Source: Henriciella sp. (GTDB taxonomy: Bacteria; Pseudomonadota; Alphaproteobacteria; Caulobacterales; Hyphomonadaceae). Taken from it: a stretch of 64,000 nucleotides of DNA. The position numbers and the translations under genes were made by a program. Of the stretch, positions 1-64,000 are shown piece by piece. Under the pieces are notes generated by a model. The model worked only from the letters and a program-made list of their open reading frames with translations. It did not search any database and was not told where the DNA came from. Location of the stretch: assembly GCA_021776655.1 (NCBI GenBank), contig JAJFFK010000002.1, positions 1 through 64,000 on the forward strand, read 5' to 3'. Position 1 is the first letter of the stretch. Each line of letters opens with the position of its first letter.

Positions 1-41
1 AAGGCGCGGAACCCGCTTCGCGAAGCGTGCCCCGAAGGGGC

Positions 42-488
42 TTAGCGCTTCGCAAAACCAGAGCCCGGCTCGCACACCACTGGGTCCCGGATATGTGTTT
101 GCACACAGTCCGGGATGACAAGTTGAGTTGGGGTGAAAAAGTCGAGCGCCGCCGCGCCCAAAACCTTCGGCAAGATAATCCAGGCCTGCACGCCAAAACC
201 GGGCGCATAGGCCGCTTCAATCCGCCAGCGCCAGAGATCCCGGCTTTCGCCGGGAAGGCGGGTGGAGAGATAATATTCGTGTAAATGCGGATAGAGGCTC
301 GGCGTCCAGAGATCAGGGTCGTCGCCAATGTGGCGGATATGAACCCGGCCGGTCTCGTCGACGGTGACCAACACATCGCGCCCGGTCAGATCGCCCCAAA
401 GCGCGATACGCCAAAGCTGCCAGAAGACCCACGGCCAATAGAGAACCGGGACGTGTCTGTAGAGATGGGGTTGCAACGCAAAATCCAT
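42..488 (-). CDS. Conserved hypothetical protein (Trp-rich N-terminal part) with a repeat-derived C-terminus
   Basis: 148-aa ORF; the last ~25 residues (VIPDCVQTHIRDP...GSGFAKR) are encoded by a REP-like hairpin and a dispersed repeat. Confidence 0.5.
   Translation of the reverse strand: MDFALQPHLYRHVPVLYWPWVFWQLWRIALWGDLTGRDVLVTVDETGRVHIRHIGDDPDLWTPSLYPHLHEYYLSTRLPGESRDLWRWRIEAAYAPGFGVQAWIILPKVLGAAALDFFTPTQLVIPDCVQTHIRDPVVCEPGSGFAKR
81..122. repeat. REP-like hairpin, family with ends CTTGTCATCCCGG...ATATCCGGGA
   Basis: TCCCGGatATGTGtttgCACACagTCCGGGA inverted repeat; same ends as 57986-58027. Confidence 0.65.
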
Positions 489-558
489 GGGCAGGAGTAT
501 AGGTCAGGGTCATAGGGGGGAGGATAAGTTTTTTTTCGCGCCCCCCCTAAAGCCCGCT

Positions 559-580
559 GATACCCGCGCAGGCGGGTATC
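559..580. repeat. REP-like palindrome, GNAG-loop family
   Basis: GATACCCGC-gcag-GCGGGTATC, perfect 9-bp stem. Confidence 0.75.
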
Positions 581-679
581 CATCGCCTGCGGGTGCGCCT
601 AGGGTAATGGGCTGTTATCATTAGCATAACTCCCTGCACAGACACATCCCACATGCCGCTTGGCAAACCCCTCGCGATG

Positions 680-701
680 GATACCTGCCTACGCAGGTAT
701 C
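680..701. repeat. REP-like palindrome, GNAG-loop family, inverted relative to 559-580
   Basis: GATACCTGC-ctac-GCAGGTATC, perfect 9-bp stem. Confidence 0.75.
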
Positions 702-934
702 GGCGGAAAATAGGGGATTGAGCGTGGCGATACCCACCCCAACAGGTCTCACTTTACTCATCGGCGATTTTCTTCGAACACTTGAGCATCGATCATAATG
801 ATGACACCCTCGCCTCTGACTCTGTAGCGTCCCACCAGATGGCGGGCTCGCCACTAAGTGCAAGCAAATCTGCGTCCATCAAAATATCGCTATCAGAAAT
901 GCCAATAAATCGGCCGTCTGGAAAAATTTCAACC

Positions 935-1903
935 TCAAACCCCTGCCAACCAGTCCAGCAAGATCGCATTCACCTCGCCCGCGCGTTCTTGTTGAGTCCA
1001 GTGGCCGCAGCCTTCCAGCACGTGGACGCCCTGCAGGCCCGGCAGATGCGGCTTCATGTCGGTGACCACATCGCCGGGATACATTTTCAGCACCAGGTCT
1101 TCGCGACCGCCAATGAACAGGCTCGGCTGATGGATGCGTTTATCCTTTAGCGCGCTGAGATGGGCATGGTCGGCATAATGGTTGCGATAGCGGCCCAGCG
1201 GCCCACGAAAGCCGGAGACTTTGAACTGCGAGGCATAATAAGCGACATCCTGGTCTGACAACCACGCCAAGGGCATGTCCGGTTCCGGCAGGCGGTGCAG
1301 CAGCGTGTCACCATGTTTCTTGTCGACCGGCCACGTGCCATCCGGGGCATCGCCGCTAATCGCATAGTAGAATTTGCGGATCGTCGCGGCTGGATCGATT
1401 TCAAGTTCGGCTTCGGCAACACCCTCGTCCTGAAAATAGACCTGATAGAAAAACAGGCCACGCTTGGTGAAAAATTTCCGGAAAACTTCAATTGCCGGAT
1501 ATTGGCCCGGCGGCATATACGGCACGGACAGGCCCGCTACGGCCATGAATTGGTCCGGGTGTAACAGCGCACTATTCCACGCAATTGGCGCGCCCCAATC
1601 ATGGCCGATGACGGTGGCCGGGGCATCGGGCGACATGGCTTTTGCCAGACCGGCAATGTCAGCGGTGATTGTCTGCATCGAATAGGCGCTCGCCGCGTCT
1701 GGCTTATCAGAGCCGCCATAGCCGCGCACATCCGGCGCAGCGACCCGGTAACCAGCCGCCGCCAAAGCCTCAATCTGGTGGCGCCATGAGTACCAGCTTT
1801 CGGGGAAACCATGCACCAGAATAACCAATGGCCCAGCCTCTGGGCCATCAACCGCCACCCGCAACTGGATGCCATTGGTCTCTATCATCGTGAAATTTGC
1901 CAT
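935..1903 (-). CDS. Alpha/beta hydrolase, epoxide hydrolase-like
   Basis: HGFPESWYSWRHQ, GHDWGAPIAW nucleophile elbow, C-terminal GCGHWTQQE. Confidence 0.9.
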   Translation of the reverse strand: MANFTMIETNGIQLRVAVDGPEAGPLVILVHGFPESWYSWRHQIEALAAAGYRVAAPDVRGYGGSDKPDAASAYSMQTITADIAGLAKAMSPDAPATVIGHDWGAPIAWNSALLHPDQFMAVAGLSVPYMPPGQYPAIEVFRKFFTKRGLFFYQVYFQDEGVAEAELEIDPAATIRKFYYAISGDAPDGTWPVDKKHGDTLLHRLPEPDMPLAWLSDQDVAYYASQFKVSGFRGPLGRYRNHYADHAHLSALKDKRIHQPSLFIGGREDLVLKMYPGDVVTDMKPHLPGLQGVHVLEGCGHWTQQERAGEVNAILLDWLAGV

Positions 1904-1980
1904 GCTGACTGTCTAGCGCGCGCCAAGGCTGCGGTCTAACCCTGCCGCCGGGGACATTTATTGGGATTTCTGAAGCGAGC

Positions 1981-2349
1981 CTAATCCGCTTTCGATGGCA
2001 CGAATTTGACACCAGCATCATAGGTGTTTTGCCAGACCACTTTCGCCATCCGGTTCAAACCGATCCGCCCAGCCTTGATCCGCACCATTGAAGGGAGGCA
2101 GACACGGCTGCGAAAGCGCAAACGCGCACCAGATTTTGAGACATTCAGGATCACCGCTTCACGTACATCGCCGCCATCCGAAATGATCCGGCAGACACAC
2201 CACAAATCCTTACGTGCGGCGCGGGTCATTGTGTCAATATTGTACGACCTTGTGGCGAGCGGCGCGATAGCGACCGAAGACGACCTTGCCCGATCAAGGT
2301 CAATCTTGTGTCCAGCCTTGCCAGAACGAGATGAAAACAGCGAACCCAT
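1981..2349 (-). CDS. PilZ domain protein
   Basis: RAARKDLWCVCRI...VSKSGARLRF...KVVWQNTYDAGVKF; true start probably internal. Confidence 0.65.
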   Translation of the reverse strand: MGSLFSSRSGKAGHKIDLDRARSSSVAIAPLATRSYNIDTMTRAARKDLWCVCRIISDGGDVREAVILNVSKSGARLRFRSRVCLPSMVRIKAGRIGLNRMAKVVWQNTYDAGVKFVPSKAD

Positions 2350-2484
2350 AGCTCAACCCGGTGTAATAACGATGCTATTTGCATATTAAGGGTTGAAAAC
2401 ATAAAAATATACTTAAGGTTGTATTCATGACCAAAACAGCACACTCCACCGACTATGAGTATCGCGATTGGTGTTCGGGCTGCT

Positions 2485-3693
2485 CTAGCCGGACTTCAAT
2501 TCGTCAAACGGCACTTTCTTATCGACCCGAACATCTTGCGGCAGGCCAAGCACGCGTTCAGCGATGATGTTCTTGAGAATCTCATCGGTGCCGCCTGCGA
2601 TACGGATTCCGGGTGCCCACATAAAACTCTGCTGAAACGCAGCCTCAACTGGCATCACGCTTTCATCGGTCATCAGGCCGTAATGGTCCTGCATCTCAAT
2701 CGCGGCATTGGAAATGTCCTGCAGCTGGTTGGCCGTGATGATCTTGCCGATCGAGTTTTCCGGCCCTGGCGTTTCACCGCGCGAGAGCGCCGTCATGGTG
2801 CGGAATTTCGTCAATTTATAGCCTTGCGCGGCGACATACCAATCGGCCAGATTCTGGCGGAAGGCCGCATCCGAGATCGCCCCTGATGCGCGTGCATAAT
2901 CCATGATCTCACGCCAGCCCGGCCCACCTGCACCGCCAACTGCGAGGCGTTCATTCATCAGCGTAACAATCGCGACGTTCCAGCCCTGCCCGACATCGCC
3001 GAGGCGATCACTGTCCTTGATCCGTACATCGGTGAAATAGACCTCGTTGAAATCACGCCCACCATTGGCCTGGTGGATCGGGCGCACGTCGACGCCCTCT
3101 TGATGCATGTCGACGATAAACATGGTCAGGCCTTTATGCTTGACCGCCTTGGGGTCTGTCCGGGTCAGAACAATACCAAAATCAGAGAATTGCGCGCCCG
3201 TGGTCCAGACTTTCTGGCCATTGATTACCCACTCGTCACCGTCTTTAACAGCGCGCATCTTCAAGCCCGCCACATCCGAGCCCGCAGACGGTTCAGAGAA
3301 CAGTTGGCACCAGATTTCGTCGCCGCTCAGCGACGGCTTCACATAACGCGCTTTATGCTCATCTGAGCCGAACGCGATGACCGTCGGCACGCACATGCCA
3401 AGCCCGATCGCCATTGGCCCAACCGGGGCATCAAATTTGCTCTCTTCCTGATTCCAGATCACTTGCTGCATCGGCGTACCGCCGCGCCCGCCTATTTCTT
3501 TCGGCCAGGTGATTTGCGCGTAACCATTGGCCGATTTCTTTGCTTGCCAATCTTTCGCCGCCACCAGGAATTCCTCGCGCGAAAAGCGTTTCGAGGCCGC
3601 AGGCTCCTCGCCTTTCAACTTCAAATGTTTAGCCAGAAACCCCCGCGCTTCGACCCGGAACGCTGCTTCGTCTTTTGTATCGTTGAAATCCAT
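2485..3693 (-). CDS. Acyl-CoA dehydrogenase
   Basis: ACAD motifs: QLFSEPSAGSDVAGL, VINGQKVWTTGAQ, GGTDEILKNIIAERVLGLP. Confidence 0.93.
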   Translation of the reverse strand: MDFNDTKDEAAFRVEARGFLAKHLKLKGEEPAASKRFSREEFLVAAKDWQAKKSANGYAQITWPKEIGGRGGTPMQQVIWNQEESKFDAPVGPMAIGLGMCVPTVIAFGSDEHKARYVKPSLSGDEIWCQLFSEPSAGSDVAGLKMRAVKDGDEWVINGQKVWTTGAQFSDFGIVLTRTDPKAVKHKGLTMFIVDMHQEGVDVRPIHQANGGRDFNEVYFTDVRIKDSDRLGDVGQGWNVAIVTLMNERLAVGGAGGPGWREIMDYARASGAISDAAFRQNLADWYVAAQGYKLTKFRTMTALSRGETPGPENSIGKIITANQLQDISNAAIEMQDHYGLMTDESVMPVEAAFQQSFMWAPGIRIAGGTDEILKNIIAERVLGLPQDVRVDKKVPFDELKSG

Positions 3694-3708
3694 GTCTTGG
3701 TTCCTTTC

Positions 3709-4824
3709 CTAAGCCGCGTTCTTAAGGTCGAGCGCACTGACCAATTTCTCTTTCCATACACCCGGTGCGCCAGCCTGAACGCTGAGCAATTTTGCGCGGC
3801 GATAGAACAGGTGGCAATCAACTTCCCAAGTGAAGCCCATGCCACCATGGGTTTGGATATTTTCTTTTGACGCAAACCAAAATGCCTCACTCGCCGCCAG
3901 CCGTGAAGCCGCCGCCGCTTCTGGCAGCTCGCTGGCATTGGTTGAGAGCGCCCATGCCCCGTAATAGCAATTGGAACGGGCCACTTCGTTCTTGACATAC
4001 ATGTCGGACAACTTGTGCTTGATCGCCTGATTGCCACCAATCGGGCGGCCAAAGGCATAGCGGGTCTTGGCATAATCAGTTGCCATTTCGAGGCAGACCG
4101 AGGCGCCGCCTAGTTGTTCAAAAGCAAGCAGGACAGAGGCGCGGTCGAGGATCGCATCATTGTGGTTTGCACCGTCGCCAGCTTTGCCAACACGGGTTGC
4201 GGCGGCGCCGTCAAACACGATCTCGGCATGGCTGCGCGTCGGTTCCAATGTCTTGACCGTCCTGCGCGATACGCCCGCCGCATTGAGATCAACCAGCACC
4301 AGGCTAGCCCCCGATCCCTCTTTTGCCAGCACCAAGGCATGGGTGGCGATATCGCCGTCCGTAACCGGAATTTTCGTGCCGCGCAGTTTTGAGCCATCAA
4401 ACGCTACGGATAGTTTCGCCGGATCGGAGCTACCCGGTCCTTCGCTGAGCGCGTAGCAACCGATAACATCGCCGCTGGCGACGCCCGGCAGGATCGTCGC
4501 TTTTAGCTTTTCATCGCCTGCCAGCATCAGGCCCTCGGCAAAGAAATAGACCGAGCTGGCAAATGGCACCGGTGCCAGAGCGCGGCCCATCTCCTCGGCG
4601 AGAACACACAATTCCAGCGCGCCAAGCCCAAGTCCGCCATGCTCTTCCGGGATCGCCGCGCCGAGCCAGCCCATCTCTATAACCTTCTGCCAAAGCCCGG
4701 CATGATGGCTCATATTGTCATCGTCGAGCACTTCGCGGACATGCGCGGTGGTGCATTCAGCATTGAGGAATTTGCGAGCCTCATTACCGAGGAATTTCTG
4801 CTCTTCGGAAAAATCAAAATTCAT
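3709..4824 (-). CDS. Acyl-CoA dehydrogenase
   Basis: FSEEQKFLGNEARKFL, YAKTRYAFGRPIGGNQAIKHKLSDMY, QTHGGMGFTWE. Confidence 0.93.
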   Translation of the reverse strand: MNFDFSEEQKFLGNEARKFLNAECTTAHVREVLDDDNMSHHAGLWQKVIEMGWLGAAIPEEHGGLGLGALELCVLAEEMGRALAPVPFASSVYFFAEGLMLAGDEKLKATILPGVASGDVIGCYALSEGPGSSDPAKLSVAFDGSKLRGTKIPVTDGDIATHALVLAKEGSGASLVLVDLNAAGVSRRTVKTLEPTRSHAEIVFDGAAATRVGKAGDGANHNDAILDRASVLLAFEQLGGASVCLEMATDYAKTRYAFGRPIGGNQAIKHKLSDMYVKNEVARSNCYYGAWALSTNASELPEAAAASRLAASEAFWFASKENIQTHGGMGFTWEVDCHLFYRRAKLLSVQAGAPGVWKEKLVSALDLKNAA

Positions 4825-4997
4825 GGCCGCCCGGCCTCCCTGCTTTTGCCTTGTTACAAACAGAGTAGCCCTGTTGATGTTCGCAAAAAACCCGTCACCC
4901 CACGGAAGCTGTGTTGGCGTTAAGTGAAATTGAACAGACCCCGTTTACTGAGGTTCAAAGCATATCTGCCATGATGGCTGAAAGCGGAGAAATCACA

Positions 4998-5564
4998 ATG
5001 GCTAAAGCCCTTTTTCACAAAGCCCAGCGGGTCTTTGTAAAGCCCGTCGGAACTTACGCGCTGGTCGAAAAAGTCATCCCGCATTGGGTCAAGGGCATGG
5101 ATGAACCATTGCGCGTGACCTATGATGTTGGACTTGGCCGCGATTTCAGCGCTGGTGAACTGATCTCCGAAGATACAATGCGCGGGCACAGCGACGACCC
5201 TGACGAACTGTTGCTCGACCAGTGGTGCATACAGCGCCAGAATAATCGCTGGCAAGGTGATGGCGATAGTTCCCACCACCCCTATCCTGGAACATTTCCG
5301 GTTGTTCTGACCGATGAATGCAATTGGGGTGGCTGGCGAGTGCCGGGCGCTGAGTATAACCGCGACCCAGCCCGAATTGAGCACCAGGCCCGGATGATCG
5401 CCAATGCACCAGATCTGGTGCGCCTGTGCAAGACCCTGGTCGAAGCGGCCGAACGCAGCACTGATGAGCCTACCGAAGAGGTCAAAATGGCGCTCGCCAA
5501 GGCGCATACAATCCTGCGGCACATCTATGACGTGACCGACTACACCGCGCAGGCGGCTGAATAG
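4998..5564 (+). CDS. Conserved hypothetical protein
   Basis: ATG at 4998 with GGAGA upstream; MAKALFHKAQRVFVKPVGTYALVEK; no family recognised. Confidence 0.6.
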   Translation: MAKALFHKAQRVFVKPVGTYALVEKVIPHWVKGMDEPLRVTYDVGLGRDFSAGELISEDTMRGHSDDPDELLLDQWCIQRQNNRWQGDGDSSHHPYPGTFPVVLTDECNWGGWRVPGAEYNRDPARIEHQARMIANAPDLVRLCKTLVEAAERSTDEPTEEVKMALAKAHTILRHIYDVTDYTAQAAE

Positions 5565-5653
5565 TCACAGGCGGCAACACCCGCCCACAAACTTGGATTG
5601 CAACCCATCACGAGATGGTTACATCTGCTGCCTGATCAGCAAATGAGGCTTCC

Positions 5654-8221
5654 ATGCGCACCGAGACACCGGTTCAAATAAAACTTGGCGAATACGCGCC
5701 CTATCCGTTCGAGATCGAAACCGTGGCTATGGATTTCGACCTGGCACCGGCAGCGACACGGGTCCGCACGCGCTTGCAGGTCACCCGCAAAGATCAGGGT
5801 GATATGGTGCTCGATGGCATCGGCCTGACACTGAGCGCGATCAAACTAGATGGCAAAACCCTCGCGCCGAGCGACTATGCCCAGACCGAAGAGACACTGA
5901 TCCTCAGTGACTTGCCCGACGCGTTTACGCTCGAGATTGATGTCACGATTGACCCATCAGCCAATACGGTCCTCTCGGGCCTGTATATATCAGGTGGTCG
6001 GTTTTGCACGCAATGCGAGAGTATCGGGTTTCGTCGCATCACCTATTGGCCCGATCGCCCGGATGTAATGAGCCGGTTCAAGGTCCGCATGGAGGCCGAT
6101 CAAGCCACCTATCCAATCCTGCTCTCAAACGGAACGCCGGGCGCAGCTGGAGCGGCTGGGGCCAAGCGGCACTTTGCCGAATGGGATGACCCCCATCCCA
6201 AACCGTCTTACTTGTTCGCCCTCTGCGCGGGTGATTACGACGTCTACCGTGACCAGTTTGAGACCATGTCTGGCAGGACGGTGGATCTGGCTGTGCATGT
6301 CGACAAGGGTGACGCCCCGCGTGCCGCCTGGGCGATGGAGAGCCTGAAAGCGTCAATGAAATGGGACGAGGATGTGTTCGCTCGTGAGTATGATCTTGGT
6401 GTGTTCAATATTGTTGCTGTGCGTGATTTCAATTTTGGCGCGATGGAGAATAAAGGCCTCAACGTCTTCAATTCGGCCTATGTCCTGGCTGATGAAATGA
6501 CTGCGACAGACGCCGATTTCGAAGCAATTGAGAGCATTGTCGGCCATGAATATTTCCACAATTGGACCGGCAACCGTATCACTTGCCGCGACTGGTTCCA
6601 GCTTTGCCTGAAAGAAGGCCTGACTGTGTTTCGTGATCAGGAGTTTTCCGCCGACATGCGCTCGCGCGCCGTGCAGCGGATCAAGGATGTTATCACCTTG
6701 CGCGCGCGCCAATTTGCCGAAGATGCCGGACCGCTGGCCCATCCGGTTCGCCCAGACAGTTATGCCAGTATCGACAATCTCTACACTGCCACAGTGTATG
6801 AAAAAGGTGCTGAACTAATCCGTATGCTGAAAACGATGATCGGTGATGAAGCTTTTGCGCGTGGCATGCAACTCTATTTCGAACGCCATGATGGCCACGC
6901 CACGACGATTGAGCATTTCTATGCCTGTTTCGAGGAGGCTAGCGGCCAGGACCTCGCCAATTTCCGGCGCTGGTATAGCCAGCCGGGCACGCCGACGATT
7001 ACCGCCGATGAGGTGTGGGATGAGGCGTCCGGAACTCTGACTGTCACGTTGACCCAATCCAATCCAGCAACCCCCGGCAATGATCACCCTGCTCCGCTAC
7101 CGATGCCACTCAAAGTCGCGGCCTTTAGTCCCAATGGCGACAAGACAGCTGATCTGACCTTGACCATAGACGGTGAAACAACCGTCTGGACTTTAACCGA
7201 TCAAACGGCTCGTCCGCTTCTGTCACTCAACCGCGCGTTTTCTGCCCCGGTGCGGCTGAAGCATCAGATTGACGATGAGACGCGCCTAGCGACTGCCCGT
7301 CTGGATGATGACGCCTTCAACACATTCGATGCTCTGCAGGCCCTGTTAAAGGCTGACATTCTGGCCTTGGCATATGGTGACAAGACAGCGCCAAATGCCG
7401 GTTTGATAGCAGCCGTGGCAAATGCAGTTCGTTCAAACGAGATGGACCCGGCATTTGCAGCTCTGCTAACGCGTTTACCCGATATTGGTGAGCTGTTTCT
7501 GGAGCACACGCCAGCCGATCCGGTGGCCCTGGAAGAGGCCCGCAAATTGGTGCAGCGCAATCTTGCCACAGCGCTGCACAAGGATGCCATTCGGATATTA
7601 TCTGCGCCGTCACCGCATCCGTTCAATCCGGGCGTTGAGCAGGCGGCGACCCGTAGCCTGCGCGCCACCATGATCTCTATGCTCGCAGCGCTTGGCACCG
7701 GTGATGCAAACGCCAAGCTAGCTGATCTCTTCGAAGCGGCGCCAAACATGACGGAGAGCCTCGCGACCTTGCGGGCACTCTGCCATACTGATGCGCCCGG
7801 AAAACACCAAGCAATTGCGCAATTTTCTGAGCGCTGGGTAGATAACCCTCTGGTCATGGACAAATGGTTTGCGGTTCTGGCGGCGACCGGCACGGCCGCA
7901 GATGTCGAAGCACTGACTCAACACCCCGGCTTTGACATGGGCAACCCGAACCGAGTGCGCTCGGTTATTGCTGTCTTCGCCATGCAGAACCTGGCGGCAT
8001 TTCATGCGCCGGATGGGTCTGGCTATGCCATAACAGCGAAAATCATTGCCGAGGCCGACAAACGCAATCCAGCTTTGGCGGCGCGCCTGTTACAAGCCTT
8101 CGAACAGTGGAAGCGGTTGGAGCCTCGTTCTCGCGCGGCTGCGAAAGCAACCCTGGATGCGCTGAAAGCCCAAGACCTGTCACGAAATGCAAGCGATATT
8201 GTCACCCGTGCACTGGGCTGA
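5654..8221 (+). CDS. pepN: Aminopeptidase N (M1 family)
   Basis: GAMENKGLN, HEYFHNWTGNRITCRDWFQLCLKEGLTVFRDQEFS. Confidence 0.97.
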   Translation: MRTETPVQIKLGEYAPYPFEIETVAMDFDLAPAATRVRTRLQVTRKDQGDMVLDGIGLTLSAIKLDGKTLAPSDYAQTEETLILSDLPDAFTLEIDVTIDPSANTVLSGLYISGGRFCTQCESIGFRRITYWPDRPDVMSRFKVRMEADQATYPILLSNGTPGAAGAAGAKRHFAEWDDPHPKPSYLFALCAGDYDVYRDQFETMSGRTVDLAVHVDKGDAPRAAWAMESLKASMKWDEDVFAREYDLGVFNIVAVRDFNFGAMENKGLNVFNSAYVLADEMTATDADFEAIESIVGHEYFHNWTGNRITCRDWFQLCLKEGLTVFRDQEFSADMRSRAVQRIKDVITLRARQFAEDAGPLAHPVRPDSYASIDNLYTATVYEKGAELIRMLKTMIGDEAFARGMQLYFERHDGHATTIEHFYACFEEASGQDLANFRRWYSQPGTPTITADEVWDEASGTLTVTLTQSNPATPGNDHPAPLPMPLKVAAFSPNGDKTADLTLTIDGETTVWTLTDQTARPLLSLNRAFSAPVRLKHQIDDETRLATARLDDDAFNTFDALQALLKADILALAYGDKTAPNAGLIAAVANAVRSNEMDPAFAALLTRLPDIGELFLEHTPADPVALEEARKLVQRNLATALHKDAIRILSAPSPHPFNPGVEQAATRSLRATMISMLAALGTGDANAKLADLFEAAPNMTESLATLRALCHTDAPGKHQAIAQFSERWVDNPLVMDKWFAVLAATGTAADVEALTQHPGFDMGNPNRVRSVIAVFAMQNLAAFHAPDGSGYAITAKIIAEADKRNPALAARLLQAFEQWKRLEPRSRAAAKATLDALKAQDLSRNASDIVTRALG

Positions 8222-8329
8222 TTGCCAAGACAACCGAACAGGCCGAATGGTTAACCAATCTTGAACCTTCCGGTCTGACACTGACCGGAGAGACGATGCG
8301 CCTTTCGGCGCGGTACGGGGCAGAATGCT

Positions 8330-10639
8330 GTGGCAGGCCAGGCTGACAAGCGCGGTAAGAAGACGAAGCGATCGCCCAAACGGTTGCAGAAACGCCTGAA
8401 TATCGGGGCCGCTTTGTGCCTGATCTTCGCCGTCGACATTATCGCTCTCGGCCTAAAGGCGCTTGATGATCGCAGCCGGTCCGAAGAAGCAACCCAAACC
8501 ATTACACACCGCGAAGCTCTGGCGGTTTCCGAGCACGTATCGGGCAAGATTGCGGGGGTTTCGCGGACGCTAAGTCTGGCCTATCAGGCCGGGTGGGGAC
8601 CTCGCCAGACAGCCAGCGTTCATAGCGATATCGACGCGGTGATCACGCTTGCTGACGCGCTAACCGCGCCGACCGGATCACGCCTTCGCCATGCCGGAGA
8701 AACCGCCTCGATATTATTGGCGACGCAGCAATCGATTGGCTTGACCAGCGCAGATGATGTCGTGGTTGTGTATAGCCCGGAAATTGGCGCGGCTCGTCTC
8801 GGACTGGTCAGGTCTGAACGCTGGGTTCCGCAAGCCCAGGGCGGCCGCGACTTCAGCCTCGCCGAACAGTCAGGTAACGGCGTCGTAGAGCGCGCCCAAT
8901 CAGGGACAGTTCGCGCCTGCTCGCCAATTAGTGGCAGCAACTTGTCTGCATGTGTGCAATCGCCCGCAGCAGCTTATGGTTGGACCGACTATCTCAGCCT
9001 GTTAATGTACGCCTTTCTTCTGGTTGGCCCCGGTTTGGCCATTCTTGGATTGTTGAAAATGCTGGAAGAACGGCGTGGCCAATCTGAAGCCTTTGAGGGT
9101 CAGGCCAGCCGCGCCGGGCAGATGCTTGAAACTGTTTTGCAAGAGGCCAAGGCCGGGTTCTGGTCGTGGGACGACAAAAGCAAACAGGTTTGGTTGAGCC
9201 AGGAAGCAGCGCGGATGCTGAAAATCTCCAAACCGGGATATATTGGGCTGGCTGCCCTAAACGTCAGTGTTTTCCCCGGTCATCACGACGCCGTTCGCCA
9301 AGCGATAAGAACCCTACCTGAACGCGGATATATTGCCCAAACATTTGCCAATCAGGACAAGACCCTGTGGCTAGAGATGCGCGGGCGGCCCGACGCCAAG
9401 ACCGGTGACTTGAGCGGCATCCTGCTCGATGTCACCGACATCCGCACTGCTATCGCCCGTACGAGGCAAGCCGAGCAGAGGCTGCGCACAGCCTTGGAGG
9501 GCTTCTCTGGACCTTTCGCCCTGTGGGACAAGCGAAAGCGCATCATCTATTGGAACCGGGCCTTCGCACGTGTATTCGGCCTCGAAAATTCCATCCGCAT
9601 CGGCATGAGCCATGAAACCGTCAGCTTGTCACAAGCAACGAGTATTACTGATCGCCGCCCGATCACCGATGTGAATGGAGCTGAGATCATCCGGGTTCAG
9701 TCCGGCGAATGGTATAAATGTGTAGAACGCCAGACCAGTGATGGTGGCTTGATCACCATGGGTCTCGACGTCACGGCCGATGTCCAGAATGAAGTTGAAT
9801 TGACCCGGCAGCAGAAAAAACTGCGCATGCTTGTCACCGACCTTGAGCGTTCCGAAGGCCATGCCGGGGAGCTGGCGCGCAAGCTGAATGAGGAGAAGCT
9901 GAAAGCTGAAAGATCAGCCAATTCCAAAAATGCTTTCCTGGCGAATATGAGCCACGAATTGCGCACGCCCTTGAACGCGATCAATGGGTTTTCAGAAATC
10001 TTGGCTAATCAGATGTATGGTCCGCTCGGCGACCCGCGTTATATCGAATATGCAGGCGATATTCTGACTTCAGGTCAGCATTTGCTGGATATGATCAACG
10101 ATATTCTCGACATGGCAAAAATCGAGGCGGGCAAGATGACCGTCGACTTACGCCCGATTGACCTGGTGGATCCGGTTGATGCCGGAATCAGGATGATCCG
10201 CCGCAAGGCCGAGGAGAAGGGCATCACACTGACCTTCGCACCCAAACAGGATTTGCCACACGTCGATGCTGATCACCGCGCCATTCGACAGATGATCCTG
10301 AACCTGTTGTCAAACGCGATAAAGTTCACCGATGATGGCGGCGAAATTCGTGTCAGCATTGATCGCCAAGGCGACCAGTTGCGGGTTTGTGTGCATGATA
10401 ATGGCGTTGGCATTCCAGCCGAAGCCCTGCCCCGCCTGGCCCAACCCTTTGAGCAAGTTAGTGACACACGCGACCGCAATTATGAAGGATCAGGGCTCGG
10501 CCTGGCGCTAACCAAATCCTTTGCCGAAATGCATGGCGGACAATTGTTGATTACCAGCGAAGAAGGCAAAGGCACACAGGTTAGCTTCTACTTGCCTGTC
10601 CCCACGGCATCAAAAGCTGGACTGACCAGCGCCGCCTAA
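8330..10639 (+). CDS. PAS-domain sensor histidine kinase, PleC/DivJ-like
   Basis: Two N-terminal TM segments; H-box SHELRTPLNAINGFSEIL; NLLSNAIKFT; DNGVGIPAEALP; GSGLGLAL; GTG start. Confidence 0.92.
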   Translation: MAGQADKRGKKTKRSPKRLQKRLNIGAALCLIFAVDIIALGLKALDDRSRSEEATQTITHREALAVSEHVSGKIAGVSRTLSLAYQAGWGPRQTASVHSDIDAVITLADALTAPTGSRLRHAGETASILLATQQSIGLTSADDVVVVYSPEIGAARLGLVRSERWVPQAQGGRDFSLAEQSGNGVVERAQSGTVRACSPISGSNLSACVQSPAAAYGWTDYLSLLMYAFLLVGPGLAILGLLKMLEERRGQSEAFEGQASRAGQMLETVLQEAKAGFWSWDDKSKQVWLSQEAARMLKISKPGYIGLAALNVSVFPGHHDAVRQAIRTLPERGYIAQTFANQDKTLWLEMRGRPDAKTGDLSGILLDVTDIRTAIARTRQAEQRLRTALEGFSGPFALWDKRKRIIYWNRAFARVFGLENSIRIGMSHETVSLSQATSITDRRPITDVNGAEIIRVQSGEWYKCVERQTSDGGLITMGLDVTADVQNEVELTRQQKKLRMLVTDLERSEGHAGELARKLNEEKLKAERSANSKNAFLANMSHELRTPLNAINGFSEILANQMYGPLGDPRYIEYAGDILTSGQHLLDMINDILDMAKIEAGKMTVDLRPIDLVDPVDAGIRMIRRKAEEKGITLTFAPKQDLPHVDADHRAIRQMILNLLSNAIKFTDDGGEIRVSIDRQGDQLRVCVHDNGVGIPAEALPRLAQPFEQVSDTRDRNYEGSGLGLALTKSFAEMHGGQLLITSEEGKGTQVSFYLPVPTASKAGLTSAA

Positions 10640-11235
10640 TCGCTTGGTACAGCCCTAAGGGCGCGCGCGGCAAACACGGATATTTCTTCGACACATTGTT
10701 CAGCAGTGGCCTTCATGTCAGCGGCGCGCTGAACAGGCGCTGTGTCCATGACAGGGCGCTGGACCAGCACCTCCATCTGCTCGATCAGTGCGCCAGTGGA
10801 GGCATCAAGCAATCCAACTGACACAGCGCACACAGCGTCGCCTTGATAGAAGCCAAACCGTTGCACCCGAACCGGCAGCTCATATTTTGCCGACACTCCG
10901 CTTTCCGGCAAGACCGCCGCGCCGTCGCCATCAACCGCAAAACTGTCGACCAGAGCCAGTTGCAATAACCGGGTTGAACGTCCAGCCCACTCAACCGCTG
11001 GCACAAAGCGAACCGCGCCGCTTGTATCCTCGCTGACCAATGCCTGTCCAGCAATAATCTGCGGTGCATCAGGTTCACGAATGATCAGGTTTGCGGTCAG
11101 TGACGGACGCACAATCGCCGCATCAATCCGATACAACGCATCGGGCGCGTCCGGCACAGGCAGCACCGAAACACATCCCGATACAGCCAACACTGACAGT
11201 CCGGCGGCAAAGCGTTGGGGGAAAGTCCCGAGCAT
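10636..11235 (-). CDS. ABC-type transport auxiliary lipoprotein (MCE-associated)
   Basis: Lipobox LSVLAVSGC; last gene of the MCE operon. Confidence 0.75.
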   Translation of the reverse strand: MLGTFPQRFAAGLSVLAVSGCVSVLPVPDAPDALYRIDAAIVRPSLTANLIIREPDAPQIIAGQALVSEDTSGAVRFVPAVEWAGRSTRLLQLALVDSFAVDGDGAAVLPESGVSAKYELPVRVQRFGFYQGDAVCAVSVGLLDASTGALIEQMEVLVQRPVMDTAPVQRAADMKATAEQCVEEISVFAARALRAVPSD

Positions 11236-12200
11236 TAGCGTTCCCTCTCATATGGCCGGGCTTTTCCAAGCACCAGGCCTTGCGGATTCTGTTCCAAATC
11301 GCGTGCGATTCGATCGAGGCGAGCGGTAAGCTGGCGCAGATCTTCGGCCGCCAAACGCGATTGGGTCAATGTATCTGTCGCCGCGCCTTCAACCAGGACG
11401 GTCGCTGCCGAGATCGCTTCCTGGCTTTTGATCAGTGCGAGATTGGCTTCGGCGGTCGCGGTATTGAGCTCTGCAATCAGCAATCGAAGGTCTGTATTCA
11501 GGGTTGTGACATCGGACTGAATGGAGTCAACCGCTGCGGTCGCAGCATCAGAGGCAACTGAAATGCGGTTTCCTGCACGTTCAAAAGACGCGAGCGTGTC
11601 CGTAGCTTGGGTGAAAATTGCGCCCTCGTCTGCAGCCAGACTACCGGTAATCGTATTGAGGTTCTGCAATGTGCCGCCAATGGCTTCTATATTCTCGTCA
11701 GATAGTAGATGACTCGCCTGTTCCAGCGCATCTCCAGCCCGGCCAATAATTTCCGCGCCGCCATCAAACAGCGCCGCCAGAGGCGTTGGCCCCGCCTGTA
11801 TCTGCGCAACTGTTTCATATGGTTGCACCAGTAACGGGCCCGCATTCTCAGACCCGGCTGTGATCTGGACGAAGGTCACCCCCGTAATGCCAGCAAAATC
11901 AATCAGTGCAATCGAGTCACTTTTGATCGGGGTCGCTCTGTCAATCCGTAATCGAGCTCGGACTTTCGAAGCATCGCGGCTGTCAATTCGCACACTCTCA
12001 ACTTCGCCAACCTTGATGCCAATATACCGAACAGAGGCGCCTTCTTCCAGGGTAACCGGCCCCTGAAACACGACGTCATACTCGGCAAACTCGCGGTTAA
12101 ATTGGGATGAGCCGAGCCACAGCACAAAGCCGATCACAGTGACGGCAGCCATCAGTACGAAGGCACCAATCAGGGCATAATTCGCTCTTGTTTCCATCAC
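11235..12200 (-). CDS. MlaD/MCE family substrate-binding protein
   Basis: N-terminal TM, YDVVFQGPVTLEEGASVRYIGIKVGEV MCE motif. Confidence 0.92.
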   Translation of the reverse strand: MMETRANYALIGAFVLMAAVTVIGFVLWLGSSQFNREFAEYDVVFQGPVTLEEGASVRYIGIKVGEVESVRIDSRDASKVRARLRIDRATPIKSDSIALIDFAGITGVTFVQITAGSENAGPLLVQPYETVAQIQAGPTPLAALFDGGAEIIGRAGDALEQASHLLSDENIEAIGGTLQNLNTITGSLAADEGAIFTQATDTLASFERAGNRISVASDAATAAVDSIQSDVTTLNTDLRLLIAELNTATAEANLALIKSQEAISAATVLVEGAATDTLTQSRLAAEDLRQLTARLDRIARDLEQNPQGLVLGKARPYERER

Positions 12201-12973
12201 TTGGCCTCATGTCCTGCCAGTGCGGCGCGCCCGCGTGGCCCGCCGAAATATTCTTTTATCCACGGATGCTCATGCTGACGCAGGGCCTCCATTGTATCGA
12301 CCGCGATCACTCGCTGTTCCCCAAGAACCGCGATCCGATCACACGTATCGCGCAACGTATCGACATCATGGGTAACGAGAAACACAGTCAGTCCCATGGC
12401 TTCCTGCAAGTCTCGCACCAATTCATCGAACGCTGCCGCCGTGATCGGGTCAAGTCCTGCGGTTGGCTCATCAAGAAAAAGAAGCGGCGGATCGAGGGCG
12501 AGGGCGCGCGCCAGAGCCGCGCGTTTACGCATGCCGCCAGACAGATCGGACGGGTATTGGTGTCCGGTCCATGTTTCCAGCCCGGACATGCGGATCTTCT
12601 GATCCGCCAATTCGCACATCAGGCCATGTGGCAGATCGGCATGTTCTTTCATCGGCACCATGACATTCTCGCGCACCGTCAGGTTGGAAAACAAAGCACC
12701 ATCCTGAAACATGACGCCCCATAGCTTTTGCAGAGCACCATGATCATGGCCGTGCAGATCGATCACATCTTGCCCAAACACGGTAACCGTTCCTTCGCTG
12801 GGTCGCTTCAAACCAATAATCGCGCGCAGCAGCACCGATTTGCCTGTTCCCGACGGCCCGATCACACCCAGAACCTCACCCTTGCGGACATCAAGGTCGA
12901 GATGCTTGTGCACGACATGCTCGCCATAAGCGGTCGTCAAACCGCGCACGCGAATGGCGATCTCACCGCTCAC
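12197..12973 (-). CDS. ABC transporter ATP-binding protein, MlaF-like
   Basis: Walker A GPSGTGKSVLLRAI, signature LSGGMRKRAALARAL, Walker B LLFLDEPTAGLDP. Confidence 0.95.
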   Translation of the reverse strand: MSGEIAIRVRGLTTAYGEHVVHKHLDLDVRKGEVLGVIGPSGTGKSVLLRAIIGLKRPSEGTVTVFGQDVIDLHGHDHGALQKLWGVMFQDGALFSNLTVRENVMVPMKEHADLPHGLMCELADQKIRMSGLETWTGHQYPSDLSGGMRKRAALARALALDPPLLFLDEPTAGLDPITAAAFDELVRDLQEAMGLTVFLVTHDVDTLRDTCDRIAVLGEQRVIAVDTMEALRQHEHPWIKEYFGGPRGRAALAGHEAK

Positions 12974-14100
12974 AGTCCAAGCTCCATATACAGAATCGCG
13001 AACAAGGCATCGATCACGATGATGGCGAAGATGGCCTGAACCACGGACTTGGTCGTATGTGCGCCGAGCGATTGCACGCTGCCGCCAACTTCCAGACCTT
13101 GCCGGCAGCCGATCAGCGCGATCATCAGGCCGAAGACCGGGGCTTTCGACAGACCAATCCAGAACTGCTCAAGGCCAACATAGTCCTGCATCCGGTTGAA
13201 GAAGACGGTTGGGTTTATATCCAGCGCGACCCAACACACAACAATTCCGCCACCAAGTCCGGCCAGCGCTCCGATAAAGGCCAGAACCGGGGTCATGATC
13301 ACCATGGCGATAACACGCGGGGCGACCAGAACATCCATCGGGTCAAGCCCAAGCGTCGTCATCGCATCGACTTCCTGACGCATTTTCATCGCGCCGATCT
13401 GCGCGGTAAACGCCGAATTTGTCCGCGCCACCAATATGATCGCCGTCAGAACCACGCCGAACTCTCGCAACACAGCGATGCCGACAAGCTCGACCACAAA
13501 GATCGTCGCGCCAAATTCTGCTAGTGTGGTAGCACCAATAAAGGCGATGACCATGCCGACAAAGAAAGACAGAAAAGCAACGATTGGCACCGCATCGAGG
13601 CCGCTTTCTTCCATCACCGACACCAGCGCCGTCCAGCGCATCCGCGCCGGGCGGATCAGGACGCGAAACACACTCACCACTGTCTCTCCAAGAAAGGACA
13701 GTGTCTCCACCGCCTCCTCGCCAAGATGTACAGCGCCGCGACCTGTCCGCTCCAGCAGGTCCACAAAGCCGTGGCCCGGCTCAACAATTTCCGGTGCATG
13801 TTCACTTCGCGTCGCCAACTCGCGCGCCTGCTCTAACAGGCTCATACGCTCCGGCGAAGCACCAACAATCATGGGAGACAGGTCAGGAAATGAGCGCAGC
13901 GTCCGATCGATGATATAGGCGCCCGCCGTATCCAATTGCCCCAGCCCTGCCAAATCAAGAGTTGGCGCGTCTCCCTGCCAGTTTGATAGGGCGGTATTCA
14001 ACGCCTCATCGGCTTGTCCAATCGTCGAGATCAGCCAATCGCCGCGCAGTATGATTTGCGGATGTTCGCCTTCAAGCAGTTCAAATTCAGGGGCAGACAT
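12970..14100 (-). CDS. MlaE-like permease with N-terminal STAS-like domain
   Basis: MlaE motifs GAMKMRQEVDAMTTLGLDPMDVLVAPRVIA; overlaps the ATPase start. Confidence 0.93.
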   Translation of the reverse strand: MSAPEFELLEGEHPQIILRGDWLISTIGQADEALNTALSNWQGDAPTLDLAGLGQLDTAGAYIIDRTLRSFPDLSPMIVGASPERMSLLEQARELATRSEHAPEIVEPGHGFVDLLERTGRGAVHLGEEAVETLSFLGETVVSVFRVLIRPARMRWTALVSVMEESGLDAVPIVAFLSFFVGMVIAFIGATTLAEFGATIFVVELVGIAVLREFGVVLTAIILVARTNSAFTAQIGAMKMRQEVDAMTTLGLDPMDVLVAPRVIAMVIMTPVLAFIGALAGLGGGIVVCWVALDINPTVFFNRMQDYVGLEQFWIGLSKAPVFGLMIALIGCRQGLEVGGSVQSLGAHTTKSVVQAIFAIIVIDALFAILYMELGL

Positions 14101-14165
14101 TCGGGCGCGATCTCCAAGTTCTGTTTACCTTAACAGATCAGGGTTTAAGACCAGCACCGATAGAC

Positions 14166-14181
14166 CGATAAAATTTTATCG
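14166..14181. promoter_or_regulatory. Perfect 16-bp palindrome CGATAAAATTTTATCG in a divergent intergenic region
   Basis: Direct read; between the mlaE-like start (14100) and the epimerase start (14202). Confidence 0.5.
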
Positions 14182-14201
14182 ACCTGACAAAGGCTTTCGC
14201 C

Positions 14202-15179
14202 ATGGCTGAAATGACGATTATCCCGGTATCCTCGCCGCTGAACGCAACTTTTGCGATCTCGCGGGGGGCCAAAAACACCGCTGAAACTGTCATCGTCGAA
14301 CTGGTTAAAGGCGCACATAAGGGGCGCGGAGAATGTGTGCCCTATGCCCGTTATGGCGAAAGCCGGGTCAGTGTCGTGGCACAGCTGCGCGGCATCGAAA
14401 AGCAGATCAATGCGGGCCTGTCGCGCCAGGATTTACAGCAACGCATGGCCCCCGGTGCAGCCCGCTGCGCAGTTGATTGCGCGATGTGGGACCTCGAAGC
14501 CAAACAGGCAAACATTCCGGTCTGGCAGCTGGCCGGATTGCCAGAGCCGCGATCTTTGCCAACCACAATGACGTTGAGCCTGGATGAGCCTGACGCCATG
14601 GCCGAGGCGGCGCGCGCGACACCCGCGACATTGCTCAAACTGAAACTTGGCGGACCCGACAATCTGGCCCGCATAGAAACGGTACACCGCGCACGACCCG
14701 ACGCCAAGCTCATCGTCGATGGTAATGAGGGGCTGGAAGTTTCAGCTTTTCCTCGCCTGGCGGCAACAGCAGGCAAACTGGGCGTCGTACTGCTCGAGCA
14801 GCCATTTCCGGTTGACCAAGATAGCGCGCTTATGGCCCGCCCCGGTCATGTTGCGATTTGCGCCGATGAGAGCGTGCACACGTCGAGCAATATTCAGGCG
14901 CTCGCGAAACTGTATGATGCGGTGAACATCAAACTCGACAAGGCTGGCGGCCTGACCGAGGCGTTAAAAATGCTGTATGAGGCGCGCCGGTGTGGGCTCG
15001 GCGTTATGATCGGTTGCATGGTCGGCGGGTCGCTAGCGATGGCACCAGCTGTCTTGCTGGGCGGGCTTGCCGATCTGATCGATCTGGATGGCCCGCTTTG
15101 GCTATCGCAAGACATTGCAAATGGGCTGACCTATCAGGACGGAATTGTATCGCCGCCATCGCGTGAGCTTTGGGGCTGA
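14202..15179 (+). CDS. Dipeptide (L-Ala-D/L-Glu) epimerase, enolase superfamily
   Basis: LKLKLGG, LIVDGNEG, LLEQPF, CADESVHT, NIKLDKAGGLTEAL, GCMVGGSLA. Confidence 0.9.
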   Translation: MAEMTIIPVSSPLNATFAISRGAKNTAETVIVELVKGAHKGRGECVPYARYGESRVSVVAQLRGIEKQINAGLSRQDLQQRMAPGAARCAVDCAMWDLEAKQANIPVWQLAGLPEPRSLPTTMTLSLDEPDAMAEAARATPATLLKLKLGGPDNLARIETVHRARPDAKLIVDGNEGLEVSAFPRLAATAGKLGVVLLEQPFPVDQDSALMARPGHVAICADESVHTSSNIQALAKLYDAVNIKLDKAGGLTEALKMLYEARRCGLGVMIGCMVGGSLAMAPAVLLGGLADLIDLDGPLWLSQDIANGLTYQDGIVSPPSRELWG

Positions 15180-15203
15180 GGCGGATCAGAAAACAATCAG
15201 CCT

Positions 15204-15626
15204 CTACGCGGTTTCTGGCAACGCTGGCGGGCTAGGCATGCGGGCATACGCTGTGGCCGTCAGGTGTTGCCAGATTTGGGCGTTCAGGGCACGGCTTTCG
15301 CCATCACTGGCGGCCTCCAGCGCCGTTTGCAGTGTGATCAATTTGGCCGCGAGACCATCACGCTCAACCGTCAGGTCACCAATTTTGAAACTGCCCGCCC
15401 CCGGCACGCCAGAATGGTCAACTTGCCCAGCCTGCAACAGATGACGCAGTCCGGCAATTTCAGTCACCAACCGATCCGCTGCGCCGTCCCATGCTTCACC
15501 TGCCATGACCGCCATATAGCCTGTCATACCAGCATGCCCGGCGGCATAATCAGCGCCCAGCTTGGGCACGATATCGCTCACCAATTTATGCCCGATCCGG
15601 TCAAGGATCATACCAATATCGCTCAT
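15204..15626 (-). CDS. Small helical protein co-encoded with a phosphotransferase; possible LvaB-like accessory
   Basis: 140 aa; start overlaps the upstream phosphotransferase stop by 4 bp. Confidence 0.6.
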   Translation of the reverse strand: MSDIGMILDRIGHKLVSDIVPKLGADYAAGHAGMTGYMAVMAGEAWDGAADRLVTEIAGLRHLLQAGQVDHSGVPGAGSFKIGDLTVERDGLAAKLITLQTALEAASDGESRALNAQIWQHLTATAYARMPSPPALPETA

Positions 15627-16669
15627 AGGTCAGCTCCAAATTTCAAGCCCAATCGGCTCGCCAGCATCAATTCATGGGCGGCATAGGTGAACCATCCTGA
15701 CCAGGCCAGGATCGGGTCGTCATTTTTGCCCTCGGCAAACGCCCGCGCCGATGACAACCAGATGCCGAGCGCCTTGACTTGCGTAAAGATCGACCACCAT
15801 TCAAACGCGGCGGAATCGAACCGGCATCCCGATGCTGTTTTCCAGATTTCAATCGCTTCTGGCCAAGGCAGAAACCCTGCCGCACGCGTGGTATCATTGC
15901 CGCACCAGAACGGATCAGTGGCCCAGGCCAGGTCTTCGTACGGGTCACCGATATGCGCCATTTCCCAGTCGAGAATGGCGGTCATTTTCCCCGCACCGTC
16001 ATGCAGGAAATTACCGCTGCGATAGTCACCATGCACGATAGAAAGACGCTGCGCGGGCGGTGGCGGGTTGGCCTCCAAATAGCGGATCGCGGCGTCTGCA
16101 ACTGGCTGGGGATGGACGGCATTGCTGCGCACCTCATGCGCCCAATAGGCCAGTTCGCGCGACCAGCAGGCATCTGCGGCCGGGATCTCTATCTCATCGG
16201 CGAGGGCTGAGCCCGCAACGGGCAGCGCCGCTATGGCACCAAGATGCTGGAAGAATTGCTGCCCCATGGCGGCGCGGTGCGGCTCAATCGCATCAATCTG
16301 AAACGGATTTAGAGTTTCGCCGCCATCAATTCGGCCCATTATAAAGAAAGGCGCGCCGAGGGCTTCGGGCGCAGTTTCCAGAAACATCGCCTCGGGCACA
16401 GGTAGGCCGCCTTGTCCAAAAGCGCTATTGATTGCAGCGAACTCGACCCGTCTTTCAGTATCAATCAGACTATCGGGGGGATCACGGCGAACGATCACGG
16501 CTTTCACCTGTGGGCCTGTGGCATCTTCGTAAGCCAGATCAATCGAATAGGTTTGGCGGCTCGCCCCGCCATGAATGCGGGAAATCTGGGTCACTATAAC
16601 ATTCCGCGCACCCGGCAGTTTTGTTTCGACATAGGCGGCGAACTTTGCGGCGAGTTCAGCTTCAGTCAT
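15623..16669 (-). CDS. Phosphotransferase family protein (APH fold, ACAD10/11- or LvaA-like kinase)
   Basis: LSIVHGDYRSGNFLHDGAGKMTAILDWEMAHIGDPYEDLAW. Confidence 0.9.
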   Translation of the reverse strand: MTEAELAAKFAAYVETKLPGARNVIVTQISRIHGGASRQTYSIDLAYEDATGPQVKAVIVRRDPPDSLIDTERRVEFAAINSAFGQGGLPVPEAMFLETAPEALGAPFFIMGRIDGGETLNPFQIDAIEPHRAAMGQQFFQHLGAIAALPVAGSALADEIEIPAADACWSRELAYWAHEVRSNAVHPQPVADAAIRYLEANPPPPAQRLSIVHGDYRSGNFLHDGAGKMTAILDWEMAHIGDPYEDLAWATDPFWCGNDTTRAAGFLPWPEAIEIWKTASGCRFDSAAFEWWSIFTQVKALGIWLSSARAFAEGKNDDPILAWSGWFTYAAHELMLASRLGLKFGADL

Positions 16670-16692
16670 AGCGACATCTCACGCAGCCTTTA

Positions 16693-16760
16693 TCCTTCGA
16701 CAGGCTCAGGATGAGGCTTTTACGGTCCCGAGGCAGCCTCATCCTGAGCCTGTCGAAGGA
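16693..16760. repeat. Perfect 26-bp inverted repeat with 16-bp loop (TCCTTCGACAGGCTCAGGATGAGGCT)
   Basis: Arms 16693-16718 and 16735-16760 are exact reverse complements. Confidence 0.9.
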
Positions 16761-16782
16761 CGAGGCGTTACTGCCCGAAAGT

Positions 16783-17880
16783 TCATGCATCCATGACATC
16801 CTTCCAACCACTTGGCCCGTGCGGGCCGAGGCAAAGTTGTTCGAGGATGCCAATGCCCTCGCTGCCTTGACCATCCGGGCCAATGTGCGTGGCTTTGACG
16901 ATGGCTTGAATGTGCAAATTATCGGGTTGCTGCCACGCCATATTGTCCGGCGTAAAGTCCTCGCGCTCAATCGCATAGCCGCCTTTGAACGCACCGTGGC
17001 CCCAGGTCGGATGTCCGTAGCCAATGCCCTTCATTTGAAAGGTCGAGATCGGCTCATAAGTCACTTGATGCGGACGATCCTGCGCGTCGGTGAGCGTCAG
17101 ATGAGCCGAGGCGACGCGGCGCGACCCCTTACGCCATGTCACCTCCATTTGCGGGCGATTGAGGGGCAGGAGGTGCTCATTCTCAGCGCCGTCCATCGCC
17201 AACACAGCCCGCGTGTTCCAGGGCGAGCCCTGAGCATCTTCATTGACGTGAAAGAACAAGGACAGGTTCTCAAAATTGATCGGTGCCCACAGCCAATAGA
17301 ATTGCGGGATCTGTACTGGCACAGTCTCCTGGCTGTCGCTTGCCCCAATTGGGCGCACACCCCAAGAGCGATCACGGGTCCCGTAATAGTCAGCGATTTC
17401 AATCCGCTCACCGTCAATCGACATTGACCCGGTCCAGCGTCCATTCTGGGTCATCCGCGTGCAATCCATAATCATGCGCGGACCTTGGCGATAGGTGAAG
17501 CGCGGCTCTTCAATCGGAAAATGCCGCCCTTCGAACACCACATCCAACGCCAGGCCTTCGGCCTCATCCAGTTTCAAATGGATGCGCTTCAACGGCTCGA
17601 CCACATCCACCGATAGAGGCCCGACCTTGGTATCCATACGCTCCATGCAGAGTATGCGGCTGACATGAACTGAGCGCTGCACCCCGTCTTTCAGGATCGA
17701 CACCGCCCCGTCCATAATATTGAGATGCGGATAAACCCCGAACGACGCGGCGAAGAATATCGAGCCGTCTGCACTGTAGCCATTGAAGAAAAACCGGTCG
17801 TAGAAATTCCTGTCCGAGCCTGAATAGGCCACAGGTTCAGGCGTCTGGTGGATTGGATATTCATCGCCTTTGGTCAGCAT
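16783..17880 (-). CDS. Conserved hypothetical protein of the lipid/steroid-catabolism-associated type (possibly DUF7064/7065)
   Basis: 365 aa, FYDRFFFNGYSADGSIFFAASFGVYPHLNIMDGAVS...DRSWGVRP; family name from memory. Confidence 0.65.
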   Translation of the reverse strand: MLTKGDEYPIHQTPEPVAYSGSDRNFYDRFFFNGYSADGSIFFAASFGVYPHLNIMDGAVSILKDGVQRSVHVSRILCMERMDTKVGPLSVDVVEPLKRIHLKLDEAEGLALDVVFEGRHFPIEEPRFTYRQGPRMIMDCTRMTQNGRWTGSMSIDGERIEIADYYGTRDRSWGVRPIGASDSQETVPVQIPQFYWLWAPINFENLSLFFHVNEDAQGSPWNTRAVLAMDGAENEHLLPLNRPQMEVTWRKGSRRVASAHLTLTDAQDRPHQVTYEPISTFQMKGIGYGHPTWGHGAFKGGYAIEREDFTPDNMAWQQPDNLHIQAIVKATHIGPDGQGSEGIGILEQLCLGPHGPSGWKDVMDA

Positions 17881-17982
17881 TGTGTTCCCTTCCCTTACGC
17901 GACCTCTTGGCGGGTCTGACGGTTGATCTAAACTGGCCGGGAAGCGACATGGGCGTCAATGCCTGCCTTTAGGAAAACCAAG

Positions 17983-18402
17983 ATGACCAGCAAAGTGACC
18001 GCCGAAGATGTGAACAAGTTTTACGCCGAGCAATTTTCTGGACGCAGCGGCCAGGATCAGATTGTCGAAGTACGAGAAAACTATGCGCGTCTCCGGCAAG
18101 AGATTGGCCAGCAACACATTCGCCCCGGTAACTATATCTCAGGTCCGACTCAGATGGCGCTCGCCGATAGCGCCGCCTATGTCGCGATCTTCACCCGAAC
18201 CGGGATCGTTCCGATGGCGGTGACCTCAAGCCTGAACATAAACTTTCTGCGCCCATGTATCGGTGACGTCGTTGTCGCTGACGCCAGGATGATCAAATTC
18301 GGCAAAGCCCTTGCTGTGATCGAGGTTGATATTCGCATTGAAGGCGCCGATAAACCGTCCAGCCATGCGATCGTCACATATGCGATCCCATGGAAAGAAT
18401 AA
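17983..18402 (+). CDS. Hotdog-fold thioesterase (PaaI-like)
   Basis: ISGPTQMALADSAAYVAI...SLNINFLRP. Confidence 0.85.
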   Translation: MTSKVTAEDVNKFYAEQFSGRSGQDQIVEVRENYARLRQEIGQQHIRPGNYISGPTQMALADSAAYVAIFTRTGIVPMAVTSSLNINFLRPCIGDVVVADARMIKFGKALAVIEVDIRIEGADKPSSHAIVTYAIPWKE

Positions 18403-18564
18403 TCCACGCCCACTGCTCACAGGCCATGTCTTTCTTGACGCCCGCCGCCGCCGCGCCAAACGAGGGTGTAAACCGTTTTTGTCTCGAGATTACGTGATTT
18501 GACAGCTCGGCATGCCAAGTCCAGAAACATGCAGTAATATTGGATTCTATTGGGAGTTGCGAAT

Positions 18565-19359
18565 ATGCGTTCACTGTTTCTTATCCCAGCAATGACGTTG
18601 GCTCTATCAGCATGTCACGCACAAATTATTGGGACCGCACAAAGCCTTACCACGACTAAAACTGCCTCCCAGCAGCAAAGCCAGGAAGTGACTTTCAAAG
18701 CCGCCGACGGCGAAACAGTTTATGCTGATTTATACTGGGCGGCACAAAGTGAAAGCCAGCCTTTCATAATCCTGTTTCATCAAGCGGGCGCAAATGGGCG
18801 GGCCGAATATGCCGCCATCACGCCCAAACTCACGGCCCAAGGCTATAATGTGTTGCAGGTTGACCAACGCAGCGGTGGCTCTGTTTTCGGGTCTGAAAAC
18901 CGCACCGTGAAAGCGCGCGGCGGTAAGACCGATTATTGCGCCGCCTACTCTGATATGGAAGGCGCACTTTCTTACGTCCAAACACTGGACTCGAACGGCA
19001 AAATATTTGCGTGGGGCAGTTCATACAGCGCCGCCTTGTCACTGAAACTTGCGTCGGAACATGGCGAGGATCTCACAGGCGTCCTCTCGTTTTCTCCTGC
19101 GACGGGTAGCGGCATGGAGGCATGTGCTGCCAATAACTTTATCAGCGACGTTGACATTCCAGCCCTCGGCTTACGCCCTGAAAGTGAAATGGGCGCTGGT
19201 GGACAGGCGCAAAAAGCCAAGTATCTCAAACATGGCCTAGATTATTACACGGCCATAGGCGGCGTACATGGCTCTTCCATGCTCGACCCGGCCCGCGCCG
19301 AAAACGATGTAGAGCCAACGTGGATGGCCGTCTGGGCGTTTTTAGATACGCACAAGTAA
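18565..19359 (+). CDS. Alpha/beta hydrolase lipoprotein (dienelactone hydrolase-like)
   Basis: Lipobox LALSAC; ILFHQAGANGRAEYA; AWGSSYSAALSL. Confidence 0.8.
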   Translation: MRSLFLIPAMTLALSACHAQIIGTAQSLTTTKTASQQQSQEVTFKAADGETVYADLYWAAQSESQPFIILFHQAGANGRAEYAAITPKLTAQGYNVLQVDQRSGGSVFGSENRTVKARGGKTDYCAAYSDMEGALSYVQTLDSNGKIFAWGSSYSAALSLKLASEHGEDLTGVLSFSPATGSGMEACAANNFISDVDIPALGLRPESEMGAGGQAQKAKYLKHGLDYYTAIGGVHGSSMLDPARAENDVEPTWMAVWAFLDTHK

Positions 19360-19514
19360 GCTAGCCGCCAAAAAAGCGCGCAAGCGGGGGGTTGCGCCAT
19401 CACTCTCGCCAAGGCCCCGGAGCAATCACATTTCGCGGCGTCACCCCTCGCCAGCGCGCCTTACGCGGCCTACACAGGCGCGAAACCAGCCACACACAAG
19501 CAGGAACCCTCGCC

Positions 19515-20282
19515 ATGAGCCTATTTGATCTCACCGGAAAAACCGCCATCATCACGGGCTCATCGCGCGGGATTGGCAAAGCCATTGCCGAGCAGATGGC
19601 GGCGCATGGCGCAAACGTCACAATCAGCTCCCGCAAGCCCGGCCCGTGCCAGGAGGTTGCTGCAGCGATTAACGACCAATATGGCGACGGCAAAGCAATT
19701 GCGGTACCGGCCAATATCTCCTCAAAGGAAGAGTTGCAGCGCATGGTCGACGCAACCAACGAAGCGTTCGGCAAGATCGACATCGTCGTCTGTAACGCCG
19801 CCTCGAACCCTTATTACGGCCCGCTCGGTGAGATTTCCGATGAGGCGTTTTCGAAAATTCTGTCGAACAATATCATCTCGAACAATTGGCTGATCAATAT
19901 GTGCGTGCCGAGCATGCGGACCCGTAAAGACGGCGCTGTGATCATTGTCAGTTCAATCGGCGGCCTGCGCGGCTCGCCAATGATCGGCGCATACAACATC
20001 TCGAAAGCCGCCGACTTCCAGCTCGCCCGCAATCTCGCGGTTGAGTATGGCCGCGACAATGTCCGCGTGAACTGTATCGCGCCGGGCCTGATCAAGACTG
20101 ATTTCGCCAAGGCATTGTGGGACAATCCGGATACGCTGAAACGCTCACTTGCGGGCACGCCAATGAAACGGATTGGTGAGCCGATTGAGCTGGCAGGCGC
20201 GGCGGTGTATCTGGCCTCGGCAGCTGGCGCTTACACCACAGGCCAAACGATCGTCGTCGATGGCGGCGCAACGGTGACTTAA
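19515..20282 (+). CDS. SDR family oxidoreductase
   Basis: TGSSRGIGKAIAEQMA, CNAASN, YNISKAADFQLARNLAVEYG; internal ATG is the better start. Confidence 0.93.
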   Translation: MSLFDLTGKTAIITGSSRGIGKAIAEQMAAHGANVTISSRKPGPCQEVAAAINDQYGDGKAIAVPANISSKEELQRMVDATNEAFGKIDIVVCNAASNPYYGPLGEISDEAFSKILSNNIISNNWLINMCVPSMRTRKDGAVIIVSSIGGLRGSPMIGAYNISKAADFQLARNLAVEYGRDNVRVNCIAPGLIKTDFAKALWDNPDTLKRSLAGTPMKRIGEPIELAGAAVYLASAAGAYTTGQTIVVDGGATVT

Positions 20283-20298
20283 ACAGCCATGCCGATTG

Positions 20299-20316
20299 TC
20301 CCCGCGCAGGCGGGGA
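20299..20316. repeat. REP-like palindrome TCCCCGC-gcag-GCGGGGA
   Basis: Perfect 7-bp stem; paired with 20351-20368 in inverted orientation. Confidence 0.75.
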
Positions 20317-20350
20317 TCTCGTGCCACACCCCCGACCCTGCTGAACAAGG

Positions 20351-20368
20351 TCCCCGCCTACGCGGGGA
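20351..20368. repeat. REP-like palindrome TCCCCGC-ctac-GCGGGGA
   Basis: Perfect 7-bp stem. Confidence 0.75.
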
Positions 20369-20382
20369 TGAGCGGAGATTAT

Positions 20383-20895
20383 ATGACCCGAACCGTCCTG
20401 TCATCACAGCAACAAGTCTTCTTCGATCGCCTCAAAAGCGGTGAGTGGGCCCCGCCACCGGGCATCGCCAATCTTGGCATCACCCCGCAGCTTTGGCTCA
20501 AACAGGTCTCTTATGGCCGGATTGTCTATGAATGGCCGAATGACGGCTCGCGTGATATCGGGCCGGGCCGTGTCTTCGGCGGCTGGATCGCCGCACTCAG
20601 CGATCATATCGTCTCGATGACTATGGCCAGCGCGCTTGAGGATGGTGAATGGTTCACCACCACAGAGCTGACCACGCGCATGTTCCGACCGATGCAGCAA
20701 GGCCTGATCCGGATCGAAGGTTGTCTGATCAATCGTGGCCGCACCACCGGCTTTGTCGAAGCTGATTTCACCGATACGCGCGGCAAGCTCGTCGCCCGTG
20801 CCAGCGCTGCCAAGGCGATCCGGGCAATGGAAGAGTTGCGCGGACCAGAAGCCGAAGAGCTACGCAAACGTAGAACCGGCGCGCCTTCGGAATAA
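20383..20895 (+). CDS. Hotdog-fold thioesterase (PaaI-like)
   Basis: RVFGGWIAALSDHIVSMTMASAL...TTELTTRMFRPMQQG; start moved to ATG 20383. Confidence 0.82.
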   Translation: MTRTVLSSQQQVFFDRLKSGEWAPPPGIANLGITPQLWLKQVSYGRIVYEWPNDGSRDIGPGRVFGGWIAALSDHIVSMTMASALEDGEWFTTTELTTRMFRPMQQGLIRIEGCLINRGRTTGFVEADFTDTRGKLVARASAAKAIRAMEELRGPEAEELRKRRTGAPSE

Positions 20896-20968
20896 GTCTT
20901 ATCGCGATCTTGTCATTGCGCAGCGATCGCTAATCACCAAATATGCGGCAACCTTCAAGGAGCCCGTG

Positions 20969-21586
20969 ATGAAACAGTATGGCGAGATCGTCTTCACGAC
21001 CCAAGTCAAAGCTGAACAGGCGCGGCACGGTTCGCGTGATGGCTATGCCGGGATGACAGCGCGGCCCGCTCCTGACGGTCTTGGCGAGGCGGAGGCGGCC
21101 TTCATCCAGGCGCGTGACAGTTTCTATATGGCCACTGTTTCTGAGGAAGGCTGGCCCTATGTGCAGCATCGCGGCGGCCCGGCTGGGTTCCTGAAAATCC
21201 TGTCGCCAAACCGTTTGGGTTTCGCCGACTATCGCGGCAATCGCCAATATGTCTCAACCGGAAACCTGAAAACCGACAGACGGATATCGCTTTTCCTGAT
21301 GGATTATCCTAATCGCCGCCGCCTGAAACTGCTTGGACATGCGACCACGCAAGCGGCTGAGGATGACCCTCAACTCGCCGAGGAGCTTGCGCTTGAGGGA
21401 CAGGGCAAAGTCGAGCGCCTATTCTCAATCGAGGTCGAGGCGTTTGACTGGAATTGCCCGCAATTCATTACGCCTAGATACACCGAGCCGGAATTAGCGG
21501 CGCACCTGTCGCCAATGATCGACGAGCTGCAGACTTTGCGTCAGGAGAATGCGTTTCTGCGCCAAGAGGCTAGCGACAAGGGCTAA
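20969..21586 (+). CDS. Pyridoxamine 5'-phosphate oxidase family flavin-binding protein
   Basis: FYMATVSEEGWPYVQHRGGPAGFLKIL...NRLGFADYRGNRQYVSTGNL; start moved to ATG 20969. Confidence 0.85.
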   Translation: MKQYGEIVFTTQVKAEQARHGSRDGYAGMTARPAPDGLGEAEAAFIQARDSFYMATVSEEGWPYVQHRGGPAGFLKILSPNRLGFADYRGNRQYVSTGNLKTDRRISLFLMDYPNRRRLKLLGHATTQAAEDDPQLAEELALEGQGKVERLFSIEVEAFDWNCPQFITPRYTEPELAAHLSPMIDELQTLRQENAFLRQEASDKG

Positions 21587-21674
21587 CGCGGTTTTTTGTT
21601 AAGCAAAAAATACAGACATTTCTCTGACCAGAGTGTTGACGCAGCGCCGCGCCATCCCTAACTCCACGCCATCG

Positions 21675-21701
21675 TTAGCAGACGAAGGGTGCGAGTGCCA
21701 A
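21675..21701 (+). promoter_or_regulatory. Degenerate CIRCE element (HrcA operator)
   Basis: TTAGCAGAC-N9-GAGTGCCAA versus consensus TTAGCACTC-N9-GAGTGCTAA, ~57 bp upstream of groES. Confidence 0.75.
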
Positions 21702-21757
21702 AACTCGTATCGAGCTGACGGACCTAACATTATCAACTGACGAACAAGGGTACATCC

Positions 21758-22048
21758 ATGAAGTTCCGTCCATTACACGACCGCGTGCTCGTCCGCCGCG
21801 TAGAAGAAGCAACAAAAACCGCTGGTGGGATCATCATCCCTGATACAGCCACTGAGAAACCACAAGAAGGCGAGATTATCGCCATCGGTACTGGTACGCT
21901 TGATGACAATGGCAAGCGCGTCGCACTCGACGTCAAAAAGGGCGACAAAATCCTGTTTGGCAAATGGGGCGGTACCGAGGTTACGGTTGACGGCGAAGAG
22001 CTGCTGATCATGAAAGAAAGCGACATTATGGGGATCATTGAAAGCTAA
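21758..22048 (+). CDS. groES: Co-chaperonin GroES
   Basis: [31 protein letters not shown]. Confidence 0.98.
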
Positions 22049-22070
22049 GCTTTCAGCCCACGCTCTCTAA

Positions 22071-23798
<1,728 letters not shown>

Positions 23799-23832
23799 GC
23801 TGCGCCAGCAGCTCTAGCCCTAAACCAACAAG

Positions 23833-23863
23833 AAAGGGCGGCTCTTCACGAGCCGCCCTTTTT
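23833..23863 (+). terminator. Rho-independent terminator of groESL
   Basis: AAAGGGCGGCTC-ttcac-GAGCCGCCCTTT followed by T. Confidence 0.9.
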
Positions 23864-24021
23864 GCATCTGCAAACCTGATCAAGTGCTGAAAGTGAGTGA
23901 GAGGAAACGCAACTCAACAAGCGTGCAAATACAATCTGGTGATCATGCGAACTCCTGTTTCGAAGCTGTCATAGCATCCTCTACTGTCATTTTGTGTCAG
24001 CAGCGTATAGTAACTTGCAGC

Positions 24022-24705
24022 ATGGCCCGTTCTGATCGCCTTCTCCAGCTTATGCAGTGCCTGCGCACGTTCCACCCGCCGGTTCAGGCCGGATCGCTTG
24101 CCGAGGAACTTGGCGTTTCCGTGCGCACAATCTATCGCGACATCAATGCGCTGCGCCGTTCGGGTGCGCTGATCGATGGCGAAGCCGGTTATGGCTACAC
24201 ATTGCAAGAAGACCCGGCACTGCCGCCAATGATGTTCAGCCGTGACGAGATGGAGGCGCTTGTCCTGGGCCTGCGTGAGGTGATGCAAGTGGCTGATCCT
24301 GTGCTGGCCAAGGCGGCGGGCAATGCCCAATCGAAATTGCGCGCCAGCCTACCGGCCCATATGCGCGCCGAGTTTGAGCACGCAGTGCTATATGCCAAAC
24401 GGTTTGCAGAGCGCCCTGTTATCACTATTGATATCGAGCAATTGCGCGACGCCACGCGGCAGGAAATCGCCATTGATATCGACTATCGCGACCAGACCGA
24501 CGCCGCGACACAGCGGACGATCTTGCCGCTGGCTATGGTGTTTTACGAAAAGGCCTTGGTTCTGCTCGCCTGGTGCAATTTGCGCAATGACTTCCGGTCT
24601 TTCCGAATTGATCGCATTCAGGCGTTCACCCAAACGGAACACTCATTTCGGCCGCGACGAGTGGCGCTGCTGCGCGAATATCTCGATCAACTCAACAATT
24701 GCTGA
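24022..24705 (+). CDS. YafY/WYL-type HTH transcriptional regulator
   Basis: MARSDRLLQLMQCLRTFHPPVQAGSLAEELGVSVRTIYRDINALRRSGA; WYL-like C-terminal region. Confidence 0.88.
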   Translation: MARSDRLLQLMQCLRTFHPPVQAGSLAEELGVSVRTIYRDINALRRSGALIDGEAGYGYTLQEDPALPPMMFSRDEMEALVLGLREVMQVADPVLAKAAGNAQSKLRASLPAHMRAEFEHAVLYAKRFAERPVITIDIEQLRDATRQEIAIDIDYRDQTDAATQRTILPLAMVFYEKALVLLAWCNLRNDFRSFRIDRIQAFTQTEHSFRPRRVALLREYLDQLNNC

Positions 24706-24765
24706 CCAAGAAGCCGCGCGTAAAACAGGTTGCAACGACAACCTTTACGCTTGTAGATCATCGCT

Positions 24766-25470
24766 ATGAGCAAAGTCTACGAAAATGCATCCGCCGCCCT
24801 TGAGGGCCTGACCTTTGACGGCATGACGGTGATGTCTGGCGGGTTTGGCCTGTGCGGCATTCCAGAGCTGAGTATAGCGGCGCTGGTCGCCTGCGGTGTC
24901 AAAGACCTGACCTTTATTTCGAACAATGCCGGGGTTGATGGTTTTGGTCTCGGGCAGCTGCTGGAAACACGGCAAGTCAAGAAAATGATCTCGTCTTATG
25001 TCGGCGAGAACAAGGAGTTTGAGCGCCAATACCTGTCGGGCGAGCTGGAGCTCGAATTCAACCCGCAAGGCACATTGGCCGAGCGTTGCCGGGCCGGCGG
25101 CGCGGGCATTCCCGGCTTCTATACCAAGACCGGCGTCGGCACGATCATCGCTGACGGCAAGGAGCACAAAGACTTCAATGGCGAGACTTATATCCTTGAG
25201 ACCGGCCTCACCGCAGACCTGTCTATCGTCAAGGCGCAAGTCGCCGATACGCAGGGCAATCTGATCTACAACAAGACCGCACGCAACTTCAATCCGATGA
25301 TGGCGATGGCGGGTAAGATCACGGTTGCCGAGGTCGAAGAGATCGTGCCCATCGGCGACTTGGACCCAGACCAGATCCACACGCCCGGCGTGTTCGTGCA
25401 ACGCATCATCAAAGGCGTGCATGAGAAACGGATCGAACAGCGCACGGTGCGCCAGCGGGAGCATATGTAA
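24766..25470 (+). CDS. scoA: 3-oxoacid CoA-transferase subunit A
   Basis: [15 protein letters not shown]...[14 protein letters not shown]...[13 protein letters not shown]. Confidence 0.93.
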
Positions 25471-26099
25471 TGGCCTGGACACGCGATGAGATGGCGGCGC
25501 GCGCAGCGCAAGAGCTGCATGACGGCTTCTATGTCAATCTTGGCATCGGCATCCCGACGCTGGTCGCCAATCACATTCCTGACGGGGTTGATGTCACGCT
25601 GCAGAGCGAGAATGGCATGCTCGGCATGGGTCCATTCCCGTTTGAGGGTGAGGAAGACCCTGACCTGATCAATGCTGGCAAACAGACGATCACGACCCTG
25701 CGCCGCTCCTCGTTTTTCGATAGCGCCACCAGTTTTGCGATGATCCGTGGTGGCCATATCGACCTGTCCATTCTCGGCGCAATGGAAGTGGCTGAGAATG
25801 GCGATCTCGCCAATTGGATGATCCCCGGCAAGATGGTCAAAGGTATGGGCGGCGCGATGGATCTGGTCGCGGGCGTCAAGCGCTGTATCGTGACCATGGA
25901 TCACACCAATCGCAAGGGCGAGAGCAAGCTGCTCAAGGCCTGCACCCTGCCGCTGACCGGTCAGAAATGCATCGACATGATCATCACCGATCTCGGCGTG
26001 TTTGATGTGGTGCCGGGCGGCCTGAAAGTGACAGAACTGGCACCGGATGTAATGCTGGATGAGGTCAAGGCGAAGACAGAAGCAACGCTGGTCGGTTAG
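25470..26099 (+). CDS. scoB: 3-oxoacid CoA-transferase subunit B
   Basis: [31 protein letters not shown]; start overlaps scoA stop. Confidence 0.94.
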
Positions 26100-26106
26100 C
26101 GCGCTG

Positions 26107-26179
26107 TCCCGGACTTGACCCGGAATATCTCGCCAAGCAAACGGAGCTGACCGCAAGAGACCCCGGATCAAGTCCGGGG
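26107..26179. repeat. Inverted pair of REP-like units, TCAAG-loop family
   Basis: 26107-26125 TCCCGGACTTGACCCGGAA and 26161-26179 CCCCGGA-tcaag-TCCGGGG. Confidence 0.75.
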
Positions 26180-26194
26180 CAATCGGAATATATG

Positions 26195-26530
26195 ATGAGC
26201 GACCTACCACCCTGCCCGAGCTGTAGCTCGGCCTATACTTACGAAGACGGCGCGCTTTTGGTCTGCCCCGAATGCGCGCATGAATGGTCAACTGACGCGT
26301 CTCTCGACCCAGACGCAAAAGTCTTCAAGGACGCCAATGGCAATACGCTGGTCGATGGCGACACGGTGACGGTGATCAAAGATTTGAAAGTCAAAGGCGC
26401 GTCTCTGGTGGTCAAAGTCGGCACCAAAGTGACCAATATCCGACTGATCGACGGTGATCACGATATTGATTGTAAAATCCCCGGTATCGGCCCGATGCAG
26501 CTGAAAACCCAGTTCGTCAAAAAGGCTTAA
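26195..26530 (+). CDS. yjdM: Zinc ribbon protein YjdM/PhnA
   Basis: [25 protein letters not shown]...[15 protein letters not shown]. Confidence 0.92.
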
Positions 26531-26615
26531 AGCGCGCGCTTCCCCCCACGGCAGTGATTGAACCGCGCGCCCGATCCCGTATCCTTTGCCTGTCACCGAA
26601 GATGGAAACCAAGCC

Positions 26616-28121
26616 ATGTCAAAGGAATCAATTCCCGTTCTTGTCGGGGTCGGACAGGTGGTCAGCCAATGGGATGCCACAAGTGGCCCAGACGGCGCGC
26701 CCTCACCCCTCAGTCTGGCGACGCAGGCGAGCCAGGTCGCCCTGCAAGATGCTGGGATCCCGGCCAGCGCAGTTGATACAATTGCCATGGTGCGCATCTT
26801 CGAAGACTCGATGGCGAGCAGCCATCCCCACGGCCACAATAGCAATCTGCCCGGCACGATCGCCCGCGATCTTGGCGCGCGCCCAGAACGTGCGATTTAT
26901 GCCAGTGTCGGCGGCCAAAGCCCACAAGCCCTCGCCAATGAAATGGCTGCGCGTATCCATGCAGGCGAGATTGACTGCGCCTTGATCACCGGTTCGGAAG
27001 CCAACAAAGCCTCGAAAGCGGCCCGCAGACACGGCGTCGAGATCACCTGGGCAGACAGCGCCGACCTGCCGGTTGAAGATCGCGGCATGGGCGACATGTT
27101 GCTATCGCGAAACGAAATAAAGCATGGCCTTGTCACGCCCGCATACTTTTACGCCTTGTTCGAAAACGCGATGGCGGCGCAAGCTGACGAGACCCGCAGC
27201 CAGCGCCGCGAAACGATGTCTGCCTTGTTCACCAAATTCGCCGCCGTCGCCTCGACCAATCCCTACGCGCAGTTCCAGACGGCCCGCAGCGCGGACTTCC
27301 TCAGCCAACCGAGCCGCGAAAACTACCCTTTCGCCGATCCATATCTCAAATGGCACATGGCGCAGGATGCGGTGAACCAAGGCGCCGCAATCATAATAAT
27401 GTCAGAGGCAAAAGCCGACGAATTGGGCATTTCTGCAGACAAACGCATTTACCTGCATGGCGCCGGCGAGGCGAGCGATGACTTCATCTCTGAGCGGCCA
27501 AACCTTGACGGCTCATGGGCGATGGAGACCGCGATATCTCGCGCGTTGACCCAAGCAGGCAAGACCAGCGCAGATATGGCCGTGTTCGACCTCTATTCGT
27601 GTTTTCCAAGCGCTGTGTTCTCGTCAATGGCGGCGCTTGGCATTGACCATGAAAGCGAAACACGCCCGCTCACCGTGACTGGCGGCTTGCCCTTCTTTGG
27701 CGGACCGGGGAATAATTATTCCCTGCATGGCATTGCCAGCATGGCGGACCATTTGCGCGCGCATCGCGGGGCATTCGGCCTGGTTCTGGCCAATGGCGGC
27801 TGGATGACCAAAGAAGCAGTTGGCGTCTGGTCAACAGCGCCGCCAGCTGTGTTCAATCCGGTACAGCCCTATGCAACACCGACGGTAAAGATCGACATCA
27901 ACCCGTCGCCTGATGAAGGGATCGTGGAAACCTATACGGTTGCACACGGTAAAGCGGGTCCATCCGCTGGCATCATCTTCGCACGCAGCGAGGGTGGCGC
28001 GCGCTTCATCGCCAAGGCCGACACCGATGCGATGACGCGCCTGCTTGCCGAGGACAGTCCGGTTGGCCTGCGCATCCAGGCGACCACGGACGGCGAGATC
28101 AACACATTCTCATTTGTGTAA
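26616..28121 (+). CDS. Acetyl-CoA acetyltransferase / thiolase-like protein
   Basis: VGVGQVVSQW; ALITGSEA; DLYSCFPSAVFSS; GGLPFFGGPGNNYSLHGIASM; LANGGWMTKEAVGVWS. Confidence 0.85.
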   Translation: MSKESIPVLVGVGQVVSQWDATSGPDGAPSPLSLATQASQVALQDAGIPASAVDTIAMVRIFEDSMASSHPHGHNSNLPGTIARDLGARPERAIYASVGGQSPQALANEMAARIHAGEIDCALITGSEANKASKAARRHGVEITWADSADLPVEDRGMGDMLLSRNEIKHGLVTPAYFYALFENAMAAQADETRSQRRETMSALFTKFAAVASTNPYAQFQTARSADFLSQPSRENYPFADPYLKWHMAQDAVNQGAAIIIMSEAKADELGISADKRIYLHGAGEASDDFISERPNLDGSWAMETAISRALTQAGKTSADMAVFDLYSCFPSAVFSSMAALGIDHESETRPLTVTGGLPFFGGPGNNYSLHGIASMADHLRAHRGAFGLVLANGGWMTKEAVGVWSTAPPAVFNPVQPYATPTVKIDINPSPDEGIVETYTVAHGKAGPSAGIIFARSEGGARFIAKADTDAMTRLLAEDSPVGLRIQATTDGEINTFSFV

Positions 28122-28177
28122 ACGGGGCTTTGCGAACTTGCTGCGCTCTGCCACTGTGGCTGCCAGGAGGCCCAGCC

Positions 28178-28597
28178 ATGTCCATGCGAATACCAATTGC
28201 CGGTTTGATCATCGCCGCGCTAAGTGCCTGCGCGACACCGCCTCAAACCTGCAGCTCAGAATGGGTTGAGTGGAAATCTGAAAAGATACTGAAACGGTTT
28301 ACCAACCAGAATCTCAGTGATGTCCGCCGCTTGAAAGCCTTTGCCGAGCAACTTGAAACCGGCGATATTGGCCCGCTCACCGCGTTGCGGATTCCGGCGA
28401 TGATTGAAGACTTCAAGGGTCTTGCTTCAGCGTTTGAGGACACCGCTCTGCCAGACCTCAATGCGGCGCTTGGCCAATGTGACAGCGCCCAAGAACTGGT
28501 GCCAGCATTCACCACTTTCCTGCGCCGGGAAGGCGTTGGTGATGACGTCCTGGAATGGGTTGACTTGCTCGCTACATTTGCTGTCGATACGACGTAA
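28178..28597 (+). CDS. Small lipoprotein of unknown function
   Basis: Lipobox ALSAC; no family recognised. Confidence 0.6.
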   Translation: MSMRIPIAGLIIAALSACATPPQTCSSEWVEWKSEKILKRFTNQNLSDVRRLKAFAEQLETGDIGPLTALRIPAMIEDFKGLASAFEDTALPDLNAALGQCDSAQELVPAFTTFLRREGVGDDVLEWVDLLATFAVDTT

Positions 28598-28677
28598 ACC
28601 GCCGCTCAAAGAAAGCCGTTTCATTCCGTTAGGAGAGGGTGCTAATCCATGACCAAATCGATTTTGGAGACGGGCCG

Positions 28678-29859
28678 ATGAGCAAGGCTGGATCACAACG
28701 TACCGGGCCTTTGGCTGGGGTAAAAATCATTGACATGTCGAGCGTGGTCCTCGGCCCATTTGCGACACTGATCTTTGGCGACCTCGGCGCTGACGTGATC
28801 AAGATAGAACCCGGACAAGCGGGCAAAGGCGGCGACCTGATGCGCTATGCTGGCAAATCCCCAACCGGTGACCTTGGGCCGATCTACACCGCGCTGAACC
28901 GCAACAAGAAATCAGTCCAGATCGATGCCAAGACGACTAAGGGCAAAGCTGCGCTGGTGGCTCTGTTGAAAGATGCCGATGTGTTTTTCCACAATGTCCG
29001 GCTGGCTGGCATGGCGCGACTTGGACTTGATTATGAAAGCGTCAAAGCGATCAATCCCGGCATTGTCTACGTCCATTGCGCCGGATTTGGTGCCGATGGC
29101 CCGTATGCCAAACGTCAAGCCTATGACGATCTGATCCAGGCCGCATCCGGCTTTGCCCATCTCAGCACCCTGCGCGACGGTTCAGAGCCTGCTTACGCGC
29201 CCAGTCTGGTGGCCGACAAGACGGTCGGTCTGTTCGCAACCTATGCGACACTGGCGGCACTCTACCACCGCGAACGCACGGGCGAAGGGCAGTTCGTATC
29301 GGTGCCGATGCTTGAAACATTTACCTTCTTCAACATGGTCGAAAATCTGTACGGCGAGACCTTCCTGCCGGGCAATGGCAAGGTCGCCTATACCCGGTCC
29401 GTCAATGCCAATCGCAAGCCTTACAAGACCAAGGATGGTTATATCGCACTGGTGCCATATTCCGATGAGCAGTGGGAAACCTTCTTCCGGCTCGGCGGGC
29501 GCGAGGGCGTGTTCGAGGATGAACGGTTTTCGACCTATACTGCCCGGACTGAAAACACGACAGCGCTATATGGGATTATCGGTGAGGTTGCGGTGCAGAA
29601 AACCACGGATGAATGGCTCGACCTGCTCGACAAGGCCAATATCCCGGCTATGAAGTTCAACCAGATGGTGGATGTGCTTCACGACGAGCACCTCAGCGCA
29701 GTGGATTTTTTCCAGACCCGCGAGCACAAGCAAGCTGGCCTCTACCGCGCGATGCGCCACCCGGTCGAGTTCTCGAAAACGCCTGCCGATATCGCGCTCG
29801 ACCCGCCAACGCTTGGCGCGGACACCGAAACTGTTTTAGCCAGCCTCGGGCTTGGTTGA
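28678..29859 (+). CDS. CaiB/BaiF family CoA transferase
   Basis: GPLAGVKIIDMSSVVLGPFATLIFGDLGADVIKIEPG...NRNKKSVQID. Confidence 0.94.
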   Translation: MSKAGSQRTGPLAGVKIIDMSSVVLGPFATLIFGDLGADVIKIEPGQAGKGGDLMRYAGKSPTGDLGPIYTALNRNKKSVQIDAKTTKGKAALVALLKDADVFFHNVRLAGMARLGLDYESVKAINPGIVYVHCAGFGADGPYAKRQAYDDLIQAASGFAHLSTLRDGSEPAYAPSLVADKTVGLFATYATLAALYHRERTGEGQFVSVPMLETFTFFNMVENLYGETFLPGNGKVAYTRSVNANRKPYKTKDGYIALVPYSDEQWETFFRLGGREGVFEDERFSTYTARTENTTALYGIIGEVAVQKTTDEWLDLLDKANIPAMKFNQMVDVLHDEHLSAVDFFQTREHKQAGLYRAMRHPVEFSKTPADIALDPPTLGADTETVLASLGLG

Positions 29860-29864
29860 GCATT

Positions 29865-30614
29865 ATGTCAGCGCCCGATCAGCTTGCCGATCTTCTGTCC
29901 AAATCCTCCCGCGCCGTGGTCTTTACAGGTGCTGGCATCTCAACCGAAAGCGGCATCCCGGATTTTCGTAGCCCCGGCGGGGTCTGGAGCAAGATGAAGC
30001 CAATCTATTTCCAGGACTTCGTTGCCTCTATTGAGCAACGCCGCGAGAGTTGGAACCGGGTGTTCAATCGCTCAGCTGGATGGACCGGTGCAGCCCCGAA
30101 TGAAGGTCACCATACCGTCACGCACTGGGTAGAGACCGGCAAGATCAGCCATGTCATCACCCAGAATGTCGACAATCTACATCAGGATTCTGGCACTCCG
30201 GCCGACAAAGTGATCGAGCTGCACGGCAATGCGACCTATGCCAAATGCCTCGACTGCCACCAGCGTTACGAGATCGAAGCGTTACGCTCACGCTGGGAAG
30301 TGGGCGATGACATCACCTGCGAGCGTTGCGGCGGTCTGATCAAGACGGCGACAATCTCGTTTGGCCAACCGATGCCGGAGGTCCAGATGACAGCCGCAAC
30401 AGAGGCATCAGAAGCCTGCGACTTGTTCATCGTGCTGGGGTCTTCGTTGGTGGTCTATCCCGCTGCCGGGTTACCAATCCTCGCCAAGCAGTGCGGGGCC
30501 AAATTGGTGATCATCAACCGCGAACCAACCGAGCTCGACGAGATGGCCGATCTGGTCCTGCACAGTGAGATAGGGCCGCTCCTGCGCGACACCAGGGCGA
30601 GAATGATCCAATAA
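29865..30614 (+). CDS. NAD-dependent protein deacylase (Sir2 family)
   Basis: VVFTGAGISTESGIPDFRSPGGVW, TQNVDNLHQDSG, CxxC pairs CLDC/CERC, LGSSLVVYPAAGLP. Confidence 0.95.
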   Translation: MSAPDQLADLLSKSSRAVVFTGAGISTESGIPDFRSPGGVWSKMKPIYFQDFVASIEQRRESWNRVFNRSAGWTGAAPNEGHHTVTHWVETGKISHVITQNVDNLHQDSGTPADKVIELHGNATYAKCLDCHQRYEIEALRSRWEVGDDITCERCGGLIKTATISFGQPMPEVQMTAATEASEACDLFIVLGSSLVVYPAAGLPILAKQCGAKLVIINREPTELDEMADLVLHSEIGPLLRDTRARMIQ

Positions 30615-30675
30615 ACGCTCGTGCACCCTGCACCGCGATCTTTTCCGATGACCTGCGATCTGGCATACCGCCGAT

Positions 30676-31632
30676 ATGACTGAGTTTTGCGTAACCGCCT
30701 TTTATAAGTTCGTGCGCTTTGACGACCCCGCCGCGTTACAGGACGCGCTCTATGACGAGCTGAGTGCGCTTGGCGTCAAGGGCACCGTCTTGCTGGCCTC
30801 TGAAGGGCTGAACGGCACGATTGCCGGGCCATCAAGCGTGATGGACAAAGCCCTCGCCGCCCTCAGGGCGCTGCCGGGTTGCACTGATCTCGAAAGCAAG
30901 AACAGCCCCGCAAGCGACATGCCTTTCCTGCGCCTGAAAGTGCGCCTGAAAAATGAGATCGTGACAATGGGTGTCCCTGGAACGGATCCGACATGTCTTG
31001 TCGGGACATATATCAACCCGGAGAACTGGAACGCTCTGATCATCGATCCAGACACAATACTGATCGATACCCGCAATGATTATGAGGTCGACATCGGCAC
31101 GTTCAAAGGCGCCGTGGACCCAGATATTGAGACATTCCGCCAGTTTCCTGAATGGTTCGAAAATTTCCGCGCAGACCTGGAGCAGCAAGGACGAACGCCA
31201 AAGATTGCGATGTTCTGCACTGGCGGCATACGCTGTGAAAAATCAACCTCATGGGCGAAGAGCATTGGCGTTGAAGACGTCTTTCACCTCAAGGGCGGCA
31301 TCCTGAAATATCTCGAAAACGTGCCGCAGGAAGACAGCCTGTGGCAAGGCGAATGTTTCGTGTTTGATGACCGCGTCTCGGTTGGCCACGGCCTGAAGCA
31401 GGGCGATTATCAGCTCTGCCATGGCTGTCGCTACCCGATCAGCGCCCAGGACCGCCAAAGCCCGAAATTCGAGGACAGCGTCTCCTGTCCGCATTGCTTT
31501 GATAGCTTAAGCGACAAGAAACGCGCCGCCCTGCGCGAACGCCAAAAACAAGTCCGCCTCGCACGGCTGCGCGGCGAAGCCCATCTCGGCGACGATGTCG
31601 ACTTACGCCCACGCAAGCAGCGCCATGTCTGA
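30676..31632 (+). CDS. trhO: tRNA uridine(34) hydroxylase / rhodanese-related protein TrhO
   Basis: LLASEGLNGTIAG, LIDTRNDYEVDIGTFKGA, MFCTGGIRCEKSTSW, LCHGCRYPI. Confidence 0.94.
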   Translation: MTEFCVTAFYKFVRFDDPAALQDALYDELSALGVKGTVLLASEGLNGTIAGPSSVMDKALAALRALPGCTDLESKNSPASDMPFLRLKVRLKNEIVTMGVPGTDPTCLVGTYINPENWNALIIDPDTILIDTRNDYEVDIGTFKGAVDPDIETFRQFPEWFENFRADLEQQGRTPKIAMFCTGGIRCEKSTSWAKSIGVEDVFHLKGGILKYLENVPQEDSLWQGECFVFDDRVSVGHGLKQGDYQLCHGCRYPISAQDRQSPKFEDSVSCPHCFDSLSDKKRAALRERQKQVRLARLRGEAHLGDDVDLRPRKQRHV

Positions 31633-32278
31633 AACCTACCCTATTCTCTATTCTTTCCGGCGTTGCCCGTATGCGATGCGGGCGCGGATGGCGATTGCGA
31701 TGTCGGGCCAGATCTGCCGCCTGCGTGAGGTTGTCTTGCGTGATAAACCAGCAGAGATGCTGGCAGCCTCGCCAAAAGCTACGGTGCCGGTGGTGGTCGA
31801 CACCGACGGCACCGTGATCGAGGAAAGCCTCGACGTGATCGATTGGGCGCTCGGCAAGGCCGATCCTGATGGTTGGCTGACCCCGCCGACCGGTACATTG
31901 CAGGATATGCGCGACCTGATCGCCGACAGTGATGGGCCGTTCAAGACCGCGCTCGATCGCTACAAATATTCCAACCGATATGACGGCGCCGACCCGGCAG
32001 AGCATCGCAACACCGGACTGGACTTCCTGAGCCACCTGAACCTGCGGCTTGAGCATCAAAACCACCTGTTCGGCGACCGGGTCAGCCTCGCCGATATCGC
32101 GATCTTTCCGTTCATTCGCCAGTTCGCCAACACCGACAGGGCCTGGTTTGACGCCCAGCCTTTGCCGCATTTACAGCGCTGGCTCGCTTATCACCTTAGC
32201 AGCGATCTGTTTGCGTCAGTAATGCCAAAGTTCAAACAATGGGCGTCCGAAAGCGACGAACCGTTGTTTCCAGCCTAG
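31625..32278 (+). CDS. Glutathione S-transferase family protein
   Basis: ILYSFRRCPYAMRARMAI, ATVPVVVDTDGTVIEESLDVIDW. Confidence 0.88.
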   Translation: MSETYPILYSFRRCPYAMRARMAIAMSGQICRLREVVLRDKPAEMLAASPKATVPVVVDTDGTVIEESLDVIDWALGKADPDGWLTPPTGTLQDMRDLIADSDGPFKTALDRYKYSNRYDGADPAEHRNTGLDFLSHLNLRLEHQNHLFGDRVSLADIAIFPFIRQFANTDRAWFDAQPLPHLQRWLAYHLSSDLFASVMPKFKQWASESDEPLFPA

Positions 32279-32430
32279 CGCGTTTCAGGTTTCGCCGTAC
32301 AGCCCCCCCCGGTTGCAAGCGCGGCCCGGCGCTAATGCGCCGCGCCCGTGCAGGCTCTCAGCTTCAGCTGAGAAATAGCCGTGAACGAAAACAACTGGCG
32401 CGGCTCCGGCGAAACCTAAACCGCGCTAGG
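32274..32430. repeat. ~157-bp intergenic element with 24-bp imperfect terminal inverted repeats (22/24)
   Basis: CCTAGCGCGtTTcAGGTTTCGCCG (32274-32297) versus reverse complement of 32407-32430, CCTAGCGCGgTTtAGGTTTCGCCG; contains 32311-32392. Confidence 0.8.
32311..32392 (-). repeat. 82-bp two-hairpin repeat, copy 1
   Basis: Reverse complement matches 42090-42171 ungapped at 73/82 positions. Confidence 0.88.
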
Positions 32431-35077
32431 CCCTCAATGCCGCCCGCACCGCGTCGAGTGCCGCCGCCGCTTTTGATCCATCCGGGCCGCCCGCTTGCGC
32501 CATGTCGGGGCGTCCGCCGCCGCCTTTTCCCCCGACGGCTTCAGCTGCAACCTTGACCAGGTCAACCGCCGAAAAGCGATCCATCAGGTCTGAACTAACG
32601 CCGACCGCAACCGCCGCTTTACCGCCATTCACGCCAATGAAAACGGCAATTCCTGAACCCATTTGCGCCTTGGCCTCATCGACCAGCGCGCGCAAATCCT
32701 TGCCGCCAACCCCGTCAGCGACGCGGGCAATCAGGTTGACGCCGCCAATCTCTTCTGGCCCCGAGGGGCCACCGCTGTCGCCAGACATGGCAAGGGCGCG
32801 TTTGCTGTCGGCCAGCTGGCGTTCCAGTATCCGTCGCTCTTCGCTCAGATTGGCGACTTTGCGCGCGACATCTTTCAGCGGCACTTTCAATTGTTCTGAC
32901 AGATCAACCGCAACCTGCGCGCGGCCACGCAGAAAGGTCAGAGCCTCAGCCCCCGTCGCCGCCTCAATCCGGCGCACACCAGACGACACGCCGCCCTCTG
33001 AGGTGATAATAAAGGTGGCGATATCGCCGGTGCGTGAAACATGCGTGCCGCCGCACAGCTCAACCGAGTAAGGTGCCCCGCTGCCGCCAAGGTCGCGGCC
33101 CATGCTCAGCACCCGAACCTCATCGCCATATTTTTCCCCGAACAGCGCCAGCGCGCCCGCTTCAATTGCCTTGTCGGGCGTCGTCACGGCGATATCGACC
33201 GCCTGATTTTGTCGGATCACGGCATTGACCTGAGCCTCAACCGCCTCCAGTTCAGCCGCTGTGACCGGCGCAGGGTGCGAAAAATCAAACCGGAACCGCT
33301 CGTCTTCAACCAGCGAGCCCTTCTGAGTCACATGTTCGCCCAGGACATCGCGCAAGGCGGCGTGCAGCAAATGGGTCGCCGAATGGTTGGCCATGATCCG
33401 GGCGCGACGTCCGACATCAACCTTCAACTCGGCTCTGTCACCTAAGGCGACATTGCCGCCCGTGCACTCACCCACATGAACATGTAGGTCGCCTGCCCGC
33501 TTGGCAACGTCGCGCACAACAAAGCGCGCGCCATTGGCAAATTCGATTACGCCGTGATCGCCCGCCTGCCCGCCGCTTTCGGCGTAGAATGGTGTCTGGC
33601 TGAGCACAAGTTCCGCCTTCTGCCCCGATGCCAGGCTTTTGGCCTGTACCCCATCAATGATAATCGCCGTCAACTCAGCGTCTGTTTCCAACTCACTATA
33701 GCCACAAAACTGGCTCGGTCCGACACCATCGCGCATCCGGAACCAAAGGTCGCTCACGCCAGTGTCACCGGATGTGAAGCCGGCTGATTTCGAACCTTCC
33801 TTCTGGCGCTCCATCGCGGCCTTGAAGCCGTCTTCGTCGACCTTCATACCGCGTCCGCGCAGAATATCTTGCGTTAAATCAATCGGAAAGCCGAACGTAT
33901 CGTACAGTTTGAACGCCGTTTCACCGGGTAATATATCACCCTCCTCCAGGTCAACGCTTGCGGTGTCGAGCAAGGCCAAGCCGCGACCGAGCGTGCGCTG
34001 GAACTGGGCTTCTTCATTCTCAAGCGCACTTTCAATCGCCGCGCGCGCGCGTCTCAGCTCAGGAAACGCAGCGCCCATCTCGTCGGCCAGCGTACCAACC
34101 AGTTTATGCATGCTCGGCTCGCGTGCCCCGAGGATATGAGCGTGGCGCATCGCCCGGCGCATGATCCGGCGCAGAACATAGCCGCGCCCTTCGTTCGACG
34201 GGGTGACGCCATCCGCGACAAGAAAGGCTGACGTGCGCAAATGGTCAGCGATGACCCGGAATGAGCCAAGCTGATCGCCTTGCGCTTTCTGGGAATAAAC
34301 CTCCTGCTCCGCCGCGATCAGGCGCTGGAACAGGTCAATCTCGTAATTATTATGCACGCCTTGCAAGACCGCCGCGATGCGCTCCAACCCCATGCCAGTA
34401 TCAATTGACGGCTTGGGCAGTGGGTTGCGCGTGCCATCGCTCTGCTGGTCAAATTGCATGAACACCAGGTTCCATATCTCGATGAAGCGGTCGCCATCTT
34501 GATCCGGCGTTCCGGGCGGGCCGCCAGGGATAGTGTCGCCGTGGTCGAAAAAGATTTCCGAACAAGGTCCGCACGGGCCTGTGTCTCCCATTGACCAGAA
34601 ATTGTCCGAGGTCGAAATTCGAATAATCCGCTCGTCCGGCAGTCCAGCAACTTTCTTCCAGATCGCAGCGGCTTCTTCGTCTTCGGAATAAACCGTTACG
34701 AGGAGCCTGTCGGCAGGCAGTCCCAATTGCTTGGTGATCAGTTCCCAGCCAAACGCAATCGCTTCATCCTTAAAATAGTCACCGAATGAGAAATTTCCGA
34801 GCATCTCAAAAAAAGTGTGATGGCGCGCGGTATAGCCGACATTGTCAAGATCATTGTGCTTGCCGCCTGCCCGCACGCATTTTTGCGAAGTCGTGGCGCG
34901 CGGCGCGAACGGGGTCTCTGCACCGGTAAAAATATTCTTGAACGGCACCATACCGGCATTGACAAAAAGCAGGGTTGGGTCGCTCTCCGGCACCAGCGGT
35001 GCAGACACCCGGCGCATATGACCTTTACTCTCAAAATAGGAAAGGAATGTTTCGCGCAATTGATTAACACCGGTCAT
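32426..35077 (-). CDS. alaS: Alanine--tRNA ligase
   Basis: [40 protein letters not shown]; Zn motif [10 protein letters not shown]; start moved to 35077. Confidence 0.97.
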
Positions 35078-35199
35078 AGACAACCCTTCAAGCCCCGACC
35101 CGAAGATCGCCAATTCGAAGCCTGATATATGACCAGTTGAGCAGCGCGCCAAGCCTTGACCGCACGCACTGCCCGAAAGTTTTGTCTAGGGTTCAGACC

Positions 35200-36288
35200 T
35201 TAGCCGAGTTCGGCTTGATCTTCCTCTTGAGCCGGACCGCCACCCTCGCTCAACAAAACGTCGGACAGAAGGCCCGATTTCTGGCGAACCTTCATCTCGA
35301 TCTCGGCCGCCATTTCAGGATGCTCTTTCAGGAAAGCACGGGTCTTCTCACGGCCTTGTCCAATCCGCTCTGTGCCATAGGAATACCATGAGCCAGACTT
35401 CTCAATAATTTCGCATTTGACCCCAAGGTCGATCAATTCCCCGGTTTTGGAGATGCCTTCACCATAGATGATATCGAACTCGACCTGACGGAAAGGCGGG
35501 GCGACCTTGTTCTTGACGACTTTTACGCGGGTCTGGTTACCGACCACTTCGTCACGATCCTTGAGCGCGCCAATCCGGCGAATATCAAGCCGAACCGAGG
35601 CGTAGAATTTCAGCGCATTGCCACCTGATGTGGTTTCCGGGCTGCCAAACATCACGCCAATTTTCATCCGGATCTGGTTGATGAAAATCACCATACAGTT
35701 GGATTTTGCAATTGAGCCGGTCAATTTTCGCAGAGCCTGGCTCATCAAGCGTGCTTGCAGGCCAGGCAGGCTGTCGCCCATCTCGCCTTCAATCTCCGCC
35801 CGCGGTGTCAGGGCCGCGACCGAATCAATCACGATCACATCAATCGCCCCAGAACGGATCAATGTATCGGTAATTTCCAGCGCTTGCTCCCCCGTGTCAG
35901 GCTGTGACACCAGCAAATCGTCAAGATCAACCCCGAGCTTACCAGCATAGACCGGATCGAGGGCATGTTCGGCGTCGACAAAGGCACACACCCCACCGTT
36001 TTTCTGCGCTTCGGCGATGACATGCAAGGCCAGCGTTGTCTTGCCTGAGCTTTCCGGACCATAAATCTCCGTCACCCGGCCTTTTGGTAGACCGCCAATG
36101 CCCAAAGCAATATCCAACCCGAGAGAGCCGGTTGGGATCGCTTCAATATCCAGCGAGTTCTTTTCACCAAGCCGCATAACCGAGCCTTTACCGAAGGCGC
36201 GATCAATATTTGCGAGGGCTGTTTCAAGCGCTTTTTGCTTATCCACACCGGATTCCTTATCAACGAGTTGCAATACTGTTTTAGCCAT
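35200..36288 (-). CDS. recA: Recombinase RecA
   Basis: [38 protein letters not shown]; start moved to 36288. Confidence 0.98.
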
Positions 36289-36363
36289 GAGTCGTTTCCT
36301 TACATCTATGATTTCATCCAGTATTCCAAGGCCTGGACCACCCAATAGACCACATGTACCACA

Positions 36364-36389
36364 TTTGTTCCAAAGAACAAAGCAGAAAC
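36364..36389. promoter_or_regulatory. Candidate SOS/LexA operator region upstream of recA
   Basis: TTTGTTC-caaa-GAACAAA inverted repeat overlapping GAAC-N7-AAAC (one mismatch from GAAC-N7-GAAC). Confidence 0.45.
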
Positions 36390-36441
36390 TTTTTGCATTT
36401 GGACTCTTTTCTCATGGCTCAATATGAGGCATAGTCACCGA

Positions 36442-36651
36442 ATGCTCAAAAAGACAGACCCACTTCCTGGCGAAGCCCGCATGCGCTACTTGGATGGCGA
36501 CCTGAAGTTGATCAGCCATGGCGATTTCGTGATCTGCGCGGTGACCGGCCGGAAAATTCCACTTGGTGCCCTGCGCTATTGGAGCGTTGATTTGCAGGAA
36601 GCCTATGTTGACGCCAGCGCCGCTGCATCCCGCATGGTTACTGGCACGTAG
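36442..36651 (+). CDS. DUF2093 domain protein
   Basis: GEARMRYLDGDLKLISHGDFVICAVTGRKIPLGALRYWSVDLQEAY. Confidence 0.85.
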   Translation: MLKKTDPLPGEARMRYLDGDLKLISHGDFVICAVTGRKIPLGALRYWSVDLQEAYVDASAAASRMVTGT

Positions 36652-37551
36652 ATGTTTTTGCGCGACTTGTTTGTGATCATTGCCATATGGTTTGGCGCGC
36701 CCTTGCCTGGCGCTGCTGAGCCGGCTTCAGGACCTGTTTGCCACGGTCAAATGGTGCAAGGTGGCTTGCTGCTTTGTATGGCCCCCGAAGCAAGTACGCT
36801 GGTCATATCCGGCCCTGATGGTGCTGTCTTGCGTACGGTTCCGGTCAATCGTGGCGGGGTAGCAACAATTGGCTTGACCCGCACTGAACCGCTGGCGCTC
36901 ACAATATCTGTGGATGGAGCTGACGCACCGCCCGCGCAAATTACACTGACCGCGCGTGACGATCCGTTTCGAACCATTGAAGGGCTCGAGTGCGACAAGG
37001 TTGATGCCCGCACACCAGATCAGATTGAACATGCCGGGCAAAGCTGGGTCAAAAAGCAAGCCGCGTTCAAGACATTCTCAACCGGGGACGGCGCGCGCAA
37101 TGGCTTTATCGTGCCAGCCGACGGCCCGACATCATCGCCGTTCGGCCCGACGCGTAAATATATCGGCACCGGCGTGAAGGGTGAAACCTGCGAAAAAGTC
37201 TCGGTTCATCAGGGCTATGATCTCGCCGTACCGATCGGCACACCAATTGTCGCACCAGCAGCAGGGACCGTCGTGCTGGGCGAACCTGATCTCTATTATG
37301 AGGGCGGCGCTGTGTTTCTGGATCATGGCGACGGCTTGGTTTCAGTTCTGATGCACATGTCGCAAGTTGATGTCACGGCCGGGCAGGTCGTTGCGGCGGG
37401 CGAGCGGCTTGGCGCATCCGGCAATACCGGCCGCACGACCGGGCCGCATCTGCACTGGGCGGTCAAATGGCGCAATCCGGCCAGCGCTGGTCGCGGCGGT
37501 GATTTCTATATTGATCCAGCTTTGCTGCTTAAGTTACAGCCACTCGAATAA
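36652..37551 (+). CDS. M23 family metallopeptidase
   Basis: HQGYDLAVPIGTPIVAPAAGTVVLGE, LGASGNTGRTTGPHLHWAVKW. Confidence 0.93.
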   Translation: MFLRDLFVIIAIWFGAPLPGAAEPASGPVCHGQMVQGGLLLCMAPEASTLVISGPDGAVLRTVPVNRGGVATIGLTRTEPLALTISVDGADAPPAQITLTARDDPFRTIEGLECDKVDARTPDQIEHAGQSWVKKQAAFKTFSTGDGARNGFIVPADGPTSSPFGPTRKYIGTGVKGETCEKVSVHQGYDLAVPIGTPIVAPAAGTVVLGEPDLYYEGGAVFLDHGDGLVSVLMHMSQVDVTAGQVVAAGERLGASGNTGRTTGPHLHWAVKWRNPASAGRGGDFYIDPALLLKLQPLE

Positions 37552-37555
37552 GCCC

Positions 37556-38527
37556 TCACGGCAAAAGTAGCGTCGCACCCACCGTTTTGCCGCCCTCAAT
37601 CGCGCGGTGTGCGTCGGCGGCCTCTTCGAGCTGAAAAGTCTGCCCGACATGCGGCGTGATTGTCCCGGTTTTGAGGGCGCCGAACAGCGCCGCTGCGCCG
37701 CGCTGCATCCCGCCGGGCGCGCCAACAAAAGCAAACAGGCTGGGCCGGGTCAGGATCAGTGAGCCCTTCTGGCCCAGAACACCCGGCGCAATCGGCTCAA
37801 CCGCGCCCGACGCGTTGCCATAACTGACCCACCAGCCGCGCGGTTTCAAACTGTCGAGTGAGGCCGCCGCTGAGGCTTTGCCGACGCTGTCATAGCTGAC
37901 ATCTACGCCCTCTCCACCCGTGAGTTTGCGCACCTCATTTGCCACGTCGCCGCCAGACATAACCACATCACTTGCACCAAGATCGCGCGCCCGCGCCGCT
38001 TTCTCTGCGCTTGAGGTGACCCCGATCACCCGCACTCCCAGCGACGTCGCCCACGGCACAAGCAATGACCCAACCCCGCCAACGGGTGCCCAGATCAGCG
38101 CCGTATCACCCGGCGAGGCGCGGTAGACTTCAAACAATAACATCCACGCCGTCAGCCCTTTAAGCAACACTGCGGCAGCGTCTGCTTCGCTGAGATTATC
38201 CGGCAATTTCAGCATCGTCGCGGCTGGCCCGGTATAGTGGCTGGCATAGGTTGCGCTGCCCAAATAGGCGACGCGATCACCTGCCTTCAAATGCCTGACA
38301 CCATCGCCGACCGCCTCAATCACGCCAGCGCCTTCCGAGCCCGGGACGAAGGGCAATGAAACCGGATAGAGACCGCTGCGATGATAGGTGTCGATAAAGT
38401 TCAGGCCAATCGCTAATTGGCGCACCAGGGCCTGTCCCGGTCCTGGCGCGATCGGGTCACGCGCCGTCTTGACCAGGACATCTGGGCCGCCCGTTTCATT
38501 GATCTGCATGACATATGGGTCGCTCAT
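37556..38527 (-). CDS. Quinone oxidoreductase (zinc-type alcohol dehydrogenase superfamily)
   Basis: VPGSEGAGVIEAVGDGV, GGVGSLLVPWATSLGVRVIGVTSS. Confidence 0.93.
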   Translation of the reverse strand: MSDPYVMQINETGGPDVLVKTARDPIAPGPGQALVRQLAIGLNFIDTYHRSGLYPVSLPFVPGSEGAGVIEAVGDGVRHLKAGDRVAYLGSATYASHYTGPAATMLKLPDNLSEADAAAVLLKGLTAWMLLFEVYRASPGDTALIWAPVGGVGSLLVPWATSLGVRVIGVTSSAEKAARARDLGASDVVMSGGDVANEVRKLTGGEGVDVSYDSVGKASAAASLDSLKPRGWWVSYGNASGAVEPIAPGVLGQKGSLILTRPSLFAFVGAPGGMQRGAAALFGALKTGTITPHVGQTFQLEEAADAHRAIEGGKTVGATLLLP

Positions 38528-38540
38528 CGCCGCCCTCCTT

Positions 38541-38595
38541 CTAAATCACCGTACTGGCTAAATCACCGTTTACTGGCCGAATCATCGTTTACTGG
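38541..38595. repeat. Three tandem ~19-bp repeats, CTAAATCACCGTTTACTGG
   Basis: Units 38541-38557 (17 bp), 38558-38576, 38577-38595, in a divergent intergenic region. Confidence 0.85.
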
Positions 38596-38599
38596 ATTG

Positions 38600-39184
38600 A
38601 TGATAGAGATAGGCATGACTTGCGGCGTTGACGAGGCCGGGCGTGGTCCATGGGCCGGCCCCGTGACGGCGGGCGCGGTTATCCTACATGCCGACCGACC
38701 GATTAGCGGATTGACCGATTCGAAAAAACTGAGCGAGAAAAAACGCCTGGTCCTCGAACCTGAGATCAAGGCGAAGGTCGCTTTCTGGGCCATTGCCCAT
38801 GCCAGTCCGGAAGAAATTGACCGATTGAACATCCGCGAAGCAACGTTTCTGGCGATGCAGCGCGCCGTCGCCGCCCTCGGTATGACCCCCAGCCATATCA
38901 TCATTGACGGCAACGCCCTGCCACGCGATCTGCCTGCGCCAGCGACTGCGATCATCAAGGGCGACCTGACCGAGCCAGCCATTTCCGCCGCCTCTATCCT
39001 TGCCAAGACGGCGCGCGACCGCCTGATGATGGCGATGTGCGCCGCCCATCCCGGTTACGGCTTCAGCCAGCACAAGGGCTATGGCACAGCGGTCCACGCC
39101 GCTGCTCTGACCGCGCTCGGCCCGTGCCCGACCCACCGTATGAGTTTCGCGCCGGTGCGCCGCGCCGCAGCGGCAACGGCATGA
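38600..39184 (+). CDS. rnhB: Ribonuclease HII
   Basis: CGVDEAGRGPWAGPVTAGAVIL, LTDSKKLSEKKR, HPGYGFSQHKGYGT; ATG at 38600 or 38615. Confidence 0.95.
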   Translation: MIEIGMTCGVDEAGRGPWAGPVTAGAVILHADRPISGLTDSKKLSEKKRLVLEPEIKAKVAFWAIAHASPEEIDRLNIREATFLAMQRAVAALGMTPSHIIIDGNALPRDLPAPATAIIKGDLTEPAISAASILAKTARDRLMMAMCAAHPGYGFSQHKGYGTAVHAAALTALGPCPTHRMSFAPVRRAAAATA

Positions 39185-39255
39185 ACAAGCAAATTTATTG
39201 AATAGTTAACCAATTGGGCGCGATTATTAACCAAATGATCTGGGAGACTTGAGCT

Positions 39256-39738
39256 ATGATCCCTTATGGATGGCATGTCTGGCGCGGCGAAAGCAATCGG
39301 CGTTACCGCTTCAAAATTACCAAAACCCTGGCTGCCCTGCCTGATGCGGGCGGCATTTATGTCATGGTCAGGCGAACCTGCTTTTTCTTTCTGTCGCCCG
39401 TTTATATTGGCAAAGCGTCAAACTTGCACGGTCGCCACAGCAAGCATGAGCGATGGGAAGAAGCCCGGCGCAAAGGCGCATCGGAACGCCACTATCTCTG
39501 CATACGATCCGAAAACAAACGTCAGGAAGCTGAAGAAGATCTGATCCGTTATTACAAGCCGAAATTGAACGGCATGCTGGTCCCGCGCTCGGCCAAAGAT
39601 GGCCCTAACAATGCTCGATTGGCAAAAGGCTGGATGAGTGCCGAAGAGTATTGGGGTCTGAACCAGAAGACATCTTCGAAGTCACACACCAAGCCCAGAT
39701 CCAGCGGGTTTTGGAGGAGATCAAAAAAAGCGGCCTGA
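39256..39738 (+). CDS. GIY-YIG nuclease superfamily protein
   Basis: [11 protein letters not shown]...[20 protein letters not shown]...[13 protein letters not shown]. Confidence 0.78.
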
Positions 39739-39797
39739 TACGGTCTGATGCGGCCCAATACTTGAATTTGCGCCAGTGCCGGGCCAAGACGTGCGCC

Positions 39798-40670
39798 ATG
39801 GCCGATACGTCTTTCTCTAGCGTTCCACCGATCTTTGCCGACCTGCCGCCCGGCGTCAGCTTCAAGAAGCTGCGCAAACGCCTCGTGCGCAACGCGCTAC
39901 AGGTCATCGATCAATACGGCCTGATTGACCGGGCCAGCCCCAAACGCCCAAAATGGCTGGTCTGCCTGTCGGGCGGCAAAGACAGTTATGGCCTGCTCTC
40001 AATCTTGCTCGATCTGCAATGGCAAGGCGCGCTACCGGTTGACCTGCTGGCCTGCAATCTCGACCAGGGCCAGCCCGGTTTCCCCAAACATATCCTGCCC
40101 AACTGGCTCGAAAAGACCGGCGTGCCTTACCGGATCGAAACCGAAGACACCTATTCCATCGTCACCGACAAGATCGCCGCCGACCGTACTTTTTGTGCGC
40201 TGTGCTCACGCTTGCGCCGGGGCATCCTGTACCGCATCGCGCGCGAGGAAGGCTGCGACGCGATCATTCTTGGCCATCACCGCGATGATGCACTTGAGAC
40301 CTTCATGATGAACCTGATCCATGGTGGTCGCCTCGCCGCAATGCCGCCAAAACTGTTGAATGATCAAGGTGATGTCATGGTTTTTCGCCCACTGATCACC
40401 TGCGCCGAGGATGACCTCGCCAAATTTGCCGAGGCCCTGGATTTCCCGATCATCCCCTGCAATCTGTGCGGCTCTCAGGACAGCCTGCAACGCGTCGCGA
40501 TGAAACAGATGCTCGATGAATGGGAACGCAAGAAACCCGGTGTGCGCCAGGTTATGGCGAAAGCCATGACGACCGTGCGCCCGAGCCATCTGCACGATGG
40601 CGAACTGTTCGATTTCGCTGCTCTGGCTCTCGGCGCAGCAGGTGAAACCGATGACGGCGTGCCTTTTTGA
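39798..40670 (+). CDS. ttcA: tRNA 2-thiocytidine biosynthesis protein TtcA
   Basis: PP-loop [54 protein letters not shown]. Confidence 0.94.
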
Positions 40671-40752
40671 TTTAGCAGGTTCCGCGCTAAGCTTTGGTTT
40701 TGCCCCGCGCTAAGACGCTACGCGTCCGGGATGACAATGGAGGGTGAGGTAC

Positions 40753-40842
40753 ACAGCCCTGAGCTTGGTTCATCGGACGAGCGTAGCGAGGATCGGGAAC
40801 CCGCTTCGCCTCGCTGCGCCGAAGGCGCTTAGCGCGAGGCAA
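40753..40842. repeat. Dispersed composite repeat, copy B
   Basis: acagccctgagcttggttcat...ggaacccgcttcgc...gaaggcgcttagcgcg(a/g)ggcaa, shared with 58093-58169. Confidence 0.7.
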
Positions 40843-40880
40843 AAAAAGAAAACCCCGGCTGCGATATACGCGCCGGGGCT
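40841..40880 (-). terminator. Rho-independent terminator (minus strand)
   Basis: CCCCGGCgcgtatatcgcaGCCGGGGttttcttttttt. Confidence 0.8.
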
Positions 40881-40955
40881 AGAGTTTGGTTCTGTCTTGG
40901 GGGAGGAAACGCCCAATCGGAGGATTGATCGGGCTGTGCCCAGAACCTAAACACG
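40841..40955 (-). ncRNA. Candidate intergenic small RNA with anti-Shine-Dalgarno (CCUCC) loop
   Basis: Outer stem GGTTCTG/CAGAACC, hairpin GCCCGATC-aatcctcc-GATTGGGC, unpaired TTTCCTCCCCC, terminator CCCCGGC-N12-GCCGGGG + TTTTCTTTTTTT (minus strand). Confidence 0.55.
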
Positions 40956-40998
40956 AGCCTCATATGGCCCCCTCACGCCAGGAATCAACATGTATGTT

Positions 40999-41023
40999 TG
41001 CAGAAAATGCATGCATTTTTGCA
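40999..41023. promoter_or_regulatory. AT-rich palindrome TGCAgAAAATGCATGCATTTTTGCA
   Basis: Perfect AAAATGCATGCATTTT core flanked by TGCA/TGCA with one bulged G. Confidence 0.55.
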
Positions 41024-41068
41024 TACGCGGCGGCGTGTCGCACCCAAGTCCCGGTATTGCTATCGCCT

Positions 41069-41971
41069 TTATCGCAAAGGTGAGTTCCGGAACGCTTCGA
41101 CTTCCGTGGTTAAAAAGTCGCGAAACGCTGATATTCGTTTGGATCTCCGCAGGTCACTTGGATAGATGAAATAGAGATCGAAGCTCGGTCCGCTTTGATC
41201 TTCCAGCACTTTCACCAGCTGCGAATTGGTCCCAACCATATAGTCGGGTAGATCAGCCACCCCGAGACCCGCCTCGACGGCGCGCAGCATGGCTGAGACA
41301 TTATTGACTGTCAGAGCCGCTTCGCGTGGGCCGGTATCATCGCGGCCGACGCGTTCGGCAAAACTCATCGCAGTGATTGGACTATTCGTCGTGCCATAGG
41401 AAATGATGCGGTGATTATCCAGATCCTGCGGCGTGCGCGGCAGGCCGTGCGCCTTCAAATAGGCGGGCGACGCATACAGGCTGGTGCCAACTGTCGCGAG
41501 TTTACGCTGGATCAAATCGGCCTTGTCAGCGGCCCATAACCGGATGGCGCATTCCGCCTCGAGCTTGAGCAAGTCATAACTCTCACCATCATCCAGACGC
41601 AGGTCGATCCGCATATCCGCATGTTGGCGGGTAAAGTTGCCTAGCCGTGGCACCAGCCAGGTTGACCCGAACGCAACCGGCGCGGTGACTCTAAGCTGGC
41701 CCTGGGGCACATCTTGCTGATCGCGCAGCGCCGCACTCGCCCCTTGCGCGGCTGCCGACATGTCAATCGTCGAGCGGTGCAGGGTGTGGCCGCTATCGGT
41801 CAGAACCAGGCCACGGGCATGACGCTGAAACAGGGAGACGTCTAGCTGTTCTTCCAAAGCGGCGATCTGGCGCGAGACCGCCGATTGCGATATCCCCAGT
41901 CGCTCACCTGCAGCGGTCAGGCTGCCTGCTTCTGCAGCAGCATGAAATGATTTCAGCTTATCCCAGTCCAT
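41069..41971 (-). CDS. LysR family transcriptional regulator
   Basis: MDWDKLKSFHAAAEAGSLTAAGERLGISQSAVSRQIAALEEQL. Confidence 0.95.
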   Translation of the reverse strand: MDWDKLKSFHAAAEAGSLTAAGERLGISQSAVSRQIAALEEQLDVSLFQRHARGLVLTDSGHTLHRSTIDMSAAAQGASAALRDQQDVPQGQLRVTAPVAFGSTWLVPRLGNFTRQHADMRIDLRLDDGESYDLLKLEAECAIRLWAADKADLIQRKLATVGTSLYASPAYLKAHGLPRTPQDLDNHRIISYGTTNSPITAMSFAERVGRDDTGPREAALTVNNVSAMLRAVEAGLGVADLPDYMVGTNSQLVKVLEDQSGPSFDLYFIYPSDLRRSKRISAFRDFLTTEVEAFRNSPLR

Positions 41972-42089
41972 CACAGGCAGTCCTTCCACAAATCAGGCAA
42001 TAGGCGCAAGTCTATTTCGTGCTGCCATAGCGAAATAATCACACGCGTCGCTTAGAATATTTACAGGTCTTATCGAAAGAGATGCGTTT

Positions 42090-42171
42090 GTTTTCGCTCA
42101 CGGCGATTTCTCAGCTTACGCTGAGAGCCTGCGCGAGCGCGACGCATTAGCGCCGGGTCGCGCTTGCGACC
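42090..42171 (+). repeat. 82-bp two-hairpin repeat, copy 2
   Basis: CTCAGC-ttac-GCTGAG hairpin plus long GC stem; 73/82 identity with 32311-32392 reverse complement. Confidence 0.88.
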
Positions 42172-42195
42172 TGTTTTGCCTTCGGCTTGCCTAGA

Positions 42196-42816
42196 TTACT
42201 GGCTAACCCAGAGAATACGGGCGAGCCATGTCACTTCATTCGGATGGAAAACAAGCGGGCCATGCGCTGTATTGATCGAGTTAAGCTCAACCGTCTGATC
42301 ACTCTGACGGCCAAGCACTTTTGCCATCACCTCACCGGTTTCCAGCTTGGCAACGACCCGGTCGCCGCGCCGAACCTGCGCTGTTGGTGACACCACAATC
42401 CGATCGCCCTCGCGATAAGCGGGCTCCATACTGTTGCCGCTAATCTCCAAAGCGTAGAGGCCTTCGGTCTCGCCAGCGCCGGGAAACACGACCTGATCCC
42501 ATCCGGCATCTTTGGGAAAGCCGGCATCGTCGAAAAAACCATCTGATCCGGCCTGCGCCAGTCCGATCAGGGGCGCACTCATCCCGCCTTTGCCTTCAAC
42601 CAGAAAAGCAAACTGATCAAAGCCAACATCAACCGCCGCCAAAGCGCGCGAAATACTTTCGGTTGATGGCCAGCGTGCCCGGCCGTCCTTGCTTGCGCGC
42701 TTGGATTTGTTGAACGCAGTGGCATCCAGCCCAGCCAATTTAGCCAGACCTGACACGGACAGGCCATGCTTTTCGGCTAACCGATCAAGCCCGCGCCAGA
42801 TATCGCCATGTCGCAT
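42196..42816 (-). CDS. S24-family (LexA-like) transcriptional repressor with N-terminal HTH
   Basis: GLSVSGLAKLAGLDATAFNKSKR; EISGNSMEPAYREGDRIVVSP; RRGDRVVAKLETGEVMAKVL. Confidence 0.9.
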   Translation of the reverse strand: MRHGDIWRGLDRLAEKHGLSVSGLAKLAGLDATAFNKSKRASKDGRARWPSTESISRALAAVDVGFDQFAFLVEGKGGMSAPLIGLAQAGSDGFFDDAGFPKDAGWDQVVFPGAGETEGLYALEISGNSMEPAYREGDRIVVSPTAQVRRGDRVVAKLETGEVMAKVLGRQSDQTVELNSINTAHGPLVFHPNEVTWLARILWVSQ

Positions 42817-42853
42817 GTCAACTGCCTTTCCAGCACGCACGATCACCCGCAGG

Positions 42854-42900
42854 CTATGGTAAATGCTGATTAACCACATACCATAGGAAAATCGTCCTAT
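42854..42900. promoter_or_regulatory. Overlapping inverted repeats, candidate operator of the S24 repressor
   Basis: CTATGGTA...TACCATAGGAaaatcgTCCTAT: an 8-bp and a 6-bp perfect inverted repeat sharing one arm. Confidence 0.6.
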
Positions 42901-42995
42901 CAAGCGACCGCCAACCCTTTGACCGGACTGCATTTTCACACGCCGAAAAATGACCAATACTTGCTCCGGCGTGAAATCCCTGCTTGAGACGCCTG

Positions 42996-43355
42996 ATGAC
43001 CAAGTCAGATGATCAGCGCCTGTATAAAATCCTCAGTGCAAATGACTGGGCAGTGGCGCAATCTCTAGGCTATACACGCACGGCGCTCGATCAGGGCGAC
43101 GGCTATGTTCACCTGTCAACGCGGGCGCAAGTCGCCGAAACCCTGGCGCTGCATTATGCCGGGCAAGCGGGGGTCCAATTACTGGAATATGCGACGAGCG
43201 CGTTTACCCACGGCCTAAGCTGGGAAGAAAGCCGGGGCGGTCAGCTCTTCCCGCACCTCTATGGCCGGTTGCACATCAATGCTGCAAAGCGCGTCTGGTC
43301 CTTGCAACCAGACGCAGACGGCAATCCCATCCTGCCAAGCGATATTGACCGATGA
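42996..43355 (+). CDS. DUF952 domain protein
   Basis: LYKILSANDW...GDGYVHLSTRAQVAETLALHY...GGQLFPHLYGRL. Confidence 0.88.
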   Translation: MTKSDDQRLYKILSANDWAVAQSLGYTRTALDQGDGYVHLSTRAQVAETLALHYAGQAGVQLLEYATSAFTHGLSWEESRGGQLFPHLYGRLHINAAKRVWSLQPDADGNPILPSDIDR

Positions 43356-44419
43356 GTCTCACCGATCTCGCCGTCGCCATGATCAAGAAATTGCCACCCG
43401 AGGCGGCGCATACTACTACCATAAACGGCCTGAAACTGGGCATTGGCCTACCCCGGATTAGCCCGACAAGCTGGGACATTCCAGTCACTTTACCGCGTTC
43501 GGGATTGGCCCTGCATAACCCGGTTGGGCTGGCCGCCGGGTTTGACAAGAATGGCGACGTGCATGTGCAAATGGCGCGGTTTGGGTTTGGCTATATTGAG
43601 TGCGGAACAGTGACGCCGCAGCCTCAACCCGGCAATCCGAAGCCACGGATCTTTCGTCTGAGCGACGACAAGGCCGTGATCAACCGGCTCGGCTTCAACA
43701 ATCACGGGCTCGACTATTTCACCCGCCACCTGGCCAAATTCCCACTGACGGCGCAATGCCCGGTTGGCGCAAATGTCGGTGCCAACAAGACCAGCGAGGA
43801 CTTCGTCGCCGACTATGAGACCGGCATCGTGGCGGTCTACGATTTGGCCAGCTATATCACCCTCAATATTTCCAGCCCGAACACGCCGGGTTTGCGCGAT
43901 CTGCAAGACAAGGGGGCGCTGCAAGAATTGCTGGAACGGTGCGGCGACGCAAATCAACGTGCTGGCGGCGACAAACCGGTCTTCCTGAAAATCGCGCCCG
44001 ATCTGAATGAGCAAGCGATCGCCGAGATTATTGAGACTGTGCGCGGGCCCGGCCATTGGCTTTCCGGTCTGATCATTTCCAACACCATGCTAGCCCGGCC
44101 AGACAGCTTGCAATCGAGCCACAAGACCCAAGCGGGCGGCCTGTCTGGCGCGCCGCTCATGGCACCGTCCACGCAAGTGCTCAAGGCCTTTGCCAGTGAG
44201 CTGAACGGCGCGTTCGACCTGATCGGCTGCGGCGGTATTTGCAGCGGCGCCGACGCCTATGCCAAGATCCGCGCCGGCGCGCATGCTGTGCAGCTCTACT
44301 CGGCGCTCGTCTATCACGGCCCAGGCCTGGTCGCGAAAATCAATGCCGACCTCGCCGCCTGCCTGAAGGCTGATGGGTTTAGCTGCGTTGCCGATGCGGT
44401 GGGCGCGGATCTGACATAA
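43352..44419 (+). CDS. pyrD: Quinone-dependent dihydroorotate dehydrogenase
   Basis: NPVGLAAGFDKNGD, GFGYIECGTVTPQPQPGNPKPRIFRL, NISSPNTPGLRDLQ, GGLSGAPL. Confidence 0.97.
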   Translation: MSLTDLAVAMIKKLPPEAAHTTTINGLKLGIGLPRISPTSWDIPVTLPRSGLALHNPVGLAAGFDKNGDVHVQMARFGFGYIECGTVTPQPQPGNPKPRIFRLSDDKAVINRLGFNNHGLDYFTRHLAKFPLTAQCPVGANVGANKTSEDFVADYETGIVAVYDLASYITLNISSPNTPGLRDLQDKGALQELLERCGDANQRAGGDKPVFLKIAPDLNEQAIAEIIETVRGPGHWLSGLIISNTMLARPDSLQSSHKTQAGGLSGAPLMAPSTQVLKAFASELNGAFDLIGCGGICSGADAYAKIRAGAHAVQLYSALVYHGPGLVAKINADLAACLKADGFSCVADAVGADLT

Positions 44420-44420
44420 A

Positions 44421-44447
44421 CTAAACCCCCGCCAAAGCGAGGGTTTG
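44421..44447 (+). terminator. Probable pyrD terminator-like hairpin
   Basis: aaaccccCGCcaaaGCGaGGGTTT. Confidence 0.5.
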
Positions 44448-44536
44448 AATGGCCAAAAGCCGAAATATCGTCTCTGCAAGCAGAGGGAATGGCACTTACG
44501 TCCATAGCTTAGATAGCCCACAGGTAGTAGTTCGGG

Positions 44537-44914
44537 TATGTTGGGAAGCCGCAGATGGAGCTTCTTAACGATCTCAGAAAAGTCTCGCGGTGTTACTTTA
44601 GCCTGATTTCTAAAGCCGTGAATACGGTCTTTTGATGCAGCGTAAATATGGGAGCAAATGATCTATGTGTCCTTACCATTATTGATAATGTCATCTTGCA
44701 ATAAGTGACAATATTCAATGTCTGCATCCGGCATTTTTGATGTTGCTGGCACCAGCAAGTAAGGTAATTTGGATTTATTTTTGATCGATACTATTATCGA
44801 AGGATGCCTGCCACGAAACTCTGGGGGCATTCCGTCATCTGCAAAGTCGCACAACACGATTGACTTAATCGGGTGAGTAATAATCAAGGAGCGCTTATTA
44901 GGATTGAATACCAT
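44537..44914 (-). pseudogene. PemK/MazF-like endoribonuclease toxin with in-frame amber codon
   Basis: MVFNPNKRSLIITHPIKSIVLCDFADDGMPPEFRGRHPSIIVSIKNKSKLPYLLVPATSK...NNGKDT*IICSHIYAASKDRIHGFRNQAKVTPRDFSEIVKKLHL, same frame across TAG at 44663-44665. Confidence 0.6.
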
Positions 44915-44931
44915 TGTCGGTCCCTTCTCTT

Positions 44932-46242
44932 CTATAGCTCGATAATTGGCTTTTTTACCTTTAACAATTCCGGCAAGAACCACCCCAAGGCTGCGGCGCG
45001 AAATACGTACATGCCGAGAAATGCCAGCCATACGCCGGTATTCCCAAACGCAGGTCGCAGCACCAGATCCAACGACACATAGGCCACCGCCGAGACCACA
45101 CCTGCAGTCCGGATCGCCGCCCCGCGCGTCGCACCGAGAAAGAACCCATCAAGCTGCCACGCAGGCACTCCGATCAATGGCACAATCGCACAGAAAGGCA
45201 GGAAAGCCAGCGCCGCCGCGCGCGCCTCCTCATCCTTGACGAAGCTCTGAATAATTGCCCCGCCGCCAACATAGTAAGCCAGCGCAATCAGTGCGCCAAA
45301 GCTCAGCGCGAACTCTGTCGTCACCCGCATCGCCCGCACCAGCCGCGCCCGGTCCCGCGCGCCATACGCTTCGCCGATCTCTTTCTCGGCAACAAAGGCA
45401 AAGCCATCGAGAACGAAAGCTGCGACTGTAATGAATTGCAACAAGACCTCATTACCCGCGAGCTGCGCCGTGCCCATCATCGCGCCAGAGCGCACGAACC
45501 AGGCAAAGCAAAAGACCAGCGCCAATGTGCGGATCATGATGTCGCGATTGGCGGTAAACAGTGCCAACAAAGCGGCCCGGTCAAACAGCCCGGCCTCACG
45601 CTTCAGCGCCGCCCAGATCAGCGCCAATCCGAACGCCAGCGCGATCCATTCGGCAATCGCGGTGCCCGCACCGATGCCCGCCGGACCCCAGCCAAATTCG
45701 GCCACGAACCAGACATCCAACCCCGCATTAACCCCGTTCATCACGACCTGGAATGCCAGCAACGCTCCGGTCCGCCCGGTGCCGATCAACCAGCCGGAGA
45801 TAACATAGCCCATCAGCAAAGCCGGCGCGCCCCAGATCCGTGCGCTGAAATATTCACGCGCCAAACCTTCAACATCCGCCGCCGCCCCAAATGGCGCAAA
45901 CAGGACCAATTTGAGCAGCGGCGAGAACAGCAAGATCACGACGCCAATCGCACCGCTGAGCAGCAGCGCACGCTGCAACACGGCCCGCGCGCCGCGATGG
46001 TCGCCTGCCCCGGTCGCTTGCGCCACCAGACCTGTCGTCGACATGCGCAAGAAACCAAAGCCCCAATAGATGAAACTGAACGCGACACTGGCCAGCGCCA
46101 CAGCGGCGAGGTCAACCTTGTCGCCATACAGCCCCATCACGGCGGTATCGACCACCCCAGTCGTGGCAATCGCCGCCTGCGCCAACATCACCGGCACGGC
46201 GAGGCGAAACACTTTCACACGAGAGATCGGCGCAGCCATCAT
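44932..46242 (-). CDS. MATE family efflux transporter, DinF-like
   Basis: 12 hydrophobic segments; VFRLAVPVMLAQAAIATTGVVDTAVMG. Confidence 0.93.
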   Translation of the reverse strand: MMAAPISRVKVFRLAVPVMLAQAAIATTGVVDTAVMGLYGDKVDLAAVALASVAFSFIYWGFGFLRMSTTGLVAQATGAGDHRGARAVLQRALLLSGAIGVVILLFSPLLKLVLFAPFGAAADVEGLAREYFSARIWGAPALLMGYVISGWLIGTGRTGALLAFQVVMNGVNAGLDVWFVAEFGWGPAGIGAGTAIAEWIALAFGLALIWAALKREAGLFDRAALLALFTANRDIMIRTLALVFCFAWFVRSGAMMGTAQLAGNEVLLQFITVAAFVLDGFAFVAEKEIGEAYGARDRARLVRAMRVTTEFALSFGALIALAYYVGGGAIIQSFVKDEEARAAALAFLPFCAIVPLIGVPAWQLDGFFLGATRGAAIRTAGVVSAVAYVSLDLVLRPAFGNTGVWLAFLGMYVFRAAALGWFLPELLKVKKPIIEL

Positions 46243-46429
46243 CCGCGCCGCATAGAGGCAAAGACAAGCTGCGTCAGCCCATCAGGCGTGAAAAGTCAGA
46301 GTCCGAAATTCAGGCAGTCCTGCCCAAACATTCGGCAAATTGAAAAAACCTCGCCAGCCAAGCCCGTTCAGTCTTGCAAACCAATCCAAGCCGCCAATGA
46401 TAGCCACATTCGCTTTGGAGGGCGACAAG

Positions 46430-47746
46430 ATGAAACCCAAAACAAACCGCACTGGCATCCTCGCCCGCGCTCTGACCCTGATTGTGCCTGCAATTCTATT
46501 TGGCGCGCCCGCTTTTGCCGATAGCGGTGACACCGCCTGGGTCCTGACCTCCACGGCGCTGGTCCTGTTCATGACCTTGCCGGGATTGGCGCTATTCTAT
46601 GGCGGCCTGGTTCAAGGCAAAAACATTCTATCGGTTTTGATGCAATGCCTGGCGCTGGCCTGCCTGATGTCGCTGGTCTGGGTCGCGGTTGGCTATTCGA
46701 TTGCCTTTGGTGACGGCAATGGCGTCGCCGAGGGGGCCGGGCAGTTCTGGGGTGGCCTGTCGAAAACCTTCCTCGGCGGCGTCGAAAATAGCAGCATGAG
46801 CGGCACCATCCCGGAAAGCGTCTTCGTGATGTTTCAGATGACGTTCGCGATCATCACCCCGGCGCTGATTGTCGGGGCCTATGCCGAGCGTGTGAACTTT
46901 GCCGCCGTGCTCCTGTTCAGCGCGCTTTGGCTGGTGATTGTCTACGCCCCTGTGACCCATTGGGTTTGGGGCGGTGGCTGGCTAGCCGAAAGAGGCGTCG
47001 CCGACTTTGCCGGCGGCCTCGTCGTGCATGCCACAGCCGGGATCAGTTCGTTGGTCTTCGTTCTGATGATGGGTAAGCGCACGGGTTTTCCGAGCGAGAT
47101 CCGCCCGCCGCACAATCCAGCTTTTGTCATGCTCGGTGCATCAATGCTCTGGGTTGGCTGGTTCGGCTTCAATGCCGGATCTGCACTCGGCGCGAATGGT
47201 GATGCCGGACAAGCCATGCTGGTCACGCACCTGTCGGCGGCAACAGCCTCGTTGGTCTGGATGGCGATTGAATGGATCAAATATAACAAGCCAACCCTGG
47301 TCGGCACCGCGACCGGCACCATAGCCGGTCTCGCCACGATCACCCCGGCGGCGGGCTCGGTCGGACCGTTAGGGGCGATTATCATTGGCGCACTGGCGGC
47401 TGGCATTTGTTATCTGGCAGTGGTGATGATCCGCTCACGCCTGAAGATTGATGACAGCCTTGATGTTTTCGCCGTGCACGGGGTTGGCGGCATTCTCGGC
47501 ACGCTGCTAATCCCAGTCTTGGCGACAGTCGGCCCAATGGCTCCGGGCTTTGGCGAGGGCGTGACCTTTGCCAGCCAACTCGGCGTTCAGGCGCTCGGCG
47601 TTGTTGCAGTCTGCATCTGGTCAGCTGTTGCGACAGCGCTCATCCTGTTGGTGATAAAACTCACCCTCCGCCTGCGTGTCAGCAAGGATGACGAAGTCCT
47701 TGGCCTCGACACCGCCACCCACGGCGAAAGCGCCTACGGGCACTAG
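46430..47746 (+). CDS. amtB: Ammonium transporter
   Basis: TALVLFMTLPGLALFYGGLVQGKNILSVLMQ, HATAGISSLVFVLMMGKR, LWVGWFGFNAGSA, VHGVGGILGT. Confidence 0.96.
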   Translation: MKPKTNRTGILARALTLIVPAILFGAPAFADSGDTAWVLTSTALVLFMTLPGLALFYGGLVQGKNILSVLMQCLALACLMSLVWVAVGYSIAFGDGNGVAEGAGQFWGGLSKTFLGGVENSSMSGTIPESVFVMFQMTFAIITPALIVGAYAERVNFAAVLLFSALWLVIVYAPVTHWVWGGGWLAERGVADFAGGLVVHATAGISSLVFVLMMGKRTGFPSEIRPPHNPAFVMLGASMLWVGWFGFNAGSALGANGDAGQAMLVTHLSAATASLVWMAIEWIKYNKPTLVGTATGTIAGLATITPAAGSVGPLGAIIIGALAAGICYLAVVMIRSRLKIDDSLDVFAVHGVGGILGTLLIPVLATVGPMAPGFGEGVTFASQLGVQALGVVAVCIWSAVATALILLVIKLTLRLRVSKDDEVLGLDTATHGESAYGH

Positions 47747-47805
47747 GCCAGCGCGGAGATCAGAAGGTCGCTTCCGGCATCTGAGGGGGCGAAACGTACA
47801 GTTCC

Positions 47806-47841
47806 GTTTCCCCTGCGAAGGCAGGGCGGGAGTGGGGAAAC
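47806..47841. repeat. REP-like hairpin CCCTGC-gaag-GCAGGG inside a GTTTCCCC/GGGGAAAC inverted repeat
   Basis: Direct read; GNAG-loop family. Confidence 0.55.
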
Positions 47842-47941
47842 GCCCCCGCCTGACCCGAACCTGCCCCTAAGCCGTTGCTTGCGCATAGAGCTGATCGCTT
47901 TTAGGTTTGCGCGACTTGCGGATTGAGATGGGGAGTTTGAG

Positions 47942-49000
47942 ATGCGCTATCTGGTAACATTGTTGGTCATGGGTGTTCTGGCGGCCTGTGGCACCGATAC
48001 GCCTCAACCGCCAAGCAATACGCCCGCAGAAACGGTCTTGGATATGGTGCCCTCCGCCGACGCGCCGCCGACGAAAGACAACCCCGTCGTCGGCGAAGGC
48101 CAGATGATCCCAATCACCACATCGGCGGGCACGTTTGAGGTCTGGACCAAACGCGTTGGGGATAATCCCGATATCAAGGTCTTGCTCCTGCATGGCGGCC
48201 CGGCCATGACCCACGAAATCTACGAAATCTTTGGCCAGCACTTTCCAGATGCTGGCATTGAATTTTACTATTATGATCAGTTGGGGTCGTATTTTTCCGA
48301 TCAACCAGATGCGCCAGAACTCTGGCAAACGGCACGTTTCGTTGACGAAGTTGAACAGGTTCGCATCGCCCTCGATCTTGGCCCGGACAATTTCTATCTG
48401 TTCGGGCAGAGCTGGGGCGGCATTCTGGCGCTCGAATATGCGCTTGAGCATCAAGATAATCTGAAAGGCCTGATCATCTCGAACATGATGGCGAGTATTC
48501 CAGACTATAATGACTATGCCGCAAATGTACTGATGGCGGATATGGACCCGGCAGTGCTGGCTGAATTACAGGCACTGGACACAGCTGAGGATTATGCAAA
48601 CCCACGCTATGAACAATTGCTGATCGAACATCACTATGTTGACCACATTCTACGCATGCCAGTTGAGCAATGGCCGGACGAGATCAACCGGGCTTTCTCC
48701 CACCTCAATAGTGATATCTACGTGCCGATGCAGGGGCCAAGTGAGCTCGGCGCGCGCGGTATACTTGGCGATTGGGACCGCAAAGCCGATCTGTCACAGA
48801 TCACCGTTCCGACACTGATCATTGGTGCAACCCATGACACGATGGACCCGGCGCATATGCAATGGATGGCAGGCGAGGTTCAAAATGGCCGCTTCCACCT
48901 CTGCCCAAACGGCTCGCACCTCTCGCAATATGATGACGAGGATAATTTCTTCGCCGGATTGATCGATTTTATTCAGGCGGTGGATGAAGGGACTTTTTAA
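47942..49000 (+). CDS. Proline iminopeptidase-type alpha/beta hydrolase, lipoprotein
   Basis: Lipobox VLAAC; LLLHGGPAMTHEI, YYYDQLGSYFSDQP, LFGQSWGGILALEYAL. Confidence 0.92.
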   Translation: MRYLVTLLVMGVLAACGTDTPQPPSNTPAETVLDMVPSADAPPTKDNPVVGEGQMIPITTSAGTFEVWTKRVGDNPDIKVLLLHGGPAMTHEIYEIFGQHFPDAGIEFYYYDQLGSYFSDQPDAPELWQTARFVDEVEQVRIALDLGPDNFYLFGQSWGGILALEYALEHQDNLKGLIISNMMASIPDYNDYAANVLMADMDPAVLAELQALDTAEDYANPRYEQLLIEHHYVDHILRMPVEQWPDEINRAFSHLNSDIYVPMQGPSELGARGILGDWDRKADLSQITVPTLIIGATHDTMDPAHMQWMAGEVQNGRFHLCPNGSHLSQYDDEDNFFAGLIDFIQAVDEGTF

Positions 49001-49013
49001 CCTCGACTGCCCC

Positions 49014-49091
49014 CTAAGCCGCTTCTGCCACGATCCGCGCGATGTCTTCGCCGTAGCGCTCGACTTTCTTTTCGCCAACGCCGGCAATCAG
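49014..49091 (-). pseudogene. Remnant duplicate of the recQ 3' end
   Basis: [25 protein letters not shown], 22/25 residues identical to the recQ C-terminus [25 protein letters not shown]. Confidence 0.88.
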
Positions 49092-49263
49092 GGGGCAGGG
49101 CAAAACGATTGAAACACGCCGGAATGCAGCATATGCTCACCCTTGGCTCCGCAGGACATCATGCGACGGGCCAGCCGCTGGTTTTGCCCAGCCATGAACT
49201 TGGAGGTTCCACATCGGCGCAGCAAGGCTCTATTGGTATATAATACGAGGAAGGAAGGCGCCT

Positions 49264-49815
49264 ATGACGGCAATACTCGACAGCCTGAAATATGAGCATA
49301 GCATGTTCCGCCGGTACCTGGATTTGTTCGATGGAGAAATGGACCGGTTTGAATCCGGACGCACGCCTGATTATGAACTTTTGGAGGCGTTGCTCGACTA
49401 CTTTCTTTCTTTTCCTGACGAGTGGCATCATCAAAAGGAAGATCTTGTTTACGACGCCCTGTCAAAGCGCTCCGCAAGTATGAAAGGGAGACTGTCGGAC
49501 CTGCGCGCAGAACATGTCCGCCTGGAGGAAGGGGTCCGCAAATTCGGCCAGCATATTGCACAGCTACGCCTTGGAAGTGATTTGCCTATGACAACAATTG
49601 TGACCGCCGGGCGCCGCTATAGCCAATTGCTTCGGCGTCACATGCTGAAAGAGGATGATGTTTTCTTCCCACTTGCGGATGAATGTCTGACGGAGGCTGA
49701 TTGGGAGGTCATTCGCAATCATGTCGAAACGGCCGAAACCGACACGGACCAGTCGGCACGGCTCACTGCCATCGCTGACATCGCAGAGCGTATTGAAGAG
49801 ATTGAGGTGGAATAG
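49264..49815 (+). CDS. Hemerythrin domain-containing protein
   Basis: HSMFRRYLDLFDGEMDRF, FPDEWHHQKEDLVYDAL, RAEHVRLEEGV, LLRRHMLKEDDVFFPLAD. Confidence 0.92.
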   Translation: MTAILDSLKYEHSMFRRYLDLFDGEMDRFESGRTPDYELLEALLDYFLSFPDEWHHQKEDLVYDALSKRSASMKGRLSDLRAEHVRLEEGVRKFGQHIAQLRLGSDLPMTTIVTAGRRYSQLLRRHMLKEDDVFFPLADECLTEADWEVIRNHVETAETDTDQSARLTAIADIAERIEEIEVE

Positions 49816-49885
49816 ATCGCCTAAGTTTGAAGCCGAGGTTTTTTGAGATCACGTGGCTTGGTGAAGTATTCGGCACGAGCGCTCC

Positions 49886-51724
49886 TCACGCCGCCTCAGC
49901 GACGAGCCGCGCGATGTCTTCGCCGTAGCGTTCGACTTTCTTCTCGCCGATGCCGGAGATCAGGCGCAGCTCGCCAGTGTCGGCTGGTCGCTCGGTTGCG
50001 ATCGCTGCCAAAGTCTTGTCATGGAAAATGACATAAGGCGGCACGCCTTTTTGCTTGGCCAGATCAACCCGCCAGCCACGTAGCGCCTCAAACAGATCGC
50101 GGTCACGGGCCGAAAGTTCAGCAAAGGCGACACTGGCCGCGCCGCTGCGTCGCGGTGTCTTGCGCTTGGTCGCTGGGTCGGTGCGCAAATGTATCGTGCG
50201 GTCGCCTTTGAACAGCGCCTTGATCGCCGCGTGATCAGGTACGACAATGACCGGCCGCATGACATCGCCGCCTTCGGCCAGCAGGCCAGAGAATAACAGC
50301 TCGTCAAACACCGCGTTCCAGCCAGCCTTGGGCAGTTCAGCGCCGATGCCATAGGTCGATTGCTGCGCCAGATCCTGATCAAACCCGTCCTTGGCCTGCC
50401 CCATCAAATGGATCAGCAAGCGCCCGCGTCCGATCTTCTGACCACAGCGCAGCACCGCCGACACCGCCATCTGGGCCCAGCGCGTCGCGTCATGCGTCTC
50501 GCCCGGTTCGCGTTGGCAATTGTCGCAGTCGCCGCAGGGTTCAGCATCGGTCTCGCCGAAATAGGCCCGCACCACAGCGCGGCGGCAACCCTCGCCATTG
50601 AGGAAGGCAAATAGCTGCCGCGTCTTGGTCACCTGCACGCGTTTGACCTCTTCGGAGGCATCGCCGTCCAGCGTCCAGGATAGCGACCGGCGCATATCTG
50701 CGGGGCCAAACAGCGCCACACCATCCGCCGGTTCGCCGTCACGCCCGGCGCGGCCAACTTCTTGCCAATAGGCCTCAATCGTCTTGGGCGGATCAGCATG
50801 CATCACGAAGCGTACATCCGGCTTGTCGACGCCCATCCCGAAGGCCACCGTCGCGCACATTACCACGCCATCTTCGAGCAGGAAGCGGCGCTGGCGAGAC
50901 GTGCGGGTCTCGGCCTCCAGTCCAGCGTGATAGGCAATCGCCGGGATGCCATGGCGCTGCAATGCTTCGGCCAGCACTTCTGTCGCTTTGCGGGTCGCGG
51001 CATAGATGATCCCGCTCTGGCCTTTGCGTGGTTTGATTAAGGCCACCAGACGATCGGTCTTGGTTCCGGCCTTGGGTTCCGCCGAGAGGGTCAGATTGGG
51101 CCGATCAAAGCTCGCGACATGCACCGCCGGATCGGTCAGCTCAAGCTGCTGCAGGATATCGGCGCGGGTGCGGTCATCCGCCGTGGCGGTCACAGCCAGG
51201 CGCGGGACGCCGGGGAAGAGCTGCTTTAACCGGCCCAGCGCGCGATAGTCGGGCCGGAAATCATGCCCCCACTGGCTGACGCAGTGGGCCTCATCAACCG
51301 CGATCAGCGACACGTTGAGCCGCGCAAGCTGGTTGGCCAACCCGCCTGCCAGCGCCTCGGGGGAGACGTAGAGTAGGTCCATCTCGCCGCGCCCAGCCGC
51401 TTGCAAGGCGGCGCTGCGATCTTCAAACGTCCGCGAGCTGTCGAGCCGCTGCGCCCGCACGCCGAGCGCTTTCAAGGCATCAACTTGATCGGCCATCAGC
51501 GCGATCAGCGGCGAGACAACAATCCCAACCCCATCACGCAGAATTGCCGGGATCTGATAGCAGAGCGATTTGCCACCGCCGGTTGGCAACACGGCGAGGC
51601 CATCGCGCCCGCCAAGCACGTCGCTCAGCACCTCTTCCTGCAGGCCGCGAAACTGCTCGAACCCATAGACCCGCTTGAGCAGGTCGCGCGCATGATCAAG
51701 GGTTGGGGTGTTAAGCATAGCCAT
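49886..51724 (-). CDS. recQ: ATP-dependent DNA helicase RecQ
   Basis: [55 protein letters not shown]-like C-terminal domain. Confidence 0.97.
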
Positions 51725-51867
51725 GCCCGCTGTGTCAGGGGAGTCGGGACCAAGGGGCAAGGGTAATTCATCACGTTGGCCCCCGGCTATGAACCAGAAA
51801 TTAAGCTTAATCGATTAGGCAGAAACGGTAACTTTTTGAGGCGTATAAAGTCAGGGCAGCTACACTG

Positions 51868-52308
51868 ATGATGAAATATGTTTTCATTCTCGCATTTGTC
51901 GGGCTGTGTGTTTACGCCACATTCTTTGATCCTAGCGCCAAATTTGACTACGAAACGGCGAATGAGGAAGCGCGGGTCGATTGGCTGTCGGGCCAACTCA
52001 AGCGAACCGATTCCAAGATCAACCGAGCCCTCAGCTTGCAATACGGCTACTTCTCCAAAACCGAGATAACCGCAATAGAAGTTGTATCAGGGACAAGACT
52101 GCGGGCGATTTTACAAGTCGGCGATGTCACCGGTAGCTGGATGACCAGCACACAAAAGAGGGAGCTGCAGGACACATTGTGCTCGGTGTATGAAACCCTG
52201 CCGCTTGCAAGAAACAAGGTGCAGGTTCAGGCCAGACTGAAAACCAAAAAAGATACATTCTCCGGCCGCTTGTTACTCGACCCGCGCACCTGCCACATCA
52301 CCCATTAA
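51868..52308 (+). CDS. Hypothetical protein with N-terminal TM/signal segment
   Basis: MMKYVFILAFVGLCVYATFF..., ORF supported by composition only. Confidence 0.55.
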   Translation: MMKYVFILAFVGLCVYATFFDPSAKFDYETANEEARVDWLSGQLKRTDSKINRALSLQYGYFSKTEITAIEVVSGTRLRAILQVGDVTGSWMTSTQKRELQDTLCSVYETLPLARNKVQVQARLKTKKDTFSGRLLLDPRTCHITH

Positions 52309-52342
52309 GGCCCCGGAAAACCCAACCTACCCGCGTGCAGCC

Positions 52343-52753
52343 CTAGTCCCGCTTGACCAGCAGATGCGCAAGCAGAACCGCCACTGGCTTGTCGCGCTCA
52401 GCCTGCCAAGCCTCTGACCGCACGCTGGCCATGCGTCGCCCCAGCTTCACGACAGTCGCGCGTGCGTACAGGTCTTCAGCCTTGCCTTGGCGCAGGTAAT
52501 CAATCGTCGTATTGATCGTGCGGGCCGGTCTTTCTGTGTCAGACACCAGAAACAATTGCGCCATTGCGGTCATTTCCAGAAACGTCCCAATCGCGCCGCC
52601 ATGCAGCGCCTGAATGGTGAAATTGCCGATCAGTTTCTTTTGGAATGGCAATACGGCGGTCATGTCGTCACCCTTGATCTCGATGTGCATACCAAGCGTC
52701 TGGACGATTGGCACGCGCGCCAGAAAGCCCTGTAATTGTTCTGCGCGGTTCAT
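52343..52753 (-). CDS. Hotdog-fold thioesterase (PaaI-like)
   Basis: QALHGGAIGTFLEMTAMAQLF...TINTTIDYLRQGKAEDLYARATVVKLG; start moved to 52753. Confidence 0.88.
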   Translation of the reverse strand: MNRAEQLQGFLARVPIVQTLGMHIEIKGDDMTAVLPFQKKLIGNFTIQALHGGAIGTFLEMTAMAQLFLVSDTERPARTINTTIDYLRQGKAEDLYARATVVKLGRRMASVRSEAWQAERDKPVAVLLAHLLVKRD

Positions 52754-53226
52754 AGCATTGGGCTCCCGGCGGGCCGTGCCTGATTGATCGCAAACGCGCC
52801 TTGCGCTGTCGCGATCACCTTGTCGCGGGTCTCGTGATAGGCCCAGGCCCGGCAGAACGCGACGGACCGGGTCAAGTGGTAGCATTCCGCTTCGGCCTGT
52901 ATGTCGCGGTGCGGTTCGGCGGACCGCATATAATCGATCCGCAAGTCCAGCGTCGCAACAAAGTGAAACTCCTGCATCGCGGTCGAACACGCCATGCCGC
53001 AGAGATTGTCGAGCAGCGTGGTAATCACCCCGCCATGAATGACGCCGGCTTCCGGGTCACCGACCAGACCGTCAGAGAATGGCTGCGTCGCCCAGGCGTG
53101 CCCCTTCTCAATGCGCGTGACCTGAAACCCCATCGCCCGTGCCCACGGGACGATTTCGGTGGTCATCGCCATATTCTCGCGCATCATCGCGATACGGCTA
53201 TCCTGATCGGTCAAAGCATTGGTCAT
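52750..53226 (-). CDS. Hotdog-fold thioesterase (PaaI-like)
   Basis: GVIHGGVITTLLDNLCGMAC...TLDLRIDYMRSAEP; stop/start overlap with downstream paralogue. Confidence 0.88.
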   Translation of the reverse strand: MTNALTDQDSRIAMMRENMAMTTEIVPWARAMGFQVTRIEKGHAWATQPFSDGLVGDPEAGVIHGGVITTLLDNLCGMACSTAMQEFHFVATLDLRIDYMRSAEPHRDIQAEAECYHLTRSVAFCRAWAYHETRDKVIATAQGAFAINQARPAGSPML

Positions 53227-53240
53227 GAAAGTCCTGTTAA

Positions 53241-53256
53241 TTGACGTTGACGTAAA
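53241..53256. promoter_or_regulatory. LiuR-like near-palindrome TTGACGTTGACGTAAA
   Basis: TTGACGT-TG-ACGTAAA (one asymmetry) 15 bp upstream of the thioesterase operon ATG. Confidence 0.45.
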
Positions 53257-53319
53257 CGGCGATACCATCCTTGCCAAGCGTATTGAACCGCTAACCCCAC
53301 GAGAGGGTGCAAATGGCAT

Positions 53320-53538
53320 TTGATAGCAAGAATTATGGTAAGGCCTTGCATCATTGGCGATTATCAGCTGCCGTCCGACAGTGGCATGGACGAGGTGATC
53401 AAAACCGACGAAAAAGCTCATATCGGTCACTTTTATGCAGCCGCTCGTCACACAATGCAGGTCGATTTCAACACTTATGTAAGAGACCTCATGAAAGAGA
53501 TAGCGCGCGGAAAGAAACGGGCGAGACACATCGCCTGA
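53320..53538 (+). CDS. Small hypothetical protein
   Basis: ...SDSGMDEVIKTDEKAHIGHFYAAARHTMQVDFNTYVRDLMKEIARGKKRARHIA; plausible composition only. Confidence 0.3.
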   Translation: MIARIMVRPCIIGDYQLPSDSGMDEVIKTDEKAHIGHFYAAARHTMQVDFNTYVRDLMKEIARGKKRARHIA

Positions 53539-53559
53539 GCCAATATTCTGGAGCCTGAC

Positions 53560-54258
53560 ATGCGGATCATAATCATAGCACTGGCGCTTGCGGCGCTAAC
53601 CGCCTGTTCCAGCTCGAGGCCAGTGGTCTATCCATCTGGCCCAGCCATCCCGGTTGGTGGATCGCGCCCGGTCATCGAGCACACACCGCGAGCCGTACCG
53701 GCGCAAGGTCCGTTTCAACCAAATGCCACACTGTCGGTCTGCAAAGGCATCACCGTCTCCAACCGGCCAAGCACAGATGGGCAGAGCCGTGTCTACAATT
53801 TCAATCCGCTAATTGTCGTCAACAATATTGTTCTCGCTGCGGTCCCGGTCAATGATGTCTGCCTGACTTCAGGCTTCGGCCCGCGCCGGGGCAAGGTCCA
53901 CAAGGGCCTCGATCTGCAATCGCGCCCGGCCGGACCGATTTATTCGGCTGGTCCCGGCACAATTATCGAAGCCTCGGCGATCAGAGGGTTTGGCAATCAG
54001 GTTCTGATCGATCATGGCAATGGGGTTTATACGCGCTATGGCCACATGGCCTATTTCGCACCCGGTCTCGCGGTTGGACAGCGTGTCGGCTTTGGCGTTC
54101 CGCTGGGCCAGATGGGCCAGACCGGCAATGCCACAGCAGAGCATCTGCACTTTGAAATCCTGACCGGCAATTACAACACGCCGCGCAAATCCTGGGGCCT
54201 GACCCCAAATAACCCACTGTCCTTTCCGGCATGGGCGGGGGCTGGTGGGGTGAGCTAG
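53560..54258 (+). CDS. M23 family metallopeptidase, lipoprotein
   Basis: Lipobox AALTAC; SGFGPRRGKVHKGLDLQSRPAGPIYSAGPGTI, GQTGNATAEHLHFEI. Confidence 0.92.
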   Translation: MRIIIIALALAALTACSSSRPVVYPSGPAIPVGGSRPVIEHTPRAVPAQGPFQPNATLSVCKGITVSNRPSTDGQSRVYNFNPLIVVNNIVLAAVPVNDVCLTSGFGPRRGKVHKGLDLQSRPAGPIYSAGPGTIIEASAIRGFGNQVLIDHGNGVYTRYGHMAYFAPGLAVGQRVGFGVPLGQMGQTGNATAEHLHFEILTGNYNTPRKSWGLTPNNPLSFPAWAGAGGVS

Positions 54259-54261
54259 CAC

Positions 54262-54936
54262 ATGCGCGCCCTGTTCGATCCATCAACACTCGCACGGACC
54301 TATCGCGACCCGGTGGCGGTGGCGATTCTGGCGGTTGATCTTTTTCCGGTCTATGCGGTGTTGACGCTCGGCTGGGGCGCCGGGGCACTGGTCTTTCTTT
54401 ACTGGCTTGAGAACCTGGTGGTCGGTGGGTTTGCGCTGGCCCGGATGCTTGCCGCGGCGATGAAAGAGCATCCGATTGGCGCCATCGGCATGCTATTTAT
54501 CGCGCCGTTTTTCATTTTTCACTATGGCATGTTTGCCTTCGTGCACGGCATTTTCGTCAATACGTTCGCGTCTATGGGCAGCGGCGGGTCGTCTGATTTC
54601 CTGTCGCCTTTCGGCCTGGTCCGCGCAGCCCTGAACAGCGCCGCACATATGCCACTCTTCATCTGGGCAATCATCGTCTTGCAGGGCTTCCTGTTTGTGC
54701 GCGACTTTATTCTTCGCGGCGAATATCGCGAGACGACCGTCCAAAAGGAGATGATGGCACCATATGCGCGTGTGCTCGTGCTGCATATCGGCCTGTTTGC
54801 TGGCATGGGCGCAATGATTGTATTTGGTGAGCCGATGTTCGGTATTCTTGGCCTGATTGGCTTGCGGGCCGTGTGGGGCGCGGTGATGACAGTTCAGCGC
54901 CGCTACAACCTTGATCACGCCGCACAAAAAAGTTGA
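54262..54936 (+). CDS. DUF6498-like integral membrane protein
   Basis: Multiple hydrophobic segments; VFLYWLENLVVGGF...FFIFHYGMFAFVHGIFV. Confidence 0.72.
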   Translation: MRALFDPSTLARTYRDPVAVAILAVDLFPVYAVLTLGWGAGALVFLYWLENLVVGGFALARMLAAAMKEHPIGAIGMLFIAPFFIFHYGMFAFVHGIFVNTFASMGSGGSSDFLSPFGLVRAALNSAAHMPLFIWAIIVLQGFLFVRDFILRGEYRETTVQKEMMAPYARVLVLHIGLFAGMGAMIVFGEPMFGILGLIGLRAVWGAVMTVQRRYNLDHAAQKS

Positions 54937-54946
54937 CGCGGCGTCA
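54934..54946. promoter_or_regulatory. Palindrome TGACGC-G-GCGTCA upstream of tetR
   Basis: Perfect 6-bp arms around one central base. Confidence 0.45.
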
Positions 54947-54991
54947 CCAATCTGACCAGATAGGCCCCTGAATACAGTCAGGGAAGCCGCT

Positions 54992-55621
54992 ATGCCAAAA
55001 CTCGCCGAGCTTGGAATTCAGCACGGAAAACGTGCGATGGCAAAAGCCGCCAATCGCCGCTGCATTCTCGAGGCTGCGCGCGTGGTGTTTGCCCGGATTG
55101 GCTTTGACGCCGCCAATATTCGCGACATTATTCGCGAAACCCCGCTCGCCTCTGGCACGTTCTACAATTACTTCAAATCCAAGGAAGAAGTGTTCGAGGC
55201 GATTGCCGATGACAGCCTCAAACGCTTCCGCCCGCTATTGCAGAGCGTGCGCGAGAATGCCGAGGACCTGAACTCCTATCTGGTCGGCGCATATGGCGCC
55301 TATTTTCACTTTCTCGCAAATGAGAACGCGCAAGCGATCACGGATGATGCCCCGCATCTCGCGCTGATCGGTGTGCGCGTCGATACGCCTGAAATGAAGA
55401 CCATGTTCGAGGAGATCCATACCGACCTGCAACTGGTCCTGATGAAAATGGGCTATGATCAGATCGATACTGATTACCTTGCGGCGGCGGCGATCGGCAT
55501 CGCGCGGGAAATGGGCGATCATATGCTGCAGCGCCGCCCACCTGACGCCGACCACGCCGCCCGGATCGCGACCCAGATCATCATTACCAGCATTGAAGCG
55601 CTCGCCGAAGAGGGCATCTGA
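54992..55621 (+). CDS. TetR/AcrR family transcriptional regulator
   Basis: RRCILEAARVVFARIGFDAANIRDIIRETPLASGTFYNYFKSKEEVFEAI. Confidence 0.95.
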   Translation: MPKLAELGIQHGKRAMAKAANRRCILEAARVVFARIGFDAANIRDIIRETPLASGTFYNYFKSKEEVFEAIADDSLKRFRPLLQSVRENAEDLNSYLVGAYGAYFHFLANENAQAITDDAPHLALIGVRVDTPEMKTMFEEIHTDLQLVLMKMGYDQIDTDYLAAAAIGIAREMGDHMLQRRPPDADHAARIATQIIITSIEALAEEGI

Positions 55622-55648
55622 CCTAGTTAAACCCGAAAGACCGCACCG

Positions 55649-56683
55649 ATGAGCCTGCAAGCCACAATTGCCAAACTCCTGTTGAAACTCCCGGCCAGCT
55701 GGAAGGTCAAACTCTCCGGCGGCCAGCCGGTGACACTCGGCGGGCGCACGCTCGACCCGGACTTTCAGCTGATCGCCCACGGCGCCGCCAAACAGCCGCC
55801 AATGTCATCACTCGAACCGGAGGTCGCGCAAGCCACCTCAGCGCAAGGTTTGGCCATGTTCGCAGGCAAGCCGGAACCCGGCGTAAGCTGGACCGATACG
55901 ACCATTCCATCGCGCGGCGCGCACGAAGTTCCGGTCCGTATCTACCGGCCCTATGTACAGGACCCGGACGCACCGATGATGACCTACCTGCACTTTGGCG
56001 GCGGCGTGATCGGTGATCTTGAGACCTGCCACACATTCTGCCAGATCCTCGCAATGATCGTGAAATGCCCGGTCGTCTCGGTCGATTATCGCCTCGCCCC
56101 GCAGCACAAATACCCAACCGGCCTCGAAGATAGCCTCGACGCCTATGAGTGGACGCTCAAGAATGCTGGCAAATACGGCGCACCAGCTGGCCGCGCAAGT
56201 ATTGGCGGCGACAGTATGGGCGGCAATTTCAGCGCCGTCATCGCCCAGGAAATGGTGCGCGACGAGAAACCCCTGCCCGACCTGCAATTGCTGATCTATC
56301 CCGCCACCGACTTGGTCACCGATTTCCCTTCTGGCACGATTTACGCCGACACCTACCCGCTATCGAAAGACACGATGGACTGGTTCATGCAGCAATATCT
56401 GCCCGACGGGTTTGAGATGTCGAACGTGCGCCTGTCGCCGGGCCTTGAGTCGCGCCTGGAGGGCCTGCCGCCAGCGATCATCACCACGGCAGGATTTGAT
56501 CCGCTGGTCGACGATGGCGCCGCCTATGCCCGCAAGCTAGAGACCGCCGGTGTCGATGTGACCTTCAAATGCTATGACAGCCTGGCCCACGGGTTTACCG
56601 CCTTCACCGCCGTTTCCCCCGCCGCCCGCGCCGCTTGCGAGGAAATCGCTGGCATGGTCCGCGATGCCTATGCCAAGCTCTAG
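55649..56683 (+). CDS. Alpha/beta hydrolase (HSL-type esterase/lipase)
   Basis: MTYLHFGGGVIGDLETCHTFC (HGGG-like), ASIGGDSMGGNFSAVIA. Confidence 0.92.
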   Translation: MSLQATIAKLLLKLPASWKVKLSGGQPVTLGGRTLDPDFQLIAHGAAKQPPMSSLEPEVAQATSAQGLAMFAGKPEPGVSWTDTTIPSRGAHEVPVRIYRPYVQDPDAPMMTYLHFGGGVIGDLETCHTFCQILAMIVKCPVVSVDYRLAPQHKYPTGLEDSLDAYEWTLKNAGKYGAPAGRASIGGDSMGGNFSAVIAQEMVRDEKPLPDLQLLIYPATDLVTDFPSGTIYADTYPLSKDTMDWFMQQYLPDGFEMSNVRLSPGLESRLEGLPPAIITTAGFDPLVDDGAAYARKLETAGVDVTFKCYDSLAHGFTAFTAVSPAARAACEEIAGMVRDAYAKL

Positions 56684-56686
56684 CAC

Positions 56687-57661
56687 ATGAAAGCGCTGGT
56701 TTGCCACGCGCTCAGCGATGACCTGTCGGGCGTTGAACTACGCGATGTGGCGACACCCGCGCCCGGCCCCGGCGAGGTTCTGATCCGGGTCCGCGCCGCC
56801 AGCGTCAACTTCCCGGATATCCTGATCTGCCAAGGCAAATACCAACTCAGACTGGAACCGCCTTTCACCCCTGGCATGGATGCGTCAGGCGAGGTCGCGG
56901 CGCTCGGCAACGGCGTGACCGGGTTTGAGATCGGCGACGCGGTCTGCGGTGGCACGCGGTTTGGCGGCTTTGCTGAATACGCGCGGGTCGCCGCAGCCGG
57001 AGTGCGAGCCAAGCCCGACAATTTCTCACACCAGCAAGCTGCCGCCTATCCTGCTGCCTACCTCACAGCCTATGTCTCGCTGGTTCGGCGCGGCAATCTA
57101 CAGCCCGGCGAGACCCTACTCGTGCACGGCGCCAGCGGCGGGGTCGGCATGGCCGCCGTACAAGTCGGCAAAATACTCGGCGCGACCGTTATCGCGACAG
57201 GCGGCAGTGACGAAAAACTGGCGCAGGTCAAAGCCTTCGGCGCTGATCATGTCTTCAACACCACTGACGGCTTTCGCAGCCAAGTCAAAGACCTGACCGG
57301 CGGGCGCGGCGCTGACGTGATTTTTGACCCGGTCGGCGGTGACATTTTTGACGAGAGCGTGCGCTGTATCGCCTTTGATGGCCGCCTTCTGGTCATCGGC
57401 TTCACCTCTGGCCGGATCGCCAATGTCGCGACCAATATGCCGCTGATCAAAGGCTTCTCTGTGGTTGGCGTACGGGCCGGTGAATATGGCCGCCAATTCC
57501 CGGATCGCGGGGCTGAGAATATCGCAAAAATCTGGCAATGGGCCAGCGACGGCAAGACCGATCCCCACATCCACACAGTCCTGCCCCTCACCCGCGCCCT
57601 CGAAGGCTTCGCCATGCTACAAAACCGCGAAGTCGTTGGCAAAGTGGTTATCTGTCCTTGA
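56687..57661 (+). CDS. NADPH:quinone oxidoreductase family protein
   Basis: PGMDASGEVAALGNGVTGFEIGD, LVHGASGGVGMAAVQVGKILGATVIATGGS. Confidence 0.95.
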   Translation: MKALVCHALSDDLSGVELRDVATPAPGPGEVLIRVRAASVNFPDILICQGKYQLRLEPPFTPGMDASGEVAALGNGVTGFEIGDAVCGGTRFGGFAEYARVAAAGVRAKPDNFSHQQAAAYPAAYLTAYVSLVRRGNLQPGETLLVHGASGGVGMAAVQVGKILGATVIATGGSDEKLAQVKAFGADHVFNTTDGFRSQVKDLTGGRGADVIFDPVGGDIFDESVRCIAFDGRLLVIGFTSGRIANVATNMPLIKGFSVVGVRAGEYGRQFPDRGAENIAKIWQWASDGKTDPHIHTVLPLTRALEGFAMLQNREVVGKVVICP

Positions 57662-57985
57662 GTGCACTGAATCTATTCGCTGTTTTCTAGGCAGAGATGC
57701 TTCGCACCTCGTAGGGCTCGCCGGGTTTGAGGCTTGAGGCTAACTCATGGCGGGCCAAGGCCCGCCCTACTGCTTTGCTTGGCCGCAACTGATAAACCAA
57801 CTCGTAGGGTGCAATGAGCTTATGCGAATTGCACCAACCCCGCGCCCGGCTGCCGCCTCTCCTTTGCCCCGCGCTAAAACGCTGCGCGTCACGCGGGGCG
57901 AAGCAGGTTCCGTTCGCTGCGCGAACATGAACCGGGCTCAAGGCTGTTCTGTATTCGGCGTGTTTGGTCTCTGGGCTGCATTCAC

Positions 57986-58027
57986 CTTGTCATCCCGTAA
58001 TTTGCGTCAGCAAATATCCGGGATCTC
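57986..58027. repeat. REP-like hairpin, same family as 81-122
   Basis: CTTGTCATCCCGtaATTTGCgtcaGCAAATatCCGGGATCTC. Confidence 0.65.
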
Positions 58028-58058
58028 TCGCAAGGCTCCCGGTCACTGTGGCACGAGA

Positions 58059-58077
58059 CTCCGGGTCAAGCCCGGAG
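58059..58077. repeat. REP-like hairpin, TCAAG-loop family
   Basis: CTCCGGG-tcaag-CCCGGAG, perfect 7-bp stem. Confidence 0.75.
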
Positions 58078-58092
58078 CCATCGGAGATGTGA

Positions 58093-58169
58093 ACAGCCCT
58101 GAGCTTGGTTCATGGGCTGGCGAAGCCAGACCGGAACCCGCTTCGCCGAAGGCGCTTAGCGCGGGGCAA
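58093..58169. repeat. Dispersed composite repeat, copy C
   Basis: Shares acagccctgagcttggttcat and ggaacccgcttcgc..gaaggcgcttagcgcg blocks with 40753-40842. Confidence 0.7.
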
Positions 58170-58183
58170 GGTTAGAGACCTGC

Positions 58184-58223
58184 TTCATCCCGCGTGACGC
58201 ACAGCGTCTTGGCGCGGGATGAA
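58184..58223. repeat. REP-like hairpin TTCATCCCGCG...CGCGGGATGAA
   Basis: TTCATCCCGCG-tgACGC-aca-GCGTct-tgg-CGCGGGATGAA. Confidence 0.7.
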
Positions 58224-58243
58224 TAGGATGTGTCGTTTAAACC

Positions 58244-58420
58244 CTAGTGGGCCAAACGCCGGTTGCGACGTGCAGAGCGGCGCGTTAGAATGTGTTGACG
58301 CTCAGTGATCACTGCTTTGACCGTGGCCAGGCGGGACGGAACCCCTTCCATGACATTGGTTTCTGATGTTGCAGCGAAAGCTGTGGTGACGTCGGCGGTG
58401 TAATTTTCTGTATGTTTCAT
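58244..58420 (-). CDS. Candidate 58-aa small protein with Arg-rich C-terminus
   Basis: MKHTENYTADVTTAFAATSETNVMEGVPSRLATVKAVITERQHILTRRSARRNRRLAH*; AGGA 9 nt upstream of ATG; below the ORF-track length cutoff. Confidence 0.5.
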   Translation of the reverse strand: MKHTENYTADVTTAFAATSETNVMEGVPSRLATVKAVITERQHILTRRSARRNRRLAH

Positions 58421-58445
58421 TGTCTTATGTCCTGGGAGGAAAGTG

Positions 58446-58498
58446 CATTGTTTTTTTATTATGACTGCTAGATAGGTAAGCTTACTTAAAAAACAATG
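58446..58498. promoter_or_regulatory. Perfect 11-bp inverted repeat CATTGTTTTTT...AAAAAACAATG enclosing GTAAGCTTAC
   Basis: Arms 58446-58456 and 58488-58498; central palindrome 58476-58485. Confidence 0.6.
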
Positions 58499-58583
58499 AC
58501 GGCAGCGTCAGTTTTCCCATGCTATTATGCATATCTCTATTCCACCTTTGCACAGGACCGATTTTGTCGCTACGACACCGGGT

Positions 58584-64000
<5,417 letters not shown>

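Follow-up and report, generated by a model that had tools for sequence, protein, structure and literature searches.

A conserved small RNA gene behind a VtlR/LsrB ortholog in marine Hyphomonadaceae, with a predicted role in the control of transport mRNAs

Results

The short gap behind a LysR-type regulator gene of Henriciella sp. contains, on the minus strand, a small RNA (sRNA) gene that sequence comparison identifies as a real and conserved gene of marine Hyphomonadaceae, presumably transcribed from a promoter of its own. The regulator is the local ortholog of VtlR/LsrB. By analogy with known systems, we propose that VtlR activates the sRNA and that the sRNA represses the translation of transport mRNAs through two anti-Shine-Dalgarno (anti-SD) motifs, a reading to which we give a probability of roughly 0.7. 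The conserved RNA structure and motifs, the fixed synteny, the fixed operator position and the orthology of the regulator were all computed directly.

A structured RNA with two exposed anti-SD motifs

The window is the whole stretch of DNA that was analysed, 64,000 nt at the start of contig JAJFFK010000002.1. A preliminary description, made from the letters of the window, had proposed an sRNA missing from the annotation, one that exposes CCUCC motifs, ends in a terminator of its own and has a palindrome upstream. Each element that it listed was found where it had been placed, and the proposal is supported by family matches, covariation and operator position (Table 1).

The RNA from 40954 to 40841 folds at -48.3 kcal/mol, compared to -29.3 kcal/mol for dinucleotide shuffles (z = -5.4; 0 of 200 shuffles folded as well), and a longer minus-strand stretch around it gave the same result. 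The fold has a closing stem and a hairpin with the CCUCC loop; GUUUCCUCCC is left unpaired, and a terminator completes the RNA. We built a covariance model from 14 well-aligned sequences, and 62 fetched sequences were matched and aligned with it. In this alignment, 92.6% of the cells pair, and two-sided changes occur at 18 of 25 pairs, in all three helices. Two-sided cells number 125; shuffles gave 27, and slid partners no more than 15. These counts lean upward, since the sequences share descent and their alignment was fitted to the structure; the slid controls still fail clearly. The preliminary description had asked whether relatives keep the stems and the CCUCC loop, and they do: the loop motif is found in 59 of the 62 sequences, the GUUUCCUCCC core of the second motif in every one, and all three helices covary. 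That the gap merely holds chance inverted repeats with no RNA product is scarcely credible when set against the covariation, the family-wide conservation and the invariant motifs.

An extra 5′ hairpin also covaries (30 two-sided cells versus 9). Its arms, broadly of the GUGUU/GGCAC type, are GUGUU/GACAC in the Henriciella clade and AUGCC/GGCAU in Hyphomonas. Because the 5′ strand of the closing stem makes up the loop of this hairpin, the sRNA may form a pseudoknot or switch between alternative folds.

We also considered a small-protein gene in the same region and rejected it. The short overlapping reading frames are not conserved, and loop lengths differ by single bases between relatives. A 44-aa minus-strand frame has its ATG inside the -10 element, and most relatives lack this ATG (CATATACCC).

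Table 1. Features of the sRNA locus, in window coordinates
Feature	Position	Strand	Remarks
vtlR/lsrB ortholog, LysR-type regulator	41069..41971	-	directly upstream of the sRNA, co-oriented
Predicted VtlR operator ATGCAAAAATGCAT, ATGC-N6-GCAT palindrome	41011..41024	-	fixed position in relatives
Degenerate second half-site, candidate activation site	40990..41003	-	lies 21 bp downstream of the operator; relatives show it clearly (TTGCGGACATGCAT, CTGCTGTGTCGCAT), the window only weakly
-35-like element GTTGAT	40984..40989	-	17-nt spacer to the -10 element; GTTG kept in most nearer relatives
-10 element CATATG	40961..40966	-	CATATA or CTATCTA in relatives; fixed conserved position; consensus resemblance only
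sRNA gene	40841..40954	-	predicted length ~107-114 nt; 5′ end placed by the -10 element, 3′ end by the T-tract
Closing stem, 5′ strand GGTTCTG	40941..40947	-	pairs with 40888-40894; two-sided changes at 6/7 pairs; 96% paired (62 sequences)
Hairpin GCCCGATC-AATCCTCC-GATTGGGC, anti-SD motif 1 in the loop	40911..40934	-	arms 40927-40934 / 40911-40918; two-sided changes at 4/8 pairs; 90.7% paired
Anti-SD motif 1, loop AAUCCUCC	40919..40926	-	CCTCC (CCUCC) in 59/62 aligned sequences
Anti-SD motif 2, UUUCCUCCCCC	40899..40909	-	mostly unpaired in the predicted fold; GTTTCCTCCC in 62/62
Closing stem, 3′ strand CAGAACC	40888..40894	-	covariation analysis
Intrinsic terminator hairpin and T-tract	40841..40880 (about)	-	two-sided changes at 8/10 pairs

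Distribution and synteny within the family

The covariance model matches 101 of 105 Hyphomonadaceae genomes at E<=1e-3, with about 80 strong and essentially single-copy matches; among the 105, one genus had none and another only weak, suhB-like ones. A 156-nt DNA query found matches in 33 of 61 relatives, and a search of named genomes for the exact core produced 52 matches, nearly all in Henriciella, Hyphomonas and other Hyphomonadaceae. The conserved parts are evident in an alignment of 30 loci. A LysR gene lies directly upstream on the same strand, 85-116 nt away, at all 57 loci with enough sequence, and the gene downstream of the sRNA varies. On the downstream side, a long imperfect inverted repeat (cctcgctgcgccgaaggcgcttagcgcgagg; 40780-40842) separates the sRNA terminator from ttcA; it may be a repeat element or serve as the terminator of ttcA.

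The neighbouring regulator is a VtlR/LsrB ortholog

Compared with protein structures, the LysR product matches PDB 9HH1, the LsrB structure of Agrobacterium tumefaciens (PMC11975290), at 252.9 bits, and the next-best structure reaches 102.9 bits. Other alphaproteobacterial families with hits mostly have one ortholog per genome at 45-52% identity, with paralogs at 37% or less. A TrxB reading frame directly precedes vtlR in 26 of 29 orthologs fetched from the class, and this trxB-vtlR gene order is a published hallmark (PMC7486931); in the window, trxB does not adjoin lysR. Because of the structural match, the single ortholog per genome and the trxB linkage within the class, we assign the window gene, on sequence grounds, as the VtlR/LsrB ortholog. 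LsrB has been stated to be unique to Rhizobiales (PMC11975290), a statement that the class-wide and mostly trxB-linked orthologs, as assigned here, contradict.

The window regulator has a single cysteine, C141, which aligns with C144 of LsrB and is present in 30 of 30 family sequences, and it has no counterpart of C273. A redox switch between C144 and C273, as has been proposed, therefore cannot work in this regulator.

A predicted operator at a fixed distance from the sRNA

The preliminary description had noted a palindrome at 40999-41023. The repeat is there, but what relatives conserve is the overlapping ATGCATTTTTGCAT at 41011-41024 and not the full 25 bp, and the element is better read as the predicted operator of the adjacent regulator. 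At 57 of 60 loci (52 of them with the strict form) it is placed at -77 to -79 relative to the closing stem, with its centre near -64 from the predicted sRNA start. LysR-type activators usually recognise their sites at a position matching this one.

Taken alone, the pattern is common. A whole-genome scan for further VtlR sites found ATGC-N6-GCAT 16 times, a number not separable from chance, and the window holds 1 occurrence where 1.2 are expected; therefore, a function is suggested only by the conserved position. The VtlR/LsrB box has been published as GCAT-N3-TG-N3-T and spans -61 to -49 (PabcR1) or -72 to -57 (PnfeR1) (PMC8844928, PMC10746234). The operator core GCA-N4-TG agrees with this box, while the T at position 4 and the final T of the box are not conserved. 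In one relative, a ATGCAAATATGC-like half palindrome stands upstream of a canonical suhB copy, on the opposite strand, as a possible second VtlR target.

A strict sigma70 consensus scan returned no promoter, and the promoter in the window resembles the consensus only weakly. Of the TTGATT-N18-TATGAG promoter suggested earlier, TTGATT is present at 40983-40988, but the conserved elements fit GTTGAT-N17-CATATG better.

The palindrome could instead terminate lysR or serve as some other DNA site, which would leave the sRNA a constitutive anti-SD RNA independent of VtlR. A simple scan did call it terminator-like in the window. Its arms are only 4-5 bp, though, and in relatives no T-run follows it; its distance is fixed to the sRNA and not to the lysR stop, and it recurs behind vtlR in 27 families. 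We consider this reading improbable. An origin from the 3′ UTR of lysR is slightly easier to entertain and still unlikely. In that case, RNase E would release the sRNA from the lysR mRNA, with no need for a promoter or operator, and the distance of only 85-116 nt on the same strand at every locus would suit such processing. There is a precedent in SorX (RF02784) of Rhodobacter sphaeroides, a CCUCCC sRNA that RNase E releases from the ompR-1 3′ UTR (PMC8625941). Against this origin, the palindrome and the -10 and -35-like elements are kept at fixed spacing between the lysR stop and the sRNA while the surrounding bases vary, and AbcR1, the related sRNA linked to vtlR, is transcribed from an LsrB-dependent promoter of its own. 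We thus retain the reading of a free-standing, VtlR-activated gene.

A conserved RNA behind vtlR across the class

We found a comparable arrangement outside the family. Behind vtlR in 45 other families, ATGC-N5-7-GCAT is present in 27 (0.7 expected in shuffles), CCTCCCTG in 30 and both in 22. The RNA found there consists of ACGUCUCCCAGACGUGAAGCCUCCCUGUU and a terminator; it is nearly invariant across 20 aligned families, and its terminator covaries. This CGTCTCCCAGACGTGAAGCCTCCCTGTT RNA lies ~150-300 nt behind vtlR and is present in 136 of 289 class genomes. Since it stands directly downstream in 36 of 56 orthologs from other alphaproteobacterial families, the regulator-sRNA pairing looks class-wide. 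Against Rfam, the class-wide RNA reached no gathering score, the closest family being SorX (RF02784; 38.7 of 46.6 bits).

A model of the class-wide RNA matched some Hyphomonadaceae sRNAs in the right place (at most 19.5 bits), scored canonical suhB higher (25.5 bits) and gave no match to the window sRNA. A common superfamily is therefore plausible; direct descent would be a step beyond these matches. We lean towards a view in which VtlR paired with an anti-SD sRNA is an ancient module common to all Alphaproteobacteria, with the CGUCUCCCAGACGUGAAGCCUCCCUGUU RNA as the ancestral or commonest partner; lineages would have exchanged the RNA (AbcR in Rhizobiales, an RNA with a suhB-like core in Hyphomonadaceae) and kept the regulator and operator. 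The class-wide RNA makes the ancestral role of VtlR testable, as sRNA-mediated control of nutrient uptake versus redox sensing or virulence.

Candidate targets and proposed mechanism

We searched for target candidates by pattern, assigning gene names from translated starts. The full complement of the second anti-SD motif, GGGAGGAAAC, occurs at the Shine-Dalgarno site of TonB-dependent receptors in several Henriciella genomes and of amtB in one relative; in the window's own genome, one TonB receptor has GGGAGGAAA at this site. Several further matches turned out to be transposase ends or other CGUUUCCUCCC loci read in antisense. Each genome has such other CGUUUCCUCCC loci, and the motif is common to suhB-like RNAs there; the candidate targets are therefore not assignable to the window sRNA alone and may be shared. 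Separately, GCGTTTCCTCCC sites recur 2-8 times per genus genome, versus ~0 for the reversed pattern (for example, C2:162110 and C17:15666 in the window's own genome). One of them is just upstream of a reading frame with what we take to be a PspA-like start, and the others resemble separate suhB-like RNAs.

In the proposed mechanism, the short gap behind vtlR would hold a free-standing sRNA gene with a promoter of its own. Transcription is most likely activated by the neighbouring VtlR/LsrB ortholog through binding to the ATGC-N6-GCAT palindrome near -64. The CCUCC loop and the GUUUCCUCCC linker would then pair, perhaps with the use of Hfq, with the ribosome-binding sites of several mRNAs and block their translation. 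From the AbcR1 precedent, such a block, and with it a negative direction of regulation, should be expected of the window sRNA. Its targets are probably nutrient-uptake genes, such as those for TonB-dependent receptors and ammonium transporters.

The VtlR/LsrB-sRNA switch is known for virulence and symbiosis in Rhizobiales. Our reading would extend it to free-living marine bacteria and provide a conserved regulatory RNA family proper to the Hyphomonadaceae; Rfam release 15 contains none. In the papers searched, there was no work on Hyphomonas sRNAs.

Comparison with known systems

No Rfam family reached its gathering score, either in the window or in any of 18 relatives. When the thresholds were relaxed, anti-hemB (18.7 bits) and suhB/mmgR (18.2 bits) came out best on the minus strand of the window. 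The sRNA, judged by sequence, thus belongs to no curated Rfam family; it is new to Rfam and of a known kind, the anti-SD sRNAs linked to VtlR/LsrB. The likeness to alpha-r14 and cuckoo/CcsR RNAs put forward in the preliminary description did not hold, and the nearest relatives are instead AbcR1, in position and promoter, and suhB/mmgR, in the sequence core.

The suhB/mmgR RNAs (RF00519, including SuhB of Sphingopyxis granuli) likewise have a small hairpin, an exposed CCUCCC and a terminator. Their consensus shares an identical 16-nt core, UUGGGCGUUUCCUCCC, with the window sRNA, in which the suhB core GGGCGUUUCCUCCC follows a short hairpin. One could accordingly take the sRNA for a suhB/mmgR (alpha-r8) member that lies behind lysR by chance and answers to carbon or nitrogen status and not to VtlR; the shared core and the 26-30 bits that its family members score with RF00519 would fit. 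Nevertheless, every score stays below the gathering score of 41 bits, and most same-genus relatives carry canonical suhB at separate loci (~40-54 bits), above or just under it. In the window's own genome, the search for canonical suhB gave nothing above 25.7 bits, which may reflect a loss or a filter effect. The window sRNA also differs from suhB in its CCUCC apical loop, closing stem, 5′ hairpin, separate locus and lysR-linked promoter, and it comes with the operator and the lysR synteny. Membership in suhB/mmgR is, in our judgement, a poor prospect, and we keep to a VtlR-activated sRNA.

SorX is also a CCUCCC sRNA, directed against a polyamine transporter mRNA, but it comes from the ompR-1 3′ UTR, and its model was not among the window matches up to E 10. 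NfeR1 (alpha-r14) is likewise activated by LsrB (PMC10746234), and it shares exposed CCUCC-type anti-SD motifs with CcsR1-4 (the cuckoo RNAs) and with the window sRNA. NfeR1 has three hairpins, each with CCUCCUCCC, whereas the window sRNA has two shorter motifs, CCUCC and UUUCCUCCC; CCUCCUCCC, the mark of alpha-r14, is absent from it. The CcsR1 model (RF02791) gave only 12.2 bits, on the opposite strand at 40996-41059, which does not place the sRNA among the CcsR RNAs.

The closest parallel is offered by AbcR1 and AbcR2 (alpha-r15, RF02345) of Agrobacterium, Sinorhizobium and Brucella. Sequence homology with the window sRNA was not detectable: the ar15 model gave no window match up to E 10, and none in the window's own genome and 114 other genomes of the class; this search was positive nowhere and is hence weak as a negative. 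In Rhizobiales, VtlR/LsrB directly activates AbcR1 and other anti-SD sRNAs. AbcR1 carries anti-SD motifs in a hairpin loop and in the linker between stems, has an LsrB-dependent promoter and represses transport mRNAs. In both systems the sRNA gene directly follows the vtlR/lsrB ortholog, and the RNA has two anti-SD motifs, the first in the loop of a hairpin and the second in the linker that precedes the terminator. The predicted operator of the window sRNA stands ahead of the promoter, where LysR-type activators usually bind and where the AbcR1 box also lies, with the core of the published box but not all of its positions. They differ in that the AbcR genes are in tandem, whereas the window sRNA is a single copy with a fuller operator palindrome and with trxB not adjacent. 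We do not assign the sRNA to ar15, suhB, SorX, alpha-r14 or CcsR; by analogy, it would work like AbcR1.
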